A stretch of DNA of 64,000 nucleotides, taken from assembly GCF_010093345.1 (NCBI RefSeq), contig NZ_PDWT01000001.1, positions 1,426,001-1,490,000 on the forward strand, given 5' to 3'. The notes beneath the pieces were generated by a model. The model was not told the DNA's origin. It did no database searches and worked only from the letters and a program-made list of their open reading frames with translations. The DNA comes from Pseudoxanthomonas yeongjuensis. GTDB taxonomy: Bacteria > Pseudomonadota > Gammaproteobacteria > Xanthomonadales > Xanthomonadaceae. Position 1 is the stretch's first letter; each line of letters opens with the position of its first letter. Both the position numbers and the translations under genes were made by a program. Below are positions 1 through 64,000 of this stretch, piece by piece.

Positions 1-1
1 G

Positions 2-289
2 CAGGACATGAACGAGGCCCAATGGCTGGAATACAGCGCCAGCCTGCGCACTCGCCCGATCATGCCCGACTTCAGCCTGCGCGCCATGAGCGAAGAAGAC
101 CGGCGGGCGATCTACCATTTCGTCCAGTCGCTGGGACCTGCCGGACAACCCGCACCGGCCTACCTGCCGCCAGGTCAGACGCCACCGCTGCCTTATTTCT
201 CGCTGGTCGTGCCGGCGGCCCCGGTTGCGCCCACCAGCCCTGCGGCGCCTGCCGCGCCCGCAGCCCCGGCGGCTTCCGGCTCCGACTGA
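2..289 (+). CDS. C-terminal part of a probable c-type cytochrome (5' end outside window)
   Basis: The reading frame is open from the first bases, so the gene begins upstream and its heme-binding CxxCH motif would lie outside the window. What is visible resembles the end of a class I cytochrome c domain: a Met in '[12 protein letters not shown]' that could be the distal heme ligand, followed by the closing helix '[16 protein letters not shown]'. After it comes a Pro/Ala-rich tail with repeated AAP units that looks disordered. The cytochrome reading is inferred from this C-terminal pattern only. No terminator is obvious before the suf promoter that follows. Confidence 0.55.
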
Positions 290-300
290 ACCCACCCGGC

Positions 301-342
301 TTGGCCGGATGGATCATAAAGCGTACAATTTCGGTACGCTTT
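301..342 (+). promoter_or_regulatory. Promoter and palindromic operator of the suf operon
   Basis: A sigma70-like promoter is visible: -35 TTGGCC at 301-306, a 17-nt spacer, and -10 TACAAT at 324-329. A perfect 9-bp inverted repeat (AAAGCGTAC, 7-nt centre, GTACGCTTT) at 318-342 covers the -10 and the expected start site, 18 nt before the Rrf2 gene. Occupancy would block transcription, so this is a good candidate for the autoregulatory operator of the downstream Rrf2 protein. Binding by that protein is inferred. No T-run follows, so it does not look like a terminator. Confidence 0.6.
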
Positions 343-360
343 ACGGACCCCTCTCCCGCC

Positions 361-818
361 ATGCTCCGCGTCACCAAGCTCACCGACTACGCCACCGTCG
401 TCCTCACCGTGCTCGCCGCACGGCCGGGCGACGTGCTCAGCGCGGCCGACCTGGCCGAAACCGCCGGTCTGGAAACGCCCACGGTCAGCAAACTGCTCAA
501 GCCACTGGCCCAGGCCGGGCTGGTGACCAGCCTGCGCGGCGCCCGTGGCGGTTACCGGCTCAGCCGCGACGCTGGCGAAATCACCCTGATCGAGATCGTC
601 GAGGCCATGGAAGGGCCGCTGGCGATGACCGAATGCAGCCAGCACGACAGCCATTGCGGCATCGCCGACCAATGCGGCGTGCGCGCCAACTGGCGCCTGA
701 TCAACGACGTGGTCGGCGACGCGCTGCGCGGCGTGACCCTGGCGCAGATGCTCAAGCCCCCCTCTTCCTCCAGCGATGTGAAGCGGCGTCCCATCGCCCT
801 GCGCGTCGCGACAAGTTA

Positions 819-819
<1 letters not shown>
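361..819 (+). CDS. Rrf2-family transcriptional regulator of the SUF system
   Basis: A 152-residue winged-helix regulator of the Rrf2/IscR family. The N-terminal helix-turn-helix ('[14 protein letters not shown]', then '[12 protein letters not shown]') is followed by the wing ('[11 protein letters not shown]') and a three-cysteine cluster near residues 93-105 ('[17 protein letters not shown]'), the family's Fe-S ligand motif. It is first in the operon and its TAA overlaps the sufB ATG (TAATG), so it is co-translated with sufB. The family senses Fe-S status and represses assembly genes. The palindrome at 318-342 is its likely site. The ATG at 361 begins the standard '[11 protein letters not shown]' N-terminus. 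Confidence 0.92.
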
Positions 820-2336
<1,517 letters not shown>

Positions 2337-2352
2337 CCGACAAACCACGAAC

Positions 2353-2418
2353 GTAGGAGCGACGTAAGTCGCGAATTGTTTTCCCGGATATCTCCATCGC
2401 GACTTACGTCGCTCCTAC
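2353..2418. repeat. GTAG-type REP palindrome between sufB and sufC
   Basis: Perfect 22-bp inverted arms at 2353-2374 and 2397-2418 begin with GTAGGAGCGACG and enclose a 22-nt loop. This matches the short GTAG-headed REP sequences that Xanthomonadaceae and pseudomonads carry in hundreds of copies. It lies 17 nt after sufB and 42 nt before sufC, so its RNA hairpin could shield the sufB message end and uncouple sufC dosage from sufB. Confidence 0.85.
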
Positions 2419-2460
2419 GCCAATATCGGAACTCCCTGATCCCGGGAATAGAGAATCAAA

Positions 2461-3224
<764 letters not shown>

Positions 3225-3225
<1 letters not shown>

Positions 3226-4487
3226 TGAGCACCCTGCTCGACTCCCTCGCCACCGCCTTCAACGGCGACGCCGCCCGCCGCAGCGTCCTCGACGAGGTCC
3301 TGCGCGACGGCCTGCCCGGCGCGCGCAGCGAAGCGTGGAAGTACACCTCGCTGCGCGCACTGGAACGGCGCAGCTTCGCTGCGGTCGGTTCGGTGCCGGA
3401 AACAGGAATCGAAGCCGTCGCGCATATTCCCGCGCCACGGCTGGTCTTCGTCAACGGGCGTCACGTCCCCGCGCTTTCCGCCCTCGCCACCCTGCCCGAG
3501 GGTGTGAGCCTGCAACTGCTTTCCGAAGCCGTCTCCGCAGGCGGCGAAGCGGTGCGCTTCCTCACCCGCCGTTTCGAGCGCAGCGACGAGGTCTTCGCAC
3601 GCCTCAATGCGGCACTGGCCAGCGAAGGCGTGCTGTTGCGCGCCGAAGCCGGCACTGTGAGCGACCAGCCGCTGCACCTGGTTTTCATCGGCGCGGAAGA
3701 CGGTGGCGACCGCGCCTGGCACCTGCGCAACCTGATCGAACTGCGCGCCGGCGCGAAGCTGACGATCGTCGAACATCACTTCGCACTCGGCGCGCACGCC
3801 CACTTCAGCAATGCGTTGAGCCACGTGCACCTTGCGCAAGGCGCATCGCTCACCCACTCGCGCGTCCAGGACGACAGCGACCGCGCCACCGCGCTGCTGC
3901 GTACCGATGCGGTACTGGGGCAAGACGCCGAATACCGGCGCGTGGACCTGGAACTCGGTGCCGCGTTGTCGCGCCACGAGTTGAACGTGCGCCTGGAGGG
4001 CGACAACGCCCGCCTGGTCGCCAACGGCGTGCTGCTGGCCGGCGGCAAGCGCCATGTCGACACGCGCCTGGGCATCGAGCATGCCGCCCGCGACACTTCA
4101 TGCGCGCTGACCTGGCGTGGATTGGCAACCGGACGCGGACGCGTCGTCTTCCATGGCGGCATCCTGATCCGCGAGGGCGCCGATGGCAGCGACGCGATGC
4201 TTTCCAACAAGAACCTGCTGCTGTCGGAAGACGCGGAGATCGACACGCAGCCGGTACTGGAAATCCATGCAGATGAAGTAAAGGCGGCGCACGGCGCCAC
4301 CGTCGGCCGCCTGGATGCGAATGCCCTGTTCTACCTGCGCTCGCGCGGACTGTCGGAAGCACAGGCGCAACAATTGCTGACTGCCGCCTTCTGCCGCGAA
4401 CCGCTGGCGTTCCTGGCCGATCCGGAGACCGTTTCAGCATTGACCATGCGACTGGACAAGGCGCTCGCAAGCGCGGGAGTGTCCTGA
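3225..4487 (+). CDS. sufD: Fe-S cluster assembly protein SufD
   Basis: SufD is the SufB paralogue that completes the SufBC2D scaffold and is linked to iron delivery. The 420-residue product has the N-terminal 'SEAWKYTSLRALERR' motif, the central beta-helix, and the C-terminal 'EIHADEVKAAHGATVGRLD' containing the conserved His. It is followed by 'LFYLRSRGLSEAQAQQLL'. The ATG at 3225 overlaps the sufC stop by 1 nt. The next gene, sufS, begins 3 nt after its stop. Confidence 0.96.
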
Positions 4488-4490
4488 GCC

Positions 4491-5741
4491 ATGAACGCCC
4501 CACACTCCATGCCGACGACGACGAACGCTCCGGATTGGGACAGGATCCGCGCGGATTTCCCGCTGCTGGCCCGCGAGGTCCAGGGCAAGCCACTAATCTA
4601 CCTGGACAGCGCCAACACCGGGCAGAAACCGGCTTCGGTGATCGAGGCGGTGGACGACTTCTATCGCAGTCACAATGCCAACGTCAGCCGCGCCGTGCAT
4701 ACCCTGGGCACCGAGGCCACCGAAGCCTATGAAGGAGCGCGCAACAAGCTGGCCCGGTTTCTCAACGTGCGCGCCGACGAACTGGTCCTGTGCAGCGGCA
4801 CCACCTTCGCCATCAACCTGGTCGCGTATTCGTGGGCACTGCCGCGATTGAAGGCCGGCGACACGATCCTGGTCACGCGCATGGAGCACCACGCCAACAT
4901 CGTGCCCTGGCAGTTGGTGGCCGAGCGCACCGGGGCGAGGATCAAGGTCGCCGAACTCGCTCCCGATGGCAGCCTCGACCTGTCCGCGCTTCATGCCGCG
5001 ATGACCGCTGATGTGAAGATGCTGGCAGTCGCCCATGTGTCCAACGTGCTGGGCACGGTCAACCCGGTCCGCGAGATCTGCCGCGAGGCGCGCAAGCGCG
5101 GGATCGTCAGCGTGGTCGATGGCTCGCAGGCCGCACCGCACCGGCCGCTGGATGTCGCCGCCATCGGCTGCGACTTCTACGCCATTACCGGCCACAAGAT
5201 GTGCGGACCCACCGGCACCGGTGCGCTGTGGGCGCGGCGCGAACATCTGCAGGCGATGCCGCCCTTCATCGGCGGCGGCGAGATGATCAGGGAAGTCAGC
5301 TTCGAAGGCACCGTGTTCAACGATGCCCCGCACAAGTTCGAGGCCGGCACGCCCAACATCGCCGGCTTCATCGGCCTGGGCGCGGCGGTGGACTACCTGC
5401 AATCGATCGGCATGGCCTACGTCGAGGCGCGGGAAAGCGAATTGCTGGCCCATGCGACCGAGGAGTTGTTGAAGATCGACGGCCTGCGCATCTTCGGACG
5501 CGCCCCGGGCAAGGCCGCGGTGATCTCGTTCCTGATCGAAGGCGCCCACGCGCACGACCTGGCCACCTTGCTGGACCTGGAAGGCGTGGCCATCCGTTCC
5601 GGCCAGCACTGCGCGCATCCGCTGCTGCAGTCCTACGGCGTGGCCGCCACCTGCCGCGCCTCGCTGGCGTTCTACAACACGCATGATGAAATCGAGCGTT
5701 TCGTAGTGGCGTTGAGGAAGGCGCGGAGTTTGCTGGCTTGA
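4491..5741 (+). CDS. sufS: SufS-type cysteine desulfurase
   Basis: SufS is a PLP-dependent group II cysteine desulfurase supplying sulfur to SufB. In the 416 residues, Lys236 in 'ITGHKMCGPTGTG' is the Schiff-base lysine and Cys374 in 'RSGQHCAHPLL' is the persulfide cysteine. 'HHANIVPW' is the family's cofactor-binding block. Group II enzymes need an activating sulfur acceptor (SufE or SufU), but neither is encoded in this operon. An inverted repeat directly follows the stop. Confidence 0.96.
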   Translation: MNAPHSMPTTTNAPDWDRIRADFPLLAREVQGKPLIYLDSANTGQKPASVIEAVDDFYRSHNANVSRAVHTLGTEATEAYEGARNKLARFLNVRADELVLCSGTTFAINLVAYSWALPRLKAGDTILVTRMEHHANIVPWQLVAERTGARIKVAELAPDGSLDLSALHAAMTADVKMLAVAHVSNVLGTVNPVREICREARKRGIVSVVDGSQAAPHRPLDVAAIGCDFYAITGHKMCGPTGTGALWARREHLQAMPPFIGGGEMIREVSFEGTVFNDAPHKFEAGTPNIAGFIGLGAAVDYLQSIGMAYVEARESELLAHATEELLKIDGLRIFGRAPGKAAVISFLIEGAHAHDLATLLDLEGVAIRSGQHCAHPLLQSYGVAATCRASLAFYNTHDEIERFVVALRKARSLLA

Positions 5742-5747
5742 ATGCTT

Positions 5748-5883
5748 CCCTTCTCCCTCCGGGAGAAGATGGCGCGAAGCGACGGATGAGGGAAGGAGAA
5801 TTCTGTCCCTTGGAAAATACATCGCACCTGATCGAGCTTTACCCTCATCCGCCCTGCGGGCACCTTCTCCCGGAGGGAGAAGG
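5748..5883. repeat. Intergenic inverted repeat, CCCTCATCCGCCC family, copy 1
   Basis: Two arms at about 5748-5792 and 5842-5883 form an imperfect long inverted repeat whose arms contain CCTTCTCCC...GGGAGAAG and CCCTCATCCG. The same element recurs at 47830-47964, so it is a dispersed repeat. Here it fills almost the entire gap between sufS and the GNAT gene, ending 21 nt before that start codon. Confidence 0.8.
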
Positions 5884-5904
5884 AAAGCCGATAAAATCCC
5901 CTTC

Positions 5905-6456
5905 ATGACCAATCTCACCTTCCGCCCCGCAACCCTCGCCGACATCCCCGCCCTGGTAATCCTCGTCACCTCCGCCTATCGCGGCGATGCCAGCAAGCAG
6001 GGCTGGACCACCGAAGCCGACATGCTGGACGGGCAGCGGATCGATCCGGAAGTTCTGCGGCAAGACATCGAGCGCCCGCGCAGTCGGGTGATCCTTGCGG
6101 AGCGCCAGGAGGCAGACGGTCCGGCACTGCTCGCCTGCGTGCACGTGGCCGAAGACGACGGCGCCGGCTACCTGGGAATGTTTTCGGTGCGCCCCGACGG
6201 CCAGGGCGGCGGCATCGGCAAGCAGGTGATGCGGGAAGCCGAGCGCTACGCGCGCGAGGATCTGCGGCTTCCCGCCATGCGCATGACCGTGATCGACATC
6301 CGCGACGAACTGATCGCGTTCTACGAGCGCCGCGGTTACCGCCGCACCGGCATCACCAAGCCCTTCCCCTATGGCGACGAGCGCTTCGGCATCCCCAAGC
6401 GCGACGATCTGCGTTTCGAGGTCCTGGAGAAGATCTTCGACGGGGCCGGCGCATGA
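5905..6456 (+). CDS. GNAT-family N-acetyltransferase
   Basis: A 183-residue GNAT acetyltransferase. The acetyl-CoA-binding motif A is 'SVRPDGQGGGIGKQVM' (Q/RxxGxG/A), followed by 'VIDIRDELIAFYERRGYRRTG', the motif B region. Substrate is unknown. It lies downstream of sufS past a repeat and overlaps the Rieske gene by 4 nt (ATGA), so it appears to be a member of the extended SUF operon. Its role in Fe-S metabolism is not known and the association could be incidental. Confidence 0.88.
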   Translation: MTNLTFRPATLADIPALVILVTSAYRGDASKQGWTTEADMLDGQRIDPEVLRQDIERPRSRVILAERQEADGPALLACVHVAEDDGAGYLGMFSVRPDGQGGGIGKQVMREAERYAREDLRLPAMRMTVIDIRDELIAFYERRGYRRTGITKPFPYGDERFGIPKRDDLRFEVLEKIFDGAGA

Positions 6457-6785
6457 GCGAGAACTGGACCTTCGTCTGCGCGATCGGCGAACTCCTTCCC
6501 GGCGAAATGAAAACCACCTGGGATGAAACGACCTCGGTACCCATCGTGGTGTTCAACCACGACGGCGCCTACTACGCGCTCGAGGATCGCTGCAGCCACG
6601 AGGACTTCGAGCTCTCGGCAGGCGGCTACGACGCCGAAGCCGCTTCCATCGAATGCGTCCTGCACGGCGCCCGCTTCGACATCCGCGATGGCAGGGCCCT
6701 GTGCGCGCCGGCCTATACCGGCGTGCCCAAGTTCCCGGTGAAGCTGGAACACGGCGCCGTCTGGACCCGCGACGACCGCGACTGA
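6453..6785 (+). CDS. Rieske-type [2Fe-2S] ferredoxin (non-heme iron oxygenase ferredoxin subunit)
   Basis: A 110-residue Rieske protein of the biphenyl-dioxygenase-ferredoxin/NirD type. Ligands are clear: Cys47 and His49 in 'CSHEDFELS', Cys68 and His71 in 'ECVLHGARFD'. No signal peptide or oxygenase domain is present, so it is a small cytosolic electron carrier. It is translationally coupled to the GNAT gene. In SUF operons such a protein may deliver electrons for cluster assembly or be a first cluster acceptor; both are inferences. The operon ends here, 190 nt before the next start codon. Confidence 0.92.
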   Translation: MSENWTFVCAIGELLPGEMKTTWDETTSVPIVVFNHDGAYYALEDRCSHEDFELSAGGYDAEAASIECVLHGARFDIRDGRALCAPAYTGVPKFPVKLEHGAVWTRDDRD

Positions 6786-6815
6786 GCTCTCCACAGCCGG
6801 CAGGCTGTTGTTAAG

Positions 6816-6834
6816 GAGAATCATTATCATTTAA
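6816..6834 (+). promoter_or_regulatory. Fur box upstream of the TonB-dependent receptor
   Basis: The segment GAGAATCATTATCATTTAA matches the Fur consensus (GATAATGATAATCATTATC) at most positions, including the central hexamers. It is 142 nt before the receptor start codon, in the AT-rich patch where the promoter should lie. Iron-loaded Fur would repress the receptor and probably the genes behind it. Confidence 0.75.
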
Positions 6835-6975
6835 GATGTGCGCCCGCAGCAGGCCGCACGGCATGACTGCGCCGCCTTCCCGCAGCCGCCACCTCGTGTG
6901 GACGTGCGGGACCCTGCATGCCTTCCCACCAGCCTGAAGCCAATGGGGGCCGCAAGACACCTCAATGGACCCCAC

Positions 6976-9306
6976 ATGAGCTATATCAAGTCACGCAAGC
7001 ACGCCCCCCGGACCCGGCGTTCGCAACCCACCTTGGCGACCGCCACCCTGATAACCGGCCTGGCCCTCGCCTTGCCCGCCACGGCGGAAGTTGCGCCCGA
7101 CGGCGCTTCGGACAGGAATGCGACCACGCTGGACAATGTCGAAGTCCATGGCGTGTCGGGCTACCGGGCCGAGGAAGTCGCCTCGCCCAAGTTCACCCAG
7201 TCGTTACAGGACACTCCACAGACCATCCAGGTCATCACCAGCGACCTGTTCAACCAGCAGGGCGCGACCACGTTGACCGAGGCGCTGCGCAACAGTCCTG
7301 GCGTGGGTACTTTCTACGCCGGCGAAAACGGCAACACTGCGACGGGCGACACCGTGTACATGCGTGGTTTCGACACCTCCAGCAGCATCTTCGTCGACGG
7401 TGTGCGCGACCTGGGCTCCATTTCGCGCGACCTGTTCAACATCGACCAGGTGGAAGTGACCAAGGGCCCCGCCGGCACCGACAACGGCCGTTCCGCACCG
7501 ACCGGCGCCATCAACCTGGTCACCAGGCAGGCATTCCTGCGCGATGCGGTTTCCGGCACGGTGGCAGCGGGCACCGACGGGCAGAAGCGGACCACCGCCG
7601 ACTGGAACCAGACCTTCGCCGACAGTGCCGCGATACGCCTGAGCGCCCTTTGGCAGGACAGCGACGTGCCGGGCCGCGACGAAGTCAACAACAAGCGTTG
7701 GGGGCTGGCTCCGTCGCTCGGATTCGGATTGGACACCGCAACCCGTTATTACCTGAACCTGTTGTACGTGAAGCAGGACAACGTACCCGACGGCTTCGTG
7801 CCCACCATCGGCCTGCCGGGTTGGACTCCACAGGCCGGCCAGGAGCCGTTGGTCGGGCACCCGGTCGATCCTGAAAATTTCTACGGGACCGATGCCGATC
7901 ACGACGATGTGACTTCGCAAATGGCGACGTTCCGTTTCGAGCACGATTTCTCCGACACCCTGAAGCTGACCAACACCGCGCGCTGGGGCAAGACCGAGCA
8001 GAACTATCTGCTGACGGCATTCATGTCCACGGGAGCGAACACCGGTCTTCCCGTCGGTGCGGATCCGAACGATCTGTCCGCCTATACCCTGACCCGCGGC
8101 AATCCGACCTTCAAGGACCAGGAAAACACGATCCTCACCGACCAGTTGAACCTGCGCGTGGACTTCGCCACCGGCAGCGTGCGGCACAACCTGAGCACCG
8201 GCCTGGAGTTCACCCGCGAGGAACAGAAGCTCCGCGGCCAGGCCGCCACCAACGGCAGCGCCTGGACGCCGGCGAACCTCTACGACCCGGACACCAACGC
8301 CACCGGCCTGACCTGGGCGCACAACGGCGCCGACAGCGAAGGAAAAACCACGACTTCGTCCGTCTATGTCTTCGACACCCTCAAGTTCGGCGAGAGCTTC
8401 CTGCTGACCGCAGGCCTGCGCCTGGATGACTACAAGACGGACTATTTCGCGGTCGCACCCTGCACCACCACGCTGCCCGTTCCGCGCGGAGGCGTGGCTT
8501 GCCCGAGCGGCGTCGCCAACGGCAGCATCGTCACCACCACCGATACCGACGCGTCCGACACCTTGTTCAACTGGAAAGTGGGTACGGTCTACAAGATCGG
8601 CAATACGGTCAGCCTGTATGCCAACTACGCCTTGTCGCAACAACCGCCCGGCGGAAACAACTTCCAGCTGAGCACGGTGGAAGGCAACGTGAACAATCCG
8701 AACCTGGATCCGCAGAAAGCAAGGACCTTCGAGGTCGGCACCAAGTGGAACCTGCTGGATGACGCGCTGGCACTGAACCTGGCCCTGTTCCAGACCGAGG
8801 TAAGCAACGAAATCACCGGCAGCGCGGCGGAAGGATTCTTCCAGAACGGGAAAAAGAGCGTGAATGGCCTCGAAGTCTCGGCCGTCGGCAGGATCACGGA
8901 GAACTGGTCGGTTTCGGCCGGCTACACCCACCAGCAGACCAAGATCGATGAAGGCGCGCTGGTCACCGCTGACGGCACCAACAACCTCAGCTACACGCCC
9001 GAAGATGCGTTCACCAGTTGGACCACATATCGCTTGCCGTTCGGCCTGACCCTGGGTGGCGGCATCCGTTATTCCGGCGAAACCCACCGCGGCACCGATG
9101 GCGCGGTCGGCACGCCGGCCTTCACCAAGTCGTACACAGTCTACGACGCCGTCGCCTCGTATGAAGTCAACGATCACCTGGTGCTCCGCCTGAACGCCTA
9201 CAACCTGTTCGACAAGCAATACGTAGCCGCGATCAACAAGAGCGGCTACCGCTACACGCCGGGCACGCCACGCACGTTCCTGCTGAGCGCGGACTTCCGC
9301 TTCTAG
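6976..9306 (+). CDS. TonB-dependent siderophore receptor (Fiu/PiuA-like)
   Basis: An outer-membrane TonB-dependent receptor of 776 residues, family of catecholate receptors Fiu and PiuA. After an N-terminal signal (basic start, then 'TATLITGLALALPATAEV') come the TonB-box region 'TTLDNVEVHG', the plug ('SLQDTPQTIQVITSDLFN', 'VYMRGFDTSSSIFVDGVRD', 'KGPAGTDNGRSAPTGAINLV') and a beta-barrel ending 'LLSADFRF' with the terminal aromatic residue needed by the BAM machinery. The ATG at 6976 was chosen because the signal peptide follows it. A Fur box precedes it and piuC follows, the usual Fiu/PiuA-PiuC pairing. Substrate specificity for catecholates is inferred. Confidence 0.93.
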   Translation: MSYIKSRKHAPRTRRSQPTLATATLITGLALALPATAEVAPDGASDRNATTLDNVEVHGVSGYRAEEVASPKFTQSLQDTPQTIQVITSDLFNQQGATTLTEALRNSPGVGTFYAGENGNTATGDTVYMRGFDTSSSIFVDGVRDLGSISRDLFNIDQVEVTKGPAGTDNGRSAPTGAINLVTRQAFLRDAVSGTVAAGTDGQKRTTADWNQTFADSAAIRLSALWQDSDVPGRDEVNNKRWGLAPSLGFGLDTATRYYLNLLYVKQDNVPDGFVPTIGLPGWTPQAGQEPLVGHPVDPENFYGTDADHDDVTSQMATFRFEHDFSDTLKLTNTARWGKTEQNYLLTAFMSTGANTGLPVGADPNDLSAYTLTRGNPTFKDQENTILTDQLNLRVDFATGSVRHNLSTGLEFTREEQKLRGQAATNGSAWTPANLYDPDTNATGLTWAHNGADSEGKTTTSSVYVFDTLKFGESFLLTAGLRLDDYKTDYFAVAPCTTTLPVPRGGVACPSGVANGSIVTTTDTDASDTLFNWKVGTVYKIGNTVSLYANYALSQQPPGGNNFQLSTVEGNVNNPNLDPQKARTFEVGTKWNLLDDALALNLALFQTEVSNEITGSAAEGFFQNGKKSVNGLEVSAVGRITENWSVSAGYTHQQTKIDEGALVTADGTNNLSYTPEDAFTSWTTYRLPFGLTLGGGIRYSGETHRGTDGAVGTPAFTKSYTVYDAVASYEVNDHLVLRLNAYNLFDKQYVAAINKSGYRYTPGTPRTFLLSADFRF

Positions 9307-9318
9307 GCCGAGGATGAT

Positions 9319-9347
9319 ACGAAGGGGAGGCCCGGCTTCCCCTTCGT
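9319..9347 (+). terminator. Hairpin between the receptor and piuC (weak terminator or attenuator)
   Basis: A 13-bp stem with one G:T wobble (9319-9331 with 9335-9347, loop of 3 nt) sits 12 nt after the receptor stop and is followed by TGTTCC rather than a good U-run. It probably trims or attenuates transcription, giving more receptor than downstream enzymes. Confidence 0.45.
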
Positions 9348-9365
9348 TGTTCCAAAGGAATAACC

Positions 9366-10055
9366 ATGCTGCTGCATATCCCCGAAGTCCTGACCCAAGG
9401 CGAGCTGACGCAGCTGCGGCAGTCGCTGGATGCGGCCGGCTGGACCGATGGCCGGGAAACCGTGGGCGTGCAGGGCGCGCAGGTCAAGCGCAACGAGCAG
9501 CTGCCCGATGTCTCGCCACTGCGCAAGGAACTGGGGCAGGTGGTGCTGTCCGCACTGCAAAGGAGCCCGCTGTACTTCGCCGCGGCCCTGCCGCTGCGCA
9601 CCTTGCCTCCACGGTTCAACCGTTATCAGGGCGGCGGCGAATACGGCTTCCACATCGACGGCTCGGTCATGCTGACGAACCAATCTGGCGCGCCCCACAG
9701 CCACGTCCGCTCGGACATCTCCTGCACGCTGTTCCTGTGCGATCCCGAGGAATACGACGGCGGCGAACTCGTGGTCAGCGACACCTATGGCGAGCATGAA
9801 GTGAAACTGCCCGCGGGCGACATGGTGATCTACCCCTCGAGCAGCCTGCACAAGGTGCAGCCCGTCACCCGTGGCGCGCGGCTGGCCTCGTTCTTCTGGG
9901 TGCAAAGCATGGTCCGCGACGATGCGCAGCGCCGTCTGCTGTTCGACATGGACACCTCGATCGAAAGCCTGCGGCGGACCAACGCCGATGCGCAGGCCGT
10001 GCTCCAGCTCACCGGCATCTACCACAATCTGCTGCGCCGCTGGGCCGAGGTCTGA
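9366..10055 (+). CDS. piuC: PiuC/YbiX-type Fe(II)/2-oxoglutarate dioxygenase
   Basis: A 229-residue PKHD-type hydroxylase. The facial triad is visible as His-X-Asp in '[10 protein letters not shown]' and the distal His in '[14 protein letters not shown]', with the Arg that binds 2-oxoglutarate. '[14 protein letters not shown]' and '[20 protein letters not shown]' are typical of PiuC/YbiX. The gene almost always accompanies a Fiu/PiuA receptor; a role in modifying siderophore or peptide substrates after uptake has been proposed but is unproven. It ends 5 nt before the PepSY gene, so it belongs to the same operon. Confidence 0.95.
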
Positions 10056-10060
10056 GCGCG

Positions 10061-10696
10061 ATGCCGGAGTCTTCCAGCCTTGCCAGCACGCAACAACGTC
10101 GCGGCTTCTGGCTGCGTACGCTGCACCAGTGGCACTGGATCAGTTCGGCGGTGTGCCTGATCGGCATGTTCCTGTTCGCGGTGACTGGCATCACCCTGAA
10201 CCATGCAGCGAAGATCGAAGCCAGGCCGCAGGTGGCCAACCAGGCCGCGCAGTTGCCACAGACTCTGCTTGCAGGACTCGGCGAGCGCAAGGAGGGCAAT
10301 GCGCCGCTCCCGTCCGCGGTCTCGGACTGGCTGGGCGACAGGCTTTCGATCGCCATCGGCGCGCGCGCGGCCGAATGGTCGGAGGAAGAAATCTACCTGT
10401 CCATGCCGACCCCCGGCGCCGATGCCTGGCTCAGCATCGACCGCGCCAGCGGTGCGGTGGAATACGAAAGCACCGACCGCGGCTGGATTTCCTACTTCAA
10501 CGACCTGCACAAGGGCCGCAACGCGGGACCGGCGTGGAGCTGGTTCCTGGACATCTTCGCCGTCGCCTGCCTGGTGTTCTGCATCACCGGCCTGTTCCTG
10601 TTGCAGATGCATGCCAAGCAACGGCGCATGACCTGGCCGTATGTCGGCCTGGGCCTGGTGATTCCGCTGTTGCTTGCCCTGCTTTTCATCCACTGA
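10061..10696 (+). CDS. PepSY-associated transmembrane protein
   Basis: A 211-residue inner-membrane protein with one N-terminal helix ('[19 protein letters not shown]'), a periplasmic segment of about 120 residues, and two C-terminal helices ('[20 protein letters not shown]', '[18 protein letters not shown]'). His residues next to the membrane ('LHQWHW', 'LNHAAK', 'FNDLHKGR') are in the positions expected for heme or electron-transfer ligands in the PepSY_TM family. The family is linked to ferric-siderophore reduction. Its neighbours DUF2271, DUF4198, ApbE and a flavoreductase support a transmembrane electron-transfer role (inference). Confidence 0.88.
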
Positions 10697-10721
10697 CACC
10701 AACCTCCAAAGAGTCGACTCC

Positions 10722-11252
10722 ATGTCCAGGATCAACGTCACCACCCAACTGACCATCGCCCTGAGCGGATTGCTGGCGATGCCGGCGTATGCGGCGGAAC
10801 TCAACCTCAGCGTCGAGATCCCGCAGTTGAACGTGGCCGAATACCACCGGCCCTATGTCGCGGTCTGGGTGGAAGGCGCCGACCAGAAAGCCGTGGCCAA
10901 TCTTTCGCTCTGGTACCAGACCAAGGACACCAAGGAAGGCCACGGCACCAAGTGGCTACCCGACCTGCGCCAGTGGTGGCGCAAGTCAGGGCGCACGCTG
11001 AAGGTGCCGGTGGACGGCGTCAGCGGCCCTACTCGCCCGGTCGGCAAGCACGCGTTGAAATTCGGCGACAAGCAGTCCGAGCTGTCGAAACTGGCGCCGG
11101 GCAGCTACACCCTGGTGGTCGAAGCCGTGCGTGAAGTCGGCGGGCGCGAGCTGGTCAAGATTCCCTTCATCTGGCCCGCGAAGGCGCCACAGTCGGGCAA
11201 TGCGCAAGGCAGCAGCGAACTCGGCGTCGTGGCCTTGGCGATCAAGCCCTGA
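10722..11252 (+). CDS. DUF2271 periplasmic protein with a flavinylation-like motif
   Basis: A 176-residue exported protein. A signal peptide ('QLTIALSGLLAMPAYAAE') precedes the DUF2271 domain, with 'VAVWVEGADQKAVANLSLWY' near its start. Residues 98-104 read D-G-V-S-G-P-T, very close to the FMN attachment motif of flavinylated proteins (D-x-x-S/T-G-A-S/T), so Thr104 is a candidate FMN acceptor for the ApbE encoded two genes downstream. The Ala-to-Pro change at 103 is the only departure. DUF2271 next to PepSY, DUF4198 and ApbE is a recurring bacterial gene set. Flavinylation here is inferred, not shown. Confidence 0.88.
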   Translation: MSRINVTTQLTIALSGLLAMPAYAAELNLSVEIPQLNVAEYHRPYVAVWVEGADQKAVANLSLWYQTKDTKEGHGTKWLPDLRQWWRKSGRTLKVPVDGVSGPTRPVGKHALKFGDKQSELSKLAPGSYTLVVEAVREVGGRELVKIPFIWPAKAPQSGNAQGSSELGVVALAIKP

Positions 11253-11259
11253 TTTTTTG

Positions 11260-11324
11260 TGTGGGAGGGGCTTCAGCCCCGACTGCCCTGGCGACAAGCA
11301 GTCGGGGCTGAAGCCCCTCCCACA
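11260..11324. repeat. TGTGGGAGGGGC-type REP hairpin
   Basis: A perfect 27-bp inverted repeat (11260-11286 and 11298-11324) with an 11-nt loop, starting 7 nt after the DUF2271 stop. Its head differs from the GTAG family elsewhere in the window (TGTGGGAGG), so it is another REP subfamily. The very stable RNA hairpin would protect the upstream message and reduce read-through to DUF4198. Confidence 0.85.
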
Positions 11325-11371
11325 AGTTCGATGAACTTCGCTTTCTTCTTCCACTTTTGCAGGAGCACTTC

Positions 11372-12178
11372 ATGAAACGCACCGCACTCGCGCTTGTTCT
11401 CTCGCTCGCCGTCCTTCCCTTCACCGCCAGCGCACACAAGGCCTGGCTGCAGCCGTCGCAGACGGTGATCGCCGGCACCGATCCCTGGATCACCGTGGAC
11501 GCCGCCGTGTCCAACGACCTGTTCTACTTCAACCACGTGGCCCTGCCGCTGGAGCGCGTGGCCATCACCGCGCCGGACGGGAGCAAGGCGGAAGCGCAGA
11601 ACGGGGCCATCGGCAAATTACGCAGCGTGTTCGACGTGCAGTTACAACAGCAGGGCACCTACCGCATCGCCATGGTCAATAACGGCCTGTCCGCCAACTG
11701 GGAAGAGGAGGGCAAGCCCAAGCGCTGGCGCGGCACGGCGGCGACGTTCGCCACCGAAGTGCCCCAGGATGCGAAGGACCTGAAGGTCTCGCAATCGGTA
11801 GGCCGCGTGGAAACCTTCGTCACCAATGGTGCACCCAACGACACCGCGTTGAAGCCGACCGGCGAAGGCATCGAACTGGTGCCTGTCACCCATCCCAATG
11901 ACCTGTTCGCGGGCGAGGAAGCAAAGTTCAAACTGCAGATCGACGGCAAGCCGGCGGCGGGACTGGAGCTGGAAATCGTCCGCGGCAGCACCCGCTATCG
12001 CAATGCGCAGGACGAGATCAAGGTCACTACCGATGCCGATGGCGCGTTCAGCGTGACCTGGCCGGAAGCGGGCATGTACTGGCTGGAAACCACGGCCCAG
12101 GACGACAAGACCTCCCTGCCCCAGGCCAAGCAGCGCCGCCTGAGTTATGTGGCCACGCTGGAAGTGCTGCCGCAGTAA
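11372..12178 (+). CDS. DUF4198 periplasmic protein
   Basis: A 268-residue exported protein. A clear signal peptide ('[20 protein letters not shown]') gives a mature N-terminus at '[11 protein letters not shown]', typical of DUF4198, a family of nickel/cobalt- and iron-linked periplasmic proteins with Ig-like folds. The C-terminal part ('[19 protein letters not shown]') looks like a transthyretin/carboxypeptidase-regulatory beta sandwich. The start was placed at the ATG after AGGAG; an in-frame ATG at 11357 is possible. Biochemical role unknown; by context a metal- or siderophore-binding partner of the reductive system. Confidence 0.87.
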
Positions 12179-12235
12179 TCGACCGCAAGGTCGACCTCGT
12201 CGTCGTGCAGGCACGGATGACGAGGGCGATTGCAG

Positions 12236-13228
12236 ATGACGACGCCCCCCGCGATCCACGCCTCTCCATCGGCTGCCGCGCTCCACACCCTGCATGGCGA
12301 AACCATGGGGACTTCGTGGTGCGTGAAGCTGGTGGCTTCGCCGCGCGCGGATTCGCATGTCTTGCACGCCGGCATCCAGCAGCGGCTGGATCGGGTGGTG
12401 GCGCAGATGAGCAACTGGGAAGCGGATTCCGACCTCGGCCGCTTCAACCGGTCCGCCGCGGGTAGCTGGCATCGATTGCCGGAGGAGTTCTTCGAAGTGT
12501 TGTCGTACGCGCTGGAAATCGCGCGCGATAGCGAAGGCGCGTACGACCCCACGATCGGGGCGCTGGTCGAAGCCTGGGGATTCGGTCCCGCGCAACATGC
12601 GCACGCGATTCCGGCCGACATCGCTTTGTCCACGGCACGAGCCGACGCAGGCTGGCAGCGGTTGATATTGGATGCAGAAAAATCGAGCGCCCTGCAGCCG
12701 GGTCGCCTCCAGCTGGATCTCTCCGCGATCGCCAAGGGCTATGGCGTGGACCTGGTGGCGCGGCACCTGCGCGATATCGGCATCGCCGCCGCGCTGGTCG
12801 AAGTCGGCGGCGAGCTTTACGGCTACGGACGCAAACCCGACGACAGCGCATGGCAGGTATTGGTGGAGGCTTCGCCCGATGAGGATGCCGTTGATGCGAC
12901 CGATCCACGCGTGATCGCGCTGGATGGCATCGCCATCGCCACCTCGGGCGATCATTGGCATGCATTCGAGCAGCAGGGAATGCGCTATTCGCACACCCTG
13001 GACCCGCGCACCGGCAAGCCGGTCGAACACGCGCCCGCCGCAGTCACGGTGATCGCCGACGACGCCATGCGCGCCGATGCCTGGGCCACGGCGTTGACCG
13101 TGATGGGTGCGACGGCCGGATTCGAACTCGCGCAATCGCGGAACCTGGCCGCCCGCTTCGCCTCGCGCACCGAGCATGGTTTGCGCGAGCACATGACCGA
13201 CGCCTTCCTGGCGCGGTTGCCTGCATGA
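12236..13228 (+). CDS. apbE: FAD:protein FMN transferase (ApbE)
   Basis: ApbE attaches FMN from FAD to Ser/Thr of target proteins. The 330 residues show the family blocks 'GETMGTSWCVKL', 'LDLSAIAKGYGVDLV', 'ALVEVGGELYGYGR' and 'YSHTLDPRTGKP' followed by 'ADAWATALTVMG', which carry the Mg/FAD-binding residues. The ATG at 12236 is used; a TTG at 12230 is possible, but a stop at 12218-12220 prevents any longer N-terminus. The protein therefore has no signal peptide or lipobox, unusual for a transferase that normally works in the periplasm. It overlaps the reductase gene by 4 nt. Confidence 0.93.
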   Translation: MTTPPAIHASPSAAALHTLHGETMGTSWCVKLVASPRADSHVLHAGIQQRLDRVVAQMSNWEADSDLGRFNRSAAGSWHRLPEEFFEVLSYALEIARDSEGAYDPTIGALVEAWGFGPAQHAHAIPADIALSTARADAGWQRLILDAEKSSALQPGRLQLDLSAIAKGYGVDLVARHLRDIGIAAALVEVGGELYGYGRKPDDSAWQVLVEASPDEDAVDATDPRVIALDGIAIATSGDHWHAFEQQGMRYSHTLDPRTGKPVEHAPAAVTVIADDAMRADAWATALTVMGATAGFELAQSRNLAARFASRTEHGLREHMTDAFLARLPA

Positions 13229-14868
13229 GCGGCGGAGCTTCCCAAGCATCGTGGAATACACGGGCGTTCTGGGGCAACGCCGCGTTGCTGTCGTTGCTGG
13301 CCGTGCTCGGCTTCGCCTTGTCCGCTCTGCAGGCAGGCGACTGGTGGACGGCAGCGCCACGCAATGCCCGCTGGGCCGGGGCCGCGATAACGGTACTTGC
13401 CTATGCGTTGTTCTGCGGAGCGATCCTGTGGCGCTCGCGCCCGCGACGGGAGCGCGACGAGACTCCTGCAGGACCGGGAGCCTGCTTCGTCCTCGTCGCC
13501 TACGCCAGCCAGACCGGCTTCGCCCGGCAACTGGCCGAACGCAGCGCGGAAAGTCTGCGCCAATCCGGCCTGACCGTGAAACTGCGCGCACTCGGCCAGG
13601 TCGATGGCGAGTTGCTGGCAACGGTCGGACGCGCCCTGTTCGTGGTCAGCACCACCGGCGAAGGCGACCCACCGGATCCTTCGCTCGGCTTCGTGCGCGG
13701 GGTGATGGCGCAGCCGGCAACGCTGGGACATCTGCGCTATGCCGTGCTGGCCCTGGGCGACCGCGAATACGAACATTTCTGCGGTTTCGGCCACCTGCTC
13801 GACGACTGGCTGCGCCGGCATGGCGCGCGGCCGTTGTTCGATCTGGTCGAAGTCGACAACGCCGATGAAAGCGCGCTGCGTCACTGGCAGCATCATCTGG
13901 GCCAGATCGGCGGCGTCACCGACCTGCCGGACTGGACTCCGCCGCGCTACGAACCGTGGATCCTGCGCGAACGCCACGAGCTCAACCCCGGCAGCGTGGG
14001 CGGCGGCGTATTCCGTCTCGCGATCGCGCCACCCGCCGGCACCGCTCCTGCATGGGAAGCGGGCGATATCGCCGAGATCGGGCCGCGCCATTCCGCCCAG
14101 TCCGTGGCGATGCTGCTGCAAACGGCTGGCTTGCCCGACGATGCGATCGTGGAAGCCGATGACGCGCAGGAATCCCTGGCAACTTTGCTGGCGCGCTCGC
14201 ATCTTCCCACCGCCGATGAAATCCGCTCCCTCGACGCCCAGACCATCGCGGACACGCTCAAGCCGCTTCCGCATCGCGAGTACTCGATTTCCTCCCTACC
14301 CGCTGATGGCACCGTGCAGATCCTGCTGCGCAGGATGCTGCGCCCGGACGGCACTCCGGGCATCGGTAGCGGCTGGTTGTGCGACCACGCCCCGATCGGT
14401 GGCGAGATAGCGTTGCGCTTGCGCAGCAATCCCAACTTCCACGTTCCCGATCCCGCCAGGCCGATGATCATGGTCGGCAACGGCACCGGCATCGCCGGGC
14501 TGCGGGCGTTGCTGAAAGCACGCATTGCCGCAGGCGCGCGCCGCAACTGGCTGCTGTTCGGCGAACGCAACGCCGACCGCGATTTCTTCCATGGCGACGA
14601 AATCCGCGCATGGCAATCGCAGGGCTTCCTGCAACGCATGGACCTGGCTTTCTCGCGCGACCAGGATCGACGCATCTATGTGCAGCACAGGCTACAAGCC
14701 GCAGGCGAGGCCTTGCGCGAATGGGTGGGCGCGGGCGCGGCGATCTATGTCTGCGGCAGCCTGGCCGGAATGGCGCCGGGCGTGGATGCGGCGTTGCGTT
14801 CCACGTTGGGCGATGACCGGGTCGAACAGATGCTGGCGGACGGCCTGTATCGCCGCGACGTGTATTGA
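13225..14868 (+). CDS. Membrane-anchored NADPH flavoprotein reductase (sulfite-reductase-alpha/CPR type)
   Basis: A 547-residue diflavin reductase. Two N-terminal membrane helices ('LLSLLAVLGFALSAL' and 'AGAAITVLAYALFCGAIL') anchor it. A flavodoxin domain follows ('VLVAYASQTGFARQLAERSA', 'VVSTTGEGDPPD'), then an FAD-binding region ('PHREYSISSLP') and an NADPH-binding domain ('PMIMVGNGTGIAGLRALL', 'LLFGERNADRDFFHGDEI', 'YVCGSLAGMAPGVDAAL'). It would take electrons from cytosolic NADPH to a membrane partner, most likely the PepSY protein. It lacks the hemoprotein partner of true sulfite reductase, so that name would mislead. Last gene of the operon. Confidence 0.9.
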   Translation: MSGGASQASWNTRAFWGNAALLSLLAVLGFALSALQAGDWWTAAPRNARWAGAAITVLAYALFCGAILWRSRPRRERDETPAGPGACFVLVAYASQTGFARQLAERSAESLRQSGLTVKLRALGQVDGELLATVGRALFVVSTTGEGDPPDPSLGFVRGVMAQPATLGHLRYAVLALGDREYEHFCGFGHLLDDWLRRHGARPLFDLVEVDNADESALRHWQHHLGQIGGVTDLPDWTPPRYEPWILRERHELNPGSVGGGVFRLAIAPPAGTAPAWEAGDIAEIGPRHSAQSVAMLLQTAGLPDDAIVEADDAQESLATLLARSHLPTADEIRSLDAQTIADTLKPLPHREYSISSLPADGTVQILLRRMLRPDGTPGIGSGWLCDHAPIGGEIALRLRSNPNFHVPDPARPMIMVGNGTGIAGLRALLKARIAAGARRNWLLFGERNADRDFFHGDEIRAWQSQGFLQRMDLAFSRDQDRRIYVQHRLQAAGEALREWVGAGAAIYVCGSLAGMAPGVDAALRSTLGDDRVEQMLADGLYRRDVY

Positions 14869-14875
14869 CCCGTTC

Positions 14876-14945
14876 GTAGGAGCGCCCCTTGGGCGCGATG
14901 CTTTTGCTCGGCGGTCCACGAAAAGCATCGCGCCCAAGCTCCTAC
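14876..14945. repeat. GTAG-type REP pair between the reductase and hutD
   Basis: Arms starting GTAGGAGCG at 14876 and, inverted, ending CTCCTAC at 14945 form a long hairpin (arms about 25-30 nt with small bulges). It separates two convergent genes. The minus-strand GTAG at 14942-14945 contains the TAG stop codon of hutD. Confidence 0.85.
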
Positions 14946-15526
14946 AGTCGGTTCAGCTTGATCGCCAGCAATTCGCCGCCGCCTTCCAGCGCATAGCGCC
15001 GACGCTCGTTTCCATCGATCAACAGCGCGGTATCTCCGGCCCACAAGTCGGGCAGGCCCGAAGCACGGTCGAATTTCGCCTGGCCAGACAGCAGGTGGAT
15101 CGCCCAGCTCGTTCCCGGCTCGGTGAAGAACAGCATCGGCCCCACCAGCGGGCGGTGCAGCAGTTCGGCGGCGATCGCGTCGCGTCGCCACATCAGGTTG
15201 AAATCGTGGGTCGGCCCGTCCAGCAATTCGCTGCTCACCACGCGCTCGCCGGCAAAGCGGATGCGTTCGTGCGGCGGTTGCAATTCACGGACCTCGCCAT
15301 CCTCGAAACGCAATCGCAGCCCGTTGCCGCGAATCAGCACCAGTTCCCGGTCGATACCGGGGAACACGGAAAACGGTCCATCCTGCTCGATCTCCGCAAT
15401 CGACAGACGCCAGTCCCAATCCTCGCGATCGGGCATGCGCGCGATCTCGCGGGTCCAGCCGGTTCCGTTCTTCCAGCGCACCCGCCGGTACTCGTTGGCC
15501 GGAATCACCTTCGATGCATCCGCCAT
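14942..15526 (-). CDS. HutD/Ves family protein
   Basis: A 194-residue bicupin-like protein of the HutD/Ves family. The N-terminal signature 'YRRVRWKNGTGWTREIARMP' is diagnostic, followed by 'DWDWRLSIAEIEQDGPFSVFPGIDR'. The family appears in histidine-utilisation operons and as E. coli Ves; its biochemical function is not established. No hut genes are nearby. The stop codon lies inside a REP. The upstream region holds the repeated GGA-loop element described at 15577-15780. Confidence 0.88.
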   Translation of the reverse strand: MADASKVIPANEYRRVRWKNGTGWTREIARMPDREDWDWRLSIAEIEQDGPFSVFPGIDRELVLIRGNGLRLRFEDGEVRELQPPHERIRFAGERVVSSELLDGPTHDFNLMWRRDAIAAELLHRPLVGPMLFFTEPGTSWAIHLLSGQAKFDRASGLPDLWAGDTALLIDGNERRRYALEGGGELLAIKLNRL

Positions 15527-15576
15527 GCCACTACTTCTCCGTTTGGATTCCGGGAGAGTTTAACCGCCACGCAAGA

Positions 15577-15780
15577 CATCGCCCGGCCGCACTTCCTGTG
15601 CGGGCCGGGCGATGGTTACTTCCCTGTGGGCTTCTTGCCGACGACTGGCGGCTTCCTGCCCCGTTACTCTCCAGGCAGACTCGACGGCTGCCTGGCGATG
15701 CAAGTACGTCCTTGTCGGCATCCTTGCCGTGATCCCCCTGGCTTCCTGCCCCCTGCGCCACGCCGCGTCCCTGTAACGAG
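15577..15780 (-). ncRNA. Candidate CsrB/RsmZ-like RNA with repeated GGA stem-loops
   Basis: The hutD-comEA gap encodes no plausible protein but is highly patterned. Read on the minus strand it has eight copies of a CA(A/G)GGA(A/C/U)G-like heptamer (plus-strand positions 15592, 15619, 15631, 15652, 15707, 15719, 15742, 15766; the 15631 copy has AGA). Several sit in hairpin loops: 15577-15614 (16-bp stem with one bulged base, loop AGGAA), 15716-15729 (CGGCA-AGGA-TGCCG), 15650-15660 and 15740-15750 (GGC-AGGAA-GCC). Repeated GGA loops define CsrB/RsmX/Y/Z RNAs that titrate CsrA/RsmA. No strong promoter or U-run is visible, so it may be processed from comEA read-through. On the plus strand the same loops would be CUUCC-rich. 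Strand and function are inferred. Confidence 0.4.
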
Positions 15781-15802
15781 ACGTGATGCGGGGATGTTCC
15801 GA

Positions 15803-16147
15803 TCAGCGGCGGGTTACCGGCTTGGCCTTGGGCGCGGCCGCGGCATTGCCCGCCGCAGGCTTCTGTGCCGGTGCGGCGCGGCCGAGCTCGATGCGGTCGC
15901 GGTTCTTTTCCACGGTCTTCAGACCGATGCCCTTGACCATGGCCAGTTCCTCGGCGCTCTTGAACACGCCGTTGGCCTTGCGGTAATCGACGATGGCCTG
16001 GGCCTTGGCCGCGCCCACGTTGACCAGCACCGCATCGATGGTGGCCGCGTCGGCGGTGTTGATGTTGACCTTGTCGGCGGCGTAGGCGCTGGTGGCCAGC
16101 AGCAGCGACAGGGCGATGGATTTGAGGATGATGGCGAACGATTTCAT
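15803..16147 (-). CDS. comEA: ComEA-family helix-hairpin-helix DNA-binding protein
   Basis: A 114-residue exported protein: signal peptide 'IILKSIALSLLLATSAYAAD' and a ComEA-type double helix-hairpin-helix domain ('VNINTADAATIDAVLVNVG', 'KAQAIVDYRKANGVFKSAEEL', 'VKGIGLKTVEKNRDRI'). It ends in an Ala/Pro/Lys-rich tail. ComEA binds incoming DNA in the periplasm during natural transformation. The type IV pilus motors pilT/pilU are also in this window (50.6-52.9 kb), though not adjacent. It is divergent from the M20 peptidase. Confidence 0.92.
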   Translation of the reverse strand: MKSFAIILKSIALSLLLATSAYAADKVNINTADAATIDAVLVNVGAAKAQAIVDYRKANGVFKSAEELAMVKGIGLKTVEKNRDRIELGRAAPAQKPAAGNAAAAPKAKPVTRR

Positions 16148-16288
16148 GGCAACTCTCCTTGTGGCGATGGTTGGGGTTCGCCGGGGCCGGAACCTTCCGT
16201 CCGCCGGTGTGGACAGTCTCCGCCAGTACCTTTGGCGAAAATATCGCCGGAACCCGGCAAGCGATGCCGGGGTTTGCCGCGCTGGCCT

Positions 16289-16304
16289 GTAGGGAAACCC
16301 CTAC
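16289..16304. promoter_or_regulatory. Short palindrome between comEA and the M20 peptidase
   Basis: GTAGGGAAACCCCTAC is a 6-bp-arm inverted repeat (4-nt centre) in the 278-nt divergent region between comEA (start 16147) and the peptidase (start 16426). Such compact dyads are typical of LuxR/NarL-type regulator sites. The regulator and the regulated gene are unknown. Nothing else in this gap was recognised. Confidence 0.35.
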
Positions 16305-16425
16305 CCTCCGCCCCTGGCCGCAGGATCGGCATTCCGCATGCGGTCCTTCCTGTCCATTGCGGCGTCGATGCCCGCAAAAACCTACAGGCGTAGAATCGGC
16401 GTACATGCAAGCAACCGGAGAAACC

Positions 16426-17916
16426 ATGGATACCGCCAAGATCGACCGCTTCGTCGCCGCCAAATGGGACGACGAAATCGTGCCCCAGCTGGTCGAATAC
16501 ATCCGCATCCCCAACAAGTCGCCGATGTTCGACAAGGACTGGGTGGCGCACGGCTACATGGACGATGCGGTGAAGCTGATGGAAACGTGGGCGCGTAGCC
16601 AGCCGATCCCGGGCATGCAACTGGAAGTGGTCCGCCTGGAAGGGCGCACACCACTGATCTTCATCGAGATCCCGGCTAGTGGTCCTGATACCGGCGCCGA
16701 CACCGTGCTGCTCTACGGCCATCTGGACAAGCAGCCGGAAATGACCGGCTGGGATGATGGCCTGGGTCCGTGGACCCCGGTGATCAAGGGCGACAAGCTG
16801 TTCGGCCGCGGCGGCGCCGATGACGGCTACGCGATCTTCGGTTCGCTGGCCGCGATCCAGGCGCTGCAGGAACAAGGCGTGCCGCATGCGCGCTGCGTGG
16901 TGCTGATCGAGGCCTGCGAGGAATCCGGCAGCTACGACCTGCCCGCCTACGTCGATCATCTGGCCGAACGCATCGGCAAGCCGTCGCTGGTGGTCTGCCT
17001 GGATTCGGGCTGCGGCAACTACGACCAGCTCTGGTGCACCACCTCGCTGCGCGGCATGGCCGGCGGCAATTTCTCGGTCAAGGTGCTGTCCGAAGGCGTG
17101 CACTCCGGCGATGCCTCGGGCATCGTGCCTTCCAGCTTCCGCATCCTGCGCGAACTGATCTCGCGCCTGGAAGATGAAATCAGCGGGAAGATCAAAGCCG
17201 AAGGCCTGTTCGTGGATATTCCGCAGGAACGCCTTGAACAGGCGTCCAAGGTGGCCGAGGTGCTGGGCACGGAGGTCTACGACAAATTCCCGTTCCTGCC
17301 CGGCATGCAGCCCATGGCGGACGACCTGACCGAACTCGTCCTCAACCGCACCTGGCGCCCGGCCCTGTCGGTCACCGGTGCCGATGGCTTGCCGCCGCTT
17401 GACTCGGCCGGCAACGTATTGCGCCCCCATACCGCGGTAAAGCTGTCCCTGCGCCTGCCACCCACCCTGGATGGCAAGCGCGGTGGCGAAATCCTGAAGG
17501 AGCTGCTGTTGCGCGATCCGCCCTATGGCGCCCAGGTCGAGCTGGCACTGGAGAAGGCCTCCAGCGGCTGGAATGCGCCGGCGCTTTCGCCGTGGCTTTC
17601 CAATGCCATCGAAGCCGCGTCGCAGGCCGCGTTCGGCAAGCCGGCGATGTACATGGGCGAAGGCGGCACGATTCCGTTCATGGGCATGCTGGGCGAGAAA
17701 TTCCCCGGTGCGCAATTCATGATCACCGGCGTGCTGGGTCCGCATTCCAATGCGCATGGGCCCAACGAGTTCCTACACATCCCCATGGGCAAGCGGGTCA
17801 CCGCCTGCGTGGCCAGGGTCATCGCCGACCACCATGGCGCCAGCCTCCGCGGCGAGACCATGGGCGTGGCCGCGGTGGCCGGCGGCGACCAGCATGGCGA
17901 GCATGGCTGCTGCTGA
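16426..17916 (+). CDS. M20-family metallopeptidase (dipeptidase-like)
   Basis: A 496-residue zinc aminopeptidase/carboxypeptidase of the M20 family without a signal peptide. Metal and catalytic residues are seen in 'LLYGHLDKQPE' (His, Asp), 'GRGGADDGYAIFG' (Asp-Asp), 'IEACEESGSYDLP' (Glu-Glu) and 'GVLGPHSNAHGPNEF' (His). The dimerisation domain includes 'GVHSGDASGIVPSSF'. The length and motifs match the CNDP dipeptidase branch. The ATG at 16426 follows GGAG with 5-nt spacing; ATG 16405 is in frame but lacks that spacing. The protein ends in 'HGCC'. Confidence 0.92.
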   Translation: MDTAKIDRFVAAKWDDEIVPQLVEYIRIPNKSPMFDKDWVAHGYMDDAVKLMETWARSQPIPGMQLEVVRLEGRTPLIFIEIPASGPDTGADTVLLYGHLDKQPEMTGWDDGLGPWTPVIKGDKLFGRGGADDGYAIFGSLAAIQALQEQGVPHARCVVLIEACEESGSYDLPAYVDHLAERIGKPSLVVCLDSGCGNYDQLWCTTSLRGMAGGNFSVKVLSEGVHSGDASGIVPSSFRILRELISRLEDEISGKIKAEGLFVDIPQERLEQASKVAEVLGTEVYDKFPFLPGMQPMADDLTELVLNRTWRPALSVTGADGLPPLDSAGNVLRPHTAVKLSLRLPPTLDGKRGGEILKELLLRDPPYGAQVELALEKASSGWNAPALSPWLSNAIEAASQAAFGKPAMYMGEGGTIPFMGMLGEKFPGAQFMITGVLGPHSNAHGPNEFLHIPMGKRVTACVARVIADHHGASLRGETMGVAAVAGGDQHGEHGCC

Positions 17917-18015
17917 TCGGTCCATTCGCAACTGTCGGGGCAGGCCGGTCTGGCCTGTCTCCGGGTCTTGCGCTACGCTCCAGCCACCCCACGCAACCCG
18001 AATCGGAGTCTTCAG

Positions 18016-18285
18016 ATGGAACAGATCTTTGGTGGCGGCATCCTGTGGACCCTGCTGATCGGCTTCATCGCCGGCCTGCTGGCGCGTGCGCTCAAGCCCG
18101 GCGACGACAAGCTCAATATCATCTGGACCATCGTGCTCGGCGTTGCCGGCGCATTGCTGGCGCGGTTCGTGGGCGGCGCCCTGGGCTGGTACGGACCTGG
18201 CGATGCGGCCGGTTTCATCGCCTCGGTCGTCGGCGCGGTCATCCTGCTCTTCATCTATGGAATGGCGAAGAAGAAGCGGGCCTGA
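18016..18285 (+). CDS. GlsB/YeaQ/YmgE family membrane protein
   Basis: An 89-residue hydrophobic protein with three predicted helices ('ILWTLLIGFIAGLLARAL', 'IIWTIVLGVAGALLARFVGG', 'AGFIASVVGAVILLFIYGMA') and the glycine-rich pattern of the GlsB/YeaQ/YmgE stress-associated family. Function within the inner membrane is not known. A strong intrinsic terminator follows 26 nt downstream, so it is the end of a transcript. Confidence 0.92.
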   Translation: MEQIFGGGILWTLLIGFIAGLLARALKPGDDKLNIIWTIVLGVAGALLARFVGGALGWYGPGDAAGFIASVVGAVILLFIYGMAKKKRA

Positions 18286-18311
18286 TTACCCGAATCGATG
18301 GAGCAAGGAAG

Positions 18312-18336
18312 AAGCCCCGCGATGCGGGGCTTTTTT
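18312..18336 (+). terminator. Intrinsic terminator after the GlsB-family gene
   Basis: A 9-bp GC-rich stem (AAGCCCCGC, loop GAT, GCGGGGCTT) followed by a T-run makes a classic rho-independent terminator. Confidence 0.9.
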
Positions 18337-18352
18337 CGTGCGGCGCTTACCC

Positions 18353-18434
18353 GTAGGAGCGGGTCTTGCCCGCGATGCTCTTCGTTGGGATCGTGGGCAG
18401 GATCGAAAGGCATCGCGCCCATGGGCGCTCCTAC
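18353..18434. repeat. GTAG-type REP pair upstream of amgK
   Basis: Begins GTAGGAGCGGG at 18353 and ends with the inverted CTCCTAC at 18434; arms are imperfect in the middle. It occupies the gap between the terminator and the amgK leader. Confidence 0.8.
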
Positions 18435-18528
18435 CGGGAATCACGATGTTTTCCGGAATCCATCTCGCATGCGTGTTGCGCGCCGGTTTACCCTGTGCAC
18501 CTGCGAGGCCGGCCGGCCCGGGAAGCCC

Positions 18529-20246
<1,718 letters not shown>

Positions 20247-20289
20247 TACCGCTGCGACGCTTGCCGCTGCCCATCCGTATCCTCTAGCG

Positions 20290-20832
20290 ATGTCTTCCCT
20301 CCCCGAATCCAATCCCGAAGAAGCCGCGCTGCTGCGCAAGGCGCGATGGGGAGACCACGACGCGTTCGCTCGCCTGTACCGGGCGCACGCCAAGGCGATC
20401 CACGCACTGGCCTACCGCCTGACCGGCAATGCCGCCGCAGCCGAGGACATCACCCAGGACACCTTCCTGAAGATGCTCGGCTTCCTGTCGGGATTGCGAA
20501 CCGATGCGCCATTGCGGCCGTGGCTGAAACGGGTGGCGGCCAACGCCGCGATCGATCGCCTGCGCCGCGAACAACGATTCGTCGCCGAGACGGACGACGA
20601 CGCATGGCCCGACGACGGTGCCAGCCCCGCCGAGAACCTGGAGCTATTGGGCATGCTGCGACGGCTGCCGCCGCTGGCGCGTACCGTGGTGTGGCTGCAT
20701 GAAATGGAAGGCTGGTCCCATCCGGAACTGGCCGAGCGCTTCGGACGCAGTCCAAGCTGGTCGAAATCGATCGTCTCGCGCGCCCTGGCCCGGCTGCGCG
20801 ACGATCTGGAAACTGGAGTCAAAGATGATTGA
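20290..20832 (+). CDS. Sigma-70 family (ECF-type) RNA polymerase sigma factor
   Basis: A 180-residue sigma factor with region 2 ('FARLYRAHAKAIHALAYRLTGNAAAAEDITQDTFLKML', core-binding and -10 recognition) and region 4 ('LPPLARTVVWLHEMEGWSHPELAERFGRSPSWSKSIVSRALARL', -35 recognition), joined by a short acidic linker as in ECF factors. Its TGA lies just after the ATG of the next gene, so the two are co-translated. The target promoters are unknown; the two secreted paralogues downstream are the obvious candidates. Confidence 0.92.
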   Translation: MSSLPESNPEEAALLRKARWGDHDAFARLYRAHAKAIHALAYRLTGNAAAAEDITQDTFLKMLGFLSGLRTDAPLRPWLKRVAANAAIDRLRREQRFVAETDDDAWPDDGASPAENLELLGMLRRLPPLARTVVWLHEMEGWSHPELAERFGRSPSWSKSIVSRALARLRDDLETGVKDD

Positions 20833-21235
20833 ACCTTCCACCCAAGTGCGCCAGGAGCTGCACGATCTTCCCGAGATCCCGCTGCCCGATGCGCTGTGGC
20901 GGCGCGTGGAGGCCGGGCGCAGGCTGAAAATCCGGCAACGGAAACTCTTTACCGGCATCGCCTCGCTGGCGCTGGTCGCGGTGCTGGCAACGCCACTACT
21001 CGCACCGCTATTCACCGATACCGATGTCCTACGGAGCGAACCGCTGGCTGTGCACCAGCCCGTGCGCAGCGAGCAGGATGTCCACGCCGAGCTGCATGCC
21101 ATCGACCGTGCATTGCAGGCAGCTTACGACCGTGGCGCCAGCGATGCGGAAATCGCGCCGATGTGGGTGGTGCGCAACACGTTGCTTGCGGACAGCCAGC
21201 CGCGCCCGGCCAAACCAAGAATCGACCGAAGCTGA
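20825..21235 (+). CDS. Small single-pass membrane protein, probable anti-sigma factor
   Basis: A 136-residue protein overlapping the sigma gene by 8 nt. The first about 40 residues are cytosolic, with 'LPDALWRRVEAGRRLKIRQRK'. One helix follows ('FTGIASLALVAVLATPLLAPLF'), and the rest is a periplasmic tail. This topology and gene position are those of anti-sigma factors, but no zinc-binding ZAS motif (HxxxCxxC) is present. Family not recognised; the anti-sigma role is inferred from context. Confidence 0.7.
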   Translation: MIEPSTQVRQELHDLPEIPLPDALWRRVEAGRRLKIRQRKLFTGIASLALVAVLATPLLAPLFTDTDVLRSEPLAVHQPVRSEQDVHAELHAIDRALQAAYDRGASDAEIAPMWVVRNTLLADSQPRPAKPRIDRS

Positions 21236-21247
21236 CCAAGGAGTTCC

Positions 21248-21724
21248 ATGATGCCCTTCCAGACCCATCTCGCCATCGCATTGCTGGCAGCAGCTCCGAT
21301 CCTCGCATTCTCCGACCATGCCCATGCAGCAGGCGGCAACATGTCCTGCGGCCATGTAAGCACCGAGGCAGGCGTCGTTCCCAGCAGCAAGGATATTTTT
21401 CAGGCTGCGATCACCCAGATCGACGGACGCGCACCGAGACTGCACAGGTACCAGCACAAGCTCGATGCAGGCAAACACATCCTGGCGATAGGCGAACGCA
21501 TCGACTCAACGCGGCTGAATTCAGCCCAGCTGACGCAAATCCAGAAAATGCAGCGGTCCACTCCCTCCGGCTTCTTCAAGGCGCTGATACTCGACGTGCA
21601 ACCCGGAATCAACTATCGCCTCGGCGTCCGCTTGCTGCGGGACAAACTGGATACCCAAAGCATCCGCGACAACGCCTATTGGGAGCCGGTGGTCTGGGAG
21701 GAAGTCCCTCAAGCCTGCCCCTGA
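21248..21724 (+). CDS. Secreted protein of unknown function (paralogue A)
   Basis: A 158-residue exported protein: signal peptide 'LAIALLAAAPILAFSDHAHAAG', then one domain of about 125 residues with two Cys ('MSCGHV', 'VPQACP') likely forming a disulfide. The pattern 'KLDAGKHILAIGERI' followed by 'LILDVQPGINYRLGVRLL' recalls PEGA-like beta domains (G-x-H...pG..Y). The same domain forms the C-terminus of the next protein, ending almost identically ('DKLDTQSIRDNAYWEPVVWE'). ATGs at 21248 and 21251 are both possible. Function unknown; probably expressed under the adjacent sigma factor. Confidence 0.85.
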   Translation: MMPFQTHLAIALLAAAPILAFSDHAHAAGGNMSCGHVSTEAGVVPSSKDIFQAAITQIDGRAPRLHRYQHKLDAGKHILAIGERIDSTRLNSAQLTQIQKMQRSTPSGFFKALILDVQPGINYRLGVRLLRDKLDTQSIRDNAYWEPVVWEEVPQACP

Positions 21725-21787
21725 ACACGCGTCGATAACCGGCAATCCGTCCCGCAAGCAATGCAAGTCGTCCCAGGAATCACCGCC

Positions 21788-22600
21788 ATGCCATTTCGCA
21801 CAATTCTCACTTATGCCCTGATCGGCGCGAACCTCGTGCTCTTCGATCATGCCAACGCCGCGCAATCCGCCGACCTTGTCGCGGCCACTGCATTGCAGTC
21901 CGGCCCCACCGCCGGCCAGGCACGCTATGAACTGGGCGCCGTAGTGGATGTGCGGCAAGCCAATGCCAACGGCGCCGCCCTGCTGGCGATCACCCCCGGC
22001 GGCGCAGCGGATCGCATGGGATTGCGCGCAGGCGATCGCTTGCGCGCGATCAACGGCCAGCGCCTCGACGACACACCGAAGCCGTCCTTGGCACTGGAGC
22101 GTGCCCTGCAGGACGGCGACGGCACGCTGCAGGTCGAGGCCATGCGCAACGGCAAGCCGTTGCTGCTGTCGGGTCGCGCCGACCTGGCCGTTGCCGGGCG
22201 CCAGGGCAACATGCGGTCGTGCGGCTATGTCACCGACCGTGAAGGCGTGGTTCCCCGCAACCAGGACATCTTCAATGTCGAAATCACCCAGATCGAGGGA
22301 CGCAGCACGCCGCTCATCCCTGCCAACCGCCATCGCGTCGAGTCCGGCAAACGCGTGCTCGTGGTGCGCGAACTGATCGCTTATACGCACCTGAATTCCG
22401 CGCAACTGGTGCAGATCAAGAAGATGAAGAAATTCGCCTTCGCCCGCGCCTATAAATCATTCGTGATCGACGTGAAGCCGAACATGAGCTACCGCATCGG
22501 TGCGCGGCTGATCAAGGACAAGCTGGACACCCAGAGCATCCGCGACAACGCCTACTGGGAGCCGGTGGTCTGGGAAGTAGTCCCGGAAGCCTGCTCCTGA
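21788..22600 (+). CDS. Secreted PDZ-domain protein sharing the paralogue A domain (paralogue B)
   Basis: A 270-residue exported protein. Signal peptide 'ILTYALIGANLVLFDHANAA'; a PDZ domain at about 40-135 ('GAALLAITPGGAADRMGLRAGDRLRAINGQ'); and a C-terminal domain at about 145-270 homologous to the whole mature part of the preceding protein, with the same two Cys. The pair arose by duplication with gain or loss of the PDZ domain. No protease domain is present, so PDZ may recruit a C-terminal peptide or organise envelope partners. Function unknown. Confidence 0.87.
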   Translation: MPFRTILTYALIGANLVLFDHANAAQSADLVAATALQSGPTAGQARYELGAVVDVRQANANGAALLAITPGGAADRMGLRAGDRLRAINGQRLDDTPKPSLALERALQDGDGTLQVEAMRNGKPLLLSGRADLAVAGRQGNMRSCGYVTDREGVVPRNQDIFNVEITQIEGRSTPLIPANRHRVESGKRVLVVRELIAYTHLNSAQLVQIKKMKKFAFARAYKSFVIDVKPNMSYRIGARLIKDKLDTQSIRDNAYWEPVVWEVVPEACS

Positions 22601-22636
22601 TCCGGCGGCCTGGCACGAAACCGCGCCGATAGCGAC

Positions 22637-23335
22637 TCAGCCCGTCCCTTCCATCACCTGGCGCAGGAAAGGCACGGTGATCCTGCGTTGCGCCGCCAGC
22701 GATTCGCGGTCGAGGCGATCGAGCAAGGAGACCAGGCTGGACAGGTTTCGATCTGTACGAGAAAGCATCCAGTCGATGGCGGCGTCTTCCAGCACCAGGC
22801 CGCGACGTTGCGCGCGATCGCGCAGTAGGTCGGCGCGGGCCGCATCGCCCAGGGGATCCAGCACCAGGCGTGCGTTCTGCGACAGGCGCGAGCGCAGGTC
22901 GGGCAACGCCAACGCAAGGGTTTCCGGCGCCTCGCGCGCCGTATAGAGCACGTTCAAGCCGGCGCTGCGCGCACGGTTGTGGAAATCGAACAAGGCGATT
23001 TCGTCGTCGCGGTCGCCGGCGATGGCTTCCAGTCCATCCAGTGCGACCACGTCATTGCCTTCCAGCGCATCCAGCGCGTCACCCAGGCGTCCGCTCGCCG
23101 CCACCAGCGGCAGGTACGCGGAACGGCGCCCGGCCTGTTCGGCGGCGGCGCACAAGGCGAGCGCCAGGTGGGTCTTGCCGGTGCCGGCGGCGCCGGCAAG
23201 ATAGAGCCAGTCGGCTCCCGCCGCTTCCGCCAGCGCCCGCAGCTGCGCGATCGCGCCCGGCGGCGCGGCGATGAAACTTTCCAGGCGTTGGTCGGGCGGG
23301 TAGCGCAACGCCAACGGCAGTTGCGGGACGCTCAC
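22637..23335 (-). CDS. hda: DnaA regulatory inactivator Hda
   Basis: A 232-residue AAA+ protein homologous to DnaA domain III. It contains Walker A 'GAAGTGKTHLALAL', a Walker B 'DVVALDGLEAIAG', and near the N-terminus a clamp-binding-like stretch 'VPQLPLALRYP' (QLPL motif) that docks on the beta clamp. Hda with the clamp triggers ATP hydrolysis by DnaA and so limits re-initiation. The start codon is GTG (23333-23335), overlapping the stop of the permease gene upstream. Confidence 0.93.
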   Translation of the reverse strand: MSVPQLPLALRYPPDQRLESFIAAPPGAIAQLRALAEAAGADWLYLAGAAGTGKTHLALALCAAAEQAGRRSAYLPLVAASGRLGDALDALEGNDVVALDGLEAIAGDRDDEIALFDFHNRARSAGLNVLYTAREAPETLALALPDLRSRLSQNARLVLDPLGDAARADLLRDRAQRRGLVLEDAAIDWMLSRTDRNLSSLVSLLDRLDRESLAAQRRITVPFLRQVMEGTG

Positions 23336-24495
23336 TTCTGTTCGGCGTCCTGCGGCAGCGGATCGGCGAGCGTGTCCTTGTCCAGGTAGGTATCCAGCAC
23401 GATGCTCGGACGCTCGCCCGCATAGAGGTGGCTCTGCGTATAGCGCTCATGCGCGTAGCGCAGCAACACGTTGACCACCGCCGCCATCGGCAACGCCAGC
23501 AACATGCCGAGGAAACCGAACAATTGCCCACCCGCCAGTACCGCGAAGATCACCGCCACCGGGTGCAGGCCGATGCGGTCGCCGACCAGTTTCGGGGTCA
23601 GCCAGTAACTTTCGATCAGTTGACCGATGCCGAACACCGCAAGCACGCCGGCAATGTGCTTCCAGTCGCCGTATTGCATCAGCGCAGCCAGCACGCCCAG
23701 GACCACGCCACTGGTCGGGCCCAGATAGGGCACGAAAGTAAGCAGGCCCGCGACGATGCCGATCAGGATGCCCAGGTCCAGGCCGACCGCCCACAGCCCG
23801 ACGCCGTACATCACCCCCAGGATGATCATCACCAGGAATTGCCCGCGCAGGAATCCGCCCAGCACATCGCTGGATTCGCGCGCCAGCCGGGTCACGGTCC
23901 CGATATGGTCGCGCGGCACCATCGACGCCACCCGTCCGACCAGCAAATCCCAATCGCGCAGGAAGAAAAAGGTGATGACCGGAATCAGGACGATGCTGGT
24001 CAACATGCCGATCAGGGCGAAACCCGAGCGCGATACATAGCCCAGCACGGTCGTGGCGACACCGCCCGCACGTTCCCAGTTGCTGCGCATCAGCTCGATC
24101 AGGTGGCCAAGGTCCAGCCAAGCGGCGATCTGCATGCCGGTGCGTGCTTCGATCCACGGGATCGCCACCCCGGTGAACCATAGCCGGTAACGCGGCAGGG
24201 ATTCGATCAGGGTCGAGATCTGGCTTTCGATCAGCGGCACCAGGATGACCAGCACCAGCGCCAGCAGCAGCGCCATCAGGGTGAACACCATGATCACCGC
24301 GGTATTGCGCGAGCGACCCGCCAGCTGCAGGCGATCCACCAGCGGATCGCCCAGCCAGCCCAGCAGCGCGGCGACCGCGAAGGGGGTCAGGATCGGCGCC
24401 AGCAGCCACAGCAGCCAGAACGTGCCGACGCCGACAGCGGCCCATTGCAGGCGCCGCAGGAAGCGTGCGATCTCGAACTCGGGACTTTCGCTCAT
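23332..24495 (-). CDS. AI-2E family transporter (PerM-like permease)
   Basis: A 387-residue inner-membrane protein with about eight helices, of the AI-2E/PerM family (older DUF20). The central 'GYVSRSGFALIGMLTSIVLIPVITFFFLRDWD' and C-terminal 'VPYLGPTSGVVLGVLAAL' are typical, as is 'LTPKLVGDRIGLHPVAVI'. Despite the name, most members are not shown to export AI-2. It sits between DUF2066 and hda, an arrangement common in Xanthomonadaceae. The chosen ATG gives a short cytosolic N-terminus before the first helix. Confidence 0.92.
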   Translation of the reverse strand: MSESPEFEIARFLRRLQWAAVGVGTFWLLWLLAPILTPFAVAALLGWLGDPLVDRLQLAGRSRNTAVIMVFTLMALLLALVLVILVPLIESQISTLIESLPRYRLWFTGVAIPWIEARTGMQIAAWLDLGHLIELMRSNWERAGGVATTVLGYVSRSGFALIGMLTSIVLIPVITFFFLRDWDLLVGRVASMVPRDHIGTVTRLARESSDVLGGFLRGQFLVMIILGVMYGVGLWAVGLDLGILIGIVAGLLTFVPYLGPTSGVVLGVLAALMQYGDWKHIAGVLAVFGIGQLIESYWLTPKLVGDRIGLHPVAVIFAVLAGGQLFGFLGMLLALPMAAVVNVLLRYAHERYTQSHLYAGERPSIVLDTYLDKDTLADPLPQDAEQK

Positions 24496-24503
24496 GGATC
24501 CGC

Positions 24504-25589
24504 TCACTTCATTCGATAGACGGGCGGCTCGCCTTCGCCGCCAACGAAGGGACCGTCGTCGCCGAGCATGCGCTTGAAACCGGAGGGTCCGCTCAGCAGT
24601 TCCAGGTCCAGTTCCAGAATATCGCCGCTGGCCCGGACCGGAGTGACCTTGCGGACCACGCTCATGCCCTGCAGCGCGGCGGACAGGCGCAGGTAGTCGT
24701 CGGTGTTGTCGATGCCGGTGAAGATCATCCGGTAGGTACCCGAAGGGCCACCGCTGCCTTGCCTGCCGTAACGCTTCATCAGCGCCTCGGCCGCGCCATC
24801 GGCGCCAGCGGCCATGGCGCTGCGCGCGTCTGGGTTGCTGCTGGTCCACTTCGACAATACCTTGCCGCTGTCCACGAACACCCAATCCGCCGCCCAGCCG
24901 CCCTTGGCCCGGTAGAGCTTGCCCAGCAGTTGCATCGGCGGGCTGTACTTGGCCGAGGCGCGCGCCACGGCGGCGCTGTCCTGGCGCCAGATCGCACCCA
25001 CCAGCGCCTGCTCGGCGGCGTTGCCTGCGGGCAGGCCGAGCTTGTAGCCGCGCTCGACCGCACGATTCAGCAGTGGCCGCGCGGCGTTGGCCTGTTGCAG
25101 GCCGACCAGGCGCGGGCCGCTGCCGTCGTCGATCGCCAGCCACACCACCGGCTTGGGTCGCGGTTGCGGCCATACCGGCAAGCCCAGCGCGCCCATCAGC
25201 GCATCGACTTCGTCGGGAGTGAAACGCACCACCAGGGTGCTGCGGAAAGTCGGCGCGCCGCCGGGCGAAGTGCCCTGGTCCTGGCGGTAGTCGTAGCTGT
25301 CCACGTAATCCTTGGCGTTGCGCAATTCCGCGCCCACGCCGGGCCGGCCGGTGACGTTGCGATCTCCGCTGAGTTTGCCCAGCACCACGCCAAGCGCCCG
25401 CGCGAAAGCGCCGGCGCGCTCCGCCTCGCCCTGGCTGTTGACCGGGACTTCGGCGTCGTAAACGCCTTGCGCACCGGCACGATCGCCTTCGGTACGCGGA
25501 GCGCTCTGCGCCCAGGCCGTGGTGGCGGGCAGGAGGAAAAGACCTGCGGCTAAACCTGCGAGTAACACAAAACCCGGAATGCGGCGCAT
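24504..25589 (-). CDS. DUF2066 domain-containing exported protein
   Basis: A 361-residue protein with a signal peptide ('GFVLLAGLAAGLFLLPATTAWAQ') and the DUF2066 domain ('YDAEVPVNSQGEAERAGAFARALGVVLGKLSGDRNV'). It ends 9 nt before the permease gene, so the DUF2066-permease-hda order forms one operon. No enzymatic motif was recognised. It is divergent from purM, with 166 nt between the start codons. Confidence 0.87.
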   Translation of the reverse strand: MRRIPGFVLLAGLAAGLFLLPATTAWAQSAPRTEGDRAGAQGVYDAEVPVNSQGEAERAGAFARALGVVLGKLSGDRNVTGRPGVGAELRNAKDYVDSYDYRQDQGTSPGGAPTFRSTLVVRFTPDEVDALMGALGLPVWPQPRPKPVVWLAIDDGSGPRLVGLQQANAARPLLNRAVERGYKLGLPAGNAAEQALVGAIWRQDSAAVARASAKYSPPMQLLGKLYRAKGGWAADWVFVDSGKVLSKWTSSNPDARSAMAAGADGAAEALMKRYGRQGSGGPSGTYRMIFTGIDNTDDYLRLSAALQGMSVVRKVTPVRASGDILELDLELLSGPSGFKRMLGDDGPFVGGEGEPPVYRMK

Positions 25590-25755
25590 CTGGATGTCAT
25601 CCTTGTGGCCAGCGATTGCCTGGCGAACGGGGTGAATTGTTGCCCGAATGCGCCTTCCACGCCAACGTCGGCCGTTCAGGACGGACGATTCATCTGCCGA
25701 TTCCATTGGAGATTCCATTAAAATCGCCGTTCTCGCTCCGCCTCCTGGCCTTTCC

Positions 25756-26808
25756 GTGACCCAGCCCACTCCCCTGACCTACCGCGACGCCGGCGTCGAT
25801 ATCGACGCGGGCAACGAAGTCGTCGAACGCATCAAGCCGGCGATCCGGCGCACCCTGCGCCCTGAAGTGCTGGGTGGCGGCATCGGCGGCTTCGGCGGAC
25901 TGTTCGACCTGTCCGGCAAATACAAGGAGCCGGTGCTGGTCTCCGGCACCGATGGGGTGGGCACCAAGCTGATCCTGGCCAAGCAGCTGAACCGTCACGA
26001 CAGCATCGGCATCGACCTGGTCGCCATGTGCGTCAACGATGTGCTGGTGCAGGGTGCGGAACCGCTGTTCTTCCTGGATTACTTCGCCACCGGCAAGCTC
26101 GACGTGGACACCACGGTGGATGTGGTCGGCGGCATCGCCAAGGGTTGCGAGATCGCCGGCTGCGCCCTGATCGGCGGCGAAACCGCGGAAATGCCCGACA
26201 TGTATCCGCCGGGCGAATACGACCTGGCCGGCTTCACCGTCGGCGCGGTGGAGAAGGCGCGCCTGATCGATGGCAGCCGCGTGCGCGAGGGCGACGTGCT
26301 GATCGGCATCGCCTCCAGCGGCCCGCATTCCAATGGCTATTCGCTGGTCCGCAGGATCCTCGCCCGCGCCAACGCCACGCCCGGAAACGGCGGGCTCGAC
26401 CTCGACATCGGCGGCGTGAAGCTCGCCGATGCGCTGATGGAGCCCACCCGCATCTACGTCAAGCCGGTGCTGGAACTGCTGGCGAAGCACGACCTCCACG
26501 CCATGGCCCACGTCACCGGCGGCGCGCTGGTCGAGAAGATCATCCGCGTGGTGCCGAAGGAGTTCGGCCTGGAGATCGACCCGTCGTCGTGGCCGCTGCC
26601 GCCGGTGTTCGACTGGCTGCAGCGCGAGGGCGCGGTGGCGGACAGCGAGATGTGGCGCACCTTCAATTGCGGCATCGGTTTCGTTCTGATGGTTGCGCCC
26701 GGCGATGCGGCGGCAATCGGCACCGACCTGGATCGCCTGGGCCTTGCCCACTGGCAGATCGGCGAAGTGGTCAAGGCCGGCGATGCGGAACGCTTGAAGA
26801 TCGGCTGA
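25756..26808 (+). CDS. purM: Phosphoribosylformylglycinamidine cyclo-ligase (PurM)
   Basis: PurM (AIR synthase) catalyses the fifth step of purine synthesis, FGAM to AIR with ATP. The 350 residues carry '[20 protein letters not shown]', '[15 protein letters not shown]', '[20 protein letters not shown]' and '[24 protein letters not shown]', all diagnostic. Translation starts at GTG 25756, giving the usual N-terminus '[12 protein letters not shown]'; longer in-frame extensions would run into the divergent promoter region. A DUF2238 gene separates it from purN. Confidence 0.96.
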
Positions 26809-26817
26809 GGCGAACCC

Positions 26818-27447
26818 GTGCAATCCGGCAAGAAGATCGCCCTGGCGCTGACGCTCGTCGTATTCGCCGCAAGCTGGATAGCGCCGCCCTGGCCGGTGGA
26901 GCAGGCGCTGCACAGCAGCCTGACCGTGGTCGGCCTGGTCTGGTTGTACTGGCACGATCGCCGCTGGTCGATGCCCACCCGGCAGTTCGCGGCGATCTGC
27001 GCCTTCATCTGCGTGCACTGCATCGCCGCGCGCTGGTTGTATTCCAACGTGCCTTACGACCAGTGGATGCAGGTACTGACCGGATGGTCGCCGCAACAGG
27101 CATTCGGCTGGCAGCGCAACCACTTCGATCGGCTGATCCATCTCCTCTATGGCGTCTGCTTCGCGCCGGCGCTGCTGCATTACCTTCGCCAACGCTGGCC
27201 GCTGGGCCCGCGTCAGGCATTCGTGCTGGCGGTGATGACGGTCATGTGCAGCAGCCTGGTCTACGAATGGCTGGAATGGGCCATCGCCCTGGCCCTGTCG
27301 CCGGAAGCCGCCGAGTCCTACAACGGCCAGCAAGGCGATATCTGGGATGCGCACGCGGACATGTTGCTGGCGACGGTGGGCGCATTGGTCGCATGGCCAC
27401 GCCGCCAAACCGGTATCCGCCCGATCAGGGAAGCAGCAAGCTCGTGA
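26818..27447 (+). CDS. DUF2238 (YjdF-like) inner-membrane protein
   Basis: A 209-residue protein with about six helices, family DUF2238. The conserved core is 'FGWQRNHFDRLIHLLYGVCFAPALL' followed by 'SLVYEWLEWAIALAL' and 'NGQQGDIWDAHADMLLATVGA'. The conserved His and acidic residues at membrane edges suggest metal or proton chemistry, but no activity is known. It starts with GTG and overlaps purN by 4 nt (GTGA), so it is translated with the purine genes although no link to purine synthesis is known. Confidence 0.88.
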   Translation: MQSGKKIALALTLVVFAASWIAPPWPVEQALHSSLTVVGLVWLYWHDRRWSMPTRQFAAICAFICVHCIAARWLYSNVPYDQWMQVLTGWSPQQAFGWQRNHFDRLIHLLYGVCFAPALLHYLRQRWPLGPRQAFVLAVMTVMCSSLVYEWLEWAIALALSPEAAESYNGQQGDIWDAHADMLLATVGALVAWPRRQTGIRPIREAASS

Positions 27448-28118
27448 ACATACGCATCGCCGTGCTGGTTTCCGGACGCGGCAGCAACCTGCAGGCGCTG
27501 CTGGATGCGATCGACAACGGGACACTGGAGGCGGAAATCGTCGGCGTATTCTCGGACCGGCCCGATGCCGCCGCCTTGCAACGCGTGGCGCCTGCGTTGC
27601 GCTGGAGCGAAGCGGCGGAATCCTTTCCCGATCGCCTTTCGTTCGACCATGCGCTCGCCGGAGCCGTCGCCGCCCGTCGTCCCGACTGGGTGGTGTGCGC
27701 CGGCTACATGCGCATCCTGGGCGACCGGTTCGTCGAACGCTTCCGCGGGCGCCTGCTCAACATCCACCCCTCCCTGCTGCCGAAATACCGTGGCCTGCGC
27801 ACCCATGCGCGTGCGCTGGAGGCGGGCGACACCGAGCATGGAACCAGCGTGCACTTCGTCGTACCTGAACTGGACGCCGGAGCGGTGATCGCGCAGGCGC
27901 GCATGCCCGTGCTGCCCGGCGACGACCCGCAAACGCTGGCGCAGCGCCTGTTGCCGCAGGAACATCGGTTGCTGGTGGAGGCGTTGCGATTGGCCGCGGC
28001 CGGCCGCCTTGCTGAACGTGACGGCATGGCCTATTGCGATGGTCAGCCCTTATTTACGCCCCTGCGTCTAGATTCTGCCGTTGGCCTGACGCTTCCGGAC
28101 GCCACGACTTCCCCATGA
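27444..28118 (+). CDS. purN: Phosphoribosylglycinamide formyltransferase (PurN)
   Basis: PurN uses 10-formyl-THF to formylate GAR. The 224-residue product has the phosphate-binding loop 'VLVSGRGSNLQALLDAI', the formyl-folate site 'LAGYMRILG' equivalent ('CAGYMRILGDRFVERF'), the catalytic Asn-His in 'LLNIHPSLLPKYRGLRTH' and Asp in 'PELDAGAVIAQ'. GTG start at 27444. The C-terminus overlaps the next gene by 4 nt. Confidence 0.95.
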   Translation: MNIRIAVLVSGRGSNLQALLDAIDNGTLEAEIVGVFSDRPDAAALQRVAPALRWSEAAESFPDRLSFDHALAGAVAARRPDWVVCAGYMRILGDRFVERFRGRLLNIHPSLLPKYRGLRTHARALEAGDTEHGTSVHFVVPELDAGAVIAQARMPVLPGDDPQTLAQRLLPQEHRLLVEALRLAAAGRLAERDGMAYCDGQPLFTPLRLDSAVGLTLPDATTSP

Positions 28119-28831
28119 TCCCCCTTCCCCTGCGCACACTGCTGATCGGCACCCTGACCCTGGTCAGCCTGCCCGCACTGGCGCTCGAGCCCTTCGTGGC
28201 CACCTACCAGGCTTATAACGAAGGCAAGCTGGCCGGTGCCGCCAAAATGCAGGTGGTGCAGACCGAAGACGCGCGCTGGCGGGTCGACCTGGGTATCCGC
28301 GGCACCCGCGGCTTCGCGTGGCTGGCCGGATTGAACATCGAGCAGAGCACCGTGTTCGACACCCGGGACGAGCAATACCGTCCGCTCAGCCAGGCCACGG
28401 TCAAGCATGCCGTCTTCACCGGCAAGAAAATGTCGGGCGTATACGACTGGCAGGTGCGCAGCGCGCGCTGGCAAGGCGACGTCAAGAAAACCCGCACCGC
28501 CGCCATTCCGTTGCAGGATGGCGACATGAGCGCCTTGCTGGTGAACCTGGCGGTGATCCGCGATGCGCAGCCGGGCAAGGCCCTGAGTTATCGCGTGGTC
28601 GACAACGGCCGTGCCCGCGACTACCAGTACGCAGTCGCCGCACAGACCGAAATCGTCAATGTCGACGACCTCAGCTACGACGCCATGCGCGTGGCCCGCA
28701 CCAACGGCGGCAACGACGAAACCATCTTCTGGGTCGCCAACGGCGTGCCCACCCCGGTGCGCATCCTGCAGCGCGAAAACGGCCAGGACACCCTCGACCT
28801 GCGCCTGGTCGAATACCAAGGAGTGCAATGA
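28115..28831 (+). CDS. DUF3108 exported protein (first of two)
   Basis: A 238-residue protein with a signal peptide ('LLIGTLTLVSLPALALEPF') and a DUF3108 domain. Blocks are 'YNEGKLAGAAKMQV', 'QSTVFDTRDEQYRPLSQ' and 'TIFWVANGVPTPVRILQREN'. It is coupled to purN by ATGA overlap and to a close paralogue downstream. DUF3108 proteins are beta-rich periplasmic proteins of unknown role. Confidence 0.88.
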   Translation: MIPLPLRTLLIGTLTLVSLPALALEPFVATYQAYNEGKLAGAAKMQVVQTEDARWRVDLGIRGTRGFAWLAGLNIEQSTVFDTRDEQYRPLSQATVKHAVFTGKKMSGVYDWQVRSARWQGDVKKTRTAAIPLQDGDMSALLVNLAVIRDAQPGKALSYRVVDNGRARDYQYAVAAQTEIVNVDDLSYDAMRVARTNGGNDETIFWVANGVPTPVRILQRENGQDTLDLRLVEYQGVQ

Positions 28832-29544
28832 GCATGAGCATCCCCATCGCAATCGCCCCCACCGCCATCGGCCGCCTCATCCTCGGCGCGATCACAGCCG
28901 GCATGCTGGCTGCGGCCAGTGCCCCTGCCTTCGCCGTGCAGGCCTTCAGCGCCGACTACGAGGCCAATGCCATGGGCATGCAGGGCAACGGCCACATGTC
29001 GATCACCGCGCAAGGCAAGGACCGCTGGCAATATTCCCTGACGATCAGGAATTCGCTGGTGGACCTGAGCCAGTCGACCGTGTTCGACGAGCAGGACGGC
29101 TGGCTGCGCCCGCTTTCCAGCACCGACCTTTCGCGCCTGCTGGTGAAGAAGAAGGCGGTCAACACCAGTTTCGACTGGGGCAAGAACCAGGCGACCTGGA
29201 GCGGCGACGTGAAATCCGGACGCGCCGGCCCTGTCGCGCTCCAGGCTGGCGACATGGACGCCCTGCTGGTGAACCTGGCCATCGTCCGCGACGTGGCGGC
29301 CGGCAAACCGCTCAACTACCGCATGGTCGAGAACGGCAGCGCCAAGCCGATGAATTACCGGATCGTGGGCAAGGAAAAAATCACCATCGGCGGCAAATCG
29401 CGCGATGCGACCAAGGTGTCCCGGACCTCGGGCGACAAGGAAATCATCGTCTGGGTCGTACCCGGCATGCCGGTCCCGGCACGGATCCTGCAGCGCGAGG
29501 ACGGGCAGGATTCGATCGACCTGCAGGTCAAGTCCTGGCATTGA
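28828..29544 (+). CDS. DUF3108 exported protein (second of two)
   Basis: A 238-residue paralogue of the preceding protein, of identical length. Shared features are 'QSTVFDEQDGWLRPLS', 'ALQAGDMDALLVNLAIVRD' and 'IIVWVVPGMPVPARILQRED'. Signal peptide 'LILGAITAGMLAAASAPAFAV'. Start at ATG 28828 (ATG 28834 also possible). It ends the purM-purN transcription unit: an intrinsic terminator lies 24 nt past the stop. Confidence 0.88.
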   Translation: MSMSIPIAIAPTAIGRLILGAITAGMLAAASAPAFAVQAFSADYEANAMGMQGNGHMSITAQGKDRWQYSLTIRNSLVDLSQSTVFDEQDGWLRPLSSTDLSRLLVKKKAVNTSFDWGKNQATWSGDVKSGRAGPVALQAGDMDALLVNLAIVRDVAAGKPLNYRMVENGSAKPMNYRIVGKEKITIGGKSRDATKVSRTSGDKEIIVWVVPGMPVPARILQREDGQDSIDLQVKSWH

Positions 29545-29567
29545 TCCCGGCCTGCGCGTCGAACGGA

Positions 29568-29594
29568 AAAGCCCGGCATCGCCGGGCTTTTTTT
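29568..29594. terminator. Bidirectional terminator between DUF3108 and the EF-hand gene
   Basis: Stem AAAGCCCGGC / GCCGGGCTTT with loop ATC, T-run on the plus strand and A-run before it, so it can end both convergent transcripts. Confidence 0.88.
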
Positions 29595-29923
29595 CATTCT
29601 TCCTCGCCGGCGGCCGGCGCCATCACCGTCCTGCACTCCACACGGATGGAACTCTGGTCCTTGCGCCAGTAGTACGAGCTGCATTCGCGCTGGCCTTCGC
29701 TGGTCTTCTTCACCGCCACCGCATAGAACGCTTCGAATATCTCCTGCTGGCTGACCGTGCCATCCGCGTTCCAGTCCATGTCCCTGGTGCGGATGCCGCT
29801 GATGCCGGCCGCGCCGATGTATTGCAGCCAGCCGACCACGGCCAGTGCGATGAGCACCAGTCCGAGCAGGGCCTTGCGCCGGGTGGAAAAAAGCTTGCGT
29901 GCTTGTGCGGGTTTCGGGTTCAT
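29594..29923 (-). CDS. Single-pass membrane protein with an EF-hand
   Basis: A 109-residue protein: basic N-terminus, one helix ('ALLGLVLIALAVVGWLQYIG'), then a periplasmic segment with one canonical EF-hand loop, 'DWNADGTVSQQE' (D-x-N-x-D-G-x-x-x-x-x-E), suggesting Ca binding. Two Cys follow. It lies 8 nt downstream of murA on the same strand and ends at the shared terminator. Function unknown; a link to cell-wall synthesis is only positional. Confidence 0.82.
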   Translation of the reverse strand: MNPKPAQARKLFSTRRKALLGLVLIALAVVGWLQYIGAAGISGIRTRDMDWNADGTVSQQEIFEAFYAVAVKKTSEGQRECSSYYWRKDQSSIRVECRTVMAPAAGEEE

Positions 29924-29931
29924 GCCGGGGC

Positions 29932-31335
<1,404 letters not shown>

Positions 31336-31342
31336 AAAACCT

Positions 31343-31579
31343 TTATCGGGAAGCGACTTCATCCGGCGTCACGGTTTTCAGGGCAAGCGCATGGATCGCG
31401 CCGCCCATCAGATCGCCCAGGGTGGCATAGACCATCCGATGACGGGCCAGGGGCAATTTGCCCTGGAACGCCGGGGAGACCACGGTTGCCTCGAAATGCA
31501 CGCCATCGTCGCCGAATACCCGCACTTCCGCCCCTGGCAGGCCGATTTCTATCAGTTTACGGATGGTTTCGGTGTCCAA
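31343..31579 (-). CDS. BolA-family protein (IbaG-like)
   Basis: A 78-residue BolA/IbaG-type protein: 'IRKLIEIGLPGAEVRV', 'DDGVHFEATVVSPAFQGKLPL', 'RHRMVYATLGDLMGGAIHALAL'. IbaG/BolA proteins work with monothiol glutaredoxins in Fe-S trafficking; this gene next to murA matches the IbaG (YrbA) position in E. coli. A TTG start at 31579 is preferred because AGGA lies 8 nt upstream and it gives the standard short N-terminus. An ATG at 31609 would add 10 residues and approach the divergent kdsD gene. Confidence 0.85.
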   Translation of the reverse strand: MDTETIRKLIEIGLPGAEVRVFGDDGVHFEATVVSPAFQGKLPLARHRMVYATLGDLMGGAIHALALKTVTPDEVASR

Positions 31580-31633
31580 CGTGCTTTTCCTAATAAAATG
31601 AACGGTCATTCTAACCCCTGCCCGGCAATCCCC

Positions 31634-32638
31634 ATGCCCGAATTGCTGCCCCAGCAAGAGAACGCGACCGATGCCAGCCTGGCCGCCAGCGGACGTCGCG
31701 TGGTGGAGATCGAAGCGCGCGCACTGGATGCATTGGCCCTGCGCATCGACGGCGTATTTTCGAGCGCCTGCCGGCTGATCCTGACCTCGAAGGGCCGGGT
31801 GGTCGCCACTGGCATGGGCAAGTCCGGTCATATCGCGCGCAAGATCGCCGCGACCCTGGCCTCGACCGGCACTCCCAGTTTTTACGTCCATCCGGGTGAA
31901 GCCGGACATGGCGACCTGGGCATGATCACGGATGCGGACGTGGTGCTGGCGCTGTCGTATTCGGGCGAGTCGGACGAAGTCCTGACCCTGTTGCCGGTGC
32001 TGAAGCGCCAGGGCAATGCCGTGATCGCGATGACCGGCCGGCCGCAATCGACCCTGGCGCGCGAGTCCGACGTGCATCTGGATGTCAGCGTTCCCGCCGA
32101 AGCCTGCCCGCTCGATCTGGCGCCGACCTCGAGCACCACCGCCACTCTGGCGATGGGCGATGCGCTGGCCGTGGCCTTGCTGGAAGCGCGCGGCTTCACC
32201 GCCGACGACTTCGCCCGCTCGCACCCCGCCGGCAGCCTGGGGCGGCGCCTGCTGCTGCATATCACCGACGTGATGCACTCGGGCGAGGAGGTGCCGCGCG
32301 TACGCGAGGATGCGACGCTCAGCGAAGCGCTGATGGAGATGAGCCGCAAACGCCTGGGCATGACCGCCGTGGTCGACGCCGGGGACAGGTTGATCGGCCT
32401 GTTCACCGACGGCGACCTGCGTCGCACCCTGGACGATGCGGCCCTGGACGTACGTACCGCGATGATCGCCCAGGTGATGACCCGCCAACCCAAGACCATC
32501 TCCGCCGACCAGTTGGCGGTGGAAGCGGCACGACTCATGGAAACCCACAAGATCAGCGGCCTGGTCGTGGTGGATGAAGCCGGACGCGCCGTGGGTGCGC
32601 TCAACATTCACGACCTGTTGCGCGCACGCGTGGTCTAA
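31634..32638 (+). CDS. kdsD: D-arabinose-5-phosphate isomerase (KdsD)
   Basis: KdsD converts ribulose-5-P to arabinose-5-P for Kdo synthesis. The 334 residues hold an N-terminal SIS domain ('GRVVATGMGKSGHIARKIAATLASTGTPSFYVH', 'VLALSYSGESDEVL') and two C-terminal CBS domains ('LGMTAVVDAGDRLIGLFTDGDLRR', 'KISGLVVVDEAGRAVGALNIHDLLRA'). 'FARSHPAGSLGRRLL' carries the catalytic His. ATG 31634 is used; ATG 31598 is in frame but would crowd the divergent bolA. It starts the Kdo/LPS-transport operon. Confidence 0.95.
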   Translation: MPELLPQQENATDASLAASGRRVVEIEARALDALALRIDGVFSSACRLILTSKGRVVATGMGKSGHIARKIAATLASTGTPSFYVHPGEAGHGDLGMITDADVVLALSYSGESDEVLTLLPVLKRQGNAVIAMTGRPQSTLARESDVHLDVSVPAEACPLDLAPTSSTTATLAMGDALAVALLEARGFTADDFARSHPAGSLGRRLLLHITDVMHSGEEVPRVREDATLSEALMEMSRKRLGMTAVVDAGDRLIGLFTDGDLRRTLDDAALDVRTAMIAQVMTRQPKTISADQLAVEAARLMETHKISGLVVVDEAGRAVGALNIHDLLRARVV

Positions 32639-32644
32639 ACCATA

Positions 32645-32716
32645 AGCTGGTGGTTCGTGGTCGGTGGTTCGTAGCGGATCACTGCCTACTCCCACCAACC
32701 ATCGACCTATTCCCAC
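32645..32716. repeat. GGTGGTTCGTGG repeat between kdsD and kdsC
   Basis: A 72-nt gap made of short direct repeats (GGTGGTTCGTGG, GGTGGTTCGTAG) and inverted CCCACCAACC-like motifs. A related element fills the pilT-pilU gap (51815-51893). It reaches the kdsC start codon, so it also serves as the leader of kdsC. Confidence 0.65.
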
Positions 32717-33265
32717 ATGCCCAATCCCCGTCCCCAAGCCATCACCGCCGATATCCGCGAGCGCGCCGCCAAAATCAGACTGGCGTGCTTCGACGTGGAT
32801 GGCACCTTGACCGATGGCCGCCTGCACTACGACAGCGAAGGTCGCGAATCCAAGGATTTCCATGTGCTCGATGGCCAGGGCATGGTGTTGCTGAAGCGTT
32901 TCGGCATCCAGGTAGCCTTCATCACCGCACGCAACAGCCAGTCGGCCGCGCATCGCGCGCGCGACCTGGGCGTGCAGGGCTTCATCGGCACCAAGGACAA
33001 GTTGGCGCAGGTACGCGCATTGTGCGAAGAGCAAGGCATCGATCTGGGCCAGGTCGCCTTCATGGGCGACGATCTGCCGGACCTTGAAGCCATGCTCGCC
33101 GTAGGCCTGAGCGTGGCGCCCGCCAATGCGCATCGCTGGATCGCCGATCGCGCCCGCTGGATTACCAACGCAAGCGGCGGCCAGGGCGCCGCGCGCGAGC
33201 TCTGCGACCTGCTGCTGGATGCGCAAGGCCATACCCACGTGCTGCTGGCCGGAAGCGCGCCATGA
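32717..33265 (+). CDS. kdsC: 3-deoxy-D-manno-octulosonate 8-phosphate phosphatase (KdsC)
   Basis: A 182-residue C0-type HAD phosphatase removing phosphate from Kdo-8-P. The nucleophile motif is 'LACFDVDGTLTDGRLHYDSEG' (DxDGT), motif II 'VAFITARNSQSAA', and motif III/IV 'GTKDKL' and 'VAFMGDDLPDLEAM'. It lacks a cap domain, as the family does. Its TGA overlaps the lptC ATG. It follows kdsD, so two Kdo enzymes precede the Lpt genes. Confidence 0.95.
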   Translation: MPNPRPQAITADIRERAAKIRLACFDVDGTLTDGRLHYDSEGRESKDFHVLDGQGMVLLKRFGIQVAFITARNSQSAAHRARDLGVQGFIGTKDKLAQVRALCEEQGIDLGQVAFMGDDLPDLEAMLAVGLSVAPANAHRWIADRARWITNASGGQGAARELCDLLLDAQGHTHVLLAGSAP

Positions 33266-33825
33266 ACTGGCGCCTGGGACTGGGACTGGTGCTGCTGGTC
33301 GCTGCCGCGCTGAGCGGCTGGTCGGCATGGAAGCAACGCGACGTACCCGAAGCCGACGCGCCTTCCAGCGAGCGCTCCGACTACCTGATGCGCGATTTCG
33401 AGATGATCAGCCTCGACGACCAGGGCCAGGAGTCGATGACCCTGCGCGCGCCCGAAATGCAACGCAGCCCGAAAGACGAGACCTTCCAGATCACCACCCC
33501 GCTGTTCCTGTTGCCCGACACCGATGGCAATCATTGGGAAATGCGTTCGAAGACGGCGTGGGTGAGCGCCAAGGGCGACGAGGTCCGCCTTTCCGGCCAG
33601 GTCAATGGCAAGAGTCCGCAGGCCGCCGCCGTTCCCACCACGTTCGAGACCGAGCGACTGAACGTATTCCCCCGCAAGAACCTCGCCAGCACCGACGATG
33701 CGGTCACCATCACCCGCCCGGGTTCTATACTCTCGGGCGTTGGTTTCGAGACCAACACCAAGACCAAGCGATACACCTTCAAGTCCCAGGTCAAGACCCG
33801 ATATGAACCCAAGTCTGCGCGCTAG
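33262..33825 (+). CDS. lptC: LPS export ABC transporter periplasmic protein LptC
   Basis: LptC is the bitopic inner-membrane component that receives LPS from LptB2FG and hands it to LptA. The 187-residue product has an N-terminal helix ('LGLGLVLLVAAALSGWSAW') and a beta-jellyroll domain ('SDYLMRDFEMISLDDQGQESMTLRAP', 'KTAWVSAKGDEVRLSGQV'). Its end overlaps lptA by 23 nt, tightly coupling the two. Confidence 0.92.
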   Translation: MNWRLGLGLVLLVAAALSGWSAWKQRDVPEADAPSSERSDYLMRDFEMISLDDQGQESMTLRAPEMQRSPKDETFQITTPLFLLPDTDGNHWEMRSKTAWVSAKGDEVRLSGQVNGKSPQAAAVPTTFETERLNVFPRKNLASTDDAVTITRPGSILSGVGFETNTKTKRYTFKSQVKTRYEPKSAR

Positions 33826-34321
33826 CCTAATTGTCATTCTTGCCGCTTCGTTGCCGGCATTGACGTGGGCAAAATCATCCGACCGCAACCAGGCGATGAA
33901 TATCGATGCTGGCGGCCAGTCCGGCACCATCGAAGGCTCCGGAACCACGGTCCTGTCTGGTGGCGTGATCGTGCAGCAGGGCACGCTGGATGTGCGTTCC
34001 GACCGCGGCGAGATCACCATGCGCGACAACGAGATTGCCCGTGTCGTGTTCACCGGCTCCCCGGCGACGTTGAAGCAGCAGATGGAAGACGGCAGTCCGA
34101 TGACCGCCACGGCCAATCGCATCGACTACGACACGATCAACGAAGTAGTGACCTTCACCGGCAACTACACCGTCAAGTCGCCCAAAGGTTCCAACAGCGG
34201 CCAGAAGATGGTCTACAACCTCAAGACCGGCAACATGCAGAGCGGCGGCGACGGCACCCGGGTCAAGACCGTGATCCAGCCCAAGTCGGCCGCCGCCAAG
34301 AAGCCCGAGGGCAGCAAGTAA
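33803..34321 (+). CDS. lptA: LPS transport periplasmic protein LptA
   Basis: LptA forms the periplasmic LPS bridge. The 172-residue product has a signal peptide ('[17 protein letters not shown]') and an OstA-type beta-jellyroll ('[31 protein letters not shown]', '[21 protein letters not shown]'). The tail is Lys-rich. The ATG lies inside lptC, and the TAA overlaps the lptB ATG. Confidence 0.93.
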
Positions 34322-35040
34322 TGCTTTCCGCCCAGGGCCTGCGCAAGCGCTACAAGCAGCGCGAGGTCGTCGCCGACTTCGGCCTGACCCTCGACGCGGG
34401 CGAGGTGGTCGGCCTGCTTGGCCCCAATGGCGCCGGCAAGACCACCTGCTTCTACATGATCGTCGGCCTGGTCGCTGCCGACGCCGGCCGGATCGAGCTG
34501 GACGGCCGCGACATCACCGCCGAACCCATGTACAAGCGGGCCAAGCTGGGCGTGGGCTACCTGCCGCAGGAACCCTCGGTATTCCGCAAGCTCACGGTTT
34601 CGGACAACCTGCGCCTGGTCCTGGAATTGCGCGAGGACCTGGATTCGGCCGGGGTGGAGAAGGAGCTGGCCTCGCTGCTGGACGAACTGCAGATCGCCCA
34701 CGTCGCCGAACAACTGGGCGCCAGCCTCTCCGGCGGCGAGCGCCGGCGCTGCGAGATCGCCCGCGCCCTGGCCGCCAAACCGCGGCTGATGCTGCTGGAC
34801 GAACCCTTCGCCGGCGTCGACCCGATCTCGGTCGGGGAGATCCAGCGCATCGTCAAGCACCTCAAGGACCGAGGCATCGGCGTACTCATCACCGACCACA
34901 ATGTGCGCGAGACCTTGGGAATCTGCGACCGGGCGTATATCCTCAATGAGGGCAGCGTGCTGGCGCAGGGGGCACCGGACGCGCTGCTGGCCAATCCGGA
35001 CGTGCGTCGCGTGTACCTTGGGGAAACTTTCCGCCTCTGA
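34321..35040 (+). CDS. lptB: LPS export ABC transporter ATP-binding protein LptB
   Basis: LptB is the cytosolic ATPase powering LPS extraction by LptFGC. The 239-residue product has Walker A '[18 protein letters not shown]' and the LptB hallmark '[18 protein letters not shown]'. The signature is '[16 protein letters not shown]', Walker B '[16 protein letters not shown]', and the switch His is in '[11 protein letters not shown]'. lptF/lptG are not in the window. rpoN follows after 51 nt, the widely conserved lptB-rpoN junction. Confidence 0.97.
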
Positions 35041-35091
35041 TGTGCGCGTCGCGCGGCCCGGCCGTGCCACAACGCGTTTTCGGATTGCGGA

Positions 35092-36528
35092 ATGAAGCCA
35101 CGCCTCCAGACATCGCTGGGTCAACAACTGGTCATGACGCCGCAACTGCGTCAGGCGATCCGCCTGTTGCAGATGTCCACGGCCGAACTCGAGATCGAGA
35201 TCACCGAGGCGGTGGAGACCAATCCCCTCCTGGACTGGGACGACAGCCCGCCCAGCGGCGATGACATCGCCCCCGCCGACACCCCGCCGGAGGACCCGCG
35301 CGAAACCAGCCAGGGCGACGAGCCCGACGACTGGTCGCCCGACGAAGGTCCCTGGTCGATGGAAGACGGCGGCCACGGCAGCGGCGGCTCCTTCGACGAC
35401 GACGACCAAGGCAGCGCCGCCGAACGTGTCGCCGAAGTCGACACCCTGCAGGACCATCTGCTGTGGCAACTGCATCTGTCGCACCTGTCGCCACGCGACC
35501 GCAGGATCGGCGCGGCGCTGATCGACGCACTGGAAGACGACGGCTACCTGCGCGAACCGCTGTCCGGCATCGCCGAGACCCTGCTCCCGGAAGTGACCGC
35601 CGGGGAAGACGAAATCCTGACCGTGCTGCACCAATTGCAGCGCTTCGATCCGGTCGGCGTGGCCGCACGCACGCTGGGCGAATGCCTGCACCTGCAGCTG
35701 GCGGTATTGAGCGACGACACTCCCGGCAAGACGCTGGCCTTGCGCATCGTCGATGGCGACGCCCTGGAACGCCTGCCGAAAAGCGGCATCGCCGGCCTGG
35801 CCGCGGAACTCAAGCAACCGGTCGGGGAAGTCGAGGAAGTGGTGCAGTTGCTGCGTTCGCTCGATCCCAAGCCGGGCGCGCAGATCGGCGAACTGAGCCA
35901 CGACACCTACGTGGTCCCCGATTGCGTGGTCTGGCGCCAGCGCGGCGTCTGGCGCGCAGCGCTGGCCGGCAACAACCTGCCCCGGATCACCATCCACCGC
36001 GGTTACGAGCAGATGATCCGCCAATGCGGCGAGAACGACGCAGGCTACCTGCGCGGCCACTTGCAGGAGGCGCGCTGGCTGCTGAAAAGCCTGGAAGCGC
36101 GTGGCGACACCCTGCTCAAGGTCACCCGCTGCCTGCTGCGCCAGCAGGCCGGTTTCCTGGAATTCGGCGAACAGGCGCTGCGCCCGCTGACCCTGCGCGA
36201 AGTCGCCACCGAGGTCGGCCTGCATGAATCCACGGTTTCGCGCGCCATCGCCCGTAAATACGTGCGCACCCCGCGCGGAACCCTGCCCTTGCGCGCGTTC
36301 TTCGCCTCGGGGGTCAGCACCGAAGGCGGCGGCGAAGCTTCCAGCATCGCGATCCAGTCGATGATCCGGCGGCTGATCGAAGCCGAAAACCCGCGCAAGC
36401 CGCTGTCGGACGCCAAGCTGGCCGACCTGCTCAAGACTTCCGGGGTGCCGGTGGCGCGCCGCACCGTGGCCAAGTATCGTGAAGCCATGGAAATACTTTC
36501 GTCGCATGAACGCGTGCGCATCGGTTGA
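35092..36528 (+). CDS. rpoN: RNA polymerase sigma-54 factor (RpoN)
   Basis: Sigma-54 directs -24/-12 promoters with enhancer-binding proteins. The 478-residue product has region I rich in Gln/Leu ('LGQQLVMTPQLRQAIRLLQMSTAELE'), an acidic region II (about 55-110), the core-binding domain, the helix-turn-helix 'TEVGLHESTVSRAIARKYVRTPRG' and the C-terminal RpoN box 'ARRTVAKYREAMEI'. All essential parts are intact. In this family RpoN controls flagellar and pilus genes. Confidence 0.97.
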   Translation: MKPRLQTSLGQQLVMTPQLRQAIRLLQMSTAELEIEITEAVETNPLLDWDDSPPSGDDIAPADTPPEDPRETSQGDEPDDWSPDEGPWSMEDGGHGSGGSFDDDDQGSAAERVAEVDTLQDHLLWQLHLSHLSPRDRRIGAALIDALEDDGYLREPLSGIAETLLPEVTAGEDEILTVLHQLQRFDPVGVAARTLGECLHLQLAVLSDDTPGKTLALRIVDGDALERLPKSGIAGLAAELKQPVGEVEEVVQLLRSLDPKPGAQIGELSHDTYVVPDCVVWRQRGVWRAALAGNNLPRITIHRGYEQMIRQCGENDAGYLRGHLQEARWLLKSLEARGDTLLKVTRCLLRQQAGFLEFGEQALRPLTLREVATEVGLHESTVSRAIARKYVRTPRGTLPLRAFFASGVSTEGGGEASSIAIQSMIRRLIEAENPRKPLSDAKLADLLKTSGVPVARRTVAKYREAMEILSSHERVRIG

Positions 36529-36730
36529 TGACGTTCCCCCGAGGAGCGTGCTTGATAACGCTCCCATAAGGAACGATGGTCCATGATGCTTGCGGTCGCC
36601 TGATCGTCATTCCGGGCCGGCGCCCGCACAACCGCAGGAGGTATCGAACTTCACCCATCCACTCGAGGTCACAAGCACCGAAGTGTTATCCGCGGATTCC
36701 GCGGCCTATCGACCCGTAAGGAGGCAAGCG

Positions 36731-37048
36731 ATGCGTATCGAGACCTATGGCCAGCAGATCGAAGTCACCCCCGCGCTGCGGGAGTACGTAGAAACCAAGT
36801 TCAAGCGCCTGGAACGGCATTTCGAACAGCCACTGGAAGTCCGGACCCAACTGGGGATACGCAAGCCCGACTACATCGCCGAGGCCACTCTCAACCTCGC
36901 CGGCCGCACCCTGCATGCCGACGCCGGCGCCCAGACCATGTATGCGGCGATCGACGTCCTGGCCGACAAGCTGGACCGGCTGCTGCTCAAGCACAAGCAG
37001 AAGAAAATCGACGCGCAACGTGTGCCGCGCGGCGAGAATGCGGATTAG
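36731..37048 (+). CDS. hpf: Ribosome hibernation-promoting factor, short form
   Basis: A 105-residue HPF/RaiA-family protein that binds the 30S decoding region and promotes hibernation. Family blocks: 'MRIETYGQQIEVTPALREYVETKFKRLERHF' and 'LHADAGAQTMYAAIDVLADKLDRLLLKHK'. Without the long C-terminal dimerisation domain it is the short type. The ATG follows a near-perfect AAGGAGG (36718-36724). The position after rpoN is conserved. The 202-nt leader contains a 7-bp hairpin (36543-36564) just after rpoN, not followed by a U-run. Confidence 0.95.
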   Translation: MRIETYGQQIEVTPALREYVETKFKRLERHFEQPLEVRTQLGIRKPDYIAEATLNLAGRTLHADAGAQTMYAAIDVLADKLDRLLLKHKQKKIDAQRVPRGENAD

Positions 37049-37131
37049 CAGCGTGAGGGCCAGCCGCATGCGGATCGACCGCATGCCGGCTGCGGCGCCA
37101 GCCGCGCTCCCCCGGCAACCGATTCCCTGAC

Positions 37132-37596
37132 ATGTCCCTCGCCGATCAACTGGCGGACGTGCAGGCGTCCGTGTTGAATGCCGTGGACCGCGATGCGGTG
37201 CTGGACGCGGCCGCCGGGATGCTGGCCTGCCGCCAGGCCGGCGCGGACGACCTGCGCAGCAGCCTGCAGGCGCGCGAACGCCTCGGCAGCACCGCCATCG
37301 GCCATGGCATCGCCATCCCGCATGGCCGCTCGCCCACCCTTGAAGCACCGCGCGGTGCACTGCTGCGGTTGCAACCCGCGGTCGATTTCAACGCCTCCGA
37401 CGGCCAGAATGTCGATCTGGTATTCGCGATGGCCGTGCCCGACCATTACACTCACCAGCACCTGATGTTGCTGTCGGAACTGGCCGAGCGCTTTTCCGAC
37501 GAACGTTTCCGCGCCGCCTTGCGCAACGCACCCGATGCACGGGCGATGCGCGCCCTGTTGCTCGACCAGACCCCATCACCCGAAACCCGCGCATGA
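37132..37596 (+). CDS. ptsN: Nitrogen-regulatory PTS IIA protein (PtsN, EIIA-Ntr)
   Basis: A 154-residue EIIA-Ntr of the fructose/mannitol IIA fold. His64 in '[15 protein letters not shown]' is the phosphorylation site. It is a regulatory end point of the PTS-Ntr relay rather than a sugar transporter subunit. Its end overlaps hprK by 4 nt, so the regulator and the HPr kinase are made together. Confidence 0.94.
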
Positions 37597-38543
37597 CCAC
37601 CAGCATCACCGCCCGCGAATTGTTCGACCAGCAGAAGGACAAGCTCGCGCTGCGCTGGCTGGCCGGCATGAAGGGCGACCAGCGCATGCTCGAAGCCGTC
37701 GACACCATCGCCCGCCGCCCGTCGCTGGCCGGCTACCTCAACGCCATCTATCCCAACAAGGTGCAAATCCTCGGCAGCGAGGAACTGGCCTGGCTGGATT
37801 CGCTGGACTCGCGGCAACGCTGGGAAACCATCGAGAAGATCATGCAGTACCGGCCGCTGGCGCTGGTGATCAGCAAGAGCCAGTCCTGCCCGGAAGACCT
37901 GCGCGAAGCGGCCGAGGAATCGGAGACGCCGTTGTGGCTCTCGCCCAAGCGCGGCCACGAACTGCTCAATCATCTTTCGTACCACATGGCGCGCACGCTG
38001 GCCCCCCGGGTGACCTTGCATGGCGTGTTCATGGAAATCTATTCCATCGGCGTGCTGATCACCGGCGAAGCCGGCTCGGGCAAGAGCGAACTGGCCCTGG
38101 AACTGCTGAGCCGCGGCCACCGCCTGGTCGCCGACGATGCGCCCGAGTTCACCCAGATCGCCCCGGACGTGCTCGACGGCACCTGCCCGGAATTGCTGCA
38201 GGACCTGCTGGAAGTACGCGGCCTGGGTGTATTGAATGTACGCGACATGTTCGGCGACACCGCGGTGAAGAAGAACAAGTACCTTCGTTTGATCGTGCAC
38301 CTGACCCGGCCGATGACCGAGCCCAATCCGCACGGTTACGAGCGCCTGACCGGCGACAGCGGCAGCCGCCACGTGCTGGATCTGGACGTGCCGCTGATCA
38401 CGCTGCCGGTGATGCCAGGCCGCAACCTGGCGGTGCTGACCGAAGCGGCCACGCGCCTGCACATCCTGCGCACCAAGGGCATCGACCCGGCGGCGATGTT
38501 CATCGCCCGCCACAGCAACCTGCTGGAGCGCAGTTCGTCATGA
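37593..38543 (+). CDS. hprK: HPr kinase/phosphorylase (HprK)
   Basis: HprK phosphorylates and dephosphorylates Ser46 of HPr. The 316-residue product has the P-loop '[18 protein letters not shown]', the acid/base His region '[14 protein letters not shown]' and the C-terminal HprK signature '[19 protein letters not shown]'. Its substrate HPr is encoded at 40.1 kb with Ser46 present. In Proteobacteria HprK occurs with incomplete PTS systems, as here. It overlaps rapZ by 4 nt. Confidence 0.95.
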
Positions 38544-39478
38544 GCGGCAATGCGACCGGCGTCGATCCGCACGACCAAGGCGATGAAGGTACCGCAGAGA
38601 CCAGGCCCGCCGGTTCCTTGCCGACCGTGGTCATCGTCAGCGGCCTGTCCGGCTCGGGCAAGTCGGTCGCGCTGAAGACTTTCGAGGACCTGGACTACTA
38701 CTGCGTCGACAACCTGCCGGTGGAACTGCTGCCCTCGTTCGTGCGCAGCCTGATGCGCGATGACGTATTGCCGCAGAAAGTCGCGGTAGGCATCGACGTG
38801 CGCAACCGCCACAGCGACCTGTCCAAGCTGGCGCAATGGCGCGCCGCGGTCACGGAACTCGGGATCGGCGCCACCCTGCTGTTCTTCGATGCCAGCGACG
38901 AGGTGCTGCTGCGCCGCTATTCGGACACCCGCCGCAGGCATCCGCTGGCCCACTTCGGCCTGTCCCTGCCGGAATCGATTTCGCGCGAACGCGAGATCAC
39001 CGCGCCGTTGCGCAGCGAAGCCGACGTGGTCATCGATACCAGCGCGCTCAACGTGCACCAGTTGCGGCGCCGGATCATCGCCGAGCTCGCCTTCAACAAC
39101 AGCATGACGCTGTCGCTGCTGTTCGAATCCTTCGCCTACAAGCGTGGTGTTCCGGGCGACGCGGATTTCGTGTTCGACGCGCGGGTGCTGCCCAACCCGC
39201 ACTGGAATCCCGCATTGCGGCCGCTTTCGGGCCGCGATGCCGGCGTACGCGACTATCTCGACGCGCAGCCGGAAGTCCGCGAATACGTCGGCCAGGTCAG
39301 CAGCTTCCTCGACACCTGGCTGCCGCGCCTGCGCGGCGAGACCCGCAGTTACGTCACCATCGCCTTCGGCTGCACCGGCGGCAAGCACCGCTCGGTGTAC
39401 CTGGCCGAGCGCCTGGCCGAACACGCGCGCGGCCAGGGTTGGGAGGAAGTCGCGACATTCCACCGCGAGCTGGATTGA
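38540..39478 (+). CDS. rapZ: RNase adapter / nucleotide-binding protein RapZ
   Basis: A 312-residue RapZ (YvcJ) protein: Walker A '[21 protein letters not shown]', '[13 protein letters not shown]', a Walker-B-like '[23 protein letters not shown]' and the C-terminal '[21 protein letters not shown]', the RNA- and glucosamine-6-P-binding domain. In enterobacteria RapZ guides RNase E to GlmZ; the target here is unknown. It closes the hprK segment. A 229-nt gap of small GC-rich palindromes follows. Confidence 0.95.
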
Positions 39479-39707
39479 TTCCGGGGGGAAGTCGCGCCTG
39501 CGGCGCCGGGAAGGGGGAAGTCGGCGGCTGCGCCGCCTGTGAAGAGGCGGTGCGGGCGACTGGATTGCCTTCGCAACGAATCCGGAACGCTTCACCCTCC
39601 CTTCGCAGACCGCGCAGCGGTCGAATTTGCAGCCGCGGGGCGGCGGCTTCGCCCTCCACCTCACGCACCGCTTCCGGCATGTCATGCGCCTCTGCTAACG
39701 TTCCCCC
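39479..39707. repeat. Non-coding gap of small GC-rich palindromes between rapZ and PTS IIA
   Basis: No credible gene in this 229-nt stretch. It contains several short perfect hairpins, for example GCGCCTGCGGCGC at 39494-39506, GGCGGCTGCGCCGCC at 39523-39537 and GACCGCGCAGCGGTC at 39608-39622, and the motif GAAGTCG twice. It looks like repeat debris. No T-run terminator was found. Confidence 0.5.
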
Positions 39708-40100
39708 ATGGCCTGTGGCATTCTCCTCGTTACCCACCCCGGAATCGGCGCATCGATCCTGGCGATCGCCACCGCCCTGATGCGGCAATTGCCGTTGCAG
39801 GCGGAGGCATTCGAAGTCCCCCTGGATGCCGATCTCGAAACCTTGCTGCCCCAGGCTTCCTCGGCGCTGCGACGGGTGGACAGTGGCGCAGGCGTGCTGG
39901 TGCTGACCGATCTCTACGGCGCCAGTCCCAGCAACCTGGCCGGGCAACTGGCCCGGCTGGGCACGCCGGTCCGGCGCGTTTCCGCGCTGAGCCTGCCGAT
40001 GCTGCTGCGGGTGATGAATTATCCGGAACAGGAATTGGACCAATTGCCGGCAACAGCCGCTGCCGGCACACGCAATGGAGCAATAATCGACGATGCTTGA
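39708..40100 (+). CDS. PTS IIA component of the mannose family
   Basis: A 130-residue EIIA-Man domain. His10 in 'GILLVTHPGIGASIL' is the phospho-acceptor, and 'GVLVLTDLYGASPSNLA' is the second conserved block. No IIB, IIC or IID partner is encoded nearby, so it is a regulatory IIA at the end of a phosphorelay rather than part of a permease. It overlaps the HPr gene by 8 nt. Confidence 0.93.
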   Translation: MACGILLVTHPGIGASILAIATALMRQLPLQAEAFEVPLDADLETLLPQASSALRRVDSGAGVLVLTDLYGASPSNLAGQLARLGTPVRRVSALSLPMLLRVMNYPEQELDQLPATAAAGTRNGAIIDDA

Positions 40101-40362
40101 GCGCGAACTCACCGTTTCCAACCGCCTGGGCCTGCATGCCCGCGCCACCGCCAAGCTGGTGCAGGTGCTGTCGGCCTATCGCTGCAATGCGACGCTGTCG
40201 GCCAAGGGCCGCGAGGTCAACGCCAAGAGCATCATGGGTGTGATGCTGCTGGCCGCAGGCCAGGGCACGCCGGTGACGGTGCGCGTGGATGGCGAAGGCG
40301 AAGCCGAGGCGCTGGAAGCCGTGGCCGCCTTGTTCGAGCGACGATTCGACGAGGAAACCTGA
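40093..40362 (+). CDS. ptsH: Phosphocarrier protein HPr
   Basis: An 89-residue HPr. His15 in 'NRLGLHARATAKL' takes phosphate from EI, and Ser46 in 'VNAKSIMGVMLLA' is the HprK target. Both sites are therefore present, matching the hprK gene 1.6 kb upstream. It overlaps the IIA gene and is followed 3 nt later by EI. Confidence 0.96.
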   Translation: MLERELTVSNRLGLHARATAKLVQVLSAYRCNATLSAKGREVNAKSIMGVMLLAAGQGTPVTVRVDGEGEAEALEAVAALFERRFDEET

Positions 40363-40365
40363 CCG

Positions 40366-42087
40366 GTGCCCGCGCACCTTCCCGGCCACGGCGCATCGCG
40401 CGGCAGCGCGCTCGGCCGTGCCAGGGTGCGCCTGCCGCACGCGCTGGAGGTGGTCGAACAACGCATTCCCGCCGCTGCCGTGGGAAAGGAGCTGCGGCGC
40501 CTGCACGACGCGGTCGACTCCACCCGCGCCGAGATGCATATCCTGCGCGAGCGCCTGCATGGCGCCCTGGCCAAGGAAGTCGGCGAGTTCCTCGACCTGC
40601 ATGCGCTGTTGCTCGACGATCCGGAATTGCTCCATGGCCTGGACGAACTGATCCGCGCCGGCCGCTACAGCGCCGATTACGCCTTGCGCCTGCAGCGCGA
40701 CCGCCTGGCCGCGGTGTTCGACGGCATGGACGATCCCTACCTCAAGAGCCGCATGGACGACCTGGACCATGTGATCGGCCGCATCCACGCCCACCTGCAG
40801 AAGCGGACCCATGGCCCCAAGGGCGTGGCCGGCGACATCCTGGTCAGCGACAACGTGGCCCCGTCGGAACTGGCGCAGTTGCAGGTCCAGGGCGTGGTCG
40901 CGGTAGTGACCTCCGGCGGCAGTCCGCTCTCGCACAGCGCCATCCTCGCCCGCAGCCTGCACATGCCGCTGGTGGTGGGGGCCAGCAAGGCCCTGCAGAA
41001 GATCAACGACGGCGACGTGCTGATCGTCGATGGCGCCAGCGGCTCGATCGTGATCGAACCCGGGCCCGAAGAGCTGCGCGCCTACCGCCAGCGCCTGCGC
41101 GAACTGGCCAGGGAACAGAAGGAGCTTGGGCGCCTGCGCTCCAAGCCCACGCGCAGCAAGGATGGGATCGACATCGCCCTGCTGGCCAATGCCGAATCGC
41201 GCGAAGACGTGGCCAATGCCCATGCCCTGGGCGCGGCCGGGCTGGGCCTGTACCGCACCGAATTCCTGTTCCTGCAACGCAACGAACTGCCCGGCGAAGA
41301 GGAACAGTTCCTCTGCTACCGCGATGCCGTGCTGGGCATGAGCGGACGGCCGGTGACCATCCGCACCCTGGACCTGGGCGCGGACAAGGCCGACCGTACC
41401 GGACTGGTGCTGGGCAACGAGGACAATCCGGCGCTGGGCCTGCGCGGCGTGCGCCTGTCGCTGGCCAACGGCGACCTGTTCGACACCCAGTTGCGCGCCA
41501 TCGTCCGTGCTTCCGGTTACGGCCCGGTCCGCGTGCTGGTGCCGATGGTCAGCAGCCGCGAAGAAATCATGGCCGTGCGCCGGCGCCTGAAGCGCGTCGC
41601 CGGAAACCTGCGCAAGCAAGGCGCGGAAGTCGCCGACGATATCCCGCTGGGGGCGATGATCGAAGTGCCGAGCGCGGCGATCGCACTGCACGCCTTCGTG
41701 GATGTCGTGGACTTCCTGTCGGTAGGCACCAACGACCTGGTCCAGTACCTGCTGGCGGCGGACCGGAACAACGACACCCTCGGCGACCTCTATTCGCCCC
41801 TGAATCCCGGCGTCATCCGCTTGCTCAAGCACATCATCAATATCGCCAACGAGCACCGGACGCCGGTCGCGGTCTGCGGCGAAATCGCCGGCGACGCCAC
41901 GCTGACGCCGCTGCTGCTGGCCCTGGGCCTGACCGAATTCAGCCTGCATCCGGCCACCCTGCTGGAAGTGCGCAAGGCGATCCGCGGCAGCGACCTGTCC
42001 GCCTTGAAAGCCCGCGCCGGCAAGCTGCTGCAGGCACGCGACCGGGCCGGCATCGAGAACTGGCTGAAGCTGGCCGCGCGCCCGTAG
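40366..42087 (+). CDS. ptsI: Phosphoenolpyruvate-protein phosphotransferase (Enzyme I)
   Basis: EI transfers phosphate from PEP to HPr. The 573-residue product starts with GTG and has the HPr-binding domain, the phospho-His190 site 'GGSPLSHSAILARSL', and the PEP-binding barrel ('GLYRTEFLFLQRNELP', 'DKADRTG', 'MVSSREEIMAVRRRLK', 'SVGTNDLVQYLLAADRNN', Cys in 'PVAVCGEIAGD'). It has no N-terminal GAF domain, so it is the classical EI, not the nitrogen-type PtsP. Its TAG stop lies in the GTAG head of a REP. Confidence 0.95.
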   Translation: MPAHLPGHGASRGSALGRARVRLPHALEVVEQRIPAAAVGKELRRLHDAVDSTRAEMHILRERLHGALAKEVGEFLDLHALLLDDPELLHGLDELIRAGRYSADYALRLQRDRLAAVFDGMDDPYLKSRMDDLDHVIGRIHAHLQKRTHGPKGVAGDILVSDNVAPSELAQLQVQGVVAVVTSGGSPLSHSAILARSLHMPLVVGASKALQKINDGDVLIVDGASGSIVIEPGPEELRAYRQRLRELAREQKELGRLRSKPTRSKDGIDIALLANAESREDVANAHALGAAGLGLYRTEFLFLQRNELPGEEEQFLCYRDAVLGMSGRPVTIRTLDLGADKADRTGLVLGNEDNPALGLRGVRLSLANGDLFDTQLRAIVRASGYGPVRVLVPMVSSREEIMAVRRRLKRVAGNLRKQGAEVADDIPLGAMIEVPSAAIALHAFVDVVDFLSVGTNDLVQYLLAADRNNDTLGDLYSPLNPGVIRLLKHIINIANEHRTPVAVCGEIAGDATLTPLLLALGLTEFSLHPATLLEVRKAIRGSDLSALKARAGKLLQARDRAGIENWLKLAARP

Positions 42088-42112
42088 GAGCGGGCCTTGC
42101 CCGCGATGCTCT
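42084..42112. repeat. GTAG-type REP at the end of ptsI
   Basis: GTAGGAGCGGGCCTTGCCCG and following bases match the left REP arm seen at 18353, 56519 and 58303. The right arm is badly decayed (GCATCGCGCGC near 42131). The first four bases include the ptsI stop codon. Confidence 0.75.
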
Positions 42113-42215
42113 TCACGGGTTATCGAATGAGCGAGCATCGCGCGCGGATCCTTCTCGCGCGCCATCGCCGGACACAACGGTTTCCCCCACCATTGCCAGC
42201 AACGATAATGCGGCC

Positions 42216-43160
42216 ATGAATGCACCCACACAGGGCGCCAGCCTGCTGGCCATGATCGCCCCGCGCGTACTCGCCCAGGCCGACCGCCTGCGCGATGGAT
42301 TCCTCGTCGCGCAGCCTTTCGCCCACTGCGTGATCGACGGCTTCTTCACCGATGCCTTCGCCCGCACCCTGCTCGACGAATTCCCGGCCTTCGAACGCGG
42401 CGACTCGCTCAACGAGGACGGCATGCCCGCGGGAAAGTCGGTGGTCGAGCGGATGCATGCGCTGGGCGACGGCTATGCCCGCCTGGACCGATGCGTGCGG
42501 TCGACCGGATTCCTCGAACTCATCGGCCGCATCACCGGCATTTCCGACCTGCTCTACGACCCGTGGTATTTCGGTGGCGGCACGCACGAGAACCGCGATG
42601 GGCAGAGCCTCGACAACCACATCGATTTCAACTACCACCCGGGCACGGGTTGGCATCGGCGCCTGAACCTCATCGTTTACCTGAACCCGGAATGGGAAGA
42701 AAGCTGGGGCGGCGCGCTGGAACTGCATCGCGACCCCTACGACCCGGAAGCCGACGAGATGATCGGCGTCGTCCCGCTGTTCAACCGCTGCGTGATCTTC
42801 GAAACCACCGAGCACAGTTGGCATGGGTTCCCGAAAATCCAGCTGCCCGCGGACAAGCGCGGACTGAGCCGTAAATCCATAGCCCTGTACTTCTATACCC
42901 GCGACCGGCCCGAGGAACAGACCGCGCAGGCGCATTCGACCATCTACGTCGATCGCGCCCTGCCCGCGCACTTCAAGCCGGGCCGCGTGTTGAGCGAACG
43001 CGATTGCGTCGAGCTGCACGACCTGATGGATCGCAGCAGCAGCCACAACCGTCGCCTGTACGGCGAGATCTCGCGACTGCAGACCGAACTGGGGCAAACC
43101 TTGTTGAGCCGCATCATCCAGGGCGTGCGGCGCCTGCTCGCCCGCGGCAAATTGCGCTAG
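42216..43160 (+). CDS. 2-oxoglutarate/Fe(II)-dependent oxygenase
   Basis: A 314-residue dioxygenase of the prolyl-4-hydroxylase-like family. The His-X-Asp pair is in 'SLDNHIDFNYHPGTGWHRRL', the distal His in 'ETTEHSWHGFPKIQLP', and 'NLIVYLNPEWEESWGGALEL' is the family core. No signal peptide. Similar proteins act on polysaccharide or protein side chains, but the substrate cannot be deduced. It is preceded by a decayed REP and followed by a small palindrome and mgtE. Confidence 0.88.
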   Translation: MNAPTQGASLLAMIAPRVLAQADRLRDGFLVAQPFAHCVIDGFFTDAFARTLLDEFPAFERGDSLNEDGMPAGKSVVERMHALGDGYARLDRCVRSTGFLELIGRITGISDLLYDPWYFGGGTHENRDGQSLDNHIDFNYHPGTGWHRRLNLIVYLNPEWEESWGGALELHRDPYDPEADEMIGVVPLFNRCVIFETTEHSWHGFPKIQLPADKRGLSRKSIALYFYTRDRPEEQTAQAHSTIYVDRALPAHFKPGRVLSERDCVELHDLMDRSSSHNRRLYGEISRLQTELGQTLLSRIIQGVRRLLARGKLR

Positions 43161-43183
43161 CGCGCGACCCGGCATCCGGTCGG

Positions 43184-43201
43184 GGTGTGCAGATGCACAC
43201 C
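43184..43201. promoter_or_regulatory. Perfect small palindrome upstream of mgtE
   Basis: GGTGTGCAGATGCACACC has 8-bp arms and a 2-nt centre. It lies 24 nt after the oxygenase gene and 81 nt before mgtE. It could be a regulator site or a weak terminator stem; there is no U-run. Confidence 0.35.
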
Positions 43202-43281
43202 GCGGGGGGATAATGCTGCGATGAACGCCTGACCTGCCGCCTCCCGCACGGGAGCGGCCCCACCGCTACCGGGAGTCGCGC

Positions 43282-44643
43282 ATGGCAGAAGCCGTCCGCC
43301 ACGACAAGACCGCGCGCCAGCTGAGACTGCTGTCCGATGCACTGGACAGCGGCCGGCTGGGCCCTGTGCGCCGTCTGATCAACACGCTGGCCCCGGCGGA
43401 AATCGGCAACCTGCTGGAATCGCTGCCACCCGGCAAGCGCGTGGTGGTCTGGGGCCTGGTCGATGCCGAGGACGACGGCGAGGTGCTGGTCCACGTCGGT
43501 GACGAGGTCCGCGAAAGCCTGCTCGCCGACATGGACCCGGACGAGATCATCGCCGCGGTCGAAGACCTCGACATTGACGACCTGGCCGACCTGGTCGAGG
43601 ACCTGCCCGACACGGTCATCGATGAAGTGCTCAAGTCGATGGACCGCGAGAACCGCGAGCGGCTCGAGCAGGTCCTGTCGTACCCGGAAGACACCGCCGG
43701 CCGCCTGATGAACCCCGACGTGGTCACGGTGCGCGCCGACGTCAACGTCGACGTGGTCCTGCGCTACCTGCGCCTGCGCGGCGAATTGCCCGACCACACC
43801 GACCACCTGTTCGTGGTCAGCCGCCGCCGCCAGTACCTGGGGCGGCTGTCGCTCGCGTCGCTGGTCACCCATGACGACAGCACCCCGATCAACCGCCTGA
43901 TCGACGATGAACAACCCGCGATCGACGTGCAGGAAACCGCCGAGGAAGTGGCGCGCCAGTTCTCCGACCACGACTGGGTCTCGGCGCCGGTGGTCGACGA
44001 CAACAATATCCTGCTCGGCCGCATCACCATCGACGACGTGGTCGACATCATCCGCGAACAGGCCGAGCACCAGGCCCTGGGCGCGGCCGGCCTGGACGAA
44101 GACGAGGACCTGTTCTCGCCGGTCAGGCGCGCGGTGCGCGGCCGCCTGCTGTGGCTGGGCATCAACCTGTGCACGGCGTTCCTGGCAGCGGGAGTGATCG
44201 GCCAGTTCGAAGGCACACTGGAAAAGATCGTGGCGCTGGCCGTGCTGATGCCGATCGTCGCCGGCATGGGCGGAAACGCCGGCACCCAGGTGCTGACCCT
44301 GATGGTGCGCGGCCTGGCCCTGGGCCAGGTGGGCGCCAGCAATGCCAAGGTCCTGCTGTGGAAGGAAGTGCGCGTGGCCCTGATCAACGGCCTGTTGCTG
44401 GGCAGCATCGTCGGTCTGGTGGCCTTCGTCTGGTTCCGCGAATGGCAGTTGTCGCTGGTGATCGGCGCGGCCCTCACCATCAACCTCTGCGCCGCCGCGC
44501 TGGCCGGCGTGCTGGTGCCGCTGACGCTCAAGCGCATGAACATAGATCCCGCGCTGGCCGGCGGCGTGGTCCTGACCACGGTGACGGATGTCACCGGCTT
44601 CCTGTGTTTCCTTGGCCTGGCGACCCTGGTCCTGCTCCACTGA
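43282..44643 (+). CDS. mgtE: Magnesium transporter MgtE
   Basis: A 453-residue Mg2+ channel. The N-terminal superhelical domain (about 1-125, rich in Asp/Glu) and two CBS domains ('LMNPDVVTVRADVNVDVVL', 'DHDWVSAPVVDDNNILLGRITIDDVVDII') form the Mg-sensing gate. Five C-terminal helices form the pore, with 'LMPIVAGMGGNAGTQVLTLMVRGLALG' carrying the conserved selectivity motif and 'TTVTDVTGFLCFLGLATLVLL' closing. No M-box or other leader was recognised in the 121 nt upstream. Confidence 0.96.
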   Translation: MAEAVRHDKTARQLRLLSDALDSGRLGPVRRLINTLAPAEIGNLLESLPPGKRVVVWGLVDAEDDGEVLVHVGDEVRESLLADMDPDEIIAAVEDLDIDDLADLVEDLPDTVIDEVLKSMDRENRERLEQVLSYPEDTAGRLMNPDVVTVRADVNVDVVLRYLRLRGELPDHTDHLFVVSRRRQYLGRLSLASLVTHDDSTPINRLIDDEQPAIDVQETAEEVARQFSDHDWVSAPVVDDNNILLGRITIDDVVDIIREQAEHQALGAAGLDEDEDLFSPVRRAVRGRLLWLGINLCTAFLAAGVIGQFEGTLEKIVALAVLMPIVAGMGGNAGTQVLTLMVRGLALGQVGASNAKVLLWKEVRVALINGLLLGSIVGLVAFVWFREWQLSLVIGAALTINLCAAALAGVLVPLTLKRMNIDPALAGGVVLTTVTDVTGFLCFLGLATLVLLH

Positions 44644-44799
44644 GGCATGCATGTCCCACGCGTGCCCTCCTGACCAGCGCAACCCGCGGCTTCCCGCCGC
44701 CGCTAGAATGAAACCGCAACACATCCCGAGCCCGACCCGGAGAGGCACGCACGCCATCATGCGATTGTTGCCTTCGCCGGCCCACTGCTGGAGGAACGC

Positions 44800-45603
44800 A
44801 TGCGCAATCCGGGCAACTTTCTCATCGCCCTGCTGGCACTGCTGACGGCCATGGCGCTGGCTGGCTGCAGCACGACCGGCGAACCGGGGACCATCGGACG
44901 CTTCGTCGAACGCGAAATCGCCAGCGACGGCACTACCCGGGGATACGAGGTGTTCGTGCCTGCCGCACGGGCGCATCGCGGGAAACTGCCGATCATCCTG
45001 TTCCTGCACGGTTCCGGAGAGCGCGGATCGGACAACAGGATCCAGCTCGATGCCGGACTTGGACCCTATGTGCGCGAACATGCCGCGGATTTCCCCGCCA
45101 TCGTGGTGTTCCCGCAGGTGCGGGAGAACGGGGAATGGATGGGCGCCAACGTCGACATGGCCCTGGCCGCACTCGATGCCGCGTCGCGCGAATTCGGCGG
45201 CGACCCGCAGCGCACCTACCTGACCGGCCTGTCGATGGGCGGTTACGGCACCTGGGAAACCGCGCTGAAGGCACCGGCCCGCTTCGCCGCGCTAGTGCCG
45301 ATCTGCGGCGCGCTCCTGCCGATCAGCGACGAACGCGGGCTGTACGTGACCGGAGTGGCAAACGAGTCCGACCCTTATGCCGCACTCGCGGCGAAGCTGG
45401 GGCAAGTGCCGGTGTGGATATTCCATGGCGGCAAGGACCAGGTGGTTCCGCCCAACGACGACCGCAGGACCTTCGCCGCGTTCAAGGCCGCTGGCGCGGA
45501 CGTGCGTTACACGGAATTCCCCGAAGCCGACCATAATTCATGGGATGCGACCTACCGCCACGACGCCATGTGGCAGTGGCTGTTCGCGCAGCGCAGGCAC
45601 TGA
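44800..45603 (+). CDS. Lipoprotein alpha/beta hydrolase (dienelactone hydrolase/esterase type)
   Basis: A 267-residue lipoprotein: signal with lipobox 'AMALAGC' (Cys about 22). An alpha/beta hydrolase follows: 'LPIILFLHGSGERGSDN' oxyanion region, nucleophile Ser in 'YLTGLSMGGYGTWE', Asp in 'VWIFHGGKDQVVP' and His in 'EADHNSWD'. It resembles predicted peptidase/PHB-depolymerase-like esterases. Position 2 after Cys is Ser, so outer-membrane sorting is expected. The 156-nt gap upstream holds no recognised feature. Confidence 0.88.
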   Translation: MRNPGNFLIALLALLTAMALAGCSTTGEPGTIGRFVEREIASDGTTRGYEVFVPAARAHRGKLPIILFLHGSGERGSDNRIQLDAGLGPYVREHAADFPAIVVFPQVRENGEWMGANVDMALAALDAASREFGGDPQRTYLTGLSMGGYGTWETALKAPARFAALVPICGALLPISDERGLYVTGVANESDPYAALAAKLGQVPVWIFHGGKDQVVPPNDDRRTFAAFKAAGADVRYTEFPEADHNSWDATYRHDAMWQWLFAQRRH

Positions 45604-45616
45604 GGTAGGCGAATAC

Positions 45617-45895
45617 ATGGCCGAGATCATCCGCAATTACTTCACCCCACGCTGGCGCAGCGACGACATCGCCTGCGCCTGCGGATGGCGCGGCGATTCC
45701 AGGGCGATGGCCATGGAGCTGCATGAGGAAGTCACCGACTACGCATGCCCCGCCTGCGAATGCACGCTGCTGATCGTGTCCCACCCGAGCATCGACCAGG
45801 TCAGGCAGGCAGCGGCCGAAGGCAACCTTGAAGCCGGCCAGCAGCTTTCGATCATCGAGGAAGCGCTCGCGGCCTACGGCAAGCCCTCGTCCTGA
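45617..45895 (+). CDS. Small zinc-ribbon-like protein of unknown function
   Basis: A 92-residue soluble protein starting 13 nt after the esterase. Two Cys pairs, 'ACACGW' and 'YACPACECTLL', spaced about 26 residues apart, suggest a zinc ribbon. An acidic helical C-terminus follows ('EGNLEAGQQLSIIEEAL'). Family not recognised. It may be co-transcribed with the esterase. Confidence 0.78.
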   Translation: MAEIIRNYFTPRWRSDDIACACGWRGDSRAMAMELHEEVTDYACPACECTLLIVSHPSIDQVRQAAAEGNLEAGQQLSIIEEALAAYGKPSS

Positions 45896-45931
45896 CCCGT
45901 TGCCGGCGTTGACGATGGCGCGTTGTCGCTG

Positions 45932-46825
45932 TCAGCGTTTTTCGATCCAGAGACTGCCGCCACCGGCTGCCGCTTCCGTTCCCGCTATGGTGTGGTGCAT
46001 GAGTTCCGGATATTTCCAGGCGCAATAGCTGCTGCCGAACACGATCCCGAATAGCGGGTTGTACATCAGCAGCGCCTGCAGCAGGTATTGCTCGTTCCAC
46101 GAACGCCCCTGCTCCAGCAACCAGGATCGCGGATACTCGAATGGCAGGAACACATCATGGATGTGGATCCGCACCCCGGACGCCAATCGCGGCAGCACCT
46201 CGAAGAACAGGTGGTTGACATCGCTCCCCGCCTTGGACACATGCGAGGAATCGATGAACAGCACGTCGCCGGCCGCAAGCGCATCGAATTCCTCCAGCGG
46301 CACGTCCTGGACCTTGGCCTGGATGAGCCGGTCGATGCCGCAATCGGCACGTTGCAGGAAAGGTTCCGGATAAGGCTCTATGCAGGTGATGCGCATGCTC
46401 CCGCCAAGGAAGCGCTTGTTCACGTCCGCCATCAACAATGACGAATGGCCCGAACCCACCTCGATCACCCGTGCTGGTCGCCAGGCCCGGAGCAACACGA
46501 ACAAGGTCTTGGCATCGAGCCAGCCGAACTGGGGATTGTCGGGAGAATAACGACCGGCAGCGGAAGCCCCGCCACTTTCCGTGTAATCGAAATCGGCGAT
46601 ATAGCGCGGGAACTCCGCTTCAAGAAGTTGGCGGTGACTGGCATCGTTGAAATCGATGCCTGCCGGAAGGCATGGCTGCGCCGGCCACAATCGCGCCTCG
46701 CTGGCGGCAGCCTCGGTCCGATCCACTACCGGAGAATAAAAATGTCCGGAAGGCGCGAAATCGACTGCTTCCAACTTCCGCAACGCGGCACGCAATGCCC
46801 GGTGCAGCAATGATCCTGCACTCAT
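45932..46825 (-). CDS. Class I SAM-dependent methyltransferase
   Basis: A 297-residue protein with a Rossmann methyltransferase core: motif I 'RVIEVGSGHSSLLMADV', acidic loop 'ITCIEPYPEPFL', motif IV-like 'AGDVLFIDSSHVSKAGSDV' and 'GVRIHIHDVFLPFEYPRSW'. The pattern fits methyltransferases acting on small molecules or glycans (Methyltransf_24-like). It overlaps pyrB by 4 nt and is probably translated with it. The substrate is unknown. Confidence 0.85.
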   Translation of the reverse strand: MSAGSLLHRALRAALRKLEAVDFAPSGHFYSPVVDRTEAAASEARLWPAQPCLPAGIDFNDASHRQLLEAEFPRYIADFDYTESGGASAAGRYSPDNPQFGWLDAKTLFVLLRAWRPARVIEVGSGHSSLLMADVNKRFLGGSMRITCIEPYPEPFLQRADCGIDRLIQAKVQDVPLEEFDALAAGDVLFIDSSHVSKAGSDVNHLFFEVLPRLASGVRIHIHDVFLPFEYPRSWLLEQGRSWNEQYLLQALLMYNPLFGIVFGSSYCAWKYPELMHHTIAGTEAAAGGGSLWIEKR

Positions 46826-47805
46826 CGACGCGCCACCTCTCCCGCTGGCGCCGGATAACCGGATGCCAGCAACGATTCCAGCACCGCCATGCGGATGGCG
46901 ACGCCGTTGCTTACCTGGCGCAGCACCAGCGACTGCGGGCCATCGGCCACTTCATCGGTGATCTCGACGCCGCGGTTGATCGGCCCCGGATGCAGCACCA
47001 CCGCATCCGGCGCGGCACGGCGCAGGCGCTCGACGGTCAATCCATAACGCGTGTGGTAGTCGTCGAGCGAAGCGACCAGACCTTCCTCCATGCGTTCGCG
47101 CTGCAGCCGCAGCATCATCACCGCATCCACGCCCTCCAGCATGGCGTCGAAATCGTCGCCGGTGGCGCAGCCAGCCAGGGTCGCATCCTGCGGCAGCAGC
47201 GCGGCGGGGCCGCAGACGCGGATTTCGCCGGCGCCCAGCGTATGCAGCGCATGCAGGTCGGAGCGGGCGACGCGCGAATGCCTGACGTCGCCGACGATCA
47301 ATACTTTCAGTTTCGAGAAATCGGCGCCCTTGGCCTGCCTCAGCGTCAGCACGTCGAGCAGGCCCTGGGTGGGATGGGCGCTGCGGCCATCGCCGGCGTT
47401 GACCAGGGTGGTGCCCTCGCCCGCCTGTCTGGCCAGCGCCTCGGCGGCGCCGTCTTCGGGATGGCGCACGATGAAACCGCGCACGCCCATCGCTTCCAGG
47501 TTCTTCAACGTATCCAACGCCGTCTCGCCCTTGCGCGCGGAGGAAGTGGAAGCATCGAAGTTGATGACATCCGCGCCCAGCCGCTGCGCCGCGATCTGGA
47601 ACGAACTGCGCGTGCGCGTGGACGGCTCGAAGAACAGCGTGCAGACCGTGGTCCCCAGCAGCGAGTTGCGCTTCTGCGTGCGGCCCAATGCCGCATCGCG
47701 GATCTGGCCGGCGCGGTCCAGCAGGCGGCACAGGGTTTCCTTCGGCAACCCTTCCAGGGTCAGCAGGTGGCGCAGGCGTCCGTCGGAATCGAGTTGCAGG
47801 GTCAT
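46822..47805 (-). CDS. pyrB: Aspartate carbamoyltransferase catalytic subunit (PyrB)
   Basis: PyrB condenses carbamoyl phosphate and aspartate in pyrimidine synthesis. In the 327 residues, 'FFEPSTRTRSSFQIAAQRLG' is the carbamoyl-P motif, 'RHPEDGAAEAL' and 'VNAGDGRSAHPTQGLLDVLTL' carry active-site residues, and 'LHPGPINRGVEITDEVADG' binds aspartate. No pyrI gene is adjacent, so the enzyme may act without a regulatory subunit. It is downstream of algH-ruvX past a repeat. Confidence 0.96.
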   Translation of the reverse strand: MTLQLDSDGRLRHLLTLEGLPKETLCRLLDRAGQIRDAALGRTQKRNSLLGTTVCTLFFEPSTRTRSSFQIAAQRLGADVINFDASTSSARKGETALDTLKNLEAMGVRGFIVRHPEDGAAEALARQAGEGTTLVNAGDGRSAHPTQGLLDVLTLRQAKGADFSKLKVLIVGDVRHSRVARSDLHALHTLGAGEIRVCGPAALLPQDATLAGCATGDDFDAMLEGVDAVMMLRLQRERMEEGLVASLDDYHTRYGLTVERLRRAAPDAVVLHPGPINRGVEITDEVADGPQSLVLRQVSNGVAIRMAVLESLLASGYPAPAGEVARR

Positions 47806-47829
47806 GCGCGGTTTCCAGTAATGTGTTTT

Positions 47830-47964
47830 CCTTCTCCCACCGGGAGAAGGTGGCGCGAAGCGCCGGATGAGGGAAGCAGGGTGACTTGGCTAACAACCCT
47901 CCATAAGCGCTGACGGGTCATTCCCTCATCCGCCCTCCGGGCACCTTCTCCCGGAGGGAGAAAG
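47830..47964. repeat. Intergenic inverted repeat, CCCTCATCCGCCC family, copy 2
   Basis: Arms at 47830-47873 and 47923-47964 match the element at 5748-5883 in both arms, with a different spacer. It fills the gap between pyrB and ruvX and ends 11 nt before the ruvX stop. Confidence 0.8.
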
Positions 47965-47975
47965 AAAAGATAAAG

Positions 47976-48425
47976 CTAAACCACCCGTATCGCATCGTGC
48001 GGCGCCGCCAGCCAGCGTTCGATGATCACCGCCGCCGCCACCGCGTCCAGCGCCACCGCATCGCGACGGCGCTTGCGCCCCTCGGCGCGGTCCAGCGCGA
48101 AACGCTGCGCCGCCTCGACCGAACTGGAACGCTCGTCGACCAGTACTACGGGCAGGCTGTAACGCTTCAGCAGCTGTTGCGCGAAGGCATGCGCGCGCGC
48201 GCGGATCGGCTGGTCGCCGCCATCCAGGGTCATAGGGTCGCCGACCACCAGGCCATCCGGGCGCCATTCCGCGCGCAGCTTGTCGATCGCGGCCCAGTCC
48301 GGGGAATTGCCGTGCACGTCGATCACCGCCAGCGCGCGCGCGCCGCTGCCGAAGGCGCTGCCGACCGCCACGCCGATGCGCTTGGCGCCCACATCGAACC
48401 CCAGCACCGTGCCGTCCAGCTTCAT
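47976..48425 (-). CDS. ruvX: Holliday junction resolvase-like RuvX (YqgF)
   Basis: A 149-residue YqgF/RuvX RNase-H-fold protein: 'GTVLGFDVGAKRIGVAVGSAFG' (catalytic Asp), 'LVVGDPMTLDGGDQPIR' and 'VVLVDERSSSVEAAQRF' (Glu), with a C-terminal Asp in 'DAVALDAVAAAVIIERWL'. The family is implicated in 16S rRNA 5' processing and junction resolution. It follows algH by 10 nt, the standard algH-ruvX-pyr arrangement. Confidence 0.94.
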   Translation of the reverse strand: MKLDGTVLGFDVGAKRIGVAVGSAFGSGARALAVIDVHGNSPDWAAIDKLRAEWRPDGLVVGDPMTLDGGDQPIRARAHAFAQQLLKRYSLPVVLVDERSSSVEAAQRFALDRAEGRKRRRDAVALDAVAAAVIIERWLAAPHDAIRVV

Positions 48426-48435
48426 GCCAGGCCCG

Positions 48436-49014
48436 TCACGCGTGGCCGCTGTAGTCGGTGACGCGGGTGATGTCGATGCCCAGCCGTCCGCCCGCCGCCT
48501 GCCAGCGCTGCTCCAGGGGCAGCGCGAACAGCAATTCGGTATCGGCCGGCGCGGTGAGCCAGCTGTTTTCGCCCAACTCGTATTCCAGTTGCCCCGCGCC
48601 CCAGCCCGCGCAGCCCAGAGCGACCACGACATGCGCCGGGCCTTCGCCTTCAGCCATCGCCTCGAGGATGTCCCGCGACGTGGTCAGGGCCAGGCCGCCG
48701 CCGATGGCCAGGGTGGAATCCCACTGGCGCTCGCCGTCATGCAGCACGAACCCGCGTTCCGGATGCACCGGCCCGCCGTTGAGCACGATCTGGTTGGCCA
48801 GCGCGGGATCGCGCGCCTCCAGGTTCATCTGCGCCAGCACGTCGCCCAGGCTGTACTCGGAAGCGCGGTTGACCACCACGCCCATCGCGCCTTCGTCATC
48901 GTGCTGGCAGATCAGGGCCACGCTGCGGGAGAAATTGGGATCGTCGAGCGCCGGCAGCGCGATCAGCAGCTGGTTGGAGAAACTGGCGGGGAAACTGGCT
49001 GGAATCGGGGACAT
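48436..49014 (-). CDS. YqgE/AlgH family protein
   Basis: A 192-residue YqgE/AlgH protein: '[37 protein letters not shown]', '[16 protein letters not shown]' and '[23 protein letters not shown]' are diagnostic. The family is cytosolic with a unique fold and no proven biochemical function; AlgH was named from alginate regulation in Pseudomonas. It heads the algH-ruvX-pyrB operon and is divergent from tag. Confidence 0.93.
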
Positions 49015-49060
49015 GCGCCCATTCTAGAGCCTGATATCGCTTCCGGGTTAACCTGTGGCC

Positions 49061-49600
49061 ATGACCAGCTATTGCGATTTCGCGCCCGGCCATCCGGTCC
49101 ACGGGCCTTACCACGACCGCGAATACGGCTTCCCGCAGACACGGGAATCGGATCTGTTCGAGCGATTGGTCCTGGAGATCAACCAGGCCGGCTTGAGCTG
49201 GGAAACCATCCTGAAGAAGCGCGAGGGTTTCCGCGGCGCCTACTCCGGCTTCGACGTGGACAAGGTGGCGGGTTATGGCGAGGAGGACCGCGTCCGCCTG
49301 CTGGCCGACGCCGGCATCATCCGCAACCGGCTTAAGGTGGATGCGGCGATCCACAACGCGCAGGTGATCCGCGGCCTGCGCGATTCGCATGGCGGTTTCC
49401 TGCGATGGCTGGAAGCGCAACACCCGTTGCCGAAGGCCGAATGGGTGAAGCTGTTCAAGAAGACCTTCCGTTTCACCGGCGGCGAGATCACCGGCGAATT
49501 CCTGATGAGCCTGGGCTACCTGCCCGGCGCGCACCGCGAGGATTGCCCGGCGTTCAAGCGGGCGGCGAAACGGAAGCCTGCTTGGATGCGGAAGGCATAA
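49061..49600 (+). CDS. tag: DNA-3-methyladenine glycosylase I (Tag)
   Basis: A 179-residue Tag-family glycosylase removing 3-methyladenine. 'YHDREYGFPQTRESDLFERLVLEINQAGLSWETILKKR' is the family core with the base-binding Glu and Trp. Zinc ligands are expected from the N-terminal Cys ('YCDFAPGHP') and the C-terminal 'GAHREDCPAF' with His and Cys. ATG 49061 is used; a GTG at 49055 is in frame. Confidence 0.93.
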   Translation: MTSYCDFAPGHPVHGPYHDREYGFPQTRESDLFERLVLEINQAGLSWETILKKREGFRGAYSGFDVDKVAGYGEEDRVRLLADAGIIRNRLKVDAAIHNAQVIRGLRDSHGGFLRWLEAQHPLPKAEWVKLFKKTFRFTGGEITGEFLMSLGYLPGAHREDCPAFKRAAKRKPAWMRKA

Positions 49601-49699
49601 GATCTATTCAAACCTCCATTGCCTTTTTAAGAACTGCATGGGCGGAAGAATTGTGCTAGCTCGTGACGTGATGATGCAACATGAATGGGCCCTCCCTTG

Positions 49700-49735
49700 T
49701 TGACAATTGGATTCTGCTCTCTTACAAAAGAGCAG
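49700..49735 (+). promoter_or_regulatory. Strong promoter with overlapping dyad for the AT-rich islet
   Basis: A perfect -35 TTGACA (49700-49705), a 17-nt spacer and -10 TACAAA (49723-49728). A 7-bp dyad CTGCTCT / AGAGCAG at 49714-49735 brackets the -10, so a repressor bound here would block it. This is the best promoter match in the window and starts the islet transcript. Confidence 0.65.
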
Positions 49736-49784
49736 GCACTCAGTGTGAGTGCGGATATTTCAGGTAATCAAAAGGAGATGATTA

Positions 49785-50312
49785 GTGAACAAGCTATTTA
49801 TTGCAGCAATATGCCTAGCGGGAAGTGCAACTAGCTTTACTGTATCAGCACAAACCGCACCTCCCCCTACCCCTCCTAGAGCCATACCGACCGAGCCTTC
49901 TGTCGGCTGTAGGGCTGTTGCAGCATTTGCTACTGCTGCACTCGCCTACGTAGTGGGGAGGCGTCTTGGCGGGACAGCTGGGGCATCGGCAGGCGCAGCA
50001 GCGGCTGGGGCTGATGCTGCTGCACAGGAGGTGGGGCAAGCTGGTTTAGCTGCTGGCTGTGAGTCCACCATCAGGTGGCTGAGTGATGGTTACAACACCA
50101 GTAATTATCAGAATCTCCAACTTTTGGAGGACTGGGAACAGACTTGCGATCTGGGGCCATGCGCACCACTACCAGTACGGCGCTCCCCAGGGATGAGCGT
50201 TAGTGCCAATGGCCTATATAACGAAATGCTCGACAACTCTGGCTGGCGCGATAGCTGGCTGCTTGTGAATAATCCTGGCGGCAGCGGCGGGATAAGCACG
50301 AAACCACGCTAA
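49785..50312 (+). CDS. Secreted glycine-zipper protein of unknown function
   Basis: A 175-residue protein starting at GTG after AAGGAG. A signal peptide ('LFIAAICLAGSATSFTVSAQ') precedes a Pro-rich linker. A hydrophobic small-residue stretch (about 45-90: 'AAFATAALAYVVGRRLGG', then 'GASAGAAAAGADAAAQ') has the GxxxG spacing of glycine zippers that insert in membranes. Four Cys in the mature part could form two disulfides. Base composition is clearly AT-richer than both flanks, suggesting transfer. Family not recognised. Paired with a small membrane protein, it could be an export-dependent membrane toxin or a structural envelope protein; both are speculation. Confidence 0.7.
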   Translation: MNKLFIAAICLAGSATSFTVSAQTAPPPTPPRAIPTEPSVGCRAVAAFATAALAYVVGRRLGGTAGASAGAAAAGADAAAQEVGQAGLAAGCESTIRWLSDGYNTSNYQNLQLLEDWEQTCDLGPCAPLPVRRSPGMSVSANGLYNEMLDNSGWRDSWLLVNNPGGSGGISTKPR

Positions 50313-50317
50313 CTTAA

Positions 50318-50527
50318 ATGAACAAAACAAATGGCCCGGTGAAGTCCATTCTAATGCGGAGACTATTTTCTGGCTTAACGGTCTTCGCTTTTTTTATTGC
50401 TGGCTACACACTGTGCTTTGACATTCTGCCTCATACACTTCCCACAGGAACAAACGAACCATTTAAGAAGTATTGGCTAGGTATTTTCCTATTTTTTGTT
50501 GGTTGTTTTCTGCCAAAAAAAGAATAA
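50318..50527 (+). CDS. Small two-helix membrane protein
   Basis: A 69-residue protein 6 nt after the glycine-zipper gene and equally AT-rich. Two helices are visible ('LFSGLTVFAFFIAGYTLCF' and 'WLGIFLFFVGCFLP'), with a polar loop between and basic ends. No family recognised. The size, topology and coupling are those of many immunity or accessory proteins, but nothing shows function directly. A bidirectional terminator follows at 50584. Confidence 0.6.
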   Translation: MNKTNGPVKSILMRRLFSGLTVFAFFIAGYTLCFDILPHTLPTGTNEPFKKYWLGIFLFFVGCFLPKKE

Positions 50528-50583
50528 CTGAGATCAACAATATAGCGATCTCTACCAGCATGCCATTTGAGATGCATTGACCA

Positions 50584-50613
50584 CAAAAATCCCCGGCATG
50601 CCGGGGATTTTTG
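50584..50613. terminator. Perfect bidirectional terminator between the islet and pilU
   Basis: A 30-nt perfect palindrome with arms CAAAAATCCCCGG and CCGGGGATTTTTG around a CATG centre. A-tracts on one side and T-tracts on the other let it terminate both the islet transcript and the convergent pilU transcript. Confidence 0.92.
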
Positions 50614-50652
50614 TATTGAGCACTTTGTCTTTGCCGCAATTTCGGGCAAAAA

Positions 50653-51783
50653 TCAACGCACTTCCGCGATCTCCACCCCGTCCAGTCCCTGCGCCAGGGT
50701 GCGCGCATCGCCGCCCTGGGCCAGCTTGATCCGGAGGCGCACCTCGTTCTGCGAGTCGGCGAACCGCAGCGCGTCCTCGTAGCTGATCTCGCCGGCCTGG
50801 TACAGCTCGAACAGGCTCTGGTCGAAGGTCTTCATGCCCAGGTTGGTGGATTCCTTCATCACTTCCTTGAGCTTGTGGATCTCGCCTTCGCGGATGTAGT
50901 CCTGGACCAGCGGCGTGCCGAGCATGATCTCCATCGCCACACGCCGGGCCTTGCCGTCCGGCGTCGGGATCAGCTGTTGCGCGACCACGCCCTTGAGGTT
51001 CAGGGAAAGATCCATCAGCAGTTGTCCGCGACGGTCTTCCGGGAAGAAGTTGATCACCCGGTCCATGGCCTGGTTGGCGTTGTTGGCGTGCAGCGTGCAC
51101 AGCACCAGGTGGCCGGTCTCGGCGAAGGCGATGGCGTGGTCCATGCCCTCGCGGGTGCGCACCTCGCCGATCATGATCACGTCGGGCGCCTGGCGCAGGG
51201 TGTTCTTCAGCGCGTTGTCCCAGCTGTCGGTGTCGATGCCGACTTCGCGCTGGGTGATGATGCAGCCCTCGTGCTTGTGCACGAATTCGATCGGGTCCTC
51301 GATGGTGATGATGTGGCCGGTCGAATTGAGGTTGCGGTAGCCGATCATCGCCGCCAGCGAGGTCGACTTGCCGGTGCCGGTGGCGCCGACGAAGATGATG
51401 ATGCCGCGCTTGGTCATCGCCAGCGTCTTGATGATCGGCGGCAGGTTCAGCTCTTCCACCGTGGGGATGCGCGCCTCGATCCGGCGCAGGACCATGCCGA
51501 CCTGGTTGCGCTGGTAGAAGCAGCTGACGCGGAAGCGGCCCACGCCGGCCACGCCGATGGCGAAGTTGCATTCGTGGGTCTTCTCGAACTCCTCGCGCTG
51601 CACCGGCGTCATCACGTTCAAAACCAGGTCGCGCGACTGCTGCGAGGTCAGCGGCGTCTGCGTGATCGGCGAGATCTTGCCGTTCACCTTGATCGACGGC
51701 GGCATGCCGGAGGTGATGAACAGGTCCGACGCCTTCTGGTGCGCCATCAGCTTGAGGAACGAGGTGAAATCGATGGTGCTCAT
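50653..51783 (-). CDS. pilU: Type IV pilus retraction ATPase PilU
   Basis: A 376-residue PilT-like ATPase, PilU type, assisting pilus retraction. Walker A 'FVGATGTGKSTSLAAMIG', Asp box 'HIITIEDPIEFVHKHEGC', Walker B 'DVIMIGEVRTREGMDHAI', His box 'HLVLCTLHANNANQAMDRV'. It lacks the PilT C-terminal AIRNLIRE sequence and ends in a long basic/acidic tail, as PilU does. It is downstream of pilT in the same direction. Confidence 0.95.
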   Translation of the reverse strand: MSTIDFTSFLKLMAHQKASDLFITSGMPPSIKVNGKISPITQTPLTSQQSRDLVLNVMTPVQREEFEKTHECNFAIGVAGVGRFRVSCFYQRNQVGMVLRRIEARIPTVEELNLPPIIKTLAMTKRGIIIFVGATGTGKSTSLAAMIGYRNLNSTGHIITIEDPIEFVHKHEGCIITQREVGIDTDSWDNALKNTLRQAPDVIMIGEVRTREGMDHAIAFAETGHLVLCTLHANNANQAMDRVINFFPEDRRGQLLMDLSLNLKGVVAQQLIPTPDGKARRVAMEIMLGTPLVQDYIREGEIHKLKEVMKESTNLGMKTFDQSLFELYQAGEISYEDALRFADSQNEVRLRIKLAQGGDARTLAQGLDGVEIAEVR

Positions 51784-51814
51784 GGGATTACCTCTGGAAG
51801 AGGCCACCTTCCGG

Positions 51815-51893
51815 ACAGGTTGGTGGTTGGTGGCTCGTGGTTGATAGCGGGGCCGTGCTTACCACGAACCACGAACTACCAGCCACTAACTGG
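51815..51893. repeat. GGTTGGTGG repeat between pilT and pilU
   Basis: A gap built from GGTTGGTGGTTGGTGGCTCG-like units and the inverted CCACGAACCACGAACTACC, forming an imperfect hairpin. It is related to the element at 32645-32716. It would make the pilT-pilU junction structured and may tune pilU expression. Confidence 0.65.
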
Positions 51894-51894
51894 A

Positions 51895-52932
51895 TCATTC
51901 GAACAACCGCTTGTCTCTCGCGTATTCCTTGGCCTGGTGGCGCGTGATCATCGAGCGCTTCACCAGGTCCTGCAGGTGCTGGTCGAGGGTCATCATGCCG
52001 AGCTGCTGGCCGGTCTGGATCGCCGAATACATCTGCGCGACCTTGTCCTCGCGGATCAGGTTGCGGATGGCGGGCGTGCCGACCATGATTTCCCACGCCG
52101 CGGTGCGGCCACCGCCGACCTTCTTCAGCAGCGCCTGCGAAATCACCGCGCGCAGCGACTCCGACAGCATCGAGCGGACCATCGGTTTCTCGCCGGCCGG
52201 GAACACGTCGATCACGCGGTCGATGGTCTTGGCCGCCGAGCTGGTGTGCAGGGTGGCGAACACCAGGTGTCCGGTCTCCGCGGCGGTCAGCGCCAGGCGG
52301 ATGGTTTCCAGGTCGCGCAACTCGCCGACCAGGATGTAGTCGGGATCTTCGCGCAGGGCCGAGCGCAGCGCCTCGTTGAAGCCGTGGGTGTCGCGATGCA
52401 CTTCGCGCTGGTTGATCAGGCACTTCTGCGAGGTGTGCACGAATTCGATCGGATCCTCGACGCTGAGGATGTGGCCGTATTCGTTCTTGTTGATGTGGTC
52501 GATCATCGCCGCCAGCGTGGTCGACTTGCCCGAGCCGGTCGGGCCGGTGACCAGGATCAGGCCCTGCGGCTGGTTGATCAGTTCGCGGAACAACGGCGGG
52601 CAGCCCAGGTCTTCCAGGGTCAGCACTTCGGAAGGAATGGTGCGGAACACGGCGCCGGCGCCGCGGTTCTGGTTGAAGGCGTTGACGCGGAAGCGCGCCA
52701 GGCTGGGAATCTCGAAGGAGAAGTCGACTTCCAGGAATTCCTCGAAGTCGCGCCGCTGCTTGTCCGACATGATGTCGTAGACCAGCGAATGCACCTGCTT
52801 GTGGTCCAGCGCCGGGATGTTGATCCGGCGCACGTCGCCGTCCACACGGATCATCGGCGGCAGGCCGGCCGACAGGTGCAGGTCCGAGGCTTTGTTCTTG
52901 ACCGAGAACGCCAGAAGTTCGGCGATATCCAT
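51895..52932 (-). CDS. pilT: Type IV pilus retraction ATPase PilT
   Basis: A 345-residue hexameric retraction motor. Walker A 'LVTGPTGSGKSTTLAAMI', Asp box 'ILSVEDPIEFVHTSQ', Walker B 'DYILVGELRDLETIRLAL', His box 'HLVFATLHTSSAAKTIDRV', and the retraction motif 'AIRNLIRE' near residue 285. All functional parts are intact. Retraction drives twitching motility and DNA uptake, linking it to comEA at 15.8 kb. It is divergent from yggS, as in Pseudomonas. Confidence 0.97.
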   Translation of the reverse strand: MDIAELLAFSVKNKASDLHLSAGLPPMIRVDGDVRRINIPALDHKQVHSLVYDIMSDKQRRDFEEFLEVDFSFEIPSLARFRVNAFNQNRGAGAVFRTIPSEVLTLEDLGCPPLFRELINQPQGLILVTGPTGSGKSTTLAAMIDHINKNEYGHILSVEDPIEFVHTSQKCLINQREVHRDTHGFNEALRSALREDPDYILVGELRDLETIRLALTAAETGHLVFATLHTSSAAKTIDRVIDVFPAGEKPMVRSMLSESLRAVISQALLKKVGGGRTAAWEIMVGTPAIRNLIREDKVAQMYSAIQTGQQLGMMTLDQHLQDLVKRSMITRHQAKEYARDKRLFE

Positions 52933-53027
52933 ACGCTGCTTCCCCAAAAATGCTGCGACTGGTGGAACGATACATCCCCGCGAGGCAGTATAGCGCCCTC
53001 ACCGCCATATCCAACGGTTGAAGGATT

Positions 53028-53708
53028 ATGCTCGCCCAGCGCCTCAGCGCAACACTGCAAAGCCTTGAAAACGCAGCGATCGCGGCGCACCGGCCAGTAC
53101 CGCGATTGCTGGCGGTTTCCAAGACCCAGACCGCGGCGGCGATCGCGGCATTGGCGGCCGCCGGACAGCACGCTTTTGGTGAGAACTACGTCCAGGAAGC
53201 CCAGGCCAAGATCGGTGAGTTGGCGGCGCAGGAACTGGAGTGGCACCTGGTCGGCCACCTGCAGTCGAACAAGGCGGAACTGGCCGCAAACCTCTTCGAC
53301 TGGGTGCAGACCGTGGACCGGACCAAGCTGGTTGCGGCGCTGGCCAGGTTCCGCCCAGGGGACCGCGCGCCACTGAACGTGCTGATCCAGGTCAACATCG
53401 ACGACGAGGCCAGCAAGCATGGTTGCGATCCACGGGATATCCCTGGCCTGGCAACCGCCATCGCCGCGGAACCGCGCCTGGTCCTGCGTGGCCTGATGGC
53501 GATTCCCGCGCCGCATCCCGATATCGAAATGCGGCGCGCCGCCTATCGCCGCATGGCCGGGCTGTTCGCCGATCTCGCGACGCGGCATCCGCAGGCCGAC
53601 ACCTTGTCGATGGGCATGAGCGACGATTTCCCGCTGGCCGTCGCCGAAGGTGCGACCATGGTCCGCATCGGCACCGCCCTGTTCGGCTCCCGCGCCACCA
53701 CATCATGA
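53028..53708 (+). CDS. YggS-family PLP homeostasis protein
   Basis: A 226-residue PLP-binding TIM-barrel protein (YggS/PROSC). Lys in 'RLLAVSKTQTAAAI' forms the Schiff base; 'FGENYVQEAQAKI', 'WHLVGHLQSNKAEL' and 'LSMGMSDDFPLAVAEGATMVRIGTALFG' are diagnostic. The family buffers PLP and prevents its toxicity. It is immediately upstream of proC, the widespread yggS-proC pair. Confidence 0.95.
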   Translation: MLAQRLSATLQSLENAAIAAHRPVPRLLAVSKTQTAAAIAALAAAGQHAFGENYVQEAQAKIGELAAQELEWHLVGHLQSNKAELAANLFDWVQTVDRTKLVAALARFRPGDRAPLNVLIQVNIDDEASKHGCDPRDIPGLATAIAAEPRLVLRGLMAIPAPHPDIEMRRAAYRRMAGLFADLATRHPQADTLSMGMSDDFPLAVAEGATMVRIGTALFGSRATTS

Positions 53709-53716
53709 GGGAACAA

Positions 53717-54541
53717 ATGAGCAACTCCGCGAACATCGCCTTCATCGGCGGTGGCAACATGGCCCGCAGTCTGATCGGCGGATTGATCGCTCGTGGCGCG
53801 AGCGCCGCCAGCATCCGCGTTGCGGAACCGGTCGAGGTCCTGCGCGAATCGCTGGCCCGGGATTTCGGCATCGAAGTCTTCGCTACCGCGGCGGAAGCCG
53901 CGACGGATGCGGACCTCTGGCTGCTGGCGGTGAAGCCGCAGGTCATGCGCGTCGTGTGCGAAGGCCTGTCCACCCTCGCCCAGTCGCGCAAACCGCTGGT
54001 GGTCTCGATCGCAGCGGGAATCACCGCCTCGCAGATGCAGCGCTGGCTGGGCGGCGACGGCGCGGTCATCCGCGCCATGCCCAACACGCCCGCCTTGCTG
54101 GGCGCGGGCGTGACCGGCCTGTTCGCAAGCGCGCAGGTCGATGCGGCCGGCCGCGCGCGCGCCGAGGAACTGCTTTCCAGCGCAGGCAAGACCGTCTGGA
54201 TCGACGACGAGGCGAAGATCGATGCGGTCACCGCCGTGTCCGGCAGCGGACCGGCCTACGTCTTCCTGCTGGCCGAGGCGATGGAGGCCGCGGCCAAGGC
54301 CGAAGGACTGGCGGACGATGCGGCACGCACCCTCGTCCTGCAGACGGTGCTCGGCGCGGCGCGCATGCTGACCGAATCCGACGAAGCGCCAGAAGAATTG
54401 CGCAAGCGGGTGACCTCGCCCAACGGCACCACGCAGGCGGCGATAGAAACCTTCCAGGAGGGCGGTTTCGAAAAGCTGGTCGGCAGGGCGATCCATGCGG
54501 CCAGCGAGCGCGGGCGGGAGTTGTCGGCGGCGAATGATTGA
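53717..54541 (+). CDS. proC: Pyrroline-5-carboxylate reductase (ProC)
   Basis: ProC makes proline from P5C using NAD(P)H. The 274 residues have 'IAFIGGGNMARSLIGGLI' (nucleotide binding), 'LLAVKPQVM', 'VIRAMPNTPALLGAGVTGL' and the family signature 'DAVTAVSGSGPAYVFLLAEAM', then 'VTSPNGTTQAAIETF'. The ATG at 53717 has AGGGA upstream; ATG 53705 is in frame and possible. Confidence 0.96.
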   Translation: MSNSANIAFIGGGNMARSLIGGLIARGASAASIRVAEPVEVLRESLARDFGIEVFATAAEAATDADLWLLAVKPQVMRVVCEGLSTLAQSRKPLVVSIAAGITASQMQRWLGGDGAVIRAMPNTPALLGAGVTGLFASAQVDAAGRARAEELLSSAGKTVWIDDEAKIDAVTAVSGSGPAYVFLLAEAMEAAAKAEGLADDAARTLVLQTVLGAARMLTESDEAPEELRKRVTSPNGTTQAAIETFQEGGFEKLVGRAIHAASERGRELSAAND

Positions 54542-54554
54542 ATTCTTGGACTCT

Positions 54555-54690
54555 CGGATCGTCATCCCGGCGCAAGCCGGAAGCGCCTTTCAACGGCGAA
54601 GCTGGCCATCCATTCTGCTGTTGTTTGCGTCTTGGTCAGCAACGGCAGGATCAAGGTGGATCCCGGCTTGCGCCGGGATGACGAATCGGA
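54555..54690. repeat. GTCATCCC-type inverted repeat, copy 1 (proC-DUF4426 gap)
   Basis: Left arm 54555-54580 (GATCGTCATCCCGGCGCAAG...) and right arm 54663-54689 (inverted) enclose about 80 nt. Copies at 57309 and 62606 share the head. The family resembles the GTCATCCC repeats spread through proteobacterial genomes. Confidence 0.75.
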
Positions 54691-54736
54691 AATATCTTCA
54701 TAGTGCGGCAGACCCGATAAGCGAACAAAGACCACG

Positions 54737-55189
54737 ATGAAACGCATCCCACTATCGATCCTCGCCCTGCTCCTTGCCGCTTGTTCGGCCGGCGAAAAAG
54801 CGCGAGTCGCGGAATTCGTCCCGCCCGCCGACGCCTCCGTCGACTTCGGCGATTTGCGCGTGCACTACAACGCATTGCCGACGCTCAGCCTCAACGAGGC
54901 CGTGGCACGGGAATACGGCGTGACCAGGGATGCGGGATCGGCGCTGGTGGTCGTCGCGCTGCGACGCATCGCCAACGGCGAGGAGCTGGCTGCCGATGGC
55001 GAGGTCTCGGCCGAGGCCTACGACCTGCAGGGAAAAAGGCAGCGCATCGCTTTTTCCGCGGTCAGGACCGGCGGTTACACCGATCACATCGGGACATTCG
55101 CCATCAGCGAGCGCGACAGTTACCGCTTCGAGGTGAAGGTCGAATCCGGCGGACGCAAGGAAACGGTCAAGTTCCAACGCAACTTCTGA
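54737..55189 (+). CDS. DUF4426 lipoprotein
   Basis: A 150-residue lipoprotein: signal and lipobox 'ILALLLAACSAG' with Cys about 16. The DUF4426 domain follows ('DFGDLRVHYNALPTLSLNEAVAREYGV', 'DHIGTFAISERDSYRFEVKV'). DUF4426 proteins sit beside yggS-proC in many gammaproteobacteria. Function unknown; periplasmic or outer-membrane location is inferred from the lipobox. Confidence 0.88.
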   Translation: MKRIPLSILALLLAACSAGEKARVAEFVPPADASVDFGDLRVHYNALPTLSLNEAVAREYGVTRDAGSALVVVALRRIANGEELAADGEVSAEAYDLQGKRQRIAFSAVRTGGYTDHIGTFAISERDSYRFEVKVESGGRKETVKFQRNF

Positions 55190-55232
55190 CCGCCTGCCCA
55201 TCCGAAGCGCGCGGTCGTCCGCACGCCTTTGA

Positions 55233-55628
55233 TCAGCGCTGGTTGATCGCGTAGCGTCCCGGCCCCAGCAGCAGGATGGCGAGCGCGGTGACCAGGTACA
55301 TGCCCTGCAACTCCATCGCCCAGCCGCCCTGCTCGTTGAGCTGGCCGAGCTGGGCCATATGCGCGAGCCCGAAAGCGAACAGCATGTTGATGGCGATGAC
55401 GGCGGCGCCGATGCGCGCATGGAAACCCGCCAGCACCATCAGCGGCGCGACCACTTCGCCGACCAGCGCACCATAGGCCAGGAACGCGGGCAGGCCGTGC
55501 GCGGCCAGCATGCCTTCGATGGGCCCCAGGCCGTTCTTCAATTTGGCGATGCCATGCAGCAGGATCAGCGCGCCCAGTACCACGCGCAACACCAGCTTGC
55601 CGGAATCCTGCATTGCCGTCTGGTTCAT
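55233..55628 (-). CDS. DoxX-family membrane protein
   Basis: A 131-residue protein with four helices of the DoxX family. 'LVLRVVLGALILLHGIAKL' at the N-terminus, 'GEVVAPLMVLAGFHARIGAAVIAINMLFAF' and 'ELQGMYLVTALAILLLGPGRYAI' are typical. DoxX-like proteins are linked to redox or thiol stress, but this member's role is unknown. It stands alone on the minus strand, converging with DUF4426. Confidence 0.9.
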   Translation of the reverse strand: MNQTAMQDSGKLVLRVVLGALILLHGIAKLKNGLGPIEGMLAAHGLPAFLAYGALVGEVVAPLMVLAGFHARIGAAVIAINMLFAFGLAHMAQLGQLNEQGGWAMELQGMYLVTALAILLLGPGRYAINQR

Positions 55629-55694
55629 GCCCTGCCTCCGTCCGTAGGTCGTACCGCATCATCGCAGAGATGCGCGATTTGCGGGAAGCCGCGG

Positions 55695-56495
55695 CTAGCC
55701 GACCTGTCGAGCCGACCAGGCCTGGATGATCGCCGCCATTTGCCGGACACCGTCGGTCAGCGCCGCCGGGCCCGGCTGCAGGATCAGCGGCGACTTGATT
55801 TCGTGCAGTTCGCCATCGCGCACCGCGGGGATGCCTTCCCAGGCGGGGCGCGCGGCGACCTTGTCGGGGCGGAATTTCTTGCCGCACCAGGAACCGAGGA
55901 TGATGTCCGGTGCACGCCGCACCACTTCCCCGGCATCGGCGAGGATCCGGTGCTTGGCCAGCGGTTCGACCGACAGTTCGGGAAACACATCGTCGCCGCC
56001 GGCGATGCGGACCAGTTCGGCGACCCAGCGGATGCCGGTGATCGGCGGCTCGTCCCATTCCTCGAAATACACCCGCGGACGGCGCGGCAACGAAGCCGCC
56101 TGATCCTCGATCGCATCGAGCCCGCGCTTCAGTTCGTCGGCATAGGCATTGGCCTTGTCGCCGGCGCCCACCAGCGCGCCGAGGCGGCGGATGTAGTCGA
56201 GGATGCCGTCGACGCTGCGATGGTTCGAGATCCAGACCTCGACGCCGTTCTTGATCAGTTCGGCGGCGATTTCCGACTGGATGTCGGAGAAGCCGACCAC
56301 GAAATCCGGCTGCAACTTGAGGATCTCGCCGATCTTCGCGGACGTGAACGCGCTGACCTTCGGCTTCTCCTTGCGCGCGATCGCCGGACGCACGGTGAAG
56401 CCGCTGATGCCGACGATGCGGTGCTGTTCGCCGAGCGCGTAAAGCGTCTCGGTGGGCTCTTCGGTAAGGCAGACGATGCGTCGCGGTCCGGTCAC
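55695..56495 (-). CDS. BtuF-like cobalamin/metal-chelate binding protein without signal peptide
   Basis: A 266-residue protein of the periplasmic-binding (TroA/BtuF) fold: 'RIVCLTEEPTETLYALGEQHRIVGIS', 'LKLQPDFVVGFSDIQSEIA' and 'PDIILGSWCGKKFRPDKV'. No BtuC or BtuD partners are nearby. Translation most likely starts at GTG 56495. A longer frame exists only because it reads through a REP (56519-56546), so the leader would be repeat-encoded. From GTG there is no signal peptide, so the protein appears cytosolic, unlike true BtuF. Ligand unknown. Confidence 0.82.
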   Translation of the reverse strand: MTGPRRIVCLTEEPTETLYALGEQHRIVGISGFTVRPAIARKEKPKVSAFTSAKIGEILKLQPDFVVGFSDIQSEIAAELIKNGVEVWISNHRSVDGILDYIRRLGALVGAGDKANAYADELKRGLDAIEDQAASLPRRPRVYFEEWDEPPITGIRWVAELVRIAGGDDVFPELSVEPLAKHRILADAGEVVRRAPDIILGSWCGKKFRPDKVAARPAWEGIPAVRDGELHEIKSPLILQPGPAALTDGVRQMAAIIQAWSARQVG

Positions 56496-56518
56496 GAGAT
56501 TGGATGCCGGGAGCGACT

Positions 56519-56616
56519 GTAGGAGCGGGCCTTGCCCGCGATGCTTTCGCATCCGGCATCAGGGACTTCGCGACTTGCGCCCCGAAGGAAGTCCCCTTGG
56601 GGGACGTCGCTCCTAC
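56519..56616. repeat. Composite GTAG-type REP upstream of the BtuF-like gene
   Basis: Left end 56519 (GTAGGAGCGGGCC...) and right end 56616 (inverted GTAGGAGCGACG...) belong to two REP subtypes, so the pair is a hybrid BIME. The right half also carries a GAAGTCCCC/GGGGACTTC-type segment that reappears, inverted, at the end of the kinase gene at 58283-58303. Confidence 0.8.
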
Positions 56617-56646
56617 ATTCGCTCCCACACGCGTTCTTTACGTTAT

Positions 56647-57246
56647 TCACGGGTACAGCATCCGCTTGTCCCACTCGCCGGCGGCATCGCATTCATAGCG
56701 CCAGCGCTCGTGCAGGCGGAATTCGGCGCCGTACCAGAATTCGATGACCTCCGGCACGACCCGGAACCCGCTCCAGCCCTCTGGGCGTGGGATCTCGCGC
56801 CCTTCGAATTCTTCTTCGACCTGGGCGATGCGGTCCTCGAAATCGTCGCGCGAGCCCAGCGTCTCCGACTGCGCCGAGGCCCAGGCACCGACCTGGCTCA
56901 GTCGGGGGCGCGAGGCGAAATAGGCATCGGCCTCGTCGTCGCCGACCAGTTCCACCAGACCTTCGATGCGCACCTGGATCCCGGCCGCGTGCAGGCTGCG
57001 CCACAGGAACAGCAACGCCGCGCGCGGGTTGGCTTCCAGCTCCCGTCCCTTGCGGCTGTGCAGGTGGGTGTAGAACACGAAACCGCGGGCGTCGAACGAT
57101 TTCAACAGCACGGTCCGGGCCGAGGGCCGTCCATCCGCGGTCGCGGTGGCCACGGTCATGGCATTGGGCTCGAGCTCGCTGCCGGCTTTCGCCTCCTCGA
57201 ACAACTCGGCGAAGGTGGACAGGGCTTCGGCGTAAAGATCGGTCAT
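56647..57246 (-). CDS. pdxH: Pyridoxamine 5'-phosphate oxidase (PdxH)
   Basis: PdxH oxidises PNP/PMP to PLP with FMN. In the 199 residues, '[39 protein letters not shown]' is the FMN-binding N-terminus, 'ASAQSE' and '[19 protein letters not shown]' the PLP-binding blocks, and 'RLHERWRYE' the C-terminal signature, here lacking the usual W-x-x-x-R-L-x-P end but with 'RMLYP'. It serves the same cofactor as YggS nearby. Confidence 0.95.
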
Positions 57247-57308
57247 CGGTGGTTTCGCTCCCGGTTCGGTGGCTCGCTGGTGGAACCCGAAAACTCCGGA
57301 TACTGCCC

Positions 57309-57390
57309 GTCATTCCCGCAAAGGCGGGAACCCAGTGACCTTGCTTTCAAGGGATTGAAGTCACTGGATCCCCGCCTTCGCGGGGATGAC
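57309..57390. repeat. GTCATCCC-type inverted repeat, copy 2
   Basis: Arms 57309-57339 (GTCATTCCCGCAAAGGCGGG...) and 57360-57390 (inverted, ...CGCGGGGATGAC) with a 20-nt centre: a compact, nearly perfect member of the family seen at 54555 and 62606. Confidence 0.8.
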
Positions 57391-57445
57391 GATCAAGAGC
57401 AGAGTTTTCAGGTGCCTCGCCATAGCCTTGCGCTATTGTCGCTGC

Positions 57446-58306
57446 ATGACCGCCGACACGCACGCCTCGGGAACGACAGGATTCGACCAGCCACTGGTCG
57501 CGGGCGCGCTGGAGGCCGCGTTGTCGCTCCCACAACAGGTGCCGGTATTCGCCATCGCCGGCCTGCAGGGTACCGGCAAGTCCACGCTCGCGGCGCAGTT
57601 GGCAGGCCTCGCGCAGGCCCGTGGGCGCCGGGTCGCGGTGCTGTCCATCGACGATTTCTACCTGACCCGCGCCGAACGCGAACGGCTCGCACGCGACGTC
57701 CATCCCCTGCTCGCCAACCGCGGCCCGCCCGGCACCCATGACCTGGGATTGGCGACAGAAACCCTGGATCGCCTGCTCGCGGGCGAGCGCACCGCGTTGC
57801 CGCGCTTCGACAAGCTCGCCGACGAGCGTGCGCCAACGATGCAATGGCCGACCGTGGAGGGTCGTTGCGACCTGGTGCTGCTGGAGGGCTGGTTCCTGAA
57901 GACGCCGGCGCAGTCCGCGGATGAATTGCGTGCCCCGATCAATGCGCTGGAGCGCGACGAAGACCGCGACGGCAGCTGGCGCGACTGGTGCAATGCCGCG
58001 CTGGCGCGCGACTACCCGGCGTTATGGCAGCGGATCGATGCGCTGTGGTGGCTGCAGGGCCCCGGCTTCGAAGTGGTGCCGGAGTGGCGCTGGCAGCAGG
58101 AACGATCGCTGCAGGCTGCGGACCCCCAGGATGTCGGCGGGCGCACCGGCATGGACCGTGCGCAGGTCGCGCGTTTCGTGCAGTTGTTCGAGCGCGTAAG
58201 CCGGCAGGCGTTGCGCACCCTGCCGGCGATCGCCGAACGGACGATCCGGCTGGACGCGCAACGGCGCCCCACCCTGCCTCCAAAGGGGACTTCCTTCGGG
58301 GCGTAG
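57446..58306 (+). CDS. P-loop kinase of the D-glycerate 3-kinase (GlxK/YghP) type
   Basis: A 286-residue kinase with Walker A 'VFAIAGLQGTGKSTLAAQL', 'VAVLSIDDFYLTRAERERLA', 'PLLANRGPPGTHDL' and 'LPRFDKLADER', the core of plant-type glycerate 3-kinase and uridine-kinase-like proteins. 'CDLVLLEGWFLKTPAQ' is the Walker B region. The last residues 'PPKGTSFGA' are encoded by sequence that matches part of a REP element at 56579-56600, and the stop TAG is the GTAG head of the next REP, so the C-terminus seems repeat-derived. Substrate inferred from family only. Confidence 0.87.
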   Translation: MTADTHASGTTGFDQPLVAGALEAALSLPQQVPVFAIAGLQGTGKSTLAAQLAGLAQARGRRVAVLSIDDFYLTRAERERLARDVHPLLANRGPPGTHDLGLATETLDRLLAGERTALPRFDKLADERAPTMQWPTVEGRCDLVLLEGWFLKTPAQSADELRAPINALERDEDRDGSWRDWCNAALARDYPALWQRIDALWWLQGPGFEVVPEWRWQQERSLQAADPQDVGGRTGMDRAQVARFVQLFERVSRQALRTLPAIAERTIRLDAQRRPTLPPKGTSFGA

Positions 58307-58445
58307 GAGCGGGCCTTGCCCGCGATGCCCTTGCCGTTGCCTTGTAGATCCGAGCTTGCTCGGATGCTCTTGATCTTCGCGAAAAGCATCCGAGCAAGCT
58401 CGGATCTACAGACCCAGAAGCATCGCGGGCAAGGCCCGCTCCTAC
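58303..58445. repeat. Nested REP: one REP pair inserted inside another
   Basis: Outer perfect 26-bp arms at 58303-58328 and 58420-58445 (GTAGGAGCGGGCC head) enclose inner perfect 26-bp arms at 58343-58368 and 58385-58410 (TGTAGATCCGAGC head). The two pairs are different subfamilies with perfect internal symmetry, so the inner pair probably inserted whole. The element fills the entire gap between the kinase and dodecin genes. Confidence 0.92.
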
Positions 58446-58454
58446 AACAACAGG

Positions 58455-58658
58455 TCAGTCGACGACGAAGGTGATGCGCAGGTTCACCCGCCACTCGGCG
58501 ACGTTGCCCTTGTCGTCGGTGACGACCTTGATTTCGTTCACCCAGGCGCCCTTGATGTTCTTCACCGATTCCGACGCCTTGCTCAGGCCATGCTTGACCG
58601 CGTCTTCCATACTGGTCTTGGAAGAGGCATTGACTTCGATGATCTTGGCTACCGACAT
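58455..58658 (-). CDS. Dodecin family flavin-binding protein
   Basis: A 67-residue dodecin: '[33 protein letters not shown]' and '[31 protein letters not shown]'. Twelve subunits form a shell storing flavins; the Trp in 'GAWVNE' stacks with the isoalloxazine ring. It may serve as a flavin buffer in an organism with ApbE-based flavoproteins (loose inference). Its stop is 10 nt from the nested REP. Confidence 0.95.
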
Positions 58659-58763
58659 GGTTCGCTCCTTGGTATCGGCGGGATTCCGCCGGGTGGTTCA
58701 AGGTAGTCCCGCGCTTGTTAACGCGTCGCCATGGAATGCAGGCCAGTGATAGCATCGATGGTC

Positions 58764-59306
58764 ATGAATCCCGCTCCCAACCTGATCCTGGTCGGCCCCA
58801 TGGGCGCCGGCAAGACCTCCATCGGCAGACGCATGGCCGAGCGCTTCGGACTCGAATTCGGCGATGTCGACCAGGCCGTGATCGAGCGCTGCGGCGCCAC
58901 CATCGCCACGATCTTCGAACATGTGGGCGAAGCGGGCTTCCGCGAACGCGAGAAGGCGGCCTTGGCCCAGCTGCTGGACGGGCAAGGCAGGCTGGTCTCC
59001 ACCGGCGGCGGCGCGGTGCTGGACTGCGACAACCGCCGGTTGATGCAACGGCATGGATTCGTGGTCTACCTGCGCGTGGGCGTGGATTCACAACTCAAGC
59101 GCCTGGGGCGCGACCGCGCCCGGCCGCTGCTGCAGCGCGGCGACCGCGAACAGGTATTGCGCGACCTGGCCGCGATCCGCGAACCCCTGTATGCCGAAGT
59201 GGCCGACCTGATGCTGGACACCGACGGCCTGTCGCCGGGAACGGCGACCTCCACCCTCGCCCACTTGCTGTCCATCCACTGGCAGCGCAGCGAGTGTGCG
59301 GCATGA
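58764..59306 (+). CDS. aroK: Shikimate kinase (AroK)
   Basis: Shikimate kinase of 180 residues. Walker A '[20 protein letters not shown]', shikimate-binding '[20 protein letters not shown]' and 'FREREKAAL', then '[10 protein letters not shown]' and 'RDRARPLL' of the lid. ATG 58764 begins the conserved part; ATG 58758 is also in frame. It overlaps aroB by 4 nt. Confidence 0.95.
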
Positions 59307-60409
59307 GTGCGGCCGCGCGCATCGTCGAAGTCGCCGGCGAGCACGCTTACCGGATCGTGATCGGCCCCGGCGCGCTGGCCGACGGCGCGGCCCTGGCGAG
59401 CTTTGTCCGCGGCCGGCATGTATTGCTGGTCAGCGATTCCACGGTCGCGCCGCTGTATGCCTCCGCAGTGCGCGAAGCCCTGCATGAAGCGCGCCCGGAC
59501 CTGCTGGTCGCGACCTTCGTGCTGCCCGCGGGCGAGGCCTCCAAGACCCTGGCCAATTTCGCCGCGGCAATCGAGGCGCTCGCCAGCCTGGGCGCGACCC
59601 GCGACGCCTGCGTTTTCGCCCTGGGCGGCGGCGTGGTCGGCGACCTGGCCGGTTTCGCCGCGGCGTGCTGGATGCGCGGCGTGGATTGCGTGCAATTGCC
59701 GACCACCCTGCTGTCGATGGTCGATTCCTCGGTCGGCGGCAAGACCGCAGTGGACATCGCCCAGGGCAAGAACCTGGTCGGCGCATTCCATCCGCCGCGC
59801 GCGGTGTTCGCCGACACCTCAACGCTGCGTACCCTGCCCAAGCGCGAACTGCGCGCCGGGCTGGCCGAAGTGATCAAGTACGGCGCGATCCGCGACCCGC
59901 GCTTCTTCCGGTGGCTGGAACTGGAACATGCGGCGCTGCTGGCCGGCGACGATGACGCACTGAGCCTGGCCATCGCCGGCAGCTGCGAACACAAGGCCGA
60001 AATCGTGGCCCGCGACCCGCTGGAACGCGGCGAGCGCGCGCTGCTCAATCTCGGCCATACCTTCGGCCACGCCATCGAGACCGAACAGGGCTACGGCAGT
60101 CCGCACAACGACAACCTGAACCATGGCGAGGCGGTGGCGGTGGGCATGGTGCTGGCCGCGCGGTTGTCGGCGGCGCTGGGCATGGCCGATACGGCGGACA
60201 CCGACCGGCTCGCCGAGCTGCTGAAGGTCTATGGCCTGCCGACCACCATTCCCGCGGGTCTCGCCCCGGAATCGCTGCTGGCGCGCATGCGCCTGGACAA
60301 GAAGAACCTGGCCGGACGCCTGCGGCTGGTCCTGTGGCGCGGGGTCGGGCAGGCCGAAGTGGTGCCCGAAGTGGACGAAAACCGGGTGCTGGCGGTGCTC
60401 TCCGGCTAA
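59303..60409 (+). CDS. aroB: 3-dehydroquinate synthase (AroB)
   Basis: AroB makes dehydroquinate from DAHP using NAD and Zn. The 368 residues include '[22 protein letters not shown]', '[19 protein letters not shown]', '[11 protein letters not shown]', and Zn ligands in '[14 protein letters not shown]' and '[11 protein letters not shown]'. It is co-translated with aroK. The small WGR gene begins 9 nt after its stop. Confidence 0.97.
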
Positions 60410-60418
60410 AATGCCGGC

Positions 60419-60676
60419 ATGCGCCTGTTCCTCCAGCAACGCCCCTCCGCGGGCGAATCGCCCCGCTACGTGCAGCTGACCCTGCAGCCGGACCTGTTCG
60501 GCGGCTGGGAACTGCTGCGCGAGACCGGCCAGATCGGCGGCCGCGCCCAGCTCAAGCGCGAACAATACCTGTTGCAGGACGAGGCGACCGCCGCCTTCGA
60601 GAAGGCCCGCGACGGCCACGTCAAGCGCGGCTTCCAGGTGACGTTCGTACGCGGCGCCGAGGCGCCGAAGACGTGA
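60419..60676 (+). CDS. WGR-domain protein
   Basis: An 85-residue stand-alone WGR domain: 'YVQLTLQPDLFGGWELLRETGQIGGRAQLK' contains the WELxRxWGRIG-like pattern (here W-E-L-L-R-E-T-G-Q-I-G). The C-terminal helix is 'ATAAFEKARDGHVKRGFQV'. WGR domains bind nucleic acids in PARPs and MolR-like proteins. It lies in the aroB-hemE interval; function unknown. Confidence 0.88.
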   Translation: MRLFLQQRPSAGESPRYVQLTLQPDLFGGWELLRETGQIGGRAQLKREQYLLQDEATAAFEKARDGHVKRGFQVTFVRGAEAPKT

Positions 60677-60806
60677 AGTCGCGCGCTGTGCAGGGTGAAG
60701 TCGCCTGTCGATGACATTCACGCCGCCGTAGTCTTCCCGCTCTCATTTGCCATCCACCCTTTTCAGGCAGCGTAACTGCCGACTTTACGACTCAAGGAAC
60801 ACCGAC

Positions 60807-61868
60807 TTGTCCAACACACTCCGCAACGATCGCCTGCTGCGCGCACTCAAGCGCCAACCCGTGGACTGCACGCCGGTGTGGCTGATGCGCCAGGCCGGGC
60901 GCTACCTGCCCGAATATCGCGCCACGCGGGCCAAGGCCGGCAGTTTCCTGGCCATGGCCAAGAATCCCGAGATCGCCTGCGAAGTGACCCTGCAACCGTT
61001 GGCTCGCTTCGACCTGGATGCGGCGATCCTGTTCTCCGACATCCTGACCATCCCCGATGCGATGGGCCTGGAGCTGTACTTCGTCGATGGCGAAGGCCCG
61101 AAATTCCGGCATCCGGTGCGCAGCGCGGCCGATGTGGAAAAACTCGCCGTGCCGGACATGGAAACCGAACTGCGCTACGTGATGGACGCGGTGCGGGTGA
61201 TCCGCCGCGAACTGGACGGCAAGGTGCCGCTGATCGGGTTCTCCGGCAGTCCGTGGACCCTGGCCTGCTACATGGTCGAAGGCGGCGGCAGCAAGGACTT
61301 CGCCCGGATCAAGGCGATGGCCCTGAACGACCCGGCGACCCTGCACAGGCTGCTGTCGATAAATACCGATTCGGTCATCGCCTACCTCGCCGCGCAGCGT
61401 GCGGCCGGCGCGCAGGTGCTGCAGGTGTTCGACACCTGGGGCGGCGTGTTGAGCCCGGCGATGTACCGCGAATTCTCCCTGCCCTACCTGACCCGCATCG
61501 CCCGCGAACTTCCGCGCGGCGACATCCAGGAACGCACGCCGCTGATCCTGTTCGGCAAGGGCAACGCCGCGCACCTGGAAGCGCTGGCCGACAGCGGTGC
61601 AGAGGCCATCGGCGTGGACTGGCTGGTGGAACTGTCCGAAGCGCGCCGGCGCACCGGCGGCAAGGTCGCGTTGCAGGGCAACCTGGATCCGGCCGTGCTG
61701 TACGGCTCGCCCGAGGCGATCCACGAACAGGTGCGCAACGTGCTGGCCAGCTACGGCCAGGGCTCGGGCCATGTTTTCAACCTGGGCCACGGCATGTCGC
61801 CGGACATGGATCCGGAACACGTCGGCGTGCTGGTCGACGCCGTGCATGCGCTGACCGCGCGCGCCTGA
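60807..61868 (+). CDS. hemE: Uroporphyrinogen decarboxylase (HemE)
   Basis: HemE decarboxylates uroporphyrinogen III to coproporphyrinogen III. In the 353 residues, the signatures '[21 protein letters not shown]' and '[20 protein letters not shown]' are intact, as is '[15 protein letters not shown]' with the catalytic Asp. Start is TTG 60807, preceded by AAGGA and giving the usual '[13 protein letters not shown]' N-terminus; no ATG is available nearby. Confidence 0.96.
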
Positions 61869-61887
61869 GCGGACATCCGCGCCGATC

Positions 61888-62556
61888 GTGGAACCTCGCA
61901 TCGCACGCCGCATCAACCGGCGACTGCCCGCCTTCTGCCTGCTGGCGACCGCGGCCTTCGCGAGCCTGGCAACGCCACCGGAGCCGCCGGTGCCGATGGC
62001 CGTCCCGGCGCCGGTGTTGCAACTGTCCGGCGATGATTTCCCGGTCCTGATCGTGCACCAGCCCGTGCGCGACGAAGACGGCATCCCGCTGCCGCTGGCC
62101 TGCGACCAGATCCGCGGCAAGCGCATCGACGAACTGGATCCGCTGTGGAAACAGGCCATCGAGCGCATCCATGTGGATTGCGACGACCTGAAGCGGGAAG
62201 CTGCCGGCTTCGACATGGTCGCCACCGTCGCCACCGGCTTCCTCAAACCCGGCATGGCGGAGTTCGCCGGCATCCCGGTAGCCGAGGTGCGCCTGATGGA
62301 TTCGGAAAAGTGGGGCGACTACGAATACATCCTGGACCGGCCCTACGCCGAGATCCGCGAGGTGCTGGAGCGTTTCGTCGAGTCGCACTGCCGCACGCCG
62401 CAGGACAACCGCGAAGTGCTTGCGCGCGACACTTGCAGGCTCACCGAAACCGTCGAAGGCATGTACCTGGAAGCCGACTCGCTGGGCGGCATCTGGATGC
62501 ATCCGCAACAGGATGATCCGCGGCGCACGGTGTATGCGGAAGTCTGGGCGGACTGA
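61888..62556 (+). CDS. Exported protein of unknown function
   Basis: A 222-residue protein starting at GTG, 19 nt after hemE. The N-terminus is basic then hydrophobic ('RLPAFCLLATAAFASLATP'), so a signal peptide or anchor is likely, followed by a Pro-rich linker. The rest is acidic, with several Cys ('LACDQIRG', 'HVDCDDL', 'SHCRTPQ', 'DTCRLTE') suggesting disulfides in the periplasm. No family recognised. Confidence 0.75.
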   Translation: MEPRIARRINRRLPAFCLLATAAFASLATPPEPPVPMAVPAPVLQLSGDDFPVLIVHQPVRDEDGIPLPLACDQIRGKRIDELDPLWKQAIERIHVDCDDLKREAAGFDMVATVATGFLKPGMAEFAGIPVAEVRLMDSEKWGDYEYILDRPYAEIREVLERFVESHCRTPQDNREVLARDTCRLTETVEGMYLEADSLGGIWMHPQQDDPRRTVYAEVWAD

Positions 62557-62605
62557 GGAAGCTTCTTTGTTGAAAAGCTTCTCGGTCGAGAGCCTTCACG
62601 GTTGA

Positions 62606-62722
62606 TTCGTCATCCCCGCGAAAGCGGGAAGCGCTTTTCAACGGCCGAATCGCCGGTCATCCAGTGCCTTCTATCGTGGAAAGCAAAGTCGCTGGGTCCC
62701 CGCTTTCGCGGGGACGACGAAT
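62606..62722. repeat. GTCATCCC-type inverted repeat, copy 3
   Basis: Left arm about 62606-62630 (TTCGTCATCCCCGCGAAAGC...) and the inverted right arm ending near 62722 (...GGGACGACGAA) enclose about 70 nt. It occupies most of the gap between the exported protein and the sensor kinase, which face each other. Confidence 0.75.
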
Positions 62723-62747
62723 TTTTCCCATTGCCGACGACTGGAAT

Positions 62748-64000
62748 CTACGCAAGCACGCCGGCAATCGCCTCGGCCAGCATCTCCCCGGTCACCGGCT
62801 TGCGCAGGAAGCCGTCGAAACCGGCGGCGCGCGCCAGCGTTTCCGCGTCCGCGTCGGCGCGCGCGGTCACCGCGAGCAATGGCGCGGTGAATGCCTGCGC
62901 ACGCAGCTGTCGCGCCAACGCAAGGCCATCCAGCCCCGGCAGATCGAGGTCGAGCAGGGCGATATCGAAAACATTCGCCGCTGTTTTCGCAAGCGCGGCC
63001 AGACCATGCGCCACATGGGCGACGTGGTGGCCGCGTGCGCGCAGCAGGCTGGCGATCACTTCGGCCACGGTCGGGTCGTCCTCGACCAGCAGGATCCGCA
63101 ACGGCTCCGACCCGGCAGGGACCGCGGCCGCGGTACGGGAAAGCGCTTCCGGCATGCGCGTGGACGTGGCCAGTGGCAGGTCCACGGTGAAACAGGTGCC
63201 GACGCCCGGCGCACTCCGCACCTGGATGCGTCCGCCCATGGCCAGCGCCAGCTCCTGGCAGATCGCCAGCCCCAGGCCGCTGCCGCCATAGCGTGCGGCG
63301 GTGCGCGCGCCTTCGGCCTGCTCGAAGCGCTGGAACAGGCGGGTCTGCTGTTCCTCGTTGATCCCCGGGCCGGTATCGGCGATCTCGAAACGCACGCCTT
63401 GCGGCGGCGCGGGCGATACCCGCAGGGTCACACCGCCGCGTTCGGTGAACTTGATCGCATTGCCCAGCAGGTTGAGCAGGATCTGGCGCATCCGCACCGG
63501 ATCGCCCTGCAACACGCCGGGCGTACCGGCGGCGATTTCATCGGCGAAGGTGAGACCGCGCTGTTCGGCCATCGGCGCGGTCAGCCCGACGACTTCGTCG
63601 ACCAGCCTGCGCAGGTCGAAATCCTGCCGCTGCAATTCCAGTTTCCCGGCTTCGATACGGGCGATGTCCAGCGCGTCGTTGACCAGCCGCAGCAGGTGCG
63701 AACCCGCGTTCTGGATGGCATGGGTATAGCTGCGCTGCTTTTCGTCCAGCGGTGTGGCCAGCAGCAATTCGCTCATGCCAAGCACGCCGGTCATCGGCGT
63801 GCGCACCTCATGGCCCAGGGTGGCCAGGAAGCGGGTCTTGGCCAGCGAGGCCTGTTCGGCGAGTTCGCGCTTGTGCTCATTCAACTGCCACGCGGTGCGC
63901 GTGCGCAGGCGGCGGCGGTACAGCGCGCCGGACATGCCCAGCAGCAGCAACCCGACCAGGACAAACAGGACGATGCCCCAGCCGCTGCGCCACCAGGGGG
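62748..64000 (-). CDS. Hybrid sensor histidine kinase/response regulator (N-terminus outside window)
   Basis: The frame is open to the window edge, so the sensor region is missing. From the edge: 'PWWRSGWGIVLF', the usual junction after a Y_Y_Y/beta-propeller periplasmic sensor, and a transmembrane helix. The HisKA domain follows with phospho-His in 'ATLGHEVRTPMTGVLGMSEL', then HATPase_c ('NLLGNAIKFTERGG', 'IADTGPGIN', 'GGSGLGLAICQELA'). A C-terminal receiver ends it ('ILLVEDDPTVAEV', phospho-Asp in 'ALLDLDLPGLDGL', Lys in 'GFLRKPVTGE'). The signal sensed is unknown. Confidence 0.92.
   Translation of the reverse strand, partial: PWWRSGWGIVLFVLVGLLLLGMSGALYRRRLRTRTAWQLNEHKRELAEQASLAKTRFLATLGHEVRTPMTGVLGMSELLLATPLDEKQRSYTHAIQNAGSHLLRLVNDALDIARIEAGKLELQRQDFDLRRLVDEVVGLTAPMAEQRGLTFADEIAAGTPGVLQGDPVRMRQILLNLLGNAIKFTERGGVTLRVSPAPPQGVRFEIADTGPGINEEQQTRLFQRFEQAEGARTAARYGGSGLGLAICQELALAMGGRIQVRSAPGVGTCFTVDLPLATSTRMPEALSRTAAAVPAGSEPLRILLVEDDPTVAEVIASLLRARGHHVAHVAHGLAALAKTAANVFDIALLDLDLPGLDGLALARQLRAQAFTAPLLAVTARADADAETLARAAGFDGFLRKPVTGEMLAEAIAGVLA

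Follow-up and report, generated by a model that had tools for sequence, protein, structure and literature searches.

The 3′ untranslated region (UTR) of comEA in Pseudoxanthomonas yeongjuensis very likely encodes an RNA of the RsmU type, that is, a sponge for RsmA. RsmU itself has been known since 2020; here the RNA occurs in what appears to be a doubled form, and it is spread across the family Xanthomonadaceae. The window (the whole stretch of 64,000 nt that was analysed) had been read from its letters alone as holding, between comEA and hutD, an RsmA sponge RNA of the CsrB/RsmZ kind. The part of this sequence-only reading that stands is the predicted GGA-loop sponge on the minus strand, whereas the family assignment gives way to RsmU: nothing in the window attains the gathering score of an Rfam family, and CsrB, RsmY, and RsmZ are absent even from the seven matches obtained between 15300 and 16000 at E values up to 10. 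Its remark that no characterised sponge was known from Xanthomonadaceae is superseded by the report of RsmU from the same 3′ UTR in Xanthomonas campestris (PMC7694677).

The gap between the comEA stop codon and hutD measures 276 nt and, because comEA, hutD, and the proposed RNA share one direction, constitutes the comEA 3′ UTR (Table 1). An independent gene of the CsrB/RsmZ type is not indicated, because comEA adjoins the RNA on the same strand and, in X. campestris, RsmU comes from the comEA mRNA. A scan with the sigma-70 consensus returned no promoter-like site in 14800-16600. Cotranscription of comEA and the RNA is established for X. campestris only (PMC7694677). The ComEA protein of the window is 87% identical to that of P. 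gei (the best named match among the matches listed), and comEA is flanked by a divergent M20 peptidase gene (Pfam Peptidase_M20). One CsrA/RsmA gene was found in this genome, and its product, as read from the sequence, keeps in place L4 and R44, which are RNA-contact residues of CsrA (PMC7652899).

Table 1. Features of the comEA-hutD region (positions in the window)
Feature	Position	Strand	Basis or remark
comEA, whose transcript presumably carries the RNA	15803..16147	minus	ORF; Pfam HHH_3 5.1e-18
RsmU-like RNA element, comEA stop codon to end of terminator stem	15577..15802	minus	10 GGA triplets; R1 match
Starts of CA(R)GGA-like repeats	15773, 15748, 15726, 15714, 15658, 15637, 15626, 15598	minus	sequence
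Upstream hairpin (P1 region), GGA 15770-15768 at loop edge	15758..15786	minus	MFE fold
Hairpin P2, GGC-AGGAA-GCC	15740..15750	minus	sequence; alignment A4
GGA between P2 and P3	15733..15735	minus	sequence
Hairpin P3, CGGCA-AGGA-TGCCG	15716..15729	minus	sequence
Site P4, ACAAGGACGT, fits ACA-N-GGA-N-GU	15706..15715	minus	offset 87 after comEA stop
Spacer hairpin CCAGGCAG/CTGCCTGG	15671..15695	minus	MFE fold; sequence
Second block: hairpin P2′, GGC-AGGAA-GCC	15650..15660	minus	sequence; R1 match
Second block: hairpin P3′, GGC-AAGAA-GCC, loop without GGA	15629..15639	minus	sequence
Second block: site P4′, ACAGGGAAGT	15618..15627	minus	offset 175 after comEA stop
P5 terminator-type hairpin, 16 pairs, one bulged C, loop AGGAA	15577..15614	minus	covariation in relatives
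End of terminator stem and next bases, longest T-run 2	15567..15577	minus	sequence
hutD, same-strand gene downstream of the RNA	14942..15526	minus	ORF; Pfam HutD 4.1e-53

If the terminator stem is taken as its end, the element is about 226 nt long. Rereading the minus strand recovered all eight of the CA(R)GGA-like repeats counted previously, seven of them with GGA (the one at 15637, CAAGAAGC, lacks it), along with the hairpins as first described (15614-15577, 15729-15716, and GGC-AGGAA-GCC at 15750-15740 and 15660-15650); several of the repeats do lie in small hairpin loops. GGA-bearing hairpin loops are those of P2, P3, P2′, and P5, and another GGA (15672-15670) sits at the 3′ edge of the spacer hairpin. 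Two sites, ACAAGGACGU and ACAGGGAAGU, match ACA-N-GGA-N-GU and are natural versions of the ligand selected by SELEX for CsrA (consensus RUACARGGAUGU; Dubey 2005, cited by PMC7652899), with C or A in place of the U that precedes GU. Because no T-run follows the stem, termination of the RNA may be weak, and run-on towards hutD is possible.

Within the window alone, the enrichment is moderate, and on its own sequence the finding is only suggestive. When the 224-nt stretch 15579-15802 was shuffled 2,000 times with its dinucleotides preserved, the count of GGA (10, versus a shuffled mean of 5.70) was reached in 21 shuffles and that of CA-N-GGA (4, versus 0.53) in a single one, while the four GGA in small hairpin loops (versus 2.09) were not significant (289 of 2,000 shuffles). 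A GGA count as high is found in 0.47% of the 224-nt stretches of the window (both strands), and 8.4% of 224-nt stretches of the window have a loop-GGA count as high; the opposite strand of the element's own stretch has one GGA. A 236-nt stretch folds at -113.8 kcal/mol, compared with -94.35 kcal/mol for its shuffled versions (z of -4.03, 200 shuffles). It is the comparison across genomes (site, covariation, model, and GGA bias) that lifts the element above chance.

For this comparison, 190 loci were read downstream of comEA, 110 of them taken from 192 genomes with a ComEA match and 80 being named loci taken of 382; some genomes occur in both sets, and 156 of the loci are distinct. In 111 of the 156 distinct 400-nt stretches we found ACANGGANGT, which is the core of the consensus selected for CsrA by SELEX. 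In the 131 gaps in which hutD is recognised at least 100 nt away (at most 250 nt of each being counted), the mean number of GGA is 8.76, versus 3.13 for TCC, with GGA exceeding TCC in 112 gaps, equalling it in 8, and falling below it in 11. The site itself lies on the comEA strand in 100 of these gaps and on the opposite strand in none, and the 31 gaps without it show no GGA excess (4.10, versus 4.39 TCC). The common layout consists of a P1 hairpin, P2 (GGGGC-AGGA-NGCCC), a free GGA, P3 (GGC-AGGA-NGCC), P4 (ACANGGANGU), and P5, the latter being the terminator hairpin, often with GGA in its loop. Alignment A3 consists of 46 rows hand-picked from 66 nonredundant loci with exactly one ACANGGANGT; because its loci were chosen for that site, the invariance of the site there is by construction, the unselected figure being the 111 of 156 given above. 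Across A3, GGA occupies the loop of P2 in 43 rows, P3 in 33, P4 in all 46, and P5 in 34, and a T-run of at least four follows the terminator in 24.

Since BLAST searches with the window DNA were too insensitive (matches in 18 of 149 family genomes), we used a covariance model, R1, built from A3, which contains no Pseudoxanthomonas but does include the Xanthomonas loci L040 and L060. R1 matches the minus strand of the window at 15564-15666 with 69.5 bits (E of 3.9e-11 for a search of the window and 2.4e-9 for one of the whole genome, where the next-best match has an E of 0.21). Its match on the plus strand scores 20.5 bits and is carried by the palindromic terminator; two further matches in the window score 15.7 and 7.1 bits. 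These scores, together with the one-sided distribution of ACANGGANGT, settle in favour of the minus strand the choice that the sequence-only reading had left to testing.

Within the family, R1 finds matches (E of 0.01 or better) at 118 places in 113 of 198 genomes, representing 34 of 54 genera. In a sample of the order, 30 of 200 genomes match, 29 of which fall within the family, and in a sample of the class, 8 of 229 match, of which 3 fall within the family and the rest are weak. The single match outside the family in the order sample (G209, 36.1 bits), which is weak and has no ComEA in its flank, and the five weakly matching genomes of the class sample (41.7 bits or less) were not counted as RsmU; some of these stretches were inspected by eye only. 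Judged from these three scans, the RNA seems to be characteristic of the family. Weak matches are lost to the stricter filters of the large scans, such that the absence of the RNA from a given genome is not firm: P. gei (G117), for example, has no match in the family scan, yet its locus has both sites. As to location, 94 of the 118 places lie 1 to 258 nt downstream of a listed comEA on the same strand. Of the other 24, 16 were placed: one abuts comEA (G057), eight have a ComEA profile match in the flank, two are without ComEA (G046 and G106), and five are situated elsewhere (four of which were read).

In most Pseudoxanthomonas loci, the P2-P3-P4 block appears, from the sequences, to be doubled. 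Two ACANGGANGT sites, 74 to 88 nt apart, are present in all nine sampled genomes of genus group g1 and in 19 of the 24 named loci of Pseudoxanthomonas (the two sets have six genomes in common); the remaining named loci include one with an exact and a variant copy, two with one site, and two with none. Among the 190 loci, two sites within 260 nt are confined to this genus; L254, a locus of another genus that was fetched later, also has them. In the interval that begins at the comEA stop and runs 68 nt beyond the start of the last site, GGA numbers 9 to 15 in 21 of 22 aligned relatives and 6 in the other. At least four T follow the terminator in 13 of these 22 relatives and three in the other 9, compared with a longest run of two in the window. 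Traces of a direct repeat are visible in L027 (a 20-nt pair, 82 nt apart and 95% identical, around the site) and in L035 (two 14-nt copies at a distance of 74 nt, 86% identical). In the window, the same search detected no direct repeat, so that duplication there rests on the layout, the two sites, and a weak, partial R1 match of 20 bits to the first block (15668-15756).

The sequence-only reading had also proposed covariation analysis of the gap in related genomes, and the stems do covary there. In A3, 85.3% of cells are paired, versus 75.3% after shuffling; both partners change in 19 of 25 pairs; and covariation scores 0.297, versus 0.150 (each reached in 0 of 500 shuffles, a test that related sequences can beat even without structure). 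Sliding the partners by 1 to 3 columns leaves at most 43.9% of cells paired and a score of 0.084. Much of the signal comes from the terminator (helices 4 and 5), with double changes also in four of five pairs of P2 and three of four of P3. Alignment A4 holds the window and 22 rows chosen for two sites (L146 being the one with an exact and a variant copy); it leaves out P. kalamensis (L132) and P. sangjuensis (L191), where the site is missing, and P. broegbernensis (L195), P. jiangsuensis (L199), and the unclassified Lysobacteraceae locus L136, which have one each. Its score is 0.195, versus 0.106 when shuffled (0 of 500 shuffles), and its counts of double-change pairs and of pair types are not outstanding (reached in 33 and 172 of 500 shuffles, respectively). 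Support in A4 is carried by P1 and P5, the short stems of the blocks scarcely varying: P2 is paired in 100% of cells across the 23 rows, with two of its three pairs invariant. P1 (helix 1) shows double changes in five of six pairs; of these six, four are broken in the row of the window.

The RNA and comEA do not always occur together. Two genomes of one genus, G046 and G106, have no ComEA match genome-wide at an E of 0.001, nor in the flanks of the RNA, and retain the RNA (45.9 and 49.6 bits with R1, respectively) between hutD and the divergent M20 peptidase gene that neighbours comEA in the window (77 to 79% identity). If the RNA is expressed there, selection would have preserved the RNA and not the ComEA protein. 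Conversely, comEA occurs without ACANGGANGT in five Thermomonas loci and an Arenimonas locus of the named set, as well as in P. kalamensis and P. sangjuensis, the last of which has a terminator-like hairpin. CsrA was found in 192 of the 198 family genomes; because it is nearly universal and comEA can lack the site, some lineages may have no need of the RNA or may use another antagonist.

In X. campestris, Tang and colleagues identified RsmU (sRX061) as an RsmA-binding sRNA yielded by the comEA 3′ UTR and derived from the comEA mRNA, on evidence from Northern blotting, electrophoretic mobility shift assays, and coimmunoprecipitation (PMC7694677). The RNA exists in forms of 117 and 77 nt starting 25 bp past the comEA stop, the longer of which ends in a Rho-independent terminator, and its overexpression partially mimics an rsmA mutant (PMC7694677). 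Structure predictions assigned four GGA motifs to the long form and three to the short one; when the four were changed to AAU, RsmA binding persisted, with a faster-moving complex remaining, and the overexpression phenotype was kept (PMC7694677). A strain without RsmU is described as equal to the wild type in virulence, hypersensitive response, and swarming, and the authors' BLAST search restricted RsmU to Xanthomonas (PMC7694677). Searching the literature by title and opening of the abstract, we found no report of RsmU outside that genus; subscription papers may hold one.

The window element and RsmU share their place in the comEA 3′ UTR, the comEA strand, GGA hairpin loops, and a terminator-type hairpin at the end, and one covariance model spans both the window and Xanthomonas loci at the place of RsmU. 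They differ in size and ending (117/77 nt with a terminator in RsmU, versus about 226 nt to the end of a stem lacking a T-run in the window) and in the number of SELEX-like sites, which is one in the Xanthomonas sequences here and two in the window. In eight of eight sequences of one Xanthomonas group (X. prunicola and seven others, several identical over the interval and X. campestris not included), the interval defined by the published offset (25 bp) and length (117 nt) of RsmU, +26 to +142 relative to the comEA stop, reaches the T-run of the terminator, which ends at +141 in seven and at +143 in one. The 117-nt RsmU interval of these sequences contains eight GGA, and its first 77 nt contain seven; loci of the other Xanthomonas group have five or seven GGA in the interval. 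Should X. campestris resemble the first group, the four-site mutant may have kept several GGA, a testable reason for the persistence of its RsmA binding and phenotype.

CsrB and CsrC of Escherichia coli and RsmX, RsmY, and RsmZ of Pseudomonas sequester CsrA/RsmA through many GGA sites in hairpin loops, as is predicted for the window element, which differs from them in lacking a match to their Rfam models and in its link to comEA. The promoters of RsmX, RsmY, and RsmZ in Pseudomonas are activated by GacA. The csrB and csrC genes have their own promoters, activated by UvrY, and CsrB contains 22 GGA (PMC7652899).

By analogy with X. campestris, for which derivation from the comEA mRNA, RsmA binding, and overexpression phenotypes were established, the RNA in P. 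yeongjuensis would most likely arise as part of the comEA mRNA and be released from it by cleavage. The GGA sites in its small loops, above all ACAAGGACGU and ACAGGGAAGU, would then bind several RsmA dimers and draw them off their mRNA targets, so that RsmA activity would drop whenever the comEA promoter is active; a second P2-P3-P4 block would raise the number of sites. A broader proposal, to which we give even chances, is that RsmU is the ancestral RsmA sponge of Xanthomonadaceae, an RNA gene that rides on comEA transcription, survives the loss of comEA, and has been enlarged in Pseudoxanthomonas towards the scale of CsrB. Its occurrence in 34 of 54 genera, its covarying stems, and its presence without detectable comEA argue that the RNA is under selection as an RNA. 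If the proposal is right, RsmA would be titrated upon expression of a competence gene. The RsmA antagonist that we found reported for the family is RsmU, called limited to Xanthomonas and dispensable for the traits tested (PMC7694677).

Several observations sit uneasily with a sponge: the second block has a loop without GGA (15637), the window copy breaks most of its P1 pairs, lacks a T-run, shows neither significant loop-GGA enrichment nor a direct repeat of its own, and R1 matches far fewer genomes than encode CsrA, to which are added the persistent binding of the AAU mutant and the wild-type behaviour of X. campestris without RsmU. RsmA might, alternatively, act in cis on the 3′ UTR, mainly stabilising the comEA mRNA, with any titration incidental. 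That most R1 places adjoin comEA would fit such a role, as would the findings that, in X. campestris without RsmA, RsmU is undetectable and the comEA mRNA less stable; deletion of the 3′ UTR, however, is reported to lower comEA mRNA slightly only (PMC7694677). Moreover, G046 and G106 keep the RNA with no detectable comEA to protect, and the two site blocks of Pseudoxanthomonas would be poorly explained by mRNA protection alone; we consider the cis role unlikely.

A leader function, in which the RsmA sites control translation of hutD, is very improbable. Although hutD follows on the same strand in 175 of the 190 loci and the window copy lacks the T-run of a terminator, a terminator hairpin with a T-run of at least four precedes hutD in over half of the rows of A3 and of the Pseudoxanthomonas relatives, hutD lies anywhere between 41 and 1,364 nt beyond the comEA stop, and five Stenotrophomonas loci (L155, L165, L173, L176, and L206) have the site with no recognised hutD in the fetched flank. 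We give hardly any credence to activity of the opposite strand, the CUUCC loops of which would pair with Shine-Dalgarno sequences: the plus strand does match R1 and also folds, because the hairpins are palindromic, but its score is far below that of the minus strand, and ACANGGANGT never occurs on it in the 131 gaps. A comEA terminator plus GC-rich filler with GGA by chance is just as implausible. The loop-GGA result in the window and the two Pseudoxanthomonas species lacking ACANGGANGT after comEA would be expected of such filler, while conservation across genera, covariation, the R1 match, the GGA excess and retention of the site over distinct loci, and the paired sites in g1 and the named Pseudoxanthomonas loci speak against it. 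An RsmU-type sponge encoded by the comEA 3′ UTR is thus the reading that we prefer.

Some further observations concern CsrA, short palindromes, and the region upstream of comEA. Members of genus g14 have multiple CsrA matches (nine in G115, six in G137, and five each in G061 and G189), whereas most family genomes have one, and the RNA site is absent from five g14 loci (L101, L103, L109, L117, and L120). Short palindromes of the type GGCACANGGANGUGCC occur at L241, L255, L259, L260, and L235-L237, distant from comEA where this was checked (L241, L255, L259, and L260), with seven matches in G489; these could represent either a different family of repeats or CsrA-like sites. Upstream of comEA, at 16289-16304, a palindromic, operator-like site (consensus GTAGGANTTTTCCTAC) lies in the interval that separates this gene from the divergent M20 peptidase gene; the window copy reads GTAGGGGTTTCCCTAC, with both arms altered together, and the degenerate pattern has two exact matches and two with one mismatch in this genome. 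In L247 and L248 (from G106 and G046, respectively), TTTTCCTGAC and TTTTTCTGAC are still visible and resemble the site upstream of comEA elsewhere. The form TTTCCTAC is present in 57 of 77 stretches upstream of comEA, 134 to 184 nt ahead of the start codon.
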